Shown: positions 1 to 64,000 of the stretch, in pieces | Position numbering within the stretch: position 1 is the first letter of the stretch | Layout: each line of letters opens with the position of its first letter | Origin: Cenococcum geophilum 1.58 | Taxonomy: Eukaryota; Ascomycota; Dothideomycetes; Gloniales; Gloniaceae | DNA length: 64,000 bases | Direction: 5' to 3' | NCBI GenBank assembly: GCA_001692895.1 | Contig: KV748179.1 | Coordinates: 4,486,668-4,550,667 of the forward strand | Notes under the pieces: model-generated | What the model saw: only the letters and a program-made list of their open reading frames with translations | Told to the model about the DNA's origin: nothing | The model's database searches: none | Program-made: the position numbers and the translations under genes

Positions 1-1389
1 TTAGAGTAGTATAAAAATCAAGAAGCAATATATATGCCAAGGTCTATTACAAAGGAGTTTATTAAATCATTTTATAAGGGACTAACTTAAGGACATAATA
101 GAGCTATAGGCTTAGTGTTAAGACTTTAGGAGGAGTACATTATTAATAGAATCTGGGGACTAGTAAGAACAATTATAAAGAAATATCTAGATTGCTAAAG
201 AAATAAACTAATAAGGCATAAGCTATACGGAGAGCCACAACCTATTAAAATACCAGAGAGACCATGGGAGGTCATATTATAGGACTTTATTATTAAGTTA
301 CTAAAATTAAGAGATCCTATTACCGGGCAAGATTATAACGCGATCTTAGTAATAGTAGACAAGCTTACAAAGTGGAGATACTTTATAGTATATTTAGAAG
401 AAATATTAGCAAAAGATATTACTAGAATTTATATTAAAGAAGTGTTTGCAAGATATAGAGTACTAAGTAAGATTATATCGGACAGAGATCTAAGATTCGT
501 AGTAGCATTTTAGGAAGTGTTCTTAGCAGAGTAAGGGGTTTAAGTAGCAACTTCTACTATATATTATCCACAGACAGACGGTTAAACGGAAAGATTAAAT
601 TAGACACTAAAATAGTATCTAAGGCATTATATTAATTATACATAGAACAATTAGGTATCGCTATTACCAGTTATACAGTTTGTATACAATATAACACTAT
701 AAGAAGGAATGGGTATATTACTATTTAAGGCGAATTATAGATATAAGCTAAGGACCTTATTATTACTATAATAAGCGAAGAAAACGAGGAGCATAGCGAA
801 GTAAAGAATGGAGAGTTTAATAAATCTTTATGCAGACCTTATGGAAACAGCTAAAATAGTATAATAAAGAATGAAGAAGTACTATAATGCTAAGAGATCT
901 AAGGGACCAGATCTTAAGGAGGGAGATAAAGTATAGCTACTATACAAAAATTTCAAGAGTTAACAACTAAGTAAGAAGTTAGACCACGTTAGACTAGGGC
1001 CTTTCAAAATTACATAAAGAATTTCATTAGTTACATTTAAGTTAAACCTACTAGCTAAGATAAAGATCTACCCTATATAATACATCGCGATACTAGAGCT
1101 AGTATACGGAAATATTAAGCCACTAATCTATAAGGCAGACACGTATAGAGGACAAGAGAAAGACAAATAGTAAGTTTTAAAGATCATTAGCTATAAGGAC
1201 GTTAATAATAAAATATAGTATGAAGTAAAGTGGATAGGCTATAATAAGACTACCTAGAAACCACTAGAGAATTTAAAGAATGCTATGGGAAAGGTACAGG
1301 AGTATTAGAAGAGAAAAGGTTAGGCAGCATTAATAAAGAAGGATTACTAAAGAATAAACCACCTAAGGGGGATATAGGAAGAGCGACTG

Positions 1390-1620
1390 CCGAACTACTT
1401 AGAGTTGTTTCCTTCTCTATTAGAAGAGAATCCGTTCTTTTATTGCTAAGTTCCTATAAACCTTATTCTATAAGTTTCCACTCCTTAAAATAAACCTTCT
1501 TACGAACTTTCTTAAGACAAATTAGTTAAGCAGACGCAGCTAAACGAGAATTAAGGGCCCGTTGCTAAGCGTTAGTAGCCTCCTTCTTAGCGTCACGCGA
1601 ATAATAAAGTTCTGCCAAGG
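1390..1620 (-). other. Antisense protein-like region in the 3' spacer of element A
   Basis: Read on the minus strand, this spacer between chromodomain and 3' LTR gives a coherent basic peptide frame that includes LKKVRKKVYFKEWKLIE. The same motif on the strand opposite to pol recurs in B (28380-28570) and E (49955-50190). No known domain is recognised. It is a broken fossil in all three copies. Confidence 0.6.
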
Positions 1621-2063
1621 CGACGGATAGCTTATTATTAAGCTTCGCAGTAGCAAATTAAACACAAGACCCTATAATAAATTACTTAGGGAACTTAGAG
1701 ACTATTAAGAGTTATAGGACGCGCATACTTAGCGTTAGAAACAGAGCGAACATCGCAAGATAATTAAACGTTTGCTTTAGTACACTCTAAATAAGAAGAG
1801 GGTTGCCAAGATAAAGGACTTGCTAGTACAACACAGACTAACCCCTCTTTCGCACAACGAGAACATGGAAATGGTATTATTTTACCCAGCAATAGTATAG
1901 ACGAGACTGTACGCGTATAATGAAGAGTTAAAGAAGATAAAGATGCTTTAGGTATAATAAGTAACGATATTAACCAAATTAATTAGACAGATATTACACC
2001 TCTAGTAAACGACTTGGAGATACTAGGAATCTTTAAGGACGAAGATAAAGAGGAGGGAGATAG

Positions 2064-2484
2064 TATTATAAACGCTTTAAGTACGATGTTATAACTACTT
2101 AAAAAGGAGTTAGAAAAAGCTAGTTAGTTAATATAGGCACGGTCTAAAATAGAACCCGTAGAACCATATAATGAGGAATAGTAAGTAGAGTTACGTAATG
2201 TAATCTGTGTAATCTATATAATCTATAAGATCTATAATAGAGCAAACAGAGTAGATAGAGCGGATAGAGTAACGACTTTTTTAGGAGTACGGTTATATAT
2301 TTAAGGACCCTTAGTCCCTACCTAGATAGTTCCTTCCTTATAGTAATTCTCAGAATATAATTAGAGTTAATTTGTTAGGCAACTACTCTACTAGTTATTA
2401 TTACGTTGTTAACTTACTTATAATACCTATATACCTAGCCTATTAATAAGTCTACCGTAGTTCCTACTATAAGGCTCCGTTATA
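2064..2484 (+). repeat. 3' LTR of element A
   Basis: The 421 bp repeat matches the reverse complement of the LTR at 46335-46754 in element B over its full length, apart from many transitions. The family LTR has the form TGTTACGGACG...CGTTACA; here both tips have drifted. A purine-rich tract (AAGAGGAGGGAGATAG) ends directly before it. Confidence 0.88.
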
Positions 2485-2694
2485 AATTCTAGATTTAAAA
2501 ATAAGGTATATTAACACTCTAGTATTTACAGCTAGTCAAAAAATATATATTTAATTTAATTATATATAATCTAAATAATCCAAATTAATCTTTCCTACCT
2601 ACCGCTTATGTCTATTACAATCGCTTAGGCGTTAGGCGATTAACTAAAGAGCCTCTTACAGAGGCTCCAAACCGTCAATTAGCGGTATTCCCGA
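2485..2694. repeat. Repeat block S1, left piece
   Basis: This segment matches 62131-62375 (block S2), including the start AATTCTAGATTT and the end CAATTAGCGGT.TTCCCGA. It is split from the rest of S1 (8659 onward) by the insertion of element D; the last five bases, CCCGA, are duplicated at 8654-8658. Confidence 0.8.
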
Positions 2695-2921
2695 TGTTAC
2701 GGCACTGGCAGAACTTGGCAGAACTACGCATCGGCAAGTTGCCACAGATTGCCGTATATTGCGGTCACGTGGCGCGAAGATCGTATATAGCTTCGAGCGG
2801 CGCTCCCCTTCTTCTCCTTTCCTTTCTTTAGCTTTAGATTCTCGTTTATAGACAATCTAATCGTACAGGCTTGCGCGACCATTTTGCTATACTTATGTCT
2901 TGATTAACTGAGTCGCTAATA
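2695..2921 (+). repeat. 5' LTR of element D
   Basis: A 227 bp direct repeat of 8427-8653. It begins TGTTACGGCACTGG and ends GAGTCGCTAATA, matching GTCGCTAACA at the other LTR. It keeps many CA dinucleotides and is far less RIP-altered than the interior. Confidence 0.95.
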
Positions 2922-5900
2922 TTATCTAAAGCTCACTCTACTCTTTCTTCCTAAGAAGGAACTTAAATATATCTACGAGAATATAGAATAGGACCCTAAG
3001 GACATTACTAGGACCATAAGGACAGGACCTAAAAGAAAAGAACAGAACCCTAAGGAAAGGACCTATAAGATATATATAGACCAGAACCTCTAAAGAAATT
3101 ACCCGGAATTACCTAATACCCCTACCACTATGCCACGAACTATAGCAGTAGGTAAAGCAGCTGCAGGACCCTTAAATACTTTAGATGAAGAAATAATTAA
3201 TGTTTTAACCCCCTAGGCGGAGCTTGCGGCTGCTAATGCCGAAATTAAATGATTGCGAGAGCTGCTTAAAGCTAGAGATACCCCTATATCTAATAATAAG
3301 TTATTATTAGACAACTAAAGACTTACTATAGTCCTTTAGGCCCTATCTTAGCGCCTTAGTGGATCTACTAAGGCCTATATAGCACCGAAGCGGTTAGTAA
3401 AGGTCGCGGATCCCCTACTACTTACAGACGGAACCGACCCTATATTTAATAATTAGAAGCTCTAATTACGGGATAAGCTTAAAGTTAATATAGACTACTT
3501 CCCTAACGCCTAAGCTAGAATAGCCTATATCTTTAGCCGTACTAGCGAAGACACCTAGACGTATTTACGCCCGCGATACACTAAAGACTTAGCAGACCCC
3601 TTTATCTCTAAAGAAGAAATAATTGAATACTTGTCTTTTATTTATAAGGACCCTTTTAAAGTATAGAACGCTTGCCTTAGCTATAAAAGCCTAAACATAA
3701 AAACAACGGAGACCTTTTTGGCCTTTTAAACCCGCTTTCTACACCTGGCCGGACAGGCCTAGATCCCCTAAGAAGACCTGCTGCTAGATCTCTTTAATAA
3801 GCTTACTCTGGACCTACAGCGGGCTGTATTACTAGCTTATACTACGGTATAGACGTTAAAGGAACTTACGGACTATTGCCTAGCTATTAACTAAGGCCTC
3901 CGTCAAATTAAGGCACGCGCCAACCGGCTAAAAACTAGAAACCTTGTAAACTAGGCTATAAGTACTACAAGTACGGCCTATAGTGCCCTGGCATAATCGG
4001 CAACTCCTATAGCTAACCCGGCAGCTAGTCGCGCAGCTACCCCTATTGCGGGCCTGGTGTACACCCGGCCTATATACAGCGACCCCTATATATAGGCCCT
4101 TAGCGATTAAGGAGCTTGCTTCTTATGCGGTTAAATAGGCCACCCTATAAGGAACTGCCTAATAAAGGTAAGGATAAACGAGGTTCTATTAATTTAGGAG
4201 GATAGTATAGAGCCGGAAAAAGAGGAACCCTAGAGGAAGACTCCTCTCTAGGGTTAAAAGGGATTGATATATTACATATTGATCTAGGTTGGCTATATCC
4301 CTTATACTTTATTTCGCAATAGATATTAAGTTTTAACCTCTGCTTTAGCTGACTTAGGAGTAAATGCCTTTACCTTAATTAACATAAAGTGCGCTGTAAA
4401 ACTGGCTGACTTTTTAAATGCACCCCTTAAAGAACTGCCTAAACTAATCCCTATTTGCGGTTATAACGGACAAATAGGGCTACCTATTACAACTATCTTG
4501 CGGATTTACCTCCACGTTAACGGATGAAGGCAGTATAACGTCCCCTTTCTTATTATGGACTTAGGAAGCCACGATATAATTTTAAAAAGAAAATAGCTAG
4601 CCTATTTAGGCTTATAGCTTAAAGTATAGAGTAGACGGCTTATCTGGCCCAAAACTCTACCCCTAACCCCTTCCTTTATAAAAGAAATTAGCATTATAAT
4701 AGAAAACCTCGTACGGCCCTAGATTAATACTATTTACTAGGCCGATGCTATACGCAGAGACTAGGCCTTTAAGAAGGATATACAGCTTAACCCATAATAG
4801 ATCCGTATACTACGCCGCCCCTAGACTACCTATATTACGCCACCCATACTAGAGACCTAGGAAGTCGGTAGTAACCTAGCTAAGTTCCCTATAGAGAACC
4901 CTACAAAGCTATAAAGGAAAGCTAGGGATATTGGACGCCACACTAAACTAATAGATAGGAAGGATAACTTACGGAAAATGGAACGTGAGCTAAGGAAGAC
5001 CATAAACCCTATACCGCAAACTACGGCCCGACGGACGCTAAAGAAACCTACGGACCTCCTACTAGTTAATGTCTGCTGTATTGGCGCTATAGGATTCTAC
5101 TAAAACCTGGTTTAGCCTAATACCGTTGCCTTTATAACTAGCCTATATAAAATTAACTAAATAATTAAGGAAAAGGAAAGCAAGCTTAGCGGATAGGAAA
5201 GCGGGCTTATAGATAAAGAACTAGTGGAGCAAAAACTGCCTAATTGACACCGGAAATTTAAGGACGTATTCTCTAAGGCAGCGTTTAATATGCTTCCACC
5301 CTACTAACCGTATAACTATAAGATTAAGATTAAGTAAGACAAGGGAAGCACCCTTAGCTTTAGCCCTCTCTACCTATAGTCTATTGCCGAATTATAGGCT
5401 ATAAAGTAGTACCTTATTAACAACCTAAATAAGGGCTTTATTAAGCCTAGCCAAGCCCCTTTTAACTCCCCTATTCTCTTTATTAAAAAGCTAAATAGAG
5501 GACTGCGCTTCTGCATTAATTACCGTAAGCTAAATAATATAACCCGTAAGGACCGCTACCCGCTGCCCTTACTTAATAAGACTCTTACCTAAATAAGTAG
5601 AGCTAAAGTTTTTATAAAGCTTGATATCCGCTAGGCCTTTTACCGAATTAGGATAAACCCTAGGTCTAAGGATTTTACTATATTCCGGACCTATTACGGG
5701 ACGTATAAATATAAGGTACTTCCTTTTAGACTAACTAATGGACTAGCTACGTACCAGCGGTATATAAACGATGTACTCTTTAACTACCTTAACGACTTCT
5801 ATATAGCCTATTTAGATAATATTATAATCTATTTGGAGAACGAACTGGAATATAAGGAGTACGTTTATAAAGTCCTATAACGGCTCCGCGAAGCTAGCCT

Positions 5901-8327
5901 CTAGGCTAATATTAAGAAGTTAGAATTTAGTATTAAGCGTATAAAGTACCTAGGTTTTATTATTAGCATGGACGGAATTAAGGCCGACCTAAAAAAAACA
6001 ACCATAATTAACTAGTGGACACCCCCTCAGACTATAAAGGGGGTGTAATTATTTTTAGGTTTCTGTAACTTCTACTAACGCTTTATTAAGAACTACAGCA
6101 GGATCGCCTAGCCTCTTAACCGCCTTACTAGGAAAGACCAGCCCTTTTACTTTAACGCTATGTATATGCAGGCCTTTAATAAGCTTAAAAAACGGCTAGT
6201 GTTGGCCCCCTTACTTACCCACTTTAACCTAGAACGGCCCTTAATGCTAAAAACTGATACCTTAAACGGCGTAATAGCCGGTGTTTTTTCCTAGAAGTAA
6301 CTAGACGGAGAATAGCACCCTATTATATACTATTTAAAGACTATAATAGATGCTAAACTAAACTACCATATCTATAATAAAAAAATGCTGGCTATTATCT
6401 CTAGCTTTTAGCACTGGCGTGTATAGTTAGAGGGGACCCCTAAACCTATTAAAGTAGTATTAGATTATAAGGCCCTAGAATACTTTATAATAACTAAGGC
6501 CCTTACGGCCTAGCAGGCACGCTAGGCGGATATCCTATCTTAGTTTAACTTCTTAATTATATATAGACTAGGCGCTGCGAACCGTGCGGATGCTTTTACT
6601 AGGCGCAAATAAGACCTAGGTAACTATACAGCTGCGAAGATCTTATTATAGACCTAGACGCTACTACAACTAGAGCACCTTAACCCTTAGATATAGGCAG
6701 AACTAAGTATAGACCCCTTAGGCGCTAAGATGTATCCTATTAACCCTTTAGGACTTAACTTAATTAACGAATTGCTATAGATAAACCGTACGGCCCCTTC
6801 TCTATAGGAGTACCGTAAAAAGGCAAAGAACGTTACCAGCCTATGGTCCCTCGAAAATGGATTACTTAAGTATTAGAAACGGCTGGTAGTAGTAGAGGAA
6901 CAGAACTTATGGACTTGGCTTATTACTAAAGTATATACCTAGGTCTCTACAGCCTACCTTAGAAAGAATAAGACCTATAGGATTATTAGCGACCGCTACT
7001 ACTGGCCCGGAATGGTTATAGATATTAACCGCTATATACGGAACTATAATAACTGCCGTAGGTCTATAATCCTACAAAATAAGACCCTAGGACTATTAAA
7101 ACCCCTCCTAATACCCGACCGCCCCTAGTAATATATCTCTATAGACTTTTATAAGCTACCTCCAGACCGTGACGGATATAATATAGTTATAATCCTAGTT
7201 AACCGCTTCGGCAAGCGCCCGTTTTTAATTCCCTATTATAAAAATATTAATACTAAAGAGGTAGCCCAACTATATATCCACTATATCTACCGAATTTACG
7301 GACTACTAAATACTATTATATCTAACCGCGGGCCGCAGTTTATATTAGCCTTTTAGAATAAGTTCACCTAAATTCTAGGTATTAAGCTAAAGCTTTCTAT
7401 AGTATATTACCCTTAGACAAACGGTTAAACGGAGATTATAAATTAATACTTAGACTAGAGACTCCGGCTTTTTATTAACTACTTCTAGAATAACTGGGCC
7501 GAACTATTACCCTTAATAGACTACGCCCAAGCGACCCTACCCCACAACTCTACTGGATTTGCCCCTATTTAACTAGAAATGGGTTACCTACCCCGTATAA
7601 GCTTTAACTGGGAAAAATTAGAAGGGCCCTAAACCGTACGCGAAAAACTATCTTATAAGGAAGCCTAGTAGTACGCTAAGCGCTTAGAAGAAGCTTAGAA
7701 AGTAGCCTGTATAAACCTAAAAAAGGCCTAGAAATTAATGGAATAGTAGGCAAATAAGCATAGGCGCGAGCCTGATTTTACTGTAGGCGATATAGTCTAG
7801 GTTATAATAAAGAACTAGAAGATAGAACGGCCTAGCCATAAGCTAGACTATAAGATAGTAGGACCGTATAAGATTCTTAATAAAGTAGGTAACTTATATA
7901 AGGTTAAGCTCCCAGACTTAATTAAAGTCCACCCTATCTTCTTACCGGATAAGCTACGGAAAGCTGTAAATAACCTACTGCCCAGACAAAAGAATGAACC
8001 TCCCCTGCTAATTTAAGTTAACGACGATAATAAATAGGAAATTGAAGAAATACTAGCCTATAAACTTGTAAAGGGAACGTTAAAGTATTATATTAATTGG
8101 AAAGGATATAACCTAGACCCTACTTAGTACTCTATATAGAACTTTATAGGTAGCCCCTATAAGCTTTAGGAGTTCTATAGCCGTTACCCTAATAAACTTA
8201 GACCGCTAAAGTACCTAAATAAGTAAATAGAATGCTAGTATAACAAAGATAATAAGCTACTAGAAGAATATAAGGATAAAAACGCCCTAGAAATTTCTTA
8301 GTTACGTAAGGTATTAAGATATTTAGG

Positions 8328-8350
8328 AACTTCGACCGGCGGTCGAAGTT
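8328..8350. other. Perfect hairpin upstream of the D 3' LTR
   Basis: AACTTCGACC and GGTCGAAGTT form a perfect 10 bp stem around a GGC loop. It lies between the chromodomain end and the purine tract and has escaped RIP, unlike its surroundings. It could be an RNA structure near the 3' end of the element transcript; the function is unknown. Confidence 0.7.
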
Positions 8351-8426
8351 GTCTAATTAGTTAGATTCTCTTGCTAAGACTTTTAGCGGCAAAGCCTAAG
8401 GGCAGGCTTTTTTGGAGGGGGGGTAA

Positions 8427-8653
8427 TGTTACGGCACTGGCAGAACTTGGCAGAACTACGCACCGGCAAGTTGCCATAGATTGCCGTATATTGCGGTCAC
8501 GTGACGCAAAGATCGTATATAGCTTTGAGCGGCACTCCCCTTCTTCTCCTTTCCTTTCTTTAGCTTTAGATTCTCGTTTATAGACAATCCAATCGTATAG
8601 GCTTGCGCGACCATTTTGCCGTACTTATGTCTTGATTGACTAAGTCGCTAACA
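8427..8653 (+). repeat. 3' LTR of element D
   Basis: A 227 bp copy of 2695-2921 ending in GTCGCTAACA and followed by the target-site duplication CCCGA at 8654-8658. A 70-codon open frame here is only the LTR read as protein. Confidence 0.95.
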
Positions 8654-8658
8654 CCCGA

Positions 8659-9924
8659 TAATCCGCTAGCCGTATGCTAATTTCCTAACTAGTGCTAGTA
8701 CCTATCCTACCTGTTTTACCTATCCTACCTATCCTATCTATCCTGCCTATCCTACCTATCTTACCTATTTATGCCTACCTATCTGTGCCTATCTATCTAT
8801 GCCTGCCGTCTATGCCTGCCTATTATACCTACCTATCTATGCCTACCTACCTATATCTATAATTTGGGGGAGAGGTCGGCCCGATTAAAGGCTCTACTTA
8901 ATTTAATTAATTAATTAATCGTATTAATTCAATTGCGGTTAATTGTATTAATTCAAATCATTCTCTATAGGCGTTCGCTAGCTGTATAATTAAACGGTAG
9001 TCGTTTGGGGTGCCTCCCTAGGAGGCCTTAATTCAATTTAATTGGTAATAGGCTAATATTAAGGCTCTGGTTCGATTCAATCGATCAATTAAATTAATTG
9101 TAGTGTTCGCTAGCTAGTCATTCAAACGATTATTGTCTGGCTTTGGCGACGGTCGTCTGGTTTTGGCGACGGTCGTCTAGTTCTAGCGACGGTCGTCTAG
9201 TTCTAGCGACGGTCGTCTAGTTCTGGCGATGGTCTTTAGTTCTAGCTACCTACCTACTTACTTACCTGCCTATATCGGTATCTAATTTAATTTGGGGGAG
9301 GGGTCGGCTCAATCGAAGGCTCTAATTCAAATCGTTCTCTATGGCCGTTAGCTAGCTATATATTTAAACGGTAGTTATCTAGGGTGCCTCCCTAGGAGGC
9401 CTTAATTCGATTTGGTAACGGGCCGATATTAAGGCTCTGGTTTAATTCAATTGATTAATTAAATTGTTTATGGTATTCGCTAGCTGGTTATTTAAAAGGT
9501 CGTTATCTAGTTTTAGTAACAGTCGTCTAGTTCTAGTAACAGTTGTCTAGCTTTAGGACTATTATCTAGTTCTAGCAACGGTTATCTAGTTCTGGCGACG
9601 GTTATCTACTAGCCGCCGTTTTAGTGCCTCCCTAGGTAGGGAGGATATAAGGAAGGGTAAAGAAATAAGGTGGCTATATAGGGGTATACTTAGCAAGGCG
9701 TGTATAGGCTATTAGGAATATAGCGGGGACTTAATAGCACTATATATAGGGTCCTATTTAGGAACGCATTAGGATAATAAGGTTTTATTTAGGAACGTAT
9801 TAGGATAATAGGGTCCTATTAGTCCTGTTAGGAATGTATTAAAATAGGAGGGTCCTATTTAGGAACGTATTAGGATAATAAGGTTCTATTTAGGAACATA
9901 TTAGGATAATAGGGTCCTGTTAGT
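8659..9924. repeat. Repeat block S1, main piece (compound repeat)
   Basis: This stretch holds no gene. It opens with a CCTACCTATC-type microsatellite at about 8700-8850. Two direct units of about 370 bp follow (from about 8866 and from about 9290); each starts with a GGGGGAG(A/G)GGTCGGC segment, carries the short palindrome GCCTCCCTAGGAGGC, and ends in an array of GTCGTCTAGTTCTGGCGAC-type units. From about 9745 a minisatellite of about 30 bp (TAGGAACGTATTAGGATAAT) runs up to the insertion site of element K. The same order recurs in S2 (62131-63540), and part of it recurs inverted at 42215-42745. Confidence 0.85.
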
Positions 9925-10127
9925 TATTAGGCCATAGAGACGCACTGGCTATAATTAGCTTAGCGTAGGCGAGGCGCAGGCGAGGCGCCTATAAAACGTA
10001 GTCGCCCCGCATTAGAGAATAGCAGAATTCAGTTCTATAGTTCTACTTTATTAAGAACCAGAAACTCTTTGTATCCCGCTACTGTTATTATATTACTATA
10101 TGCCCTAAGGACCTTGGCGTCCTAACA
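9925..10127 (+). repeat. 5' LTR of element K
   Basis: A 203 bp direct repeat of 16508-16710. The left tip is TATTAGGC (TGTTAGGC in the other copy) and the right tip is GGCGTCCTAACA. A GGCGAGGCGCAGGCGAGGCG segment in the middle is unusually GC-rich for this window. Confidence 0.95.
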
Positions 10128-13100
10128 GTACTAAATTCTTATCCCTTTTTAGGGGTAGTGGCCCGACAACATAGCGGTCTACTAAGGCCACAACTACGTA
10201 GCGGCAACCCTCTATCGAGAAGACGACCTATATTTATTAACTATATCGCAGCCTATTAACCTAATGGCGAGACGCGGGCGTACTAGCGTAGTGCGTACTA
10301 CTGAGCCTGGGGATCAGCCTTAGGATAATATAGGCGAACCTATGTCGTCCTAGATAGAACTGGAAGCTACGGACAAAGGGGATATATAGAAAGAAATATA
10401 ACGGCTAGAAAACGAGAAGCTATAACTCCTAGAGTAAAGAAAACTATACTTACTTAGGGAAGAGGTGGAAGTGCTAAGACGGCGTTAACGCGGCGAGGTA
10501 ACGTTGACTCCCGTTCCTAACCCAGATCTACAACCTTAAACTATCCTATTAGAGTACTTAGATGGTAGCCAGATACGTCTAAACCTTAAGCGGAAGGCGA
10601 CTAATATAATAGGCGCTCTATTAAAACGGGCCGTTAAAATAGAGAAGATTGCTCCGTATTATGGTAAGACTATATAAGAGCACTAAGACTTCCGCGATAG
10701 CTTAAAGCTAGCGTTCCGTCTAGAGCACGATAGCTTTATAGATAAGGATACTAAAGTTGCGTTTACTATATAATATATAAAGGGGACTAACCGAACCCTT
10801 TGGCTATAGTATAAAGATAACTACTTAAATATATAGTTTACCTAGGAGGAGCTAATGGAATTTCTACTTAACTAAATTAAAAGTCCTATTAATTAAGAAC
10901 TCTATATAGCCCTAATATATGCAAGGGCAATATAACGAACTAATTAACCTATAAATGAGTTTGCTGCTTACCTAACCTCCTTAAAAGCATAAATTAATTC
11001 TCCCTATAATGCAAAGCATCTAATAATATACCTGTTTGCGAAGCTACGGCCAGAGCTACGGCTTACAGTTACTAACTATTAGGAGTTTCTATAAACTTAA
11101 GATTAGCTAGTTTCCCTAGCTGCCCTATTAGAGGAAAACCAAAAGAGCGCGAGCGCCCCATAGGCTAGAAGTAATAGGCGCGCCGTAAACTCGAATATAA
11201 AGACCACCCTATTAGGTAACTTAGGGAAAGCGGACTCTAAAACTACCGCTAGCGACGCAATAGCGGGGCGAAGTAGTATTGTTAGGGGTTTAACCTAACC
11301 TAAGGGGAACTGCAAAAATTATAGCAAGCTAGAATATTGATGGCGATAGTGCCCAGAGCCACAATAGTACTAGCCACAGTTAAGCAGCGTAAACGCCATT
11401 TCAACGCCGGGAAAAGGCAGGTGCCCTTAGAGCCCCTTATACCTATAGGGCGTAAGCTACTACTAGATCGTAAGGAAGCTATTACTGTCTTAGGAGAAGT
11501 CCTATCTAAGCAAACCTAGAAGGAGACCTTAGTAATGCTTAATCTTGGCGCCGAAGTAAATATAATTAATTAGCGATTTGTAATGGAGTATAACTTTAAA
11601 ACACTAGACGTAGAATTATCTACCTACTCCTAATTAAATAAAACTTAGGTATATTGCTATAAAGCCTATAAGGTACTATTAAGAATAAAAGACAGCTAGG
11701 GTAGGATAAGGGAAGTAACCCTTATCTGCTATAGAATGGCTAACGCATCCCCTACTATTACCCTAGGTATGCCAGGGTTAAAGAAGGCCCGACTTCTTAT
11801 TAACTGCGAGGCGAAGGCGTGGCAATAGAAGCTGGATGGCTTATCCCTATTACTATAAACCCCTAAGGGTTTCGCGGAGTCTCTCTAAAGGGAATCTAGG
11901 GTCTTCGCCCTAGTAATTACTAGATTAATGCCTAGCAAATAAAACGACGATAGCTTACTGGTCCTTCCCCTATAGTTAAAAAAAGCTAGCGATGTCTTCT
12001 TATATAAGGAAGTAGGAAAGCTACCCCAATACTACTAGGGCGACTATACTATTGACCTAGAAGAGGGATAGGAGGTCCTATATAGACCGCTCTATAACCT
12101 CTTAGTTAAGGAGCTGGAGGTACTAAGGGAGTACTTAGATAACGCCTTAGTTAAAGGTTAGATCTAACTAAATACTAGTCCCGTAGGGGCACCTGTCCTA
12201 TTTATACCTAAAAAAGATAGGGAGCTATAGCTCTGTGTAGACTATAGAGGCCTTAATAAGGTGACGATTAAGAATTATCTTATACTACTATTAATTAGTA
12301 AGACCTTAGACCGCTTAGTAGGTTTTAAGATCTTTACTAAGTTAAACCTAACGAATGCATACTACCGCCTTTGTATCCGTCGGGGCAATAAGTAAGACGG
12401 CATTCCGTACGCGTTACGGCCACTTTAAGTATTTAGTTTTGCCTTTTAGGTTAACTAACGGACCAGTAACCTTTTAGGGCTATATTAATCGAGTCTTATT
12501 AGGACTAGTAGACGTCTTCTATATAGTCTACCTTAATAATATTCTAATTTTCTTGGAAAATCTAAAGGAACACTGGCGCCATGTACTAGAAGTGCTACGT
12601 AGGTTACGGTAATATTAACTATATGCAAACCTTAAGAAGTGCAGGTTTGGCGTATAAGAGGTTAAGTTCCTAGGATATATTATTAGTCCTAAAGGCGTAG
12701 CAATAGATTCTAGCCGGGTAGAAGCCATTACTAAGTAGGAGAGCCCTTAATCCTATAGGGATGTCCAGGTTTTTCTAGGTTTTGCCAACTTCTATTACTG
12801 GTTTATCTATAAGTACTCTACTATTGCGAAGCCTATTACTAATCTCCTTAAGGGAGCAAAGAACGGCCGTAAAGCTAGGCCTTTTAGTTGGCCAGAAGAG
12901 GCGGAGTAGGCGATACGCCGGCTCTACGACGCCTTTATAATGGCGCCGCTCCTATAACACTATACGCTAGGCTTACTAACCTAGTTAGAGACTAATGCCT
13001 TTATATAAGGCCTAGCAGCAATTATATTATAGCTGTTTAAAGACAGCCTTTAGTATTTAATAGCCTTCTAGTCTAGAAAGCTTTCGCTAGTAAAGCGTAA

Positions 13101-15429
13101 TTATAAGACCTATAATTAGGAGCTTCTAGCTATTATAGAGGCTTTTAAGTATTGGAGATATTATATTAAGGGGCTATTAAGCCGCCTAGAAGTGCTTATA
13201 GATTATAATAATCTAAAGGGTTTTATAAAGGTAAAAGCCCTTAATAGACGGTAAGCCAGATAGGCTATAGCATTAGCTGCCTATAACTTTGTAATTAAGC
13301 ATAGGGCGGGAAAAATAAACCCCGTAGATGCGCCGTTAAGGCGACCCCTAGGCGTAGGGGGTCCGCTAGAAGAAGACACCTATCACGGGACGGGGGCAGT
13401 GGCTACAAGACGTATGTATTCGAGGAGTCTATAAGACGTTGCGCGATCGATCGTAAGGGTCGAGGGCGTAAGGAGGTGATATACCTACGCGTAGCTGACA
13501 TAAGCTGTACGCGAGGTGTACGCGAGAGCACGGGGCTCTCCTATAGAGGCCCCTGCGGTAGGGTTCCGTAACAACACCATACTACCACTGCTTTAAAGGA
13601 CTTTAGAAATGCAGGACCACCAACCCAAAGTAAAAGTCCTATTAGGTGTATAAGAAAGCGAGCCTTTTATAAAGGTATTATTTCTACGGCTATAAGCTAG
13701 CAACCCAACGGCGGTACGTCTAGGCTATATAGTATTACGGTTTAACTAGGTAACCTATACGCATACCATCAAGCAGCGTATAACGAGGACCTAAGTTAAA
13801 AAAGCTAGTACTTAAGAGAGTGCTTATAAGTCTAGTACGGAAACAGTTGTTAAGCTTATTAAAGGACTTTAGACTAAAGATAACTTTATGCTATAAAAGC
13901 GCAGCGACAGTATAGATACTGCGAGACGCCGTTAACGCGCCTACTCAAAGCCAGTATAGCAGTTTAATTCTATTGGACTACTTTATTACCATAGGAGGTT
14001 ATATATACCCCTAGACCCAATAGTTCGTGCAAAACTCCTATAGATCTACTATGATAATGCCCTAGCTAGGCACTTTAGTAAGAAAAAGACTCTAGATCTA
14101 CTCTTACGTAAGTATTACTAGCCTAGTATAAATGCGGACGTTATAAACTATATCTCTACCTATAATTTATACCAATATATGCGTGCGCCTTAATATTACC
14201 CTTACGGCGAGCTCTAAGCGCTGCCTTGCCCGGACCAGCCGTGGCAGGAGATTATAATAGACTTTATTACAGGCCTACCGCCTAGTAAATAAGGCGATAA
14301 GGTGTATAACGCAATATATATAATAGTTAACTACTATACTAAGATGGCCTTATATCTATTTATAGTAAAAACTATTACTACAACCAAACTCGCGGATTTC
14401 TTTTTTAACAAAGTAGTACGCTATTTTAAAGCCCCTAGGGGGATTATATCTGATCGCGGCAGTATCTTCACTAGTAAGTTCTAGTTAGAGCTATACTTTA
14501 CTACAAAGATAAAATATAGGCTAAGTACGGCCTTTTACCCGTAAATAGATGGGTAAATAAAACGCTAGAACTAAACCCTAGAGTATTACCTCCGTATATT
14601 CTATAACAAAAAGTAAAGTAACTAGATAGGCCTTCTATTACTAGCCAAATTCGCCTATAATAATGCTAAATATAGCACGATAGGTATAAGCCCATTTTAT
14701 ACCTACTATGGGTTTTACCCGCGTCTAAAATACAAGGTTTAGGCGGATAATAGTAGTTCTGTTCTAGCCGCCTCTAAGAGGATTAAAAGAATATCCCTTA
14801 AACGCGAAGCGCTGGCGAAACGCTAGGAGCACGCCGCTAAGGCGTAGGTAAGATATTATAATCGTTATTACTAACCACAGGTATACAAAGTAGGGGATCT
14901 AGTCTTACTATTAACTAAGAACCTTAAACTAAAAAGGCTAAGTAAGAAACTTATAGCACGCTTTATTGGACCTTTTAGTATAGCCAAACTAGTCGGAAAG
15001 TAAGCATACCGGCTATATCTACCTATGTCTTACTATATCCACCTAGTGTTCTATATTAGCTTAATAAAGCTATATAAATAACGTAAGGGCACTACTAGAG
15101 ACCCCCTCCTAGGGCCTATTAAGCTAGATGATTAAGAGGACTAAGAGGACTAATATAAGATAGAAGAAGTATATAGAAGGAAGGGATATAACCAGACCCT
15201 ACAGTACCTAGTTAAGTGGAAAGGCTAGCTAAAAGAGTATAATAAATAGGTCCTAGTAAAGGACATTAATAAGGACGCAAAGAAGACGTATAATAGTTAC
15301 TTTACCCTAAGGGGTAAATGGAAAAGAAAGTAGGTAGGAGAATAAAAAACTTTTAATTATAACCAATATTATGCCCTACTAGCAGGGCGACGACGGAACG
15401 ACGGCGGAGTAACGGTAGTATGCCGATAG

Positions 15430-16010
15430 AAATATAGATACTCTACAGCTCCAACGAATCCTCCCTCTCCTTCCCTCCTTCCTCTTCCTCCTCCTCTCCC
15501 TCCTTATCCTCCTCTTTCCCCTCCTCCTTATCCTCCTTACCCTTATCCTCCTCCTTATCCCTTACAATAGGAGGCATATTAGCCTATAAGAACTATTAGC
15601 ATACGCTACGCTGGCGAAACACCTGCGTTATAACACGTACTAAAGCACGCATTATATTAAGAATTCCTTTAAGAGTACAACGGATAGCCTATAATTCCTA
15701 TACTTAGAGTAAGAGAAAGTCTTTACCCTTTAGGCGCTAGTAGAGACCGTACTTAGCGCTAGTACGCACTAAGGCCTTAATATCCTTTATAAAGGACTTC
15801 TGGGCGGCAGCGATGCGAGCGTTAAGGTTAGCCGTGTCCCTGCTAGTAACCCGCCGGCGCTTAACCCTATTAATAAGGGCGAGTAGCTTATTTAGGCGGC
15901 TATAGAAGGCCTTAGGGACCTAGTCTGTTAGCTATTAGAACCTAAACTAACGCACTTAGACTTACTGCTTAGCACGACTTATTTAGTTATTAGTAGTACC
16001 CGTAATTGCG
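15430..16010 (-). other. Antisense protein-like region in the 3' spacer of element K
   Basis: On the minus strand this spacer reads as a coherent basic peptide that includes RVKRRRVTSRDTANLNARIA and, further on, an acidic lysine/glutamate-rich tail from the CTCCTTCC-type repeats near 15460-15560. It lies opposite to pol between the chromodomain and the 3' LTR. It shows no likeness to the antisense regions of A/B/E or G, and no domain is recognised. It is a broken fossil. Confidence 0.55.
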
Positions 16011-16507
16011 GTTGGCCTACTTACTATAGGTGGCCCACCTAGTAGTGGCTATACGCTTAATATAACGGAGGTAGATTAGTTCTAGTAAAGCTAGGGAAGC
16101 GGCTTATGAGCGGCGTGGGAGCTTCGATAGCGCCTAGTAGGGTTAGCGATAGCTATAAGCTAGTATAAAGAATACTTACGGAAAGCTTGCGAGCAGGCGA
16201 ACCAACGGCTTAGCGCTTGCGATTTATAATTAATTGGAAATTGTAGAGAAGGTAAGTTATAGGCTGAAAGAATCGGAATGGACTTAGAAAGGAAATCTAA
16301 TATTCTACCTTAGTGGGAACTCCTACCTTTATAGATCTCGCCAAGGCCCTAGCGTTCTATTATCTTATTGTCCTATTATCCTATTTATATATTGTCTAAT
16401 TTACTTAAATTTTATTGCACACTTTTTATTTAGCGAAGGACAATAATAGCGCTCCTATTGTATAATAGCGTCGGCTAAGGACAGCCGCTTAAGAAGGGGG
16501 GGGCAAT

Positions 16508-16710
16508 TGTTAGGCTATAGAGACGTACTGGCTATAATCGGCTTAGCGCAGGCGAGGCGCAGGCGAGGCGCCTATAAAACGTAGTCGCCCCGCATTAGAG
16601 AACAGCAGAATTTAGTTTTATAGTTCTACTTTATTAAGAACTAAAAACTCTTTGCATCCCGCTACTGTTGTTACATTACTATATACCCTAAGGACCTTGG
16701 CGTCCTAATA
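16508..16710 (+). repeat. 3' LTR of element K
   Basis: A 203 bp copy of 9925-10127, preceded by a run of eight G residues in a purine tract and followed by the duplicated target TTAGT. Confidence 0.95.
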
Positions 16711-16715
16711 TTAGT

Positions 16716-16935
16716 CCTGTTAGGAATGTATTAGAATAGGAGGGTCCTATTTAGGAACGTATTAGGATAAGAAGGTCCTGTTTAGAAACGTATTAGGATA
16801 ATAGGGTCCTATTAGTCCTGTCAGGAACGCATTAGGATAGGAGGGTCCTATTAGGAGCCTATTAGGACGATTAAGACGATTAGGACGGTTAAAATCCTAT
16901 TAGGAGGCCTCTAGGATCTTAATACTCTAACAAAA
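16716..16935. repeat. Repeat block S1, right piece (minisatellite)
   Basis: This continues the minisatellite found left of element K, with units of about 30 bp built on TAGGAACGTATTAGGATAAT and GGGTCCTATTAGTCCTGT. It then degrades to shorter GATTAGGACG units and stops near 16935 at the LINE fragment. No coding sequence. Confidence 0.75.
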
Positions 16936-18245
16936 TGCTAATATAAGACTAGTAGAAAATCTATAAGAATCCCTAAAGTGGGACTTAGTAGATATATACT
17001 ATATAGATGGCTCTAAAAACAATAAATTAAATATAGTAGCCGTATATAAAATAGGAGAGAGAAATAGGATTAAATATGCAATAAACTGGAATCTAGGGCC
17101 CTATATGGAAATTATAGACGTAGAGCTTTATATAGTCTATAGGGCCCTAAAATACCTAAAACAATAAAGACTAGAAGAGAAATAGGTTTATATCTTTATA
17201 GATAGCTAAGTGGCTATTAAGAGATTATAGCTTAATTCTCTTATAGGAGGGCAAGAACTAGTCTTTAAAATTATGTAAAGCTGTTCCTATCTAGCTAGTA
17301 GGAATATCTCTATTAACTTCTATTAGGTCCCTAGCTACCTAAGAATTTATAGAAATAAAATAGCAGATAAACTAGCTAAAAAGGGCCTCTCTAGAAGAAA
17401 AATATAATCTTCTTATTCTTCTTTAGCCTACCTAGGGAAACGAGCAAGAGAAAAGATACTAGAATAGTGGAAAAACAATTAGCAACAGAATAAAAGTAAA
17501 GGAAAACACTATACTAAAATCTGTAAAGGAAACTACCCTTTCTCTTTTAAAGCCACTAAGGATAAATATCCTAAAAAGCGATAATTAGCCTTCTTTCAAC
17601 TAAACCTAGGAAAAGGCTTCTTTAAATCCTTCTCTAAAATAATAGGGAAAAATAAAGAAGGTAGATGCTTTAAGGACTATACCGCGGTACAAACCCCTAT
17701 ACACCTTTTACTAGAATGCAGACTACATTGGGAAGATAAAAAGGAAATGCAAAGATAAATAGGCTCTTCTCTTTCCTTAGAGAAGCTTTTTTTGTATAAA
17801 GAAAGAAAGAAGGGCGCTTTTTTTATTCTTAAGTAGGACAAAAATAGCTACTGGGAAGTAGCTAAGAGTAGAAGGATCTCTGGAAGGAGGCAACTCCTAT
17901 TAAAGTCCTAGTAAATAGACTATAGAAAGCAAAAGGATAGAAATAAACTATAAAAAGGATAGGGATAGGCGTTAGGATTATTTATATTTTAATTTTAATT
18001 TTTTCTATTATTTTCCTATCGTTTTCTTACTACCTAATAGTTGTTAGCAACCTAGTATCTTACTAAGAAGCTGTAAATCCCTAGTTTAGGGATTTATAAA
18101 CTACTAGGACATAGCTACTAGTATATATTAAGTTGCCTAGAAAGGATTTATGTATATAGAACTATAGCGCCATAGCCTAGAGGCTGCATACGCAGTATTG
18201 TACATAGTATAATACAACGGATATAAAAAATAAATATAAAAAAAG
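16936..18245 (+). mobile_element. LINE fragment: 3' end with RNase H domain
   Basis: This is a 5'-truncated non-LTR retrotransposon of the RNase H-bearing type common in filamentous fungi (Tad1/I-like). An RNase H domain runs from about 16980 to 17390: YYIDGSKNNKLNIVAVYKIG with the first catalytic aspartate, ELYIVYRALKYL with the glutamate, VYIFIDS with the second aspartate, and RNKIADKLAKKG at the end. A C-terminal segment with TPIHLLLECRLHW at about 17695-17730 matches the HLLLEC-type ending of such ORF2 proteins. The 3' untranslated region runs to an A-rich tail (AAAAAATAAATATAAAAAAA) near 18220-18245. The 5' boundary is set only by where the minisatellite ends. RIP changes interrupt the frame repeatedly (stops where Q or W would be expected). 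No target duplication was found. Confidence 0.8.
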
Positions 18246-18384
18246 TATAGTAGAGTAGGCTTGGCTAAATTCCTATTTAGGAATATTAGCCTTCTAATAA
18301 AGGTCCGTAAAGATAGTTAGTTTAAAGTTAAAGTTATTATTTTTACTGCTGTACTTAGATTTATTAGTATAGAGCTTAGCTAGG

Positions 18385-18689
18385 TATAAGGGCGCAGAGA
18401 GACTTTAGGGAAGATTTAAAGGAATAATATAAATTCTATCTAAATCTAAGGGTATATAGCTCTTGCTAAAAACAAGACATTACGTAAAGAAGAGAAAGGA
18501 ATAATAAGAGAATTATATAATTAAATAGTTAGGGGCTTAGTGGTCAATGCGTGCGTATATACGCACGCGGTCTTTAACAGACTTTAATAAAATTTAATTA
18601 ATCTAGCAGAATTTAGTTAAAGCGTTAAAATTCATCTATTAAGTATTTTACTAAGACATTCCTACTATAACTAGGCTAGTCCTATTATA
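18385..18689 (-). repeat. 3' LTR of element F
   Basis: A 305 bp direct repeat of 23980-24284 with tips TATAAGGGCGC and CCTATTATA. It contains the 20 bp palindrome GCGTGCGTATATACGCACGC near 18549-18568. Confidence 0.93.
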
Positions 18690-21600
18690 GTACTCCCCCT
18701 TTTAGCCAAAGGTCTAAATAATTTAATTTTAGTTAAGACTTATAACTTATTATATGTTATATTTTTATATCAGGTGGCGGTATAGAGTTTTGCCAATTCT
18801 ATCGTTAAATAGGCTAATTAGGATTTTCTATCCCTAGGATAAAAAATCACTATTAGCTTAGTTAAGGCGGTAAGTAGAACTAATATCTTTATAATAGGTC
18901 TTAGTAAGGCAGATCTAACTAATTAGATAACTTTAACTGGCAGTTAAAGTTCCTTAATATTTTATATATTACGTAATTATATTATAAACGTTATAACGTA
19001 TTTTAAGTTTTTTTTAATTTTAAGCTTCCTACTATTATGTTTCGTATATTTATATTAGGTAGTAGTTATTTACCTTTATATTATATCTATTTAGCTAAAA
19101 TAGGCCGCAAAGGATAGTCTTTATAGAATTCTTTTACTAGGAAAGGCGCGTTAGTCTTAATCTAGTTATAGGTTTCCTAAGTTTATGTTTTATATCCTTC
19201 CCACTTAATAAGGAGTTTAAATTATTTAGATTATATTTTCTATTATATATTATTAATTAAGTTAATAAAGTAAGAACTATTACCATTATTAACAATTATA
19301 GGAGATAGCGGCAGCACTTCGCGGGTTATAGGTTTGTCCTTTAAAGGTTATAGCAAGCTTATATAAAATATTAGATATATTTTTATCTTAGTTAGTAGTT
19401 TAAGCTTATAAGTATATAGGCTTAGTCTCTTTTTAATTTGGTATAGGCCTATAAACTTCTAATTAAGTTTCTTTAAGGGTCGTTAAGTCTTTAGGTTTTA
19501 TATATTTAGGTAAACTATATTACCTTCCTTAAAGTCCTATAAAGGAGCTCGTTCTTTATTTATATGCTATTTTTATACTATTTAAGCGTACGCTAATTTA
19601 CTTTATAATAGTTCCGTTAACTACTTTATTTAATTAGCAAAGTTATATACGTTAATTAGTTAAATCCTCTTAATTATAGGTCCTATTATATTAATTTCGG
19701 GTTATAATTTAAATCTAAGTTAAGGGTTTTATCCGTAGGTTACGTAAAACGGCGTTACGCCTATTAATTTATTTCTTATATTATTCGCAGTAAACTTAGT
19801 TAAAGGTAGCTACTTTTCCTAGTTGTCTTATAGGTAGGAGCAGTATATTTATAGGTATTATTCTATAATCGCGTTTATAATTTTAGTTTAACTATCTATC
19901 TTAGAATAAAATATAGTTAAGAGTTATATTTATATACTTAATTATTTATATAGGGCTTACTAGAATTCTAAAATAAACTAGCTTTCGTAGTTAGATATTA
20001 TTAAATTAGAAAGTCTATATAGCTTAAAAATATACTTAATAAAATATTCGGCTACTAATATTATATTAATTAAGTCTATAGGAATTATATATCATATTTT
20101 TATAAAACGGTTAATAACTACTATAATATTTATAAACCTATTACTATTAGGCAGGTTAACTATAAAGTTAATTAAAATATCTCGCCATCTTTACATTGGA
20201 ATTGGTAATAGTTAAAGTACTCCTTACTTCTTTATATAAGAGGTCTTCCTACGTACGCACATTCTATATACTTAAACGTATTTTCGTATATAGTTATATA
20301 TTATAGGCCAGTAATATACTTATTAGATAATCTTATAGGTCTTTATATAGCTAGGGTACCCCACTATAGGGGAATTATATACAAATTTAAGTATCTTAAA
20401 TTATAAGGGTTTAGAATTCGGGCTTACTATCTTCTATTAATAGTATAACTAATTATTATAGATTTCGCATTTAGCGAGTGTAATATCCTTATATTACCGT
20501 TTCCCTATTTAAATTACTTTTATTATATCTACTATTTAGGGGTTATTCTTATATTTATACTCTATTAATTTATTAATTTCTATATCCTACTTATTAATTT
20601 CTAATTTATTCCTATTAAGCTNNNNNTTTANAAATATAGGGNNTAGTTTNTTAAAGCGTTTAGGGGGCAGTAGAATTTATAATTAATTTATAATCCATTT
20701 GTTAGAGGCGTTTATAAGTAAGTCCTATAATTATTATATTAATAAGTTAGGCTTCTAATTAAGTTTACTAGGTTAGTATGTAATCTTAAAGTTAAATTAT
20801 AAGAGGTATTCGGCCTAACAAATTTAGCGCTATATTAATTGCTTTATAGTTATAAAGTACTATAGGTTTTTATAGTCCATTAATACACATATTAGAAATA
20901 ATAATCCTTTAAGTTCTAGACGCTATTATTTAAAATATTTAATAATTATAAGTAGTTCTTTATTATATATCTTATAGTTTAATATAATAGGGGTAAGTTT
21001 CTAGAAGAGAAAGGCTACTAGGCATAGCTCGCTATTTTTATTATACTATAATAATACTCCTCCTAGTATATAATTAGACGAGTTTATTTTAATAATATAT
21101 TTAAGGTCTAGATTAAAGTAGGTAAGAATTAAAGTAGTTATAAAATAATATTTCAGGTCGTTAAAAGCTTATTTATATTTAGTAGTCTATTTAAATCATA
21201 TATTTTTTCTTATTAAGTTTACTAGTAGCTAAATAATTTTTAAGAAGTAATTAATAAATTAATAGTAGAAATTTTTAAATCCTTAAATATTTTATATACT
21301 ACTAGGACTTTCCTAGTTTATAATTATAGTAATTTTCTTAGGGTTTATTTTAATTCTATTACGGGATATAATTAGGCCTAAGTATATAACTTCGGACGTA
21401 TAGAACTTATATTTCTTAATATTATATTATAAGCCCGCGTCTTATAGGCGTTTAAGGACTATTTAGATATACTTCTAATACTTAAAAAGCGAAGATGAAT
21501 AGATTAAGATATTATTAATATATATAGTAATAAATATATTAAGGAATTCGCGAAGCGTATTATTAACGTATTACTAAAATATACCGGAACCGTTCTTTAT

Positions 21601-23979
21601 ACTAAATAGCATTACTAGGTATTTAAAAAGTCCCTATTATATACGGAAAGCTATATACTTTTACTAAGTAGTTAAGCGTTTCTTAAAGTAGAGGAATTAG
21701 ATATTAGTTTTAAATCGTAATTGTATTTAGGGCTTAATAATTAATACAGAACCTTAAGCCTCCTTTAGGTTTCTTAATAAATAGTATAGGTAAAATAAAT
21801 AGTAATTAACTAGGGCGAATAAATCCTTTCTTTAAGTGCTCTTTAAGGTATTATTATATTATAAGTAGCTCTTTTTATAACATACCGTATAACGGGCTAA
21901 ACTTTAGTATTATACTAGGTTTAAGTTCTATTTTAAAATTATATTCTTCTTAATATAGGGGTAGTTAGTTTATAAATTATTATATAAATATATTAATTAG
22001 ATTATAATATTTTTTAGGTATAAAAGGTTATGGGTTAATATATTGCTTTAGTTCTAACGCCTTCTTAATATCTTCTAGTGTTATAGTAAAGATTTTATAG
22101 TCTTATTTTCTTACTAATAAATAAAAGGGTGCGGCTTATACTATATAAATTTTAAGGAGTTTTAATATATTATCTTCGCATTCTTTACCGTAATTAGTGG
22201 TTATAACTTTATTATATTAGTTTAAGGTTTATAGTAAGGGTAATTTATATTATATTAAATTTAAATAATTATATATATGTTTATAGGGCAAGTAGTATTT
22301 TAAGTAATAGCTTTGGTAGTAGGTTATACAAAATTTTAGTATTTCTTTAACCTAGCTAATTAAAGGGTTATATTATTTTAGCTATCTATATCTAAGTATT
22401 ACTTTATAATGCTTTAAGGGTGTTATAAATAGGGAAATATATTTAAGGTATTTACCTATCCGCATCTTTATAAGAGCGTAGTGCGTTAGTTTACCATATA
22501 TTAAAGGCTTACTATTAAAGCCTTATAGGCCTTAAGGCTTATTAGGTTTTCTTAAATTTAAATATTAAGTTTTTGTGTAGTTTATATTAATAAAGCCTAT
22601 ACTAGTAGCTCCGCTATCTATAAGAATTTATACTTCCTTCTATTTTCTAAGTATTTAAATTTTACTAAGTATATTAAGGGAGTTATATTATATATTAGCG
22701 CTAAAAGAGCCTAAATACTTATACTCTTCCACTTCTTATTCTAAGGCGCGACTTAGCCCTAGGACGATTTATTTTCTAAATTAACTAAAGGTAAGATGCT
22801 TTATAGCGACCGAGTATAATTTATAAAATAAGTACAATTTGTAGAATAAGTATGATTTAAGGACTAAGAGGAACTACGGCGGACCTTTTTAAAAGGGTAA
22901 GTTTGGTAATCCCTTTAAATATATCTCTTTTTTCTATATCTAAAATATTCTCTATTTGCGGCTTATATTCTTTATTTATTAGCTCCTAAGGGTATATAGG
23001 ATTAAGTAGCGTTAAGGTTTATAGGGTTATATATAGGGCTTTTAGGTCTTAAAGACGGATCGCGCTTTAGGGTATATATTAGTTTTATAAAGTTTTAAAT
23101 ATAAAATATAGTTAGCTTTAGAGAATAGGTCTGCTTATTATATTAGAGGTCTTTATTAATTTGTTAATATATTATAGCAAATTTAGGTAAGTCTTTTAGT
23201 AGTTCTCTACCTACTAACTATACTCTAATTTTATCCGAAATAGCTTAATAGAGAGTAGTAACTTTAGTGGCTTTATTCTAATCTAGTTTACTAATAAGGC
23301 CTAAAAATTCTAAAAAGAAGCTAGTAAAGTCTTAGTTCCGTTATTGTAGGTTTTTAAGTTTAGTAACAGCTATATGTTTACGGCTAGCGTTATTATACGT
23401 TTATTCTAGTAGAGAGATAAAGATTTTAAAATTAATAAAGGTGCCGTTATAGAAGAATGGGTCTATAGTTTATATAGCGTCTTTACTTAAATAAGATATT
23501 CCATAGCTAATCTTGCTAGCTTTAGTAAGGTATTAATTATCGTTTATTAAAGGTTTAAAATAGAGCTTAGTTATAAAGGGATATAGGTTATTTTAATTTC
23601 TATTAAATATTAAAGGGTTAGGGAGCTTTTTAGATTTTATAATAGGTACTAGGTTTATTGCAGGTATAGTTTAAGCTACCATTACTAGTTTAGGGTTTAT
23701 ATTTAATAAGTCGGGTTCGCATATAGTTATTTTAATTTTATTTATAGGTGTTACTATTAGGGTCTCTAACGTAAGTACTTTAGCGTTATAAAGTTATTTA
23801 TATATTACTTTAATCGATTACTAATACTAGGCTTTTAGTATAGTTTATTACTAGGCTAAGGCATCTATAAAGGACTATTATATTATAGTTATTTATTCTC
23901 TAACTAGGGCCATAATAGTTAACGTGGCGGATTTAAGTTTATTTACTATTTTAAGGGTATTAGTGTTAATATAACGTAA

Positions 23980-24284
23980 TATAAGGGCGCGGAGAGACTT
24001 TAGGGAAGATTTAAAGGAATAATATAAATTCTATCTAAATCTAAGGGTATATAGCTCTTGCTAAGAACAAAACGTTATATAAAGAAGAGAAAGGAATAAT
24101 AAGAGAATTATATAATTAAATAGTTAGGGGCTTAGTGGTCGATATGTGCGTATATACGCACGCGGTCTTTAATGGACTTTAGTAGAATTTAATTAATCTA
24201 GCAGAACTCGGTCAAAGCGTTAGAATTTGTCTGTTAAGTGTTTTACTAAGACATTCCTACTATAACTAGGCTAGTCCCGTTATA
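23980..24284 (-). repeat. 5' LTR of element F
   Basis: A 305 bp copy of 18385-18689 ending AGTCCCGTTATA. The internal palindrome is slightly decayed here (TGTGCGTATATACGCACGCG). Confidence 0.93.
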
Positions 24285-25475
24285 CTAAGTTAGCTAGCTC
24301 CTTACTATAGGTTTTTACTTAGGTAGTTTATAGATTTATAACTTAAGTAATAAAAGGGTTTTGGTCCGTATTTTAGTTTACGGGGGTATTACGGTCCGTA
24401 ACTTAAGTACTAGGTATACTTTAGCCCGTAAGATTAATTCTAAGATCTCTTTAATCTATAGGATAAATTTAGTTAAATAGGTCGTCTATAAGACCGGAGA
24501 TCCTATTAAGTTTAAAAGAGGTAAAGAGTTTACTAGTTTTAATGTAATTTAAAATCTACTCTTTAGTCTATTCTATTTAGTCCTCCTTATATAGTATATT
24601 GTATAGAGACTATGCAATAGTAACTCGCCTATTCTTTTTAACCTATACGCCTTAGTTACGTAAGAGAGTTTATAGGTTGCGGGTAGTTATAAGGTTATAA
24701 GCCTTAAAGATAGCTTCTATAAAGCCCGCAAAGTCTTCCTTATATTATTCCTATAAATCGTCGTTTAGAAGCTTAAAGTATCCGTATTTAAGGATTTTAA
24801 AATTAATATAGTCGTTAACGCCGTTTATAGACGTAAGGTCGACTTCTTAACTCTACTTCTTTTGACCTTTATTGATTTACTTGCTTATATCTACCATATT
24901 ATATAGCGTAGTATATCTATATAAGCTATAACGGGTTAAGAGGAGCTTATAGCAGGTAGTAGTGGTTTATAGTAGGTAGAGGAGGTCTTATAACGGTCCG
25001 TAAAATCGATTAATAGGTCCGTAATAGTTTAAGAGGTCTTATAATGGTCCGTAAAGGTAATTAACAGGTCTATAATAGTTTGTAGGAGGGTAGGGGGTTC
25101 TATAAAGGTCTATATTCGCGTTTATAAACTTCTAGCAAACCGTACTAAGACTTAAATAAGTATATAGAGATAGTGATATAGTCCGTAATCCCCAACTTCC
25201 GACCTTATAGTAGGTCGTACTAGGATTAAACGGGTAGTCGCTGTTGTGTATCGCTCGGGGGGAGGTATTAAGTAATTGCTAATCTATACGCGCTTACTAA
25301 TTAGTATTTATATCAACTTAATAATATAGGTAAGTTATATCTAGGGGCACGAAATACGTATAGTATTATATGCTCTTTTGGATGGTGGTAACTGTCGATT
25401 CTATTAAGGTAGACTACGTAGTCTATATACTAACGCGCCTCCCCCCTAATTAGTTAGCGTATAAGTGGTTGGTGC

Positions 25476-25501
25476 ACCAAACGCGTAACTACGCGTTTGG
25501 T
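25476..25501. other. Perfect 12 bp hairpin near the end of element M
   Basis: ACCAAACGCGTA and TACGCGTTTGGT pair perfectly around an AC loop, about 20 bp from the outer tip of the presumed M LTR. Its CG- and CA-rich stem has not been turned to TA by RIP. Confidence 0.7.
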
Positions 25502-27543
25502 ATACCACGTGCTGTAATTATATACTAGTAGACGATATATACGTATAGAGGGATAATAATATGCTATAAGGAATAAAAGAATGTTTAATTAAAAGCTTTG
25601 CGTTTTATTATAATAACGTATACTAAATTTATAAGGACGCTAAGTATAGCGTAAGCTATTAGCTATAGAAGCTAAAATTATTAAAGTTTAGAGGAATTAA
25701 TAAACTATCTTATAGATCGGATATTAAGGACGATAAATTTAATATAGGTAAAACATTTAGTAATAATAAGGTAATAAAGGCAGCTTACTAGGAGTATACA
25801 AACCTTAAAAAAGTTATATTAGAAGTAGAGATTAAGACCGCTATAGAGCAAGGGTCGGTAATAGAAATTATAACACTATTAGATATGATATCTATCGCTT
25901 TATAAAATAAAAGGAGAAATATTTAAGAAAAAGGATTAAGTAAGTAGACAACTGCTAGTGCTAGCTTACTTCTTAATAAAGGCAAAAGGCTATAGGCTTA
26001 AGATTCTTAAAAAGAGATAAGATACGCTTAAGGACTTATAATAAACGACAACCAATAGAAGAGAGTAATGGCTTAGTTTAGTGATATATAAACGAGCTTA
26101 GGACGAAGTTTCCTAAAGATATAAGATTGTTAAGATAAGATAAGTAAGATTTAAGACTTTTAAAATGAGATAAGAATACTACAGAAGCCTAGTTAAACTA
26201 AGGCTGGAGCTAAGCTTAAGAAAGAAGTAAGCTTAGGATTAAGAGTTCTATAGGACTAAGATTTTAACACATAAAGGAGGACTATTAAGAAAATTAATAC
26301 TAAAATTAAGAAGTAAGGAGACTTTAAGGATCTACTTATAAGGCGAAAAATAAAGAAAAGTATAGAGGAATTTAGATAGAGAATCCTTATATAGTAAGAA
26401 CAAAAACTAGATTAGAGAACTAGTATACTAGGTTATATAAGGAATAGAGCACCTATATAAAGAATTACTAATAGGCCTAGAGTAGGCACGCTAAAAGCTA
26501 AGTAGATTATTAAACTAGAAGATAAAGAGGATTTAGGGATCCCTATTAGGTTTAAAGAACAATATATAAAGGGCTATTATAACGTAGTAATAAGAAGATA
26601 CTTTCTTATGGATAAGCTATATATACTCTAATAGCTATACTAAAAGTAGTATAGGCAACAACACAATAATAAGTGGCAAGATTTCTATATATAGTTAGAT
26701 AAATAAGTTATCTAAGACTATTTAATTACGGAAAAAGTAATAAACTATATTAAGGGAGCCTTAATTATAATATTAAAGGATTTAAAGGAATAATTAGAGG
26801 ACTAAAGAAGCGAGAGACGTATCTTAATACCCGCGAATAAAGTTATAACGTTTAGATTAATATAATAGAGGTTTAAACTTAAGGATAAGGATAAGTTAAG
26901 AGTTAACCTAAAGCACCTAGTATACTATACGCTATTATAGATTGGATATATAGATAATATATATAATATACACAAAAATCTAAAAGAAAAAAATTAGAAG
27001 TACCCTATAAGGATATATTAGGCGCTAGATAAGTAATAGTATAAAAATACTAAATATATATATAGATAGCATTTAGTAGAAGTTTAGGAGTTAGGAGACT
27101 TAATACTTTAACTAAAAAGATTCCTTATAGAAGAATGCTTAGATAAATAATAGTAGTGGGAATACCTAAAGAATATATATTTATAGTATAAAAAGGATAA
27201 AAAGCAAACTAAGTATTAGCTAAAGAGCAAGCTAAGTATAATAGGATTAAGCAGCAAATAATTAGGAAAAGTAGAGGCCTATAGGACTAAATAGAGCTAG
27301 TAGTAAAGCCTTAGACCCTTAAAGGAATTTAAGAATAACACCTAAATTTACAAGTTAATTAGTAAGATTAATAGTTTAAAGCACTAATAGATAGTAGAGT
27401 AATAAAGAACTATATCTTACTAATAGCAGTTAAAAGAATAGGATTACCTTATAGATAGAAGGAGTAACCTTATTTATTAGTTACGATTTTAAAAGATCTA
27501 ATAGCCTATAGAGGAGGCATTATTAACCTTAAAACAGGACCTA

Positions 27544-27928
27544 TGTAACGAAGCCTTGTAGTAGGAACTACGGTGGACTTATTAATGGGCTAGGTATATA
27601 GGTAAACAAGAAGTCAACAACGTAATAATAACTAGTGGAGTGGTTGCCTAATAGATTAACTCTAATTATATTCTAAGATTCACTATAAAGGAGAGAACTA
27701 TCTAGGTAGGGACTATGGTCCTTTAAATATATAACCGTACTTTTAAGATATCCACTTTATACATAAGGTACGTGTTATATATATTATATATACATTTCCT
27801 TCGTACACCGCGTATACTATATACATAGCTCTATTGGCTCTATTTTAGACCGTGCCTAAATTAACTAACTAGCTTCTTCCAACTCCTCTCTAAGTAGTCG
27901 TAATATTGTACTTAAAGCATCCGTAATA
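27544..27928 (-). repeat. 3' LTR of element B
   Basis: A 385 bp LTR with tips TGTAACGAAG and CCGTAATA on the plus strand. It is about 35 bp shorter than its partner because a segment present at about 46617-46652 is missing. Confidence 0.92.
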
Positions 27929-28379
27929 CCATCTCCCTCCTCTCTATCTTCGTCCTTAAAGATCCTAAATATCTCTAAGTTGTTTACTAGAGGTATAATG
28001 TCCGTCTAATTAATTTGGTTAATATTGTTACTTATTATACCTAAGGCTCCTTCCTCTTCGCAAGCGTAACGTTATGCTCGCACTATTACTACAATATTAT
28101 CTCTTAGTAAGATTATACCGTCTCCGTATTCTCGCTGTTTAAAAGAGAAGTTAGTTTACGTTACATTAGTAAGCCTATTCTTATAATAACCGTCCTCTTA
28201 CTTAGAGTATACTAAAGCGAATATTTGTTTGTCCTATAACGTTCGCTCTATCTCTAATACTAAATATACGCAACCTATTACTCTTAATAGTTATCTGGTT
28301 CCTTAATTAATTTGTTTTAGGGTCTTATATTTAATCTACTACTGCGCGGCTAGATAGTAAACTGTCTTAAGCCCTTACT

Positions 28380-28570
28380 AAGTTAGAACGTTCTTATAAT
28401 ATAAAGCAGAAGGCTCTTAAAGCCCATATTACGGCGTCCGCTTAGTTACTCCGTCTTAAAAAGATTCGTAAGAAGGTTTATTTTAAGAAGTAAAAACTTA
28501 TAGAATATGGTTTACAGGAACTTAGTAATAAAAGAACGGATTCTCTTCTAACCAAAAAAAAACAGATCTA
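28380..28570 (+). other. Antisense protein-like region in the 3' spacer of element B
   Basis: The plus strand, opposite to B pol, reads with LLRLKKIRKKVYFKK and then LIEYGLQELSNKRTDSLLTK. This is the best-kept copy of the antisense motif seen in A and E. Broken fossil; no domain recognised. Confidence 0.62.
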
Positions 28571-31055
28571 AGTAGTTTAGTAACTACTCTTCTTAGGTCC
28601 CCCTTAGGTAACTTATTCTTTAGCGATCCTTTTTTATTAATACTGCCTAACCTAATTCCTTCCAATACTCCTGTACCTTTCTTATAGCGTTCTTTAAATT
28701 CTCTAGTAGCTCCTAAGTAGTTTTATTATAGCCTATCCACTTAACCTTATACCATATTTTATCGTTAATGTCCTTATAACTAACAATCTTTAAAACTTGC
28801 CATTTATCCTCTTCCTATCTTCTATATATGTCTACTTCGTAGATTAATAGCTTAACATTCCCATATACTGGCTCTAGCATTACGATATACTATATAGGGT
28901 AGATCTTTATCTTAGCTAATAGGTTTAATTTAAATATAACTAGTAAAATTCTTTATGTAATTTTAAAAGGTCCTAGTCTAATATAGTCTAACTTCTTACT
29001 TAGTCGTTAACTCTTAAAAAATTTATATAGTAGCCATACTTTATCTCCCTCCTTAAGATCTAGTCCCTTAGATCTCTTAGCATTATAGTACTTTTTTATT
29101 CTCTCTTATACTCTCTTTACTAATTCTATAAGGTCTATATAAAGGTTTATTAACGTCTTTATTCTTTCTTTAGCTGTGCTACTTATCTTCTTTACTTATC
29201 GTAGTAATAATAATGTTCTTAGCTTATATCCATAATTTGCCTTAAATGGTAATATGCCTATTCCTTCTTATAGTGTTGCATTATATGCAAACTATATAAC
29301 TGGTAATAGCGATACCTAATTATTCTGTGCATAGTTAATATAGTGCCTTAGATACTATTCTAGCGTCTAATTTAGTCTTTCCGTTTAACCATCTGTCTGC
29401 GGATAATATGCGGTAGAAGTTACTACTCTAACTCCTTACTCTGCTAAGAATACCTCCTAGAATACTACTATAAATCTTAAATCTCTATCTGATATCATTT
29501 TACTTAGTGCTCTATGTCTTACAAACACTTCTTTAATATAGATTCTAGCAACATCCTCCGCTAAGATTTCTTCTATGCATGCTATAAAATAGCCCTATTT
29601 AGTTAACTTATCTACTATTACTAAGATCATATTATAATCTTATCCGGTAATAAAATCTCTTAACTTTAGTAACTTAACAATAAAGTCCCATAATATAACC
29701 TCCTATAGTCTCTCTAGTATTTTAATAGGTTATAGCCCTCTATATGGCTTATATCTTATTAGTTTATTCCTTTAGCAATCTAGATACTCTTTTATTACTT
29801 TTTTTGCAATATTTTAGATTCTATTAATAATATATTCTTCTTAAAGTCTTAATACTAAGCCTATTACTCCATTGTGTCCTTAAGTCATTCCCTTATAGAA
29901 ATCTTCCATGAAATGCTCTGCTATGCTTCTTAGGATGTACTTCACCTCTCTATATTTATACAGTATTTCCTCTCCTAAATGTTCCAACTGTTCTTCCAGC
30001 TATGCTTTAAAGATTCTTTATGCCTAAAAGCTTTCTAGTGTCTTATAGACTCTTTCTAGTTCATTATCCTCTTAAGTTACTACTAGCTTAGGGTGGTTGT
30101 ACCTAATTAATCCATCCTTATCTTAGCGTAGCATTACTCCTAATAGCTTCTTGTCATTTTATAGTTTAGCCTTTCTGCTAAGTATATCTGCCCTTGCATT
30201 TTTAGTTCCTTTAGTGTACTAAATCTCAAAATGGTATTCTATAAGTATCTCTGCCTATCTAACTTATTTGCGATTAAGTTCTTTTATTATTAGGAACCCC
30301 GTTAAGTTCTTATAATCCGTCTTAATTATAAATAGTTTTTCTGCGCCTTATAAGAATGCTCTCTATTCCTTAAGTACTGCAACTATACCTAATAACTCTT
30401 TATTATAGACGTCATAGTTTAACTCTAGTGGTGTTATTTTTCTACTATAATATGCCACTAGGTGCTATGCGTCCTTATACTTCTATAGCAAGCATACTCC
30501 TAGTACGTAGTCTAATATATCCGTTTTTATAACCGTATCTAGTCCTAGTTAATAGATCTTAAGGATTGGCTCCTAGGTAAACAATTCCTTAAGTTCTTTA
30601 AACAACTTCTTTTACTTATCTCCCTATATCTATGGTTCCTCTTTCTTTATAAGCTTAGTAAATGGTTTAATATTCTTTAACCATTATGCTATAAACCTTC
30701 TATAGTAGTTGCAAAACCCTAAGAATAACCTTTACTACGTTATATTCTCTAGTTCTTACCAACTCACTATAGCTTTAATCTTCTTTAGGTCTATACTAAT
30801 ATAACCTAGTTCGATAATAAATCCAATAAAATTGGTCTTCCTTATAAAGAACTCGCATTTCTTAATTGCTACTAGCATCTATTCTTCCTATAGTCTCTTT
30901 AAAACCCATTTAACGTATTCCCCGTATCCTTCCTTAGTTATTAAGTAGATAATGATATTATTAAGGTATACTATAATAAACTTATTAAGGTGCTCTCCTA
31001 ATACACTATTAATTCTTTTCTAAAATATTACTAGTATATTTATTAATCCAAATTA

Positions 31056-32063
31056 GTAGTAATTCTTAATTAACGTCTGATACGGATCCTATCTAGGCCC
31101 ACGCAGACTACTCCGTTATAGGGGGAAAACTTATAATTTACAGGAAGAAAACCCTGCAGTTTGGGGGAGGAAAAACCCTATAAGCCACCTTAGTAGGATA
31201 AAAAACCCCGGTTTACTATGTTTGTCTATAGCGGCGGCCCTATAGGCCTACGGCTATATCCTGTCCTCCTTAGATGTTTAAACTTCTTAGGAACCACTGC
31301 TTTCTTCTTTAGCTTATTCTAGCTAGGGTTTACTACGTCCTAGCTAGGCCTTGCCGTTTAATTGCTGTACACTTATAGTTATATTCCATATTTTAACTAC
31401 CCCCCGTATACTATCTCTTGTTAACCATTACTATATACGCTATGCCTCCCCCCCCCTAAGGCCTATTAAAGGCGTAAGGGGGATTTATCTATAAACCACT
31501 ATACTAAAAGGCGAGCGGGACGTGTATGCCTAAGTATCTTTTATGCCTAGGCCCCAGTCACTAGGCCCTCGCTAAGGGTCACTACTCCTTAAGAGGAGAC
31601 AAGAAAACCGTACGGTGTTATCTAGGCTGCTAGGTAGTATTTAATAGTTAATGGCGAGTAACCGCATGCTCCGCGGGCGATTGCCCTGGGGGTTAGGAGG
31701 GGCCGTATATTTACTCGTTGCTCGTTTATAATCGCTCGTTTATTAACGTAAGAGGTCGTTAATGCTCTCTACTAGGGGTTAGGGGATGTTATTAAATGCC
31801 GCGCATTTATATTAGATTATATAGGTGCCTTAATAGGAGAATAGTGTTATTGTTATTGCTGTAAGGGGCACTTAGTAGTTGTTTTCAAGATCTCACCATC
31901 CCATGTAAAAACTTTTCACCACCGCCCACAATACCTATAACTACCACCACTAGGTCGTATCGCACGCTGTGCGACGTCTCTGCGTTGGCTCTAAGTCTAA
32001 ACTTCGAAGACTTAGGTTCGTAGCCGTCACCACGTACAGGTGCAGAGTCCGTTTTCGACGGCC
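31056..32063 (-). mobile_element. X1: short non-LTR element with ribozyme head and shared LINE tail
   Basis: A 1008 bp minus-strand insertion in the reverse transcriptase of B, bounded by a perfect 15 bp target-site duplication TATTAATCCAAATTA (31041-31055 and 32064-32078). A long, variable duplication and one-sided ends are typical of target-primed insertion by LINE machinery. The 5' end (32063) begins exactly with an HDV-like ribozyme. The last 620 bp or so (31056 to about 31685) are the inverted partner of the X2 tail at 37838-38453. The remaining middle (about 31690-31977) holds no protein frame that I recognise. It looks like a non-autonomous relative that shares a 3' tail with a larger LINE. 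The head is hardly RIP-altered. Confidence 0.82.
31978..32063 (-). ncRNA. HDV-like self-cleaving ribozyme at the 5' end of X1
   Basis: Minus strand, 86 nt, G1 at 32063. P1: GGCCGTC (32063-32057) with GACGGCT (32028-32022), giving the G-U wobble at the cleavage site known from HDV. P2: CTCTGC (32047-32042) with GCAGAG (31983-31978). P3: ACC (32041-32039) with GGT (32031-32029), loop TGTACGT. P1.1: GT in that loop with AC just after P1. P4: CTAAGTC (32015-32009) with GACTTAG (31997-31991). The junction before P2 reads AGCCAAC, supplying the catalytic-cytosine pattern CNAA. The fold starts at the very first base after the target-site duplication. HDV-like ribozymes freeing the 5' end are established for R2 and other LINEs; activity here is inferred. 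Confidence 0.85.
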
Positions 32064-32919
32064 TATTAATCCAAATTATATAACTAATGGTTTATATAGT
32101 CCTTCTCTTAATCTAAAGGCTGCCTTTTATTCGTCGCCTTCCTTAATTCTAATCTAATGGTATACCTATCTCAGATCTATCTTTATAAAGATTTGCGCGT
32201 TACCTATCCAATCTTAGATTTCGCTAATTAAGGGTAAAGAATATCTATCCTTTCAAGTAATGCTATCTATAGTTAATGCATAATCTAAATTTCCTATTCT
32301 TCTTTAGTACGAACAGTACTGGATAATCTACTAATAACTGCAATAGTCTAATGTATCCCTTTCATAAGTTCTCTTAGATAAACTCTTTAAGTGCGCTCGC
32401 CTCCTCTTAAGTAAGCTTATAGGTTAGAAAGAACCTTAGACTTATTCCTAGTTCTAACTCTATCTTATAGTTCTATACTATATAGTCTACCAGCTTTTCA
32501 CTTTTTAAACTCTATAGTTTTTTACCATACTTATGGTATCTCTTTAGTACATAACTTAAGCCTTACTTAGTCTCTTTATATATTACTCCAACTTAGTACT
32601 ATACTAACTTAGTTTATTATCGTATCTTGCGTTACTAAGTATCTCTAATATTAACCTAACCTGTAATCCAATTAATCTTTAGATTATATTCTTGTAACTA
32701 AGGTATACCTAATACAGCCTTATCCTGTCCCAATGGTAGGATATTAAAAAACATCTTAATTCGTCTTCCTTTAATGGTTATCTAAATAGGTCCTATTTTA
32801 AGATTAATAATCCCTCCTCTATAGGTTATTAGATCTCCTAAAATCGTGACTAATAGGTAAGGTTGTTCCTTCTATCTATAAGGTAATCCTATTCTCTTAA
32901 CTGCTACTAGTAAGATATA

Positions 32920-33232
32920 CGTTAGGAAAAAATTTACCAGCATCTAATTTTACTTTTCTGCCATTTCAGCATTTTCTAGCATTTAGCAGCTAAATGCGGC
33001 ATTTATTACTAAGTACTAGCATTTAGCGCCAAATGCCGCATTTATAATTAAGTATTAGCATTTAGCTGCTAAATGCTGTATTTAGCAGCTAAGTGCAGTA
33101 TTTATTACTAAGTACTAGCATTTAGCCGCTAAATGCCGCATTTATAATTAAGTATTAGCATTTAGCTGCTAAATGCTAGAAAATGCTAAAATGGCAGAAA
33201 AGTAAAATTAGATGCTAGTAATTTTTTCCTAA
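32920..33232. repeat. Fold-back left terminus of element N
   Basis: The outer TIR (32920-32943) is followed by a long imperfect palindrome whose other arm ends at 33211-33232 in a third TIR-like copy (GCTAGTAATTTTTTCCTAA). The centre is made of four units of about 40 bp containing AGCATTTAGCNGCTAAATGC, each itself a small palindrome. The piece alone has the form of a fold-back MITE of about 310 bp. Confidence 0.8.
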
Positions 33233-33565
33233 AGTTCTATACAAAGTTCGAAGTTCTGCACGAAGTTCCGCACGAAGCTCTGCGCGAAGCTCTACACGAA
33301 GCTCTGCACGAAGTTCTACACGAAGCTCTACACGAAGTTCTGCACGAAGCTCTGCACGAAGCTCTACACGAGGCTCTGCACAAGCTCTACACGAAGCTCT
33401 GCACGAAGCTCTACACGAGGCTCTGCACGAAGCTCTGCACGAAGCTCTGCACGAAGCTCTGCACGAGGCTCTACACAAGGCTCTACATAAAGCTCTGCGT
33501 ACAGAGGCTCTGCACAAGGCTCTGCGCGAAGCTCTGCGTACGGAGGTTCTGAGCATACAGCTCAG
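33233..33565. repeat. 12 bp minisatellite (ACGAAGCTCTGC)n
   Basis: About 27 tandem units of 12 bp, varying between ACGAAGCTCTGC, ACGAAGCTCTAC, ACGAGGCTCTGC and ACGAAGTTCTGC. Because 12 is a multiple of three it stays open in several frames and yields a spurious 113-residue RAS/C-rich frame. The same unit, on the opposite strand, fills 63541-64000, and a remnant occurs at 42245-42300. Confidence 0.92.
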
Positions 33566-33599
33566 CCAGTGTTGCCGAAAGCTCCGTTAGTGCCCGCCA

Positions 33600-36030
33600 A
33601 GGCACTAAAACCTCGGCTAGTGTTGATATTTTGACTCCAACACAGCTTCACTTAGTACACAATTAAATTCTTATTATATTACGTTTAGAGTCAATAACGC
33701 AATTATATTTTAATTATAACGTCATTACAGCCGTTTACAAGCTTTAATTAAATACTTCCTACTATCTAACACGATTTCAAAAGAGCTCGGTAATAATATA
33801 GATAAGGTAAGTTTTAGGAGGTTATGTTAAGGTTATATTAAGGTTTTATTAAGGATCTAATATGGCTATAAAGCCTAGAGAACTAGCAATCTAGAGTAGG
33901 AGAGGTATTTATTAATATTCTATCCCTATTATTATTATAATCTAACCTAACCATATTAGTTGCCGCCAAATCCCTTTTAGCCTCTAGAGAACGACTGTAA
34001 TAACTCCTATATAAGCAGCGCAGGTATATATTTAGGTTATATCCATAATCTAATATAGAATAGACACTACTCAATAGTCCAAACACGCAATTTCGTAATA
34101 AAGTAAAGTAACTTCTAATAGTTATAAGAAGGATCTAATTAGGATATAGACCAAGAATTTTCTACAAAATAGGAAGGTGAATACTTTTACTAGGATAGAG
34201 GTCGCAAAAGATATAAGTTATATTTTAGACAAAACCACGTTATATTTATAATCTAACCTTAATAGATTATTAACGAAGTCCTTAGCAGCCCTAGCGACTC
34301 TATACAAGATCCGGACGCCACTATAATAGCTATACATAGTACTCTAGCGAATAGGGCAGCAGCTTCCAGGCCATATTCTAATCCAGACTTAGATAGTAAT
34401 AAGGGCGAGGGTTCTGGCACTTATAATGCTGCTCTTTAGCTAAATACTATAAAGAGGCGTATTTCTAGTGCCCCCGCTTAATATACTAAGGCATAGTACC
34501 TTAGACTTAATAAGCGCCTAGGGTAGATTCCATTTCTTTTATATTAAGGTAATATCTAGTATATATCTAGCTTATATCCAAGATGTAACCTAAATATAGC
34601 CCTATAGCGAACATTTCCTCGTCTATATTCTGCCAGAGGAGATTTTCTATAAATAGGATTATGCTATTAGGAAGACTGTAAGTTATAAGTACTATATATC
34701 TTTGTTATATCCTAGATCTAACTATAATAGGATCCAAATGCCAAGCACACTATTTATGCTTAGGAAAAAAAATTCGCAAATGGTTATAGAGGATTAATTA
34801 AGCATATTAAGTCGCATTTTCTAGTAAAATCCTAGATATATCCACGTTATAACCTCCTTCTAACCTTAAAATAAAGAAAGGTAGAGGCTATATAATTAGG
34901 AGTATAAAGCCTAGAGGTTAAAAAGAACTAGAATTAGATAATTTAGATAGTATATTTATCTATATATCTATATTATATCCTAGATCTAACTTATCTTAGC
35001 GGCTTAGAAGACACTTTATAGAGCTATTTATATAAAGGAGAAACTACAGGTCATATACCCTATTGGTAAAGCAGTAAAAAAGGCTAGAATATATTATAAT
35101 GGTTTAAACTAATATTCTTCTATTTAGGATATATTGCTAATATATTTTAGCCCCCCTAGCTAAAAATACACCCTTAATAGCTAAAGGTCGTGGAAAACGT
35201 AAAGCAACTTTAGCAGATCTAGGTATGTTATTATTTATAATCTTATTATATTATAGATCTAACCGGATTATATAGAGGAGCTAGTTAAGCAAATACGTAT
35301 TATATTCCGTTCTAGAATTCTATTAACCTCTAAGGGCAAGGTAAGTTTAGGTAGTTATAATTACTATATAACCATAATCTAACTTTAATATAGCCTAATC
35401 GCATTGTAATATTTAAGGTTATTAGCAAGCCTAGGAATTAGAAATATTTTTTATACAGGACCAGTAGTAAGAGTAAGTTTACTAGTTATATTTCTATTAT
35501 ATTTTAGATCTAACGTAAATAGTATACTTATCTAACTAGGGTACGTGTATCTAGTTTAATAAGATATACTTATAGTTTTTAATTATATTATTAATATATC
35601 TATAATCTAATTATAAATAGAACTTTGTTTCACCTAATATAACGCTGCTAGAGGTTACAGATAACTTTAATAATAGGGAGTTGTTTAATGCTAAGAAGGA
35701 CTACGCCGTATAGGTTAAATAGGTTAAGGCGTTTATACATCTTAGATACATACTAGTTATATCCTAGTTATATCATAAACACTATAAAGCATTATACGTG
35801 GGCTATAGAACATTGCGCGGAGCATAGGCATAGCGCGGAGAATTTAGGTTAGGCTTTCTCTTAGATATTATAATATTACTCTATCTAGGTAATTACCTTA
35901 ATATAACCTCTACCCTTTATGCTTATAAATATAAAAATTTATATTAACTAAGTTCTCATTCTAATTTTCTAAGCTCCAATTCTATCTTCCAATTTTATAG
36001 TTTAATTACTTTTACTTTAGCTTCTATATA
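33600..36030 (+). pseudogene. Element N, left gene remains: intron-dense, unknown product
   Basis: Plus-strand exonic stretches alternate with short introns. A clear coding run at about 34258-34545 includes EVLSSPSDSIQDPDATIIAI, and one at about 34591-34677 includes YSEHFLVYILPEEIFYK. Another at about 34731-34825 ends in GYRGLIKHIKSHF, a spacing that recalls a BED or C2H2 finger end but without a full set of cysteines. Introns with GT-AG ends and a CTAAC-type branch site are readable at 33904-33959, 34549-34599, 34678-34730, 34950-34999, 35223-35275, 35341-35393 and 35473-35522. In-frame stops where Q or W would be expected show RIP damage. X2 interrupts the region at 36045. I recognise no family. 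Confidence 0.5.
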
Positions 36031-36044
36031 TAAAACCTAGGCTT

Positions 36045-36129
36045 GCCCGCGAAGCCCTACTGCACGCGTCCACGTCGCCGCGGGTGGAAACATTATTAGG
36101 ATACTGATCCTTTTGATGGCCAAGTGCAG
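36045..36129 (+). ncRNA. HDV-like self-cleaving ribozyme at the 5' end of X2
   Basis: Plus strand, 85 nt, G1 at 36045. P1: GCCCGCG (36045-36051) with CGCGGGT (36079-36085), again with a G-U wobble at position 1. P2: CTGCAC (36060-36065) with GTGCAG (36124-36129). P3: GCG (36066-36068) with CGC (36076-36078), loop TCCACGT, close to the HDV loop UCCUCGC. P1.1: CC in that loop with GG at 36086-36087. P4: AGGAT (36098-36102) with ATCCT (36107-36111). The junction before P2 reads GGCCAA (36118-36123), so C36120 is the likely catalytic cytosine. The sequence differs from X1 at most stem positions while the fold is kept. Overlapping open frames here are shadows. Confidence 0.9.
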
Positions 36130-38453
36130 AGGCGATGGTAGAGAGCCGTCGCAGCGCGTGCAGCGCGCTGTCGTTCGACTCTGTGGTGTTGAGCCCGCGA
36201 CGCGTACGAAGTATCGCCCTCAACAACACCAGGAGCCTCACTGCCTCCGCTTGGAGCTCCCGTTCTACCATCCAGGGAGGCCTACCAAGGGAAACTGGGA
36301 TACGAAAACCACCCAATGTACGTCTACCTAGCTCGTAGCTAGGGCCGAAACTAGCCTTATTAAGCTAGCGGATGCGGACGCGTCCTAGGCGTACAATAGG
36401 ATACCCTTGGGCTTACACTAGCTCTGAGACCGAATGGATATAGCGAGGGCGTAGGGAACCCTTTTTTATAAGAACTTGTTAAGGTTAACGCGTCGCAGAT
36501 ACCTCGTACGAAACTTATTAAGGCCCTGAAGGCCACCGCGAAAAACTTGTTAAGGCCCTGCCTAAAGAACTCGTTAAGGCCCCTCCAAGGGCCTATCTAG
36601 TATACCGGTACACCCAGGTGACTCAGAAGAGGGTCTTAATAGGCGTAGTGCGCGCAACCTAGTCAACAGCGACGCAATAGCAACGCGACGGCAACTAGAC
36701 GGCTTAATGAGGTGGAAACACGGGCAAAGCTCTAGGCAGCAGAAACATAGACCAGCTTTAACAGCCCCATGGCGTTAAAAGGCGACTTATAGGAGGGTCT
36801 TAATAGGCGTAGTGCACGCAACCTAATGTATATATACAAGGCTACTTATAAAAGGGTCTTAATAGGCGTAGTGTATATAACCTAATATATATATATAGGG
36901 GAGGCTGCAGGGGAAATATAGGCCAGTTAGATAAGGACTTAATAGTTAGAGATATAGGCACAGCTTATAAAAAGGGGGGACACAAGCTTAGTTAGTAGGA
37001 GAGGGGGGAGTAGGTTACCTAGCACGGGACCTAGTTTATAGCCCCCTCCTATAAGATACGGTCGGCCTATTATAGGGAGACCCTTATAGGTAACGCAAAA
37101 CGGGAGCTAGTAGTGTATAGGGTATTGCGCCCCTATATTACTACTAGTTTCCTATAGAGCGTAGTATATAGTAGCTACTACTAGCTCTAAGGACCTTACC
37201 CCTTAGCTAGGCTCTAACCCCTAGTACACTTAGTATATAGGTAGGATTACGTCCTAGCCAGAAAAGATTACTACGTAGCTTAAGAGAACGGATGTATATA
37301 TTAGTATATTAATAGACGGAACCGTTCGCCTCTAGGGCAGTATACCAGTAAGATATGCTTAAGGAGCAAACAGGAGTTACTTAGGTAGGGGAGGCTTTTT
37401 AGTTTGGGCCTTAACTATAGAAGGTACCTAAGGCTTCTATACTATAGAATGCAGCCATAACACCTTTATAGGATTATACTAGTAGGCACATAAGACGGGA
37501 GTTACAACCCCTAGAAAAGGCAGCTTATGCCTATACCGGCAGAAATAATAAAAAAGGTATAAAACTAGAGGCTATAGAAGGCTCCTAAGCCGTATAAAAG
37601 CGTACTAACTCTAGGAGGAGACTCTTATACAGACCGTAGGGGGGCGGACTAGTGCTTAGGCCAATCCCATTATAAGATATCCAAAAGAACTAGTAAGACC
37701 CCCTATTAAGGTGGTGGCAGCCAACTGCTTATAGAAAGCCCCTAGGCCTTTAGGCCTAGGTTTAGGACAAATACTAGAAAACTAGGGTAAAGGCCTAGAT
37801 AAGCAGGCACGTTAAACTCTACTATATAACTACCTGCCCCAGGGCAATCGCCCATAAAGCTGCGGTTACTCGCCATTAACTATTAAATACTACCTAGCAG
37901 CCTAGACAATACCGTACGGTTTTTCTATCTCCTCTTAAGGAGTGGTAACCCTTAGCGAGGGCCTAGTGACTAGGGCCTAGGCATAAAAGATACTTAGGCA
38001 TACACGTCCCACTCGCCTTTTAGTATAGTAGTAGTTTATAAATAAATCCCCCTTACGCCTTTAATAGGCCTTAGGGGGGGGAAGGTATGGCGTATATAGC
38101 AATAGTTAACAAGAGATAGTATATAGGGGGTGGTTAAAATACGGAATACAACTATAAGTATATAGCAATTAAACGGCAAGGACTAGCTAGGATAAGCTAG
38201 AGAAGGAAGCAGTAGTTCCTAAAGAGTTTAAATATCTAAGGAGGACAGGATATAGCCGTAGGCCCGTAGGGCCGCCGCTATGGACGGACATGGCAAACCG
38301 GGGTTTTTTATTCTATTAAGGTGGCTTATAGGGTTTTTCCTCCCCCAAACTACAGGGTTTTCTTTCTGTAAATTATAAGTTTTCCCCCTGTAACGGAGTA
38401 GTCTGCGTGGGCCTAGATAGGATCCGTATTAGACGTTAATTAAGAATTACTAC
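36045..38453 (+). mobile_element. X2: non-LTR element with ribozyme head, inside element N
   Basis: A 2409 bp plus-strand insertion with a perfect 14 bp target-site duplication TAAAACCTAGGCTT (36031-36044 and 38454-38467). It begins at its first base with an HDV-like ribozyme and ends in TTAAGAATTACTAC, the same 3' end as X1. The tail of about 620 bp (37838-38453) is shared with X1. The middle has four CTTGTTAAGGCCC-like units at about 36472-36600 and three GGGTCTTAATAGGCGTAGTG units starting at 36631, 36795 and 36854. A long plus-strand frame between about 37300 and 37800 is interrupted at many Q/W codons and resembles no reverse transcriptase I know, so the element may be non-autonomous. 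The head is barely touched by RIP, the body moderately. Confidence 0.8.
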
Positions 38454-38467
38454 TAAAACCTAGGCTT

Positions 38468-41400
38468 CTTACTTACGAATATTTAATTAGGATTACTATA
38501 GCGTTAACTATTATAAGAATTAAGCTTATTAAGTAACAGTTATACAAAGTAAGGACTATAAGCTACTCTTATATCCTAGATACAATTAGCTTATAAGCTA
38601 GATATATTAAGGATATATCTAGATAATCCTACCTAATAGTAAAATAGGCCTAGGAGAGAGTAAAACCTAACTATTATTTAATATTGTAATAGAGGATACT
38701 AAAAAATATTAGCTTTATAGAATTTAGTAAGATTTAGAATATAATATACCGGAGCGAATAGAGGTAAGAGATTATAAGTAAGATTTTAATTATACGCCTC
38801 GCGAACTTCGTAATTGCGACTATAGGCGTATACTAGTTCCAGAAGATAATATATCTAATATAACATCATTAAAATTAAAATTTTTATCCTCTTTAATACT
38901 TATAGATATAGCATTAGCTTTTCCTTTACTAGTACAGGCCTGTTTTCTTAATTTTTCTAGCTCTTTTAAAACTCGTAGAACTATAGCAGATTATATTAGC
39001 AATATATCTATATTAGAGCCATAATAAATCCATATATTTACGCTTCTCTGCTAGAGCTATTCTTTTGGCGACAGATATAGTTCGCGATATATATAAAATC
39101 CTATACTAATAATACGCCTTCTACGCTTTAAAATTAAAAACATTAATTCTTTATCCACTATAATCATTATTATAATACTATATTACGGATATACAAGATA
39201 TACTAATATTAAAATAGCAGCTAAAAGGCTTAATCAACGCCTAAGATTATTCGCTTAAAAATGGGAGCATTTAACGGCGTTTATATTCTTTACAATTATA
39301 GAGAATATATTACTATCCATTTTACTACAATATGGATTTATTCCAGATACAATACATATATATCGCTTATATCGACACCAGTTTACAATTTTATAGTTAT
39401 TACTATACTTTTCTATAACCGTGAATATTAGAATATAGATATAGTATGGATTAATTAGGGATATAATATCTCTATACCTTCAATCACGTCTAAAATTTCG
39501 TAGTATTACTTACGGCTTATAGCCTCTATAATTAAAGCCATATATTACCCAATACTATCTTAGCCTATATTTCTAGCTCTAATAACCTAACAAATACCGC
39601 GAAGAATGTGGATTTAGTAATATATAATTGCAGACTTTATATAGCCCTGCTAGGTCTGCAAGGGGTTAATATCTACTAGGTAAAGGCCAAGCCCTAATAC
39701 ATTTTAGTAATATCTTTAACATATACGCATTATAAAATACCTTTTACCTACACCCTATCCATATCTATAAGAGCTACATAAAATCCACATTTATGGATAT
39801 AACTCTAATAAGTTAGATAGCCGCAATTCTTATATAAGCGGAATATAGTATAGAAAAGTTGTTAATACATCTCTACTAATTAGCCCATAGCTTGGTTTAT
39901 AAAAACTCTTATTAGTATAATAACTATAGCCTTATTAGAATAAAGATATAACTATAATATAACTAGGTTATATAATACCTTTATTAATTTTAGGGATATT
40001 TACAGCAATTATAACCTTATCTAGCCTAGCTATACCAACTCGTTTAAACAATATATTAATTTTAAACGTTTTTAACGTTAATAGTATTTCTGCCTAGCCT
40101 TTTTAAAAGCATATAATTATTAGCTTACCATTTTCGTGGAATATATCTTATATATATCTAGGACCAGTTTTATAATATAGATGCTTTTTAAATATTACCC
40201 CTTATATATCTTAACCTTATAGAAATAATAAAAGCTATTGCTTTTTAATTATATATCAAATCTTGTCAAGATTTGCTAGGCTTTAATAAAGGCTTAGAAG
40301 GCTAGTAACATCGTATTTTTTGCAAAACTCTTTTATTAAAGGGCTATATATAAAAGAGCCTAATAGAGTAAGGATAAAGCATTAATATAGCTTAGATATA
40401 ATATACTTAAAGTAAGCCCTAGCCCCGACTATCGCTGGATTTATTATTAAAGTTCTTTAATAAGCTGTATTAGAACCTTTAACGGAGGCGCTAGAGGATG
40501 CGTATGTTTACCATAAGAAGTTAAAATAATATAAGGGCAATCCTTAATATTATCTGGCCATATATAATTGAACTCTATATTATATAGGGCTAGTACCTAT
40601 TTTCCAGGCCCTTAGGCGTGGTTACAACCTAGATATATTAGTATTATATTATAGTTATATTATAGTTATATACATATTATAATAACTTACCGTAATTATC
40701 TAATCTTTTCTTCCTGTACTTTATTACTACATAGGTTTCTAGGGTACCTTAATAGCCTTAGTTAAGTAAATCTCTTAAATATTTTAATAAGTATCTTAAA
40801 ACTAAAGAAAGAGACTTTTAGTAGTGTTTTTTATGGTTCTATATTTAACTTCCCTTAGTATAGTATATACTTGCCACGGGTCTATCTATAAGTAACTAAT
40901 TATAGCTTAGTTATAGTAGTAATATANTTAGGATCTATTANANACTAACTNTNTACTTTATAATATAAAGATATNGCTTATAACTAGCACTCTNCTCTAT
41001 ATAGGCAATCTAGTGCTAAAATATATAACAAATACTATTATAAAGCCTATATATATGTTAATAAAAATAGATAATATAAATAAATATCTTACATATTCAT
41101 GTCTCTTTATTTAATGTTATCTTAATTTAATTTTATTAAATCACCAAGGAAATATATAAGAGTTCGCAACGTCTATATTATAACTTAGATATAGTAGCAT
41201 AATATCATAGATATATTATACTTTTTCTTACAATTTACGTATTCTTTCCTAGTCCTCCACTATAATTTACTCGTAATAAAAGTTTTATAGTTAAGGGTCT
41301 AAATATTCGCAATAAAACACGCCTAAATAGGGTATCTGTCTTCTAAAACACTTTTAGAGGCCAAGAAGAGGGTATATTATACTCATTTTGTTCTTTAATA

Positions 41401-42120
41401 TATATAAGTATTGCATCTATCTATATTAGAACCAAGTTATATATAGGATCTATCTAGGATATAGTATCTTACATTTTTGTATATCTTTATAATATATCTA
41501 ATCCCGTGCTTAGAGGATATAGGATATTCCAGTATCTTTTAACTAAACATAAGTCTTTCTACTGCAAGCAATCCAGTTTATATAATTAATATTAAGCCTA
41601 GCTATATTATAGAGATAATTAGTTTATATATTATATATAGCTCGCGTTATATAATTCTACTTACTACTATTATTAAAGAAGAGGCATTAGCAGATTATTA
41701 TAGCATAGGCATTTAGGATTAAATATCTTAGTGGTACTCCCGATATAAGCCGGATATATCCTAATTACCATCTTTAATGTTTATATATATACATTCCTCC
41801 TACACCCGTTGCCCTTTATAGAAGAAGTCCTCCCATAATTATTCCAAGTCTTTAATTAAAGGCTAAGTTTCTTCTATTAGTAGTAGTATAAAAGAACTAC
41901 CTGAGATAGGTAGGTGCGTAAGGGTATCTAGATTATATCCTGGATACATTATTAATCTATCCTAGATACATCTTTACACACTTTAGGATGCTTACGTATT
42001 ATTAGCCATTTTTAATGCTAAGATTTACACGATCTTAAATACGCCAAAGATAGGGTATAGTTACAATATTATATAATAATATGTAGCTTTAATATATTAA
42101 TCGCGATAATTTTAAAGAAT
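38468..42120 (-). pseudogene. Element N, right half: intron-dense gene remains, unknown product
   Basis: On the minus strand an exon-like run at about 41930-41770 includes THLPISGSSFILLLIEET. Another at about 40560-40450 includes YGKHTHPLAPPLK, a histidine-proline-rich motif that I associate, from memory only, with uncharacterised proteins in fungal repeats. A minus-strand intron with GTAAGT and a CTAG end is readable at about 40692-40632. Between about 39240 and 40240 the plus strand also gives a long hydrophobic, coherent frame (for example GFIPDTIHIYRLYRHQFTIL), so a second gene on the other strand is possible. RIP-type stops are frequent. Ambiguous bases lie at 40927-40993. Confidence 0.4.
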
Positions 42121-42214
42121 TTTATATTAAAAGCTCATTAGGTGTGCGCGCACGGGGCTAAAGTTCATCAAGTGTAAGATTTTGCGACGTGGCGTATTTA
42201 AACACTCCCGGAGC

Positions 42215-42745
42215 TTTCGGCTACACTCTCCGACCTTCAGACTCGGAGGTTCTACACAAAGCTCTGCGTACGGAGGCTCTACACGAAGCTCCGCATCGGG
42301 TCCCCGCTATATTCCCGATAGCCTCTACACGTGCCTCTGCCAAGTATACCCCCTATATACACCTAGGTAGCCACCTCATTTTTTACCCTTCCTTACATCC
42401 TCCCTACCTAGGAAGACACCAGAACGACAGCCAGCAGACGACCGTCGCCGGAGCCAGATGACCGTCGCCAGAGCTAGACGACCGTCGTCATCGCCACACG
42501 ACCGTCGCCAGAGCCACACGACAACCGTTCGAACGACCAGCCAGCGAACACGATAAACGATTCGATCGATCGATCGAATTAAGGTAACATAGACAGGTAG
42601 GCACAGATAGGTAGGCATAGACGGGTAGGTATAGACAGATAGACAGACAGACAGGTAGGTAGGCAGGCAGGCAGGCAGGTAGGTAGGCAGGCAGGTAGGT
42701 CGGTAGGTAGGTAGGTAGAAGAGAACCATCGCTATATTATATTAA
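42215..42745 (-). repeat. S3: inverted partial copy of the S block inside element N
   Basis: The reverse complement of this stretch follows the order of 62870-63600: a CCTACCTACCTGCC microsatellite (here GGTAGGCAGGCAGG at 42590-42720), GTCGTCTGG..CGACG units (42425-42530), the GGAGGATATAAGGAAGGGTAAA-type line (42365-42420) and then a remnant of the 12 bp minisatellite (42245-42300). GC-rich and almost free of RIP. No gene; the frames here are repeat shadows. Confidence 0.8.
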
Positions 42746-42835
42746 ATTATCTAAAATAATATAATTTATTTTGCACTAACTGCGTAGGAAGAGCAATACT
42801 TATTTATTGCTTAAAGTAAGTAAGATATATAAAAT

Positions 42836-42965
42836 GCGCGAGGAGGGCATTATATACAGAATGCGCGAGAAGGGCATTATGTACAGAATGCGCAAGAAGG
42901 GTATTATGTACAGAATGCGCAAGAAGGGCATTAGGTATAGAATGCGCGAGGAGGGCATTATATAT
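42836..42965. repeat. 27 bp tandem array at the right end of element N
   Basis: About five units of 27 bp starting GCGCGAGGAGGGCATTATAT and ending ACAGAAT, with few differences between units. Confidence 0.9.
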
Positions 42966-42999
42966 TAATTACGCATTAAGTGCAAAATGCGTAATTAGC

Positions 43000-43200
43000 T
43001 GCACTGCATTATTAAATACAGCAGTATGCCGCACTGCATTATTAAATATAGTAGTATGCCGCACTGCATTGTTGAATATAGCAGTATACCGCACTATATT
43101 GTTAAATACAGCAGTATGCAGCAGTATGCCGCAATATATTATTAAATGCAGCAGTATGCCGCACTGCATTATTAAATGCAGCAGTATACCGCACCTTAGT
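43000..43200. repeat. 30 bp tandem array at the right end of element N
   Basis: About six and a half units of 30 bp built on CAGCAGTATGCCGCACTGCA followed by TTATTAAATA. It lies about 75 bp from the right TIR. Open frames on both strands across it are shadows of the repeat. Confidence 0.9.
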
Positions 43201-43273
43201 CAATACTATACGCTACACGTTGTAGTGCGCGGAATGCGCATTTGGCCGCCAAATGCTGCCAAATGCTGTAAAA

Positions 43274-43297
43274 ATGCTGGTAAATTTTTTCCTGACG
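43274..43297. repeat. Right TIR of element N
   Basis: ATGCTGG followed by TAAATTTTTTCCTGACG mirrors the left TIR at 32920-32943, with one transition. The duplicated TA is 43298-43299 (32918-32919 on the left). Confidence 0.88.
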
Positions 43298-46200
43298 TAG
43301 TTCCGCGTTACTCCACTATCTATTAGTGCTTTAAACTGCTAATCTTACTACTTAACTCGTAAATTTAGGTATCGTCCTTAAATTCCTTTAAGGGTCTAAG
43401 GCTCTACCACTAGCTCCCTCTAGTCCTATAGGCCTCTACTTTTCCTAACTATTAGCTGCTTAATCCTTATACACTTAGCTTACTCTTTAGCCAATGCCTA
43501 GTTCGCTTTTTATCTTCGATATACTATAGACACGTATTCTCTAGGTATTCCCACTACTATTATCTAAGCATTCTTCCGTAAGAAATCTTTCTGGTTAAAG
43601 TGTTATATCTCCTAACTCTTAAACTTTTATTAGATGCCAGCTGTGTATATACTTAGTATTTTTATACTATTGCTTATCTAGCCCAATATATCCTTAAGGG
43701 TATTTCCAATTCTTTTCCTTTGAATTCTTATACATCTCGTATATATTGTCTACGTATACAATCCATAATAGCGTGTGGTATACTAGGTGCTTCGGGTTAA
43801 CTCTTAACTCATTTTTATTTTTAAGTTTAAACCTTTATTATGCTAATCTAAACGTTATAACTTTGTTCGCAGGTACTAAAATGCGTCTCTTACTTCTCTA
43901 GTCCTCTAATTATTCCTCTAGATCCTTTAACGTTATAATTAAGGCTCCTTTAATATAAGTTATGGCCTTCTCTATAATAGGGTGGTCTTAGATAACTCTT
44001 TCATCCAACTATATATAGAAATCTTCCCACTCGTTATTATGTCGCTGCCTATACTACTTTTAGTATAGCTGCTAGAGTATATACGGCTTATCCATAAGGA
44101 AGTATCTTCTTATTACTACGTCGTAATAGCCTTTTATGTATTATTCTTTAAACCTAGTAGGGATCCCTAGATCCTCTTTATTTTCCAGTTTAGTAAGCTA
44201 CTTAGCTCTTAGTATACCTACTCTAGGCCTATTAGTAATTCTTTATACTAGCACTCTATCCCTAGTACGTCCCAATATGCTAGATCTCTTATCTAGTTTC
44301 TGTTTTTGCTATATAATAATTCTTCATCTAAATTCTTCTATAGTTTTTTTTGGTTTGCGTCTTATACTTAGATCCTTAAAGTCTTCTTACTTCTTAATCT
44401 TAGTATTAATATTTTAATCTAGTTACTAGGTCTTACCCGCAATTTCTTTAATAGTTCTTATTCTATTGCTAAAATCTTAGTCCCATAGGATTCTTAATCC
44501 TAAGCTTACTTCTGTCTTAAGCTTAGCTCCAGCCTTAGTCCAACTAAACTTACTTAGTATTCTTATCTTATTTTAAAAGTCTTAAATCTTACTTATCTTA
44601 TCTTAAGAGTCTTATATCTTTAGGAAACTTCGTCCTAAGCTTATTTGTATATCACTAAACTAAGCTATTACTCTACTCTATCGGTTATTATCCGTTATAG
44701 GTCCTTAAGCTTGCCTTATCTCGTCTTAAAAATCTTAGTTATCTCTTATCTCTTCTTAAGAATCTTAAGCTTTTGGCCTTTTACCTTTATTAAGTGCCGA
44801 AGTAGTTCGCTGTCCTACTTCTCTTACGTCTCGTAAAGCGATAGACATTGTGTCTAGTAGGGTCTTAATCCCTACTAATATTCCCTATTCTATAGTGGAA
44901 TTATCCTCTACCTCTTATATAATATCTCTAAGGTCTATATACTCCCAGTAAGCTGCCTTTATTGCCTTATTGTTATAAAATGTTTTGTCTACGTTAAATT
45001 TATTGTCCTTAATGTCCGATCTATAAACTAGTTCGTTAGTTCCTCTATATTCTACTAAGTATAGCTCCTATAGCCAATAGCTTACGCTATACTTAGTGTC
45101 CTTATAAATTTGGCATACGTTATTATAACAAAATGTAAAACTTTTAATTAAATATTCTTTTGTTCCTCGTACCATTTATCGTCCCTCTATACGTATATAT
45201 CGTCTACTAGTCTTATTCCCTTTACTATATAGTAACTCTAACTACTTCTATAGTCTCTAGCATAATAACCCTATTTTCCGCAATTTATATAAGCTCCTTC
45301 TTTAAACCATTTTTCTTGCTATAGAGTCCGCCTAAACGTCTTCTGCTGCTAAGATCCCTAGTTTAGCCTCTGCTCCTTAGACCTTTAATTACCTAATCCT
45401 TATCCTTTAGGTTTCTATAATTTCTTATTCCATCTTCTAGACTCTTTAGTACTACTTAGGTCTATTAGCTTTGCGCCATACCATAGTTTCTAACTTAGCT
45501 TTAGTTGTTGCGTACTCTACGCCTTATATAACTATAGAACTCTATCCTAGCCTCTCTTAGCCTATTCCCTTTAGTAGATCTAATTATCAATCTTAATTAC
45601 TTAATCTATTAGTTCCCTTAGGGTTTCCGCATCTTCTATTAGGATAATCACGTCCTAGATTTTAGCCTTAAGTCCTTATTTATACTGTGCCATAAGCGCC
45701 TTATTGTTCCACTTAACTTACGTCGCTAACGTCTAGAACTGCGTTATATACTTAATTACTAAGGTTCGCTGTATAATATCTTAGAGTTTTCTTTCCGCTA
45801 TAGTTACTGCCTCTGGGTCTCTAAATATTTATATAAGTCGCTTCGTAAACCCTTCCTAGCTTATAAACATAAACCATACTTTTTAATTAGTAGTCGTTAT
45901 TCTATTCGCTTGTATTTCCGTAAAGTAAGGCTTAAACTACTTAAGTACTCTTCCTAACAGGAATAGTCCCGCATATGCTATTCGATCTATAGGTATTAGC
46001 AGCTTCGCTCCTTCTTATATAACCTTAAAGTGCATTTATATAAGAAATCCTTTAAGTTTTAATCTTTCCCCTAAGTACCTTTTAATTAATAGTAACTTAA
46101 TCTTTGCTGCTCCTATCCCATTAATTCTATTTTCCAACGTTGCATTATTTTCTATTAACTAGTCAACTATCTCTTGTAATTGTCCGACCGTCATAGGTTG

Positions 46201-46334
46201 CTATAAGTTAGTGTTTGCTATACTAGTGTCGTTTCCTAATCTTAAAGTAGTTGCCGCCGTTAATAGCGTGGTAGTAGCTGCTTTTGGTGGCATGTTGTTT
46301 AACTTTATTAATACCGTAACCTTAGTAGTAAATA

Positions 46335-46754
46335 TATAACGAAGCCTTATAGTAGGAACTACGGTAAACTTATTAATGGGCTGGGTATATAGGTAAACAA
46401 GAAGTCAATAACGTAATAACAACTAGTAGAGTGGTTGCCCAACAGATTAACTCCAATTGTATTCTAAGATTTACTATAAAGGAGAGAACTATCTAAGTAG
46501 GGACTGTGGTCCTTTAAATACACAACCATACTCCTAAGAAATTCCCTTTATACGTAAGGTACGTGTTATACGTATTATACGTACGTTTCCTTTATACACC
46601 GCGTACACTACGTACAACGTCATATGACCTTAGTTACCATTCCTCGTCACATAGCTCTATCGGCTCCATCCTGGACCGTGCCTAAATCAACTAACTAGCT
46701 TCTTCCGACTCCTCTCCAAGTAGTCGTAACATCGTACTTAAAGCGTCCGTAATA
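46335..46754 (-). repeat. 5' LTR of element B
   Basis: A 420 bp partner of 27544-27928 and relative of the element A LTR at 2064-2484. The duplicated target ACCTA follows at 46755-46759. Confidence 0.92.
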
Positions 46755-49700
46755 ACCTATTTAAATAACTATTAAAGGAAGACAAATTAAGATATTTTTT
46801 AATATTCTACTATTAGGACGGGATAAGGTAGTACTAGGGATGCCTTAGTTATAGGAATATAATTTAAAGATTAATTAGATTATAGGACAAGTTAATATTA
46901 GAGATACTTAATAACACAAAATATAATAATAAACTAAGTTAGTATAGTACTAAGTTAGAGCGATATATAAAGAAACCGAGAAATGGTTGTCCTATATACT
47001 AAAGAGATACTATAAATATAGTAAAAAACTATGGAGCCTAGAAAGTAAAAAGTTGGCAGATTATATAGTATAGAATTGGAACTAGGAATAAGCCTAAGGT
47101 TCTTTTTAACCTATAAGCTTACTTAAGAGGAGTTTAGAGCACTTAAAGAGTTTATTTAAAAAAAACCTATAAAAGGGATATATTAGACCATTATAGTTAT
47201 TAGTAGGATATCTAGTACTGTTTATACTAAAGAAGAATGGAAAACTTAGGCTATATATTAACTATAGATAGTTAAATAGCATTACTTGGAAAGATAGATA
47301 TCCTTTACCCTTAATTAGCGAAATTTAGGACTAGATAGGTAACGCGTAAATCTTTATAAAGATAGATCTAAGATAGGCGTACTATTAGATTAAAATTAAG
47401 GAAGGCAATAAATAGAAGGCAGCCTTTAGGTTAAAGGAAGGACTATATAAGCCATTAGTTATATAATTTAGACTTATAAACGCACTAGTAACGTTTTAGA
47501 AGCAAATTAATAGTATATTAGGAGAACACCTTAATAAGTTTATTATAGTATACCTCAACAACATTATTATCTACTTAATAACTAAGGAAGAATATGGAGA
47601 ATATATTAAATAGGTCTTAAGGAGACTATAAGAAGAACAAATACTAGTAGCAATTAAGAAATACGAGTTCTTTATAAGACCAATTTCGTTAAATTTATAA
47701 TTAAACTAGGTTATATTAGTATAGACCTAAGGAAGATTAAAGCTATAGTAAGTTAGTAAAAGCTAGAGAATGTAACACAGTTAAGGTTATTTTTAGGGGT
47801 TTGTAACTACTATAGAAGGTTTATAGTATAATAGTTAAAGAATATTAAACCGTTTACTAGGCTTATAAAGAAAGAGGAACTATAGGTATAGGGGAATAAG
47901 TAAAAGGAGCTGTTTAAGGAACTTAAGGAATTGTTTACCTAGGAGCTAATCTTTAAAATCTATTAACTAGGATTAGATACGGTTATAAAAACAAACGTAT
48001 TAAACTTCGCACTAAAAGCATGCTTACTATAGAAGTATAGGAACGTATAGCATTTAGTAGCATATTATAGTCGGAAGATAACACTACTAAAATTAAACTA
48101 TAACATCTATAATAAGGAGTTGTTAGGTATAGTTATAGTACTTAAAAATAGAGAGTATTTTTATAAGGCGTAGAGAAACTATTTATAGTTAAAATAGATT
48201 ATAAGAACCTAATAGGGTTCCTAATAATAAAAGAACTTAATTAAAGGCAAGTTAGATGGGTAGAAATGCTTATAGAATACTATTTTAAGATTTAGTATAC
48301 TAAAGGTACTAAGAACGTAAGGGTAGATACGTTAAGTAGAAAGGCTAAATTATAGAATAATAAGAAACTATTAGGAGTAATACTACGCAAAGATAAGGAT
48401 GGATTAATTAGATATAATTACCCTAAACTAGTAGTAACTTAAGAGGATAAAGGACTAGAAAGAATCTATAAAACACTAAAGAGCTTTTAGGTATAAAGAA
48501 TTTTAAAAGCATAGCTAGAAGATCTATAGATAGATATATATAAAAATTAAGAAGTAAAGTATATCCTAAAGAGTATAGCAGAGTATTTTATAGAAGATTT
48601 TTATAAGGGAATAACCTAAGGATATAATAGAGTAATAGGCTTAGTGTTAAGACTTTAGGAAGAATACATTATTAACGGAATTTAGGGTATAGCTAGAAAA
48701 GTAATAAAAGAGTATCTAAATTGCTAGAGGAATAAACTAATAAGGTATAAGCTATATGGAGGGCTATAACCTATTAAAATACTAGAAAGACTATGGGAGG
48801 TTATATTATAGGACTTTATTATTAAGTTACTAAAATTAAGAGATCCTATTACCGGATAAGAGCACGACGTAATCCTTATAATAGTGGATAAGTTAACTAA
48901 ATAGGGCTACTTTATAGTATATATAGAAGAAATCTTATCGGAAGATATTACTAGAATCTATATTAAAGAAGTATTTATAAGATATAGAGTACTAAGTAAA
49001 ATTATATTGGATAGAGACCTAAGATTTATAGTAGTATTTTAGGAAGTATTTTTTAGCGGAATAAGGGGTTCGCGTAGTAACATTAATAGTATACTACCTG
49101 TAGATAGATGGTTAGACGGAAAGATTAAATTAGACGCTAAAATAGTATTTAAGACACTATATTAATTACGCACAGAATAATTAGGTATTGTTATTACTAG
49201 TTATATAGTTTATATATAATATAATACTATAGGAAGGAATAGGCATATTACTATTTAAGGCAAATTATAGATATAAACTAAGAATATTATTATTACTATA
49301 GTAAGTAAAGAAAATAAGTAGTATAGCTAAAGAAAAAATTAAGACGTTAATAAATCTTTATATAGACCTTATAGAATTAGTAGAAAAAGTATAAGAGAGA
49401 ATAAAAAGGTATTATAACGCTAAGAGATCTAAGGGACCAGATCTTAAGGAGGGGGATAAAGTATAGCTACTATATAAAAATTTTAAGAGCTAATAACTAA
49501 GTAAGAAATTAGACTATGTTAGGTTAGGACCTTTTAAAATTATATAAAGGATTTTACTAGTTATATTTAAGTTAAACCTACTAGCCAAAATAAAGATTTA
49601 CCCTATATAATATATTGTAATGCTAGAGCTAGTATATAGGAATATTAAGCCACTAATCTATAAAGTAGATATGTATAGAGGGTAAAAAGAAGATAAATAG

Positions 49701-49954
49701 TAAGTTTTAAAGATTATTAGTTATAAGGATATTAATAATAAAATATAGTATAAGGTTAAGTAGATAGGCTATAATAAGACTACCTAGGAGCTATTATAGA
49801 ATTTTAAAAAAAAACGCTATAGAAAAGGTATAGGAGTATTAGAAGAAAATGGGTTAGGTAATATTAAGAAGGAGCTAAAGATAAAGGGATTAGTTAAAGG
49901 TAATAGACGAGCCGGATTATCTAAGGGATCTACTATTAGCGTATTAGTTATTTC

Positions 49955-50190
49955 CGCCTCTTTTTAATTAGAGTCTTTTTTAGCCTTTTTAGCCTTAAGC
50001 TTATGGAGACCTTACTCTATAAGACGGTACTCTTTAGAGTATACTTTCTTACGAACCTTTTTAAGACGGATTAACTAAGTAAACGCAGTCTAATAAAGCT
50101 TAAATGCGTAACGCTAGGCTTCTAAAAGACGAGTAGACTCTTTAGAGGAATGATAAAGTTTATTATAAGCCGCGATAAGAAAGGTATAAG
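49955..50190 (-). other. Antisense protein-like region in the 3' spacer of element E
   Basis: The minus strand here reads with LIRLKKVRKKVYSKEYRLIE, almost the same motif as in element A (1390-1620) and B (28380-28570). It lies downstream of the chromodomain on the strand opposite to pol, and the start of element G cuts it. Broken fossil, function unknown. Confidence 0.6.
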
Positions 50191-52959
50191 GGATATTATT
50201 ACGGATACCTTAGGTTGCCCTTAGGACAACCCCCAGACGCCCCTTAGATAGTCGCCAGTCACGTACTAGAGGTACGTGCCCATAGTATATAGTCTCTACA
50301 ATTTTAGAGGCCTTACCTCCTTAAGGATTTATCTCTCTTACCAATTTATTCTATTCTACAATCGTATCCTTATAGCCCCCTGTCTACAAAATCCCCTTAT
50401 ATTTAAATCCTTCCTACTTTTTTTTAGAAGGGTAGTCGGCTTAAGGACCAGATTATTTATTTATATCTTTTATTTACAACCACTATCCTCCCTTAAAATC
50501 TCGTGATAACCTAAATAGAAACTCCACGGGCACCTTATAGGAAGCCGTTGCGCTAAGGCAAGAAGGTCCCTCTAATAGTAAGAGATTGCGATAATATAAC
50601 CCTCTGGGTAAGATAGCTAAATAAGCCCCAATACCTAGATACTCTAGGAGCTTAAAGACTTTTATATACCTATGGTTACTAGCAACGCTAAGGAAAATAT
50701 AGATACCCTTTATAACAGTTATAATACTACTAGAAAGTAGCTAGAACCCCTTTAGCCCTACCTAGGCTAATTAAAAGATTAAACGCTAGAGGTAACTCTA
50801 AGATCTTCTTTTAAGCCAGAAATGCTAGAGGAATATATTAATATATCCGACTAGTGAACTAACTAGAACCCTCCTGGAAGACCACTAGCCTATAATTAGC
50901 ATAGTAGTAGTATATAAACTGCTTACGAGCTAAGCGGGCCTACCCCTTTAGGTAATCTATACTAACTACTAACTTAAGACTTAAGCCTTATAGGGAAATC
51001 TATACTAGCTACTGGTACTAATACTACCTCTATAGCCGGAGCTTCCCTAGGGCTAAGGTTAGAAAGTTAAAAGCCCTAAACCAATATTCTTTAAAATAGA
51101 TATTAGGAAGCTACCATAAGGCTCTTAAAAGCTATATAGGAAGGAGCCACTAATAAATATATTAGAAACCTCTAGGGGTAAGTCTAGATCTAGTAGAGCT
51201 TAATCTAGGCTAAATAAAATCTTTTATAACCTAGCTAAGGCTAAGGGCTTTCTAGGAGCTACCTAGTACCTACCTAAGGTATAGAAGACTTAGAGAGTTA
51301 TCTATACTATAAACGGAAAAAGGATATAGACTAACTGGCTAAGGCCTTTAGTAGTTTAGAACTCCGCTATAGGCCTAACGCCTAATAGTTAGACGATTGG
51401 GTTTATAAGGTAGACAACTTCTTTAAAATACTAATAATATAAGATAATACTAAAGAGCGTATACGCTAGATTATTAGTAAGATTAGAGATTAATTACTAA
51501 ACCAGATTATACTTAATTAGCTTAATAAAAAGCAAATTACTATATAGCTATAGCTGTAACCCTTTTTAAAGAAATAGGCTTAAGATCTATATATTATATA
51601 ATATAATAATATAGAGCTATTCTAGAATAGGATACAGCTTAATCGCTATAACTTCCACTAGTTTATAAACTTTATAAAAACTTATACTTAATAAATAGAT
51701 TTAGAGCCCTTTAAAAATAAGAACGGTAGCATTTATAAAAAGGAGAAGATCGGGTTTATCTAGGCTAGAATTAAACTAGCAATTTGTAATAAAATAAAGC
51801 GCGTAAAAGCCCTATTACGGATTACTATATATACGGATTTCGAACGAGTAGTTCTAAATGCTAAAGATATAGTAAGGAACTAGACCTCTTCTGGTAGGAA
51901 GCTAAGGGGTTACTAAAAGCGCAGGCACTTTAGTAGTAATGTAGGGCAGACCTAACCTTTAAAGAAGCCATTCTTAAAGAGAACTTTAGAAGGGTTAAAG
52001 TTAGGAGCCTTAAATAACGGGAAAGACTCTTAGGGTTAACCTAATACCCGTTTGGTACCTTTACGGAAATACTTTAAGAAGTTAAGAGAAAACTCTAGAG
52101 GTAAATCCTATTAGAAAAACAAGTAGGGTAATAACCGCACTAACGATCTAAAAAAAGAAAAACCCTAGTTGCGGACCTCTCGTAGCTATAACTAGGGTAA
52201 GATATAGAAAAAGGGACTCTCTATATCGCTGTTAAGCTAGAAATAATACTCTCTATAGGTAAGGTATGTTAGTTTTAAGTACTATATAATAGCGGCGCCG
52301 AAATTAATCTTATATAATATAATTTAGTAAAAGAGTATAAACTTATCCTATTATAAAGGTGGCGGAAACCTATTATAGGCTTCCTAAATAAGCATTGGAT
52401 TAAACTATATAGTGCCTATAAGCTTATAGTATTAGTGGCCAATATATATAACTGCATTAAGGTAGTTAGCCTGTAACCCTTCTAGGTGGCTAACTTTATA
52501 AGTTATAACTTTATTCTTAGATACCCTTAGCTTACGGAAGTAGATCCTAAAATATACTTTAAAACAGAAGCCTTTAAATAGTAGAGTAATAAAGATTTAG
52601 AAGGGCGTATATTACTAATAAGCCTAAAGGACATTTTAGAGAATGTAGCCCTAGGTAAAATAGTATACGCTTTATACCTAAAGGAGTATTAGATCTAACC
52701 CCTATTTAATAGCAAGATAGGTATAGAGCCTAGTATAGGTAATAACCCCTTTATAATAGAAACCCTATAGGGAACTACTAAATAGGTGTAATGGGACTAG
52801 CCCAGTTACAGTAGGAATGTCTTAGTGAAACACTTGATAGATAAATTCCGACGCTTTGACCAAATTCTGCTAGATTAATTGAATTCTACTAAAGTCCGTC
52901 GAAGACCGCGTGCGTATATACGCACGCATCGACCACTAAGCCCCTAACTATTTAATTAT

Positions 52960-53119
52960 TGTTAGTTACACAAGGGGGATATCACGTAGCTACGGTTCGT
53001 AGATAGTATGATAATTGTTCTATTTTTGATAGGAATAAGGAAAGGGGTAAGGAACTTAAGGTTCCTCACCACGCTAGGGCCACGTCGACACGTAACGACC
53101 GCTTACCTCATTCCCGACA
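52960..53119 (-). repeat. LTR of element H (left)
   Basis: A 160 bp repeat differing from 55199-55358 at roughly seven sites, all transitions. It includes a short hairpin, GTGAGGAAC with GTTCCTCAC in the right copy. Confidence 0.93.
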
Positions 53120-53285
53120 CTAGCAACTCTTCTTTTGTAGTTGCCATCTATATACACTTATAGATTGCCACTATATAAAGATATAAAGCTAAGGAGAAGA
53201 AGAAGAAGATAAAGAAGGATGTTAGGTTTAATAAGAATACAAAGGGAGTCGCTAAGGCGCTAGTAGTAAGCGAGCCAATAGCGAT

Positions 53286-53308
53286 TTTTCTATGCCGGGC
53301 ATAGAAAA
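53286..53308. other. Near-perfect palindrome in element H
   Basis: TTTTCTATGCC and GGCATAGAAAA flank a single G, an 11 bp perfect stem. It lies between the left LTR and the RNase H end fragment. Function unknown. Confidence 0.65.
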
Positions 53309-53549
53309 TCCTGATTGGCTAGCAGAAGTTAGGGTCGGCAGAGTATGGTAGGAATTTGGCAGGTAGTACGCCCTAGGAAACTGTGTTATTAAAATAGGGT
53401 TGCGGAGCTAGCGGAGCGTAACTAGATACGGCTAGCTCAAGCAAATGGGAACGACAGTCGACCAATAGGAATGCTCTTNAATTGCCTTTNTCATCGCATC
53501 TGCCGGGTTNTCTTGGCCACTAATCCATCGAATCCCAAAGAGTTCTTNA

Positions 53550-53935
53550 TGCTCTACGAGGACCTCTACGAGGACCTCTACTAGGACCTCCATGAGGATC
53601 TCCATGAGGGTCTCCACGAGAACCTCTATAAGGGTCTCCACGAGAACCTCTGCGAGGACCTCCATGAGGACCTCCACGAGGACCTCCATGAGGACCTCCA
53701 CGAGGACCTCCATGAGGACCTCTATGAGGACCTCCACGAGGACCTCTACCAGGACCTCTACCAGGACCTCCACGAGGACCTCTACGAGAATCTCCACNAG
53801 GANCTCTACGAGGACCTCTACGAGGACCTCCACGAGANCCTCCATGAGGACCTCTACTAGGACCTCCACGAGAGCCTCTGCGAGGACCTCTACGAGAACC
53901 TCTGCGAGGACCTCCACGAGAACCTCCATCAGTGC
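53550..53935. repeat. 12 bp minisatellite (GAGGACCTCTAC)n in element H
   Basis: About 32 units of 12 bp, mostly GAGGACCTCTAC or GAGGACCTCCAC. On the minus strand it reads as repeated EVLV and runs straight into the RNase H end fragment, so the array sits in frame next to coding sequence. Several ambiguous bases lie in and beside it (53479-53838). Confidence 0.93.
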
Positions 53936-54004
53936 TTTGTAGCCGATATTAATCGTACCCTCTGCCGTATTCTAATTCCCTGCTAAACTTCTCCTAATCT
54001 TGCG

Positions 54005-54200
54005 GTGGTAACGTAGATCTAGGTTGTTGCGGAGGTTGTTGCGGAGATTGCTGCGGACGTTGCTGCGGAGATTGCTGCGGAGGCTCTTCTAGAAGTTCTT
54101 GCGGACGTTGCTGCGGACGTTGTGGTTGCTGCGGAGGTTGCTGCGGATATTGCTGCGGAGGTTGTTGCGGATATTGCTGCGGAGGTTGTAGTTGCTGTAG
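54005..54200. repeat. 12 bp minisatellite (TTGCTGCGGAGG)n in element H
   Basis: About 16 units of 12 bp varying TTGCTGCGGAGG, TTGTTGCGGAGA and TTGCTGCGGACG, followed by degraded GGAGCTTATTAC units to about 54260. Not related in sequence to the other H array. The frame across it is a shadow. Confidence 0.9.
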
Positions 54201-55198
54201 AGGTTGCTTCGGAGCTTATTACGGAGCTTAATACGGAGCTTATTACGGAGCTTAAGGCACAGGTTAAGATACGGCAGCCTGAGGAACTTAAGGTGTTTAA
54301 TAGCCTAAGGTTGTCTGTAGTATTGCTTATAGCTATCCGTTATTAGGATTCCCTTAAGAGTTAAACTTCTTTTAGTACTCAATCTCTTGTGGAGTCCATT
54401 TGTGCTCTTTTTCTGCGTTAAGGACTTGCTGAATATTATCTCTAATAGTACCCCCATTTATAGGGACAAATACTCCTTTCTCCTAAAGGAAGTCTTAAAA
54501 ATCTTAAATAATATAAATATTACCAAGTGCCCAGGTGTTGGCAGTCTATCCTATAAAATCCTCCCTAAAATATTCCTATAGCTGTAAATCGGTATAGTAT
54601 CTACTTTGGTAAAATAGAATATGGTGTAGGAGAAAGCCGTTAACTTATTTTACGGTATAAGTTGTTATATTAAGGGTAAATTCGTCCCAATTTTCGTCGA
54701 TGAGTTTCGCGTATATAGCTACCTCTAGTGGTAAGGAGTCTCTCTAGTTGTTTGGAATAGCCATAGTTATATCTTTAGAGGGAGGGAGATGTTGTTGGTA
54801 TAGGGATTGTCGTTTAGTATAGGGATTATTATTTGGTATAGGGGTTATTATTTAGTACGCGTTCGTCGTTTAGTACGCGTTTGTCATTTGGTACGTGTTT
54901 GGACGTATATTTGCGATTATGGGGCTTAGGACTAGTTCTGGCCTTAAATTATAAAGACTCGTAAAGCGTGTTATTCTGCGTAATGGACGCAAGAATCTGT
55001 AATCTAGGGAAGGCTTAGGACCAGTTCTGGCCTTTAGATCCTTAGATTCGTAGAAGAGTTCTATTTAAGGTTTAGGACCAGTTCTAACCTTAAAAGACAG
55101 CTTCCCTTAGTATAAGTAGCACTAGTATAGTGGCTTGTCTCTTCTTGGTGAAAACCTAGCTGTTCTATAGTATAACAGTAAAGTTAACTACTAATTAG

Positions 55199-55358
55199 TG
55201 TTGGTTACATAAGGGGGATATCACGTAGCTACGGTTCGTAGATAGTATAATAATTGTTCTGTTTTTGATAGGAATAAGGAAAGGGGTGAGGAACTTAAGG
55301 TTCCTCACCACGCTAGGGCCACGTCGACACGTGACGACCGCTTGCCTCATTCCCGACA
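55199..55358 (-). repeat. LTR of element H (right)
   Basis: A 160 bp LTR with plus-strand tips TGTTGGTTACA-like and TTCCCGACA. It contains the perfect 9 bp stem GTGAGGAAC / GTTCCTCAC around TTAAG. Confidence 0.93.
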
Positions 55359-58300
55359 ATTATATAATTCTTTTATTATTCCTTCTCTTTTTTATATAAC
55401 GTCTTGTTCTTAGCGAGAGCTATATACCCTTAGATTTAGATAAAATATATATTGTTCCTTTAAATCTTCCCTAAAGTCTCTTTGCGCCCTTATAATAGGC
55501 TATAGAGATATTATAGGGAGGCGGCGATTTTAAGGATCTTATAAGATACTTTAACCGTTATAGGTTACTCTGGCCTAAGTAATATATAAAGAGTATACTA
55601 CGGCATCTTAAGCGCTATATTAAGGATTTCTCTACCCTTTATTAGCTACTATATAAAACAGTATAATATATAGTGGTAACTATGTATAAGCAACCACTAT
55701 AGCGTATAACGCTGCCCGCAAGTATTCTAAGGGAGCTTTAAGACCTACCTAATAATAATATAAAGGACGAACGCGACCCTAATTTATTAAATATTCTAGT
55801 AGGCCTAAGGGACTTACTAAGGGTATTTTTAGGTAGGAGAGCTAAAGTCCTATTATAGAACTTGGAGTATAATTATATAATTAATCTAGAAGAAGGTAAA
55901 TAACCGCTAAACCTTCCTATCTATAACCTCTCGCGTAAAGAGCTTAAGATCCTATAGGAGTACCTTAATAGGTTACTAGAAAAGGGGTAGGTCTAGCCTA
56001 GTAAGTCACTATTAGGCGCGCTAATTCTCTTTATTCTAAAACTATATAGAACTATAAGGCTATATATAGACTATTACGGTCTTAATAAGATTATAATTAA
56101 GAACCGTTACCTACTACTACTAGTTAGTAAAATGCTGGATTTACTATTTAGGGCGAAGATTTTTACGAAGCTGGATTTATAAGACGCCTATTATAGGCTC
56201 TGTATTAAAGAAGGGGATAAGTAAAAAACCGCTTTTAAGACCCGATATAGCCACTTTAAGTATTTAGTAATGCCTTTTAGGCTAGCTAATACGCCTATAA
56301 TATTCTAATTATATCTTTACAGAGCCTTAGGGGGACTAGTTAACCGTATATACGTCGTTTATTTAGATAATATCTTAATCTACTTAGAAGATAAGGATTA
56401 ATACGAGTAATATATCCGCGAAGTGCTAGAACGTTTAGATAATTAGGGCCTCTACGCTAAGGCGTTAAAGTATATCTTTAATACTAAGCAGGTTAAGTTC
56501 CTAGGTTATATTATAACGCCTATAGGTGTAGTTATAGACCTAGTATAAGTATAGATAATTTAGGAATAGCTAGAGCTAGAGAGCTATTAATATATTTAAG
56601 TATTCCTAGGCTTTGCCAATTTTTATAGGCGCTTTATTTATAACTACTTAGATATTACCTAATACCTATTTAACTATATTACGGAAGCTTCCTAAGACCT
56701 AACCTAAGGAGTAAAAAGCTTAAAGGCGGTAAGGAAGAAAACTAAGAAGGGACCAACTAAATAGCATAAACTATAGTTATGGCCCGGAAAGGTTTAGGAG
56801 GCCTTTTAGAAACTTCGCGTAAAGTTTATAGAAGCTCTATTACTACGGCATTTTAACCTAAATTAGCTATTAATAATAATTACTAATGTATTAAATTTCG
56901 CCCTTATTAGTATCCTACTATAACCTAATAGGCATTTAGATACTACCTAGCTCCACTAAAAACTAGTAGTATTTTATAGTAGAAAATTCTAGGGGCCTAA
57001 AGTTAGGTATTATACCCACGATAAGGAACTACTGGCTATAGTTAACTGCTTTAAATAGTGGCGACACTACCTTAAGTACGCGAGCTATACCACTTATATA
57101 CTTTTAGATCACTATAATCTACGCTACTTTATAACTATAAAGGAGCTTATACCTTAATAAGCTAAATAGGTAGAGGAGCTTACGCGATTTAATTTTAAGA
57201 TTAAATATAAGCTAGGGGAAAACAACCCTGCTAATAGATTATTATAACGGCTAGACTATACTAAAGGCTTTAAAACGGGAGAAGGAAAATAAATAATAAA
57301 TATTTTACTCCCTATATTGTAGAACAAGCTCTAGGTATAGGATACTTAAGTACCTATAGCTTTATATACTAAGTCTTAGGTAATATAAGCCCTATTAGTT
57401 TCTATTAATATTCCGGCTAGTACTTAGTTTATTACTAATAAGGGTCTAAATATACCTAGATAGGACGTCCCTAATATATTCTTAGAACCTAGTAATANAC
57501 TATCCCTAATNACTAAGCTATCCCCTTAAACTAATAGCGAAGCTATAGAGTAATTAGAACTCGGAGCCCTATAATAACTAAAGGACTTTAACCTTATAGC
57601 GGCCTTCCTAATATACGCGTATTAAAGAGTTATAAAATCTATAGTACTATCTAATCTTATACTTAGAGTAGTATAGGATAAAATAGCTTTTACCCAAGAA
57701 CTATCTAAAAGGTTAATAGATTTTATCCATAAGGTGTAACAAAGGGACGCTTTTTATACTATCCTTAATATAGAAGTAGACTGGAAATATAACGGAAAGG
57801 AAGCTACTAGGCGCTACTATTAGGAACTAGACCCGATAGGCCTACTATATATAGAGGTAGTAAGGTTTAGGTGCTATAAAAAGCAAATCTATAACAGAAA
57901 ATTCTTATAAAGAATTACAATAATCCTCTAGGCGGCTATTATAGTTAAGTAAAAACAGTAGAATTACTTTAGCGTAAATACTATTAGCTAAGGCTTAATT
58001 AGGAAGTAAAGGAGTATATTAGCTATTGCGAGAAGTGTTAAGTATATAAGATCCGCAGGTATAAGCTATAGGGTCTACTTAAATTAATTCCCCCTGCTAG
58101 TAAGCTATAGCAATATTACGCTATAGACTTTATTACAGATCTCCTACTATCTAAAGATAGCTAAGGACGAATATATAATTTAGTTCTTATACTTATTAAT
58201 AGGGTTTTAAAGTACGTTTAATACCTTCCTGTTAATAAAATAATTAATATATAAGCGCTAGCTAACCTAATTAAGGAGAAATGCTTTCTTAAAGTAGATT

Positions 58301-59046
58301 AGCCGCACTCTATTATTACTAATAGGGGCAGCGTCTTTATAAGCCAGTACTGGTTGGACCTATACTTCTATTTAAAGATAGACCACTATTATAATATAGC
58401 TTTCTATTTATAAACAGACGGGTAAATAGAATGCTAGAACTAGGAACTAAAGTCTTACCTATAGATATATTTAAACTACTAGCAAGATAACTAATGTAAG
58501 CTACTTCCGTATATAGAGTACGCTTATAATTTAAAGTAATATACATTATATAAGTATATACCAATTTAGATTGCCTATAGCGTTTAACTATTTCGGTTTA
58601 ATAGTATGCCTAATAATTACTAGCTAAGGCCGCATAATTAGTTATGGGATCCTACTAGGAAGTCTAAGAATATCTACTAAAGAGTATAAGGATACCTCTA
58701 GGAATAGGAGGAGTAATGGAAGTATATAAAGTAGAGCCTATAAGATGCCTAAGAGTAGTAGAGACTTTAGTATAACCGTAAGCACTAGGATAAGCATTTC
58801 GGAGTAGGCGATAAGGTTCTATTATATTTAATAAATATTAAGACCCGTTAACTATTAAAGAAGCTTAATATAAGATACTTAGGTCCTTTTTAAGTTAAGG
58901 AATGAATTAGTAAGCTAGCCTATTATCTCTAGCTACTCCTATTTATAGCTTATATATATCTAGTGTTTTATATAAACCTACTAGAGCTATAGTATAGACC
59001 GCCACCGGAAAAGAACTTCTATTTAGGCCTAATTAAATACCCTAAG

Positions 59047-59615
59047 TGTTATGCTTAAGCCCAACCCACTTAACCATACAAACCACCAAAAAGGTAGCAG
59101 CAGTGTCTCGCGACTGGACGGGCTGCCGGTTGGAATGCCTTATAAGCTCTCCAGCCCATACCGCAGGTATGGGTAGCGCATCGCATGACAACTGCAACCC
59201 CCTCCTAGGGCGCATGTCCTCAGGCGCCTAAATCGCGACAAATGGCTGGGTGGTCTTGGCCACGCAGCGCGCGAGCTGCCCGCAGCAACGCGAGGCGTCC
59301 GCTAGCACCCTAGCTAGCGTATTAAGCTTTCCATAAGGGTGACCTCCAGCAAGCACGTGCGATACCCCGCACTGACTGCAGAGAGTGCAGTCGCTTAGGC
59401 TGTCCCGTACTCGTGAATGCTTAACCCCGCACTAGATTAAACACTGACCTCCAGGTAGTCGCGAAACACATTGTTATGCCTAAGCCCAACCCACTTAACC
59501 ATACAAACCACCAAAAAGGTAGCAGTAGTGTCTCGCGACTGGACGGGCTGCCGGTTGGAATGCCTTATAAGCTCTCCAGCCTTTACAGCAAGTATAGGTA
59601 GCGTATTATATAACA
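59047..59615. mobile_element. Element J: TRIM (terminal-repeat retrotransposon in miniature)
   Basis: 569 bp with 144 bp LTRs (59047-59190 and 59472-59615) and the target CTAAG duplicated at 59042-59046 and 59616-59620. The 281 bp interior (59191-59471) has no coding sequence and is GC-rich and almost free of RIP, so the element is young relative to G. The left LTR ends in a perfect hairpin (CCCATACC, GCA, GGTATGGG) near 59154-59172; the right LTR has drifted there by transitions. LTR tips are TGTTATGC and ATGACA/ATAACA. Inserted between the integrase end and the chromodomain of G. Orientation is not clear. Open frames in both LTRs are shadows. Confidence 0.93.
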
Positions 59616-60169
59616 CTAAGGTAATAGGCAAGCGGTATAAGGTTAAAGCTATACTATGCTATAAGTCTATTAAGAACAAGCTTTAATTTAAAGTTAAATG
59701 GCTAGGCTAGCCTGCTAAGGACTCTATATAAGAACTAGAGGATTACCTTAATCGTTATAAAGATATTCTAAAAGAATATTAGGACTAAGGTCTATAATCT
59801 ACAAGTTATAGAAAGCGCTCTAATACTATAGTGTTATCGCGACCTATAAAGAAAGCTTATAAAAAGAGTAAATAGGTTAAATTAGATATGGAACGGATAG
59901 GCTCCAGAAACTATAGGGATAAGGGCTATAGCCTAAGGCAGGACGGGTCCTTAGCCTTTTTACGTATATAGCATAGAGTTAATAGGGCATTTTACTAGAA
60001 TTGTATTCCTATTTATTAATCTATACTAGGAATATTGTTTTTAGGGCTTCTAAGCCCTTTCTAAAAGCCTTATAAGGCCTTTTCGAGCACCTAATTAAGG
60101 TCCTTAATTGCTATTATATATAAGAACGAATCCTAAAAGTCTAAACTATAAATGCCTAATCTAAAAAGC

Positions 60170-60790
60170 TACTATGCCTTATTATTATTAGGAGTAGGAT
60201 TAGTATCTATTAGGCTATTAAGTGGTGGCTAACGAGAATGGGATCTAGACCCCTTAGTAGGGGTATAAGTAGGTATAAAAATAGGGGTAGGATAATGAGG
60301 TGTAGCTAGGGCAGAGATCCTTAAACGCTTAGCACTAATATTAGATCTAAACTAATACTAATAAAGCTCTTACGGCGTAAGCTTATAGTTAATAAAGACA
60401 CGCTTAAGCCTAGAATAAATAGAGACGTTAGCTAGCTAGTATAGTCTAGAACCACTAAGACCTTACTATAGTAACTATTAGTTACCTATTTACTAGGTAT
60501 CCAAAAGGTAACCTGCCTAATAGCGTATTATATTATGCTCTTTTAAAACTTAACGCGTATGCGTAAACTTCTTTCTATAGTAGATAGCGACCTTCTTCTT
60601 ATTACCCCTATCTCTTACCCTATTCTTAGTATACTAACCTTGCTCTTATATTAGGCGTTACTAGCTAGCTTACTAGAAATTATAGGCGGTATAGATGGCT
60701 ATAGCATAGTTTTAAATTTAACTAAGACGTTTAGTATTAGTGCTGGAATAAGATAAAGCTCGAGTAATATAATAGTTAAGGATATTAAAG
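60170..60790 (-). other. Antisense protein-like region in the 3' spacer of element G
   Basis: On the minus strand this region gives a long coherent frame with pieces such as NRVRDRGNKKKVAIYYRKKF and LATPHYPTPIFIPTYTPTKG. It begins about 400 bp past the G chromodomain, on the strand opposite to pol. It has no likeness that I can see to the antisense regions of A/B/E or K. Broken fossil; no domain recognised. Confidence 0.55.
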
Positions 60791-61879
60791 GATTGTCGCC
60801 ACTTAGGCCCAGGCTATTAAAGCTTAAAGTTAGTAATAGAAATCTATTAAGGATAGAAAAGCTTACCTTAACGTAACTATCGCTTTTAGTACGTATATAT
60901 TAATTATAAGGACTAAAGGTATTAGATCTAACGCAGTATGTCTTATTATAAGCCTCTAAAATCCTATTATTAGATTTCTGGTCTTTTAAAGATATATAGG
61001 CAAAATTATTTAGGTAGGACCAGCACTAGTTATAGGTTAGTGGGGGTTAAGGTTCTATATATAAAGGCAGGGCTAGGATACACTATAGAATTTACTTAAA
61101 AGAGTAGTTAGTAGGAGAACGAAGAGGTATATTAAATTAATAATAAAAAAGAAAAAAACCTTAATAATATATTAAAGATACGTCTAAATTGGACGAAGGT
61201 TAATAATGGGAAGTAAGGTGTTAAGGAAAAGGATTAAGCTTAATAAGTAAAGTGTCTTTATACTTTACCGTCTAATACCCTTTTAGTAAATAGCCATAAC
61301 CTTGCCGATATAACTCTGTTATAATAGCGCTATTTAAAAGGAAGAAAATACGCGTATAAGCTATCTAGCTATTACTTCCTTATAAAAACTAAGTACGCGG
61401 CTAGGGGAAGGTAATTAAGACGTTAAATTAAAGATGTATATAGGTTAAATTAGACCTAAAATAATATTATAGTATTAAAGAATAACGTTATAGACGTTCT
61501 TAATAATTGTATAATAGCTATAATTGCTATTACAAAATATCCCTATTTGCTAGGTAGTAGAGCTATACTAAATATACGGTATAGGACTACTAGATTTAAA
61601 AATATATACACCAAATCTTAAGAGATAAGTCTCTTTAAATAACTAATTAATACCTTAACCGTATCTAATAGCCTAAGGGCAAATATAGGAGTAAATATTA
61701 GTGACGTAGGGGATTATAAAAAAAGGATTATAAGAAAAGATTATGGACTATATTTTAGTAGTTAAAGACAACGGTAAGCTAAGGCTTTATATATTAAATC
61801 CTATACTAAAAGGTTTTACGGAACTATACTAGAACATTAAATTGCCTATAATACTTATAATTAACTATATCAGGAAAAT
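60791..61879. other. Unassigned RIP-altered stretch after element G
   Basis: This is a TA-rich stretch without a recognisable gene. The piece at 61740-61840 reads VKDNGKLRLYILNP on the plus strand, which recalls a reverse-transcriptase segment but is too short to assign. It may be the remaining 3' part of G or the stub of a further element. Confidence 0.4.
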
Positions 61880-62130
61880 GTTTATGCCTCCTAACAGTAC
61901 TAACAGGTTCCTAACAGCTCCTATTAGGGCTGTCAGGAGCTCTAGAAGACACTCACACTCGGCTTCCTATCAGGAACCTGTTAGGAGGTCGCCCGGACTA
62001 CACGGATTATACGGACCTCTAGGACCTCCAGGACCTCCAGGACCATCAGTACTGTCAGGACCATCAGGACTATCAGGACCATCAGTACCATCAGTATAAT
62101 TAGGATAATTAGGACAATCAGGATAATAAT
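61880..62130. repeat. 9 bp minisatellite (AGGACCATC)n and flanking GC-rich repeat
   Basis: From about 62020 the sequence is a run of 9 bp units (AGGACCATC, AGTACCATC, AGGACTATC, AGGATAATT). Before it, CCTAACAGTACTAACAGG and an inverted CAGGAACCTGTTAGG recall the minisatellite beside element K. CA dinucleotides survive, so RIP has not acted here. The frame across it is a shadow. Confidence 0.85.
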
Positions 62131-63540
62131 TAAAATAACAAAATTCTAGATTTTAAAATAAGGTATATTAATACTCCAGTATTTATAGCAGTTAAAATAT
62201 AAAAATTGGTTTAATTTTAGGCCCTATTCTATATACAGGATGCTTTAAGCTATCTAAATAATCCAAATTAATCCTTCTTACCTACCCCTATGTCTGTGTC
62301 TACTCAGGCGTTAAGCAATCGATTAAGGAGACAAGGGGGAAGGCTCTCGCAGAGGTTCCAAATCGTCAATTAGCGGTGTTCCCGATGATCCACCGGCCGT
62401 GTACTAATTTCCTAACTAGGCCTAGTGCCTGCCTGCCTGCCTGCCTACCTGCCTGCTTGCCTATCCTGCCTGTTTTGCCTATCCTGCCTATCCTACCTGT
62501 CCTACCTGTCCGACCATCCTACCTATTTGTACCTGTCTGTCGGTGCCTACCTATCTATGCCTACCTGTCTATGCCTGCCTGTCGTACCTACTTGTCTATA
62601 CCTACCTATCTGTATCTACAATTCGGGGCAGAGGTCGGCCCGATTAAAGGCTCTGCTTGATTCGATTGCGATTAATTATATTAATTCGAATCGTTCTCTA
62701 TGGCCGTTCGCTGGCTGTATATTCGAACGGTAGTCGTCTAGGGTGCCTCCCTAGGAGGCCTTAATTCGATTTAGTGACGGGCCAATATTAAAGCTCTGGT
62801 TCAATTCAATCGATTAATTAATTAAATCGTTCGTGGTGTTTGCTGGCTAGTCGTTTAAACGGTCGTCGTCTAGTTTTAGCAACGGTCGTCTCCTACCTAC
62901 CTACCTACCTACCTATCTGCCTGCCTACCTACCTACCTACCTACCTACCTGCCTACCTACCTGCCTGCCTACCTGCCTGCCTGCCTATCTGCCTATATCA
63001 GTATCTAATTCAATTCGGGGGAGGGGTCGGCCCGATCGAAGGCTCTAATCGATTCAGATCGTTCTCTACAGCCATTCGCTAGCTATATATTCAAATGGTA
63101 GTCGTCTAAGGTGCCTCCCTAGGAGGCCTTAATTCGATTTAGTGATAAGCTAATATCAAAGCTCTAGTTTAATTCAATCAATCAATTAATTAAATCATTC
63201 GTGGTATTCGCTAGCTAGTTATTTAAAAGGTCGTTATCTAGTTCTAGTAACGGTCGTCTGGTTCTAGTAACGGTTATCTAACTCTAGGACGGTTATCTAA
63301 TTTTAGCAACAATCGTCTAGTTCTAGCGACGGTTATCTAATTCTAGTAACGGTCATCTAGTTCTAGCAACGGTCGTCTAGTTCTAGTAATAGTCCTCTAC
63401 TAGCTGCCGTTCTAGTACCTCCTAAGGTAGGGAGGATATAAGAAAGGGTAAAAAATAAGGTGGCTACAAAGGGGGTAGCTTGGCAGAGGCACGTGTAGGG
63501 CTATCGAAAATATAGCGGGGACCCGATAGTAATATATATT
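62131..63540. repeat. Repeat block S2 (second copy of the S block)
   Basis: Same order as S1: the AATTCTAGATTT lead, a CCTGCCTGCCTACC microsatellite (62425-62610), a GGTCGGCCCGATTAAAGGC unit with the GCCTCCCTAGGAGGC palindrome (62625-62880), a second microsatellite (62890-63000), a second unit (63015-63230), GTCGTCTAGTTCTAGCGACG arrays (63230-63400) and the GGAGGATATAAGAAAGGGTA line (63425-63540). It is less RIP-altered than S1. No gene; open frames are repeat shadows. Confidence 0.85.
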
Positions 63541-64000
63541 ATGCAAGGCTTCGTATAAAGCCTCCGTACGTAAAGCTTCGCGTAAAGCCTTATGCAGAGC
63601 CTTATGCAGAGCCTTTGTACGTAAAGCTTCGTATAGAGCTTTGTATAGAGCTTCATATAAAGCTTCGTATAGAGCTTCGTGTAGAGCTTCGTATAGAGCT
63701 TCGTATAGAGCTTTGTATAAAGCTTTATATAGAGCTTTATATAGAGCTTCGTATAGAGCTTCGTATAGAGCTTCGTATAGAGCTTCGTGTAGAGCTTCGT
63801 GTAGAGCTTTATATAGAGCTTCGTGTAAAGCTTCGTATAGAGCTTTGTATAGAGCTTCGTGTAGAGCTTCGTGTAGAGCTTTATATAGAGCTTCGTGTAA
63901 AGCTTCGTATAAAGCTTTGTATAGAGCTTCGTGTAGAGCTTCGTGTAGAGCTTTATATAGAGCTTTATGTAGAGCTTCGTATAAAGCTTTGTATAGAGCT
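63541..64000. repeat. 12 bp minisatellite (AGAGCTTCGTGT)n running off the window
   Basis: About 38 units of 12 bp, AGAGCTTCGTGT or AGAGCTTCGTAT, more degenerate at the left end. It is the reverse complement of the array at 33233-33565 inside element N and continues past the window edge. Confidence 0.94.

Follow-up and report, generated by a model that had tools for sequence, protein, structure and literature searches.

Chimeric retroelements of Cenococcum geophilum open with a predicted HDV-like ribozyme at the 5' end of an apparently non-coding module

In a 64-kb stretch of Cenococcum geophilum DNA, which we refer to as the window, and in related loci of the same genome, we found an apparently non-coding module (module A) that opens with the fold of an HDV-like ribozyme. 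Close to one 3' end, it is fused with 5'-truncated fragments of several elements. The placement of this ribozyme at the exact 5' end of the module is supported by its genomic copies, by their target-site duplications (TSDs), by a second family of the same architecture and by the ranking of Rfam families. We consider it probable that the ribozyme sets the 5' end of an A RNA and that the RT of a LINE reaches this RNA by template jumping.

Results

An HDV-like fold begins at the first base of a TSD-flanked chimera

Within the 85 bases at 36045-36129, all helices of the HDV-like double pseudoknot are formed (Table 1). In reading order the sequence is GCCCGCG AAGCCCTA CTGCAC GCG TCCACGT CGC CGCGGGT GG AAA CATTATTAGGAT ACTG ATCCTTTTGATG GCCAA GTGCAG, the segments being P1, J1/2, P2, P3, L3, P3', P1', P1.1', J, P4, L4, P4', J4/2 and P2'. 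A first-pass annotation made from the letters of the window had proposed this fold, and P1, P2, P3, L3 and P1.1 lie where it placed them, with C36120 (i.e., the first C of GCCAA) in the catalytic position. It was also right that a P4 is present but not that it measures 5 bp: P4 is formed by CATTATTAGGAT/ATCCTTTTGATG and has 12 rows with two T-T mismatches, and J4/2 is therefore GCCAA rather than the GGCCAA claimed. The terminal G-U of P1 is as in HDV. We infer from this fold that family A RNA may cleave itself, with the predicted site directly 5' of G36045.

The fold starts at the first base after a perfect 14-bp TSD, as the annotation had noted. This 14-mer, TAAAACCTAGGCTT, is found twice in the window and nowhere else there (expected 0.01), and its copies at 36031-36044 and 38454-38467 thus delimit an inserted unit, X2, of 2409 bp (36045-38453). 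X2 is chimeric, module A being followed by the 3' end of a SINE-like element, B. For the last 617 bp of X2, 37 of 40 matches start only at element position 1793 or four bases later, and the other three, the window included, cover more. X2 gave no RT match in three forward read-through frames; a Pfam match to RNaseD_HRDC_C (E 0.011) was below the cut-off and was set aside. The annotation had read X2 as a non-LTR element carrying the ribozyme of a LINE. An HDV-like ribozyme at its exact 5' end is supported, but the remainder of that reading is not. The RT-coding LINE that we describe below (D1) has another 5' end, at which no HDV match was obtained. Module A of X2 also includes two tandem 59-bp units at 36779-36895, with a related stretch just upstream.

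Table 1 Predicted ribozymes, elements and target-site duplications in the window (positions of the window)
Feature	Position	Strand	Detail
Complete family-B element, 1008 bp	31056..32063	-	15-bp TSD TAATTTGGATTAATA at 32064-32078 and 31041-31055
HDV-like ribozyme, family B, predicted	31978..32063	-	P1 GGCCGTC/GACGGCT, P2 CTCTGC/GCAGAG, P3 ACC/GGT, L3 TGTACGT, P1.1 GT/AC, P4 CTAAGTCT/AGACTTAG, J4/2 AGCCAAC
Left target-site duplication TAAAACCTAGGCTT	36031..36044	.	
Module A, ~1.79 kb, apparently non-coding	36045..37838	+	common 5' part of copies; ends ...TATAACTACCTGCC
HDV-like ribozyme, family A, predicted	36045..36129	+	evidence from fold, copies, Rfam and descriptor
P1 5' strand GCCCGCG, family A	36045..36051	+	pairs with 36079-36085 (CGCGGGT), terminal G-U
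P2 5' strand CTGCAC, family A	36060..36065	+	pairs with 36124-36129 (GTGCAG)
P3 GCG/CGC with L3 TCCACGT, family A	36066..36078	+	
P1.1 CC/GG, family A	C36070-C36071 with G36086-G36087	+	
P4 CATTATTAGGAT/ATCCTTTTGATG, loop ACTG, family A	36091..36118	+	
J4/2 GCCAA, family A	36119..36123	+	C36120 in catalytic position
Last 617 bp of family-B SINE-like element, fused to module A	37837..38453	+	CC shared at junction
Right target-site duplication TAAAACCTAGGCTT	38454..38467	.	

Module A is joined to several different 3' parts

The first 43 nt of A, allowing up to three mismatches, occur at 269 places in the genome (140 forward, 129 reverse), while the reversed pattern occurs at none; among the matches listed, all are exact. 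We analysed the best 40 of 467 first-look candidates, window included. These copies match from base 1 (34 of 40) or base 2 (six of 40) of the ribozyme, and the query itself begins at base 1. The 20 nt on their 5' side seem unrelated to one another except in L041, where there is a 20-nt partial duplication.

Of the at least 269 places, 21 were read through, namely 20 fully fetched loci and the window. All have the module in common, which measures ~1.79 kb in X2 and less in some loci, and differ from one another beyond it. The motif TATAACTACCT, with up to two substitutions, marks the module end in 18 of the 21 loci; it carries an inserted base in L032 and is absent from L024 and L025, which end some ten bases short of it. 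At the other end, TSDs of 12-15 bp stop exactly before the ribozyme in 17 of the 21, whereas the TSD of L032 is two bases off, that of L023 is doubtful and none was found for L031 and L033. In 20 loci, module A contains no stop-free frame of 130 aa (a few start in its last bases) and is thus probably non-coding, RIP being another possible cause of such an absence.

Beyond the module end, in the loci other than L031 and L033, the 3' parts derive from D1 in nine loci (L020, L021, L022, L023, L024, L025, L027, L028 and L029), from B in X2 and L019, and from a poly-A-tailed group in L032 and L034-L038; L026 and L030 have two others. L019 combines A with a nearly full-length B that starts inside GGCCGTC. 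With module ends set by hand, no two of the 21 loci aligned for at least 40 nt on each side of both module ends, and thus no junction is shared among them.

Some loci have further features. In L020 and L036 a second, 5'-truncated module A lies between the first A and the 3' part, the arrangement expected of double template jumps. The 3' part of L025 appears to open with a reversed D1 3' end, with a forward one much later. At the junctions of X2, L019 and L021, donor and module have a few C-rich bases in common, which recalls the GCC motif described in chimeras of Magnaporthe.

D1 carries RVT_1 (E 2.2e-11 in L024). Its best relatives have RT and endonuclease domains, and the few that are named include Fusarium solani at 27% identity. 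The native 5' end of D1, AGGAGCTCTTGCTGCACCC, is the common start of three fetched copies (L105 and L106 at 1601, L107 at 1633 reversed), and no HDV match was obtained at this end in the three copies. These data bear on an alternative in which one autonomous LINE has module A, ribozyme included, as its ordinary 5' UTR and gave rise to the variable 3' parts by internal deletion, like R2-derived SIDEs. Both LINE 5'-end HDV-like ribozymes and SIDEs made of a ribozyme plus a 3' end are established, according to the accessible text of PMC3414825, and L024 carries A followed by an RT region, with L029 carrying the same LINE. However, D1, the LINE family whose 5' end was read, has its own 5' end without a ribozyme in these three copies, no pair of the 21 loci (of at least 269 places) has a junction in common, and several unrelated 3' parts follow A. 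We therefore regard a 5' UTR origin of module A as unlikely.

Two families keep one HDV-like architecture

Among the 21 loci, mean pairwise identity is 0.985 in the ribozyme outside P4, 0.806 in P4 and ~0.6 at the module end. In the identity profile of these loci the first 46 nt rank fourth of 1740 windows, a profile biased by the fact that the loci were picked by 5'-end similarity. The double pseudoknot is kept across copies: in alignment A1, which comprises 34 of the 40 A copies (26 distinct rows; the six without G1 were left out), 96.7% of 728 cells are paired. Copies that break P1 or P2, which the annotation had named as evidence against the fold, are few, with 99.5% and 98.1% of cells paired, respectively, in the 26 distinct rows. 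Invariant in all 34 rows are T25 and G30 (the U and G of L3), C76 (the catalytic C of J4/2), A78 and A79. Covariation within A is weak because only two pairs show changes on both sides, a count equalled in 128 of 500 shuffles; one P4 pair is AU in 22 rows and UA in four. In the six copies without G1 (L048, L049, L052, L054, L055 and L056), an A precedes CCCGCG. The same replacement occurs in four copies of family B (L066, L070, L087 and L096), and in all ten it would keep the terminal P1 pair as A-U.

Family B is a ~1-kb SINE-like element whose 25-nt core (up to three mismatches) is found at 569 places in the genome, with 0 for the reversed control. TSDs were found by script in six of nine fetched loci, and the complete copy in the window is flanked by one as well (Table 1). 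Near the 3' end of L019, 69 bp are ~80% identical to the D1 3' end in L021. In being short, in having TSDs and in having a 3' end similar to that of a partner LINE, B would appear to be a LINE-dependent SINE.

The 5' end of B reads GGCCGTC GAAAACGGA CTCTGC ACC TGTACGT GGT GACGGCT AC GAAC CTAAGTCT ... AGACTTAG AGCCAAC GCAGAG and has the five-helix architecture of A with compensated letters. Alignment A2 comprises 36 of 40 B copies (35 distinct rows; the four whose first base is A were left out). In it, 94.6% of cells are paired and five pairs show changes on both sides (18 of 500 shuffles). One of the two P1.1 pairs is broken in 20 of the 35 distinct rows, through a G-to-A change in TG context that is probably RIP-like. 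The C and both A of J4/2 are invariant in the 34 A and 36 B rows together.

We compared the two families directly in alignment A3, which consists of 10 A and 10 B rows chosen by hand (19 distinct) and covers P2, P3 and P1.1. Here 98.6% of 209 cells are paired, as against at most 49.8% in slid controls, and seven of 11 tested pairs differ on both sides between A and B. The covariation score is 0.645 versus 0.259 when shuffled (0 of 500 as high), but 170 of 500 shuffles equal the number of pairs changed on both sides, and 500 of 500 equal that of further pair types. The changes between A and B trace to one split between two families and not to independent events. On its fold, its register and its compensated letters, on which the assignment rests, the 5' end of B is a putative HDV-like ribozyme.

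The 5' sequence could instead be conserved for another reason, e.g., as an internal promoter, with a pseudoknot that is no longer catalytic. The trypanosomatid Pr77 hallmark is both promoter and ribozyme, as described in the available parts of PMC4748587, PMC8190864 and PMC4035085, and the imperfect P1.1 of many B rows (20 of 35) would suit such a loss. Yet A and B differ in their letters while retaining a common five-helix architecture, and the U and G of L3 and the C of J4/2 are those of the HDV class. A terminal G-U as in HDV also speaks against a promoter alone, and we find this explanation very unlikely.

HDV families top the Rfam ranking

The annotation had suggested a scan with covariance models and had named the lack of a significant match as evidence against the fold. 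Over the whole 64-kb window, no Rfam family matched at its gathering threshold. Below threshold, however, the matches are specific to HDV families: a 211-base scan with 4227 families returned just three at E≤10, all HDV-type and all below gathering, namely RF02682 (29.5 bits, E 5.7e-4), RF01788 (16.1 bits, E 0.027) and RF00094 (25.4 bits, E 0.057). Among 19 further A copies, 16 had at least one HDV-type match at E≤10 (15 to RF00094) and L043, L044 and L046 had none; the same listing also held five matches to three unrelated families. The best scores of family A copies, 33.7 bits for RF00094 and 32.7 bits for RF02682, stay below the gathering values of 50 and 44 bits.

Matches to family B are fainter. 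L013 gave no HDV match in an Rfam scan. Among 20 B copies scanned at E≤10, RF02682 was the sole family, matching six copies in register (E 1 to 9.3, best 20.8 of 44 bits). When built from A only, a covariance model did not detect B, either in the window (E≤10) or among 40 loci (E≤1). The model R3 includes A and B rows, and its matches to either family are by construction.

A double-pseudoknot descriptor that includes P4 and J4/2 has two matches on both strands of the 64 kb, 36045+ and 32063-. The annotation had suggested a scan of this kind; because both folds were already known when our descriptor was designed, it is a gauge of rarity and no blind test. Without P4, the descriptor picked out A copies, some B copies and one AT-rich match (L023:2819) in 266 kb of real loci. 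That the fold arose by chance is exceedingly improbable: the descriptor without P4 does match 165 times on the two strands of 400 Markov surrogates (64 kb each), but with P4 and J4/2 there are 59 matches in 2500 Markov-1 surrogates, both matches in the window start at the first base of TSD-flanked elements, and HDV families top the Rfam ranking.

A candidate third ribozyme at 43191-43268 (A model, 18.6 bits, E 0.016) was judged spurious. It has non-standard pairs in P1, P3 and P4, its P2 could not be drawn, and it is located at the border of a very high-copy repeat that has the palindrome CATTTGGC/GCCAAATG.

Discussion

We propose that the 85-base HDV-like ribozyme would set the 5' end of a separate, non-coding module A RNA directly before G36045, and that the second, diverged ribozyme would do likewise for the SINE-like family B. 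The LINE enzyme, with RT and AP-type endonuclease, would begin target-primed reverse transcription at the 3' end of a LINE or SINE RNA, and the RT would quit this template part-way or near its 5' end. It would then jump to module A RNA, landing on the 3' end near CTACCTGCC, and copy A up to the 5' end made by the ribozyme. The product would be a chimera with a fixed 5' module, a variable 3' part and TSDs.

HDV ribozymes of fungi reportedly include an example from Trichoderma, and earlier examples are reportedly those of Webb 2009 and of Webb and Luptak 2011. In the portion of Li and Breaker 2017 (PMC5640933) available to us, 230 variant representatives in 26 species are described, two of them shown to cleave, 11 earlier conventional fungal HDV ribozymes are counted, and gene associations are given as widely variable; the words 'retrotransposon' and 'transpos' are absent from its main text. 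Those ribozymes and A and B alike are HDV-class double pseudoknots in fungal genomes with many copies. The variants, as characterized in that portion, are typically marked by a cleavage-site C-G, a loop E within P4 and one additional base separating P2 from P3, whereas A and B have a terminal G-U, a plain P4 and no extra base. Lacking these three marks, A and B thus resemble the conventional HDV type. The annotation's remark that the family may be undescribed is therefore too broad for HDV ribozymes in fungi, which PMC5640933 describes, but the retroelement setting seems new. Among open-licence papers, we found none that links fungal HDV ribozymes to non-LTR elements or WEIRD. Fungal viroid-like RNAs and ambiviruses are treated together with other ribozymes in the accessible text of PMC8865084 and PMC10237039.

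It is well documented that R2, L1Tc and related elements have HDV-like ribozymes at their ends (available parts of PMC3774820, PMC4035085, PMC8256844 and PMC7761336), and the annotation's statement that they occur at LINE 5' ends, for R2 and others, agrees with PMC3414825. The ribozymes of R2 and L1Tc/Pr77 (RF00094, RF02682, RF01788) have in common with A and B the double pseudoknot, the U and G of L3, the C of J4/2 and a position at the 5' end of an element. Unlike them, A and B score below Rfam gathering and sit on apparently non-coding elements, the RT-coding D1 being without a ribozyme. Trypanosomatid SIDER and NARTc elements, as presented in part of PMC4035085, are likewise short, non-autonomous and headed by an HDV-like ribozyme, but theirs is common to the autonomous L1Tc/ingi whereas that of B is not shared with D1. 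In the hybrid R2/R1 SIDEs of Drosophila, an R2 ribozyme is joined to the R1 3' end with 14-bp TSDs (PMC3414825, consulted in part); like X2, these place an HDV-like ribozyme on the 3' end of another element, whose machinery moves them. The SIDEs form families in rDNA, however, while our 21 loci lie at dispersed sites with no shared junction.

The architecture is that of the MINE elements of Magnaporthe, which, according to the accessible part of PMC2104539, combine WEIRD, a non-coding transcript, with LINE or SINE copies that are 5'-truncated and are explained by template switching. X2 and the A loci have the same make-up, i.e., a non-coding 5' module, a 5'-truncated LINE or SINE part and TSDs, and thus fit the WEIRD/MINE type of chimera. 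Double switches are found in both, as are TSDs, which measure 10-20 bp in MINE/WEIRD. By the same partial text, WEIRD is 1.1 kb and 33 Magnaporthe chimeras are known, compared with 1.79 kb for module A and 269 ribozyme places here (21 read through); no separate WEIRD copy was found, and the MINE transcripts EF585235-EF585237 are named. Module A opens with an HDV-like fold, whereas the word 'ribozyme' is absent from PMC2104539.

A wider reading is tentative, and we hold it with some doubt. Module A may be a retroelement that lacks its own 3' end and persists, as a ribozyme-headed non-coding RNA, solely by serving as a landing site for template-jumping LINE RT. WEIRD of Magnaporthe, hitherto an orphan transcript, might then be another such element that has an HDV-like ribozyme too, and among the 230 fungal HDV ribozymes many whose context is unexplained might mark such 5' ends.

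In C. geophilum, hundreds of HDV-like copies head two non-autonomous families in one genome, while an RT-coding LINE that would feed them has none. Ribozyme-made 5' ends and template jumping offer a concrete account of how chimeric retroelements of the WEIRD type could get a constant 5' end, and a possible reason for the widely variable gene associations of fungal HDV ribozymes.
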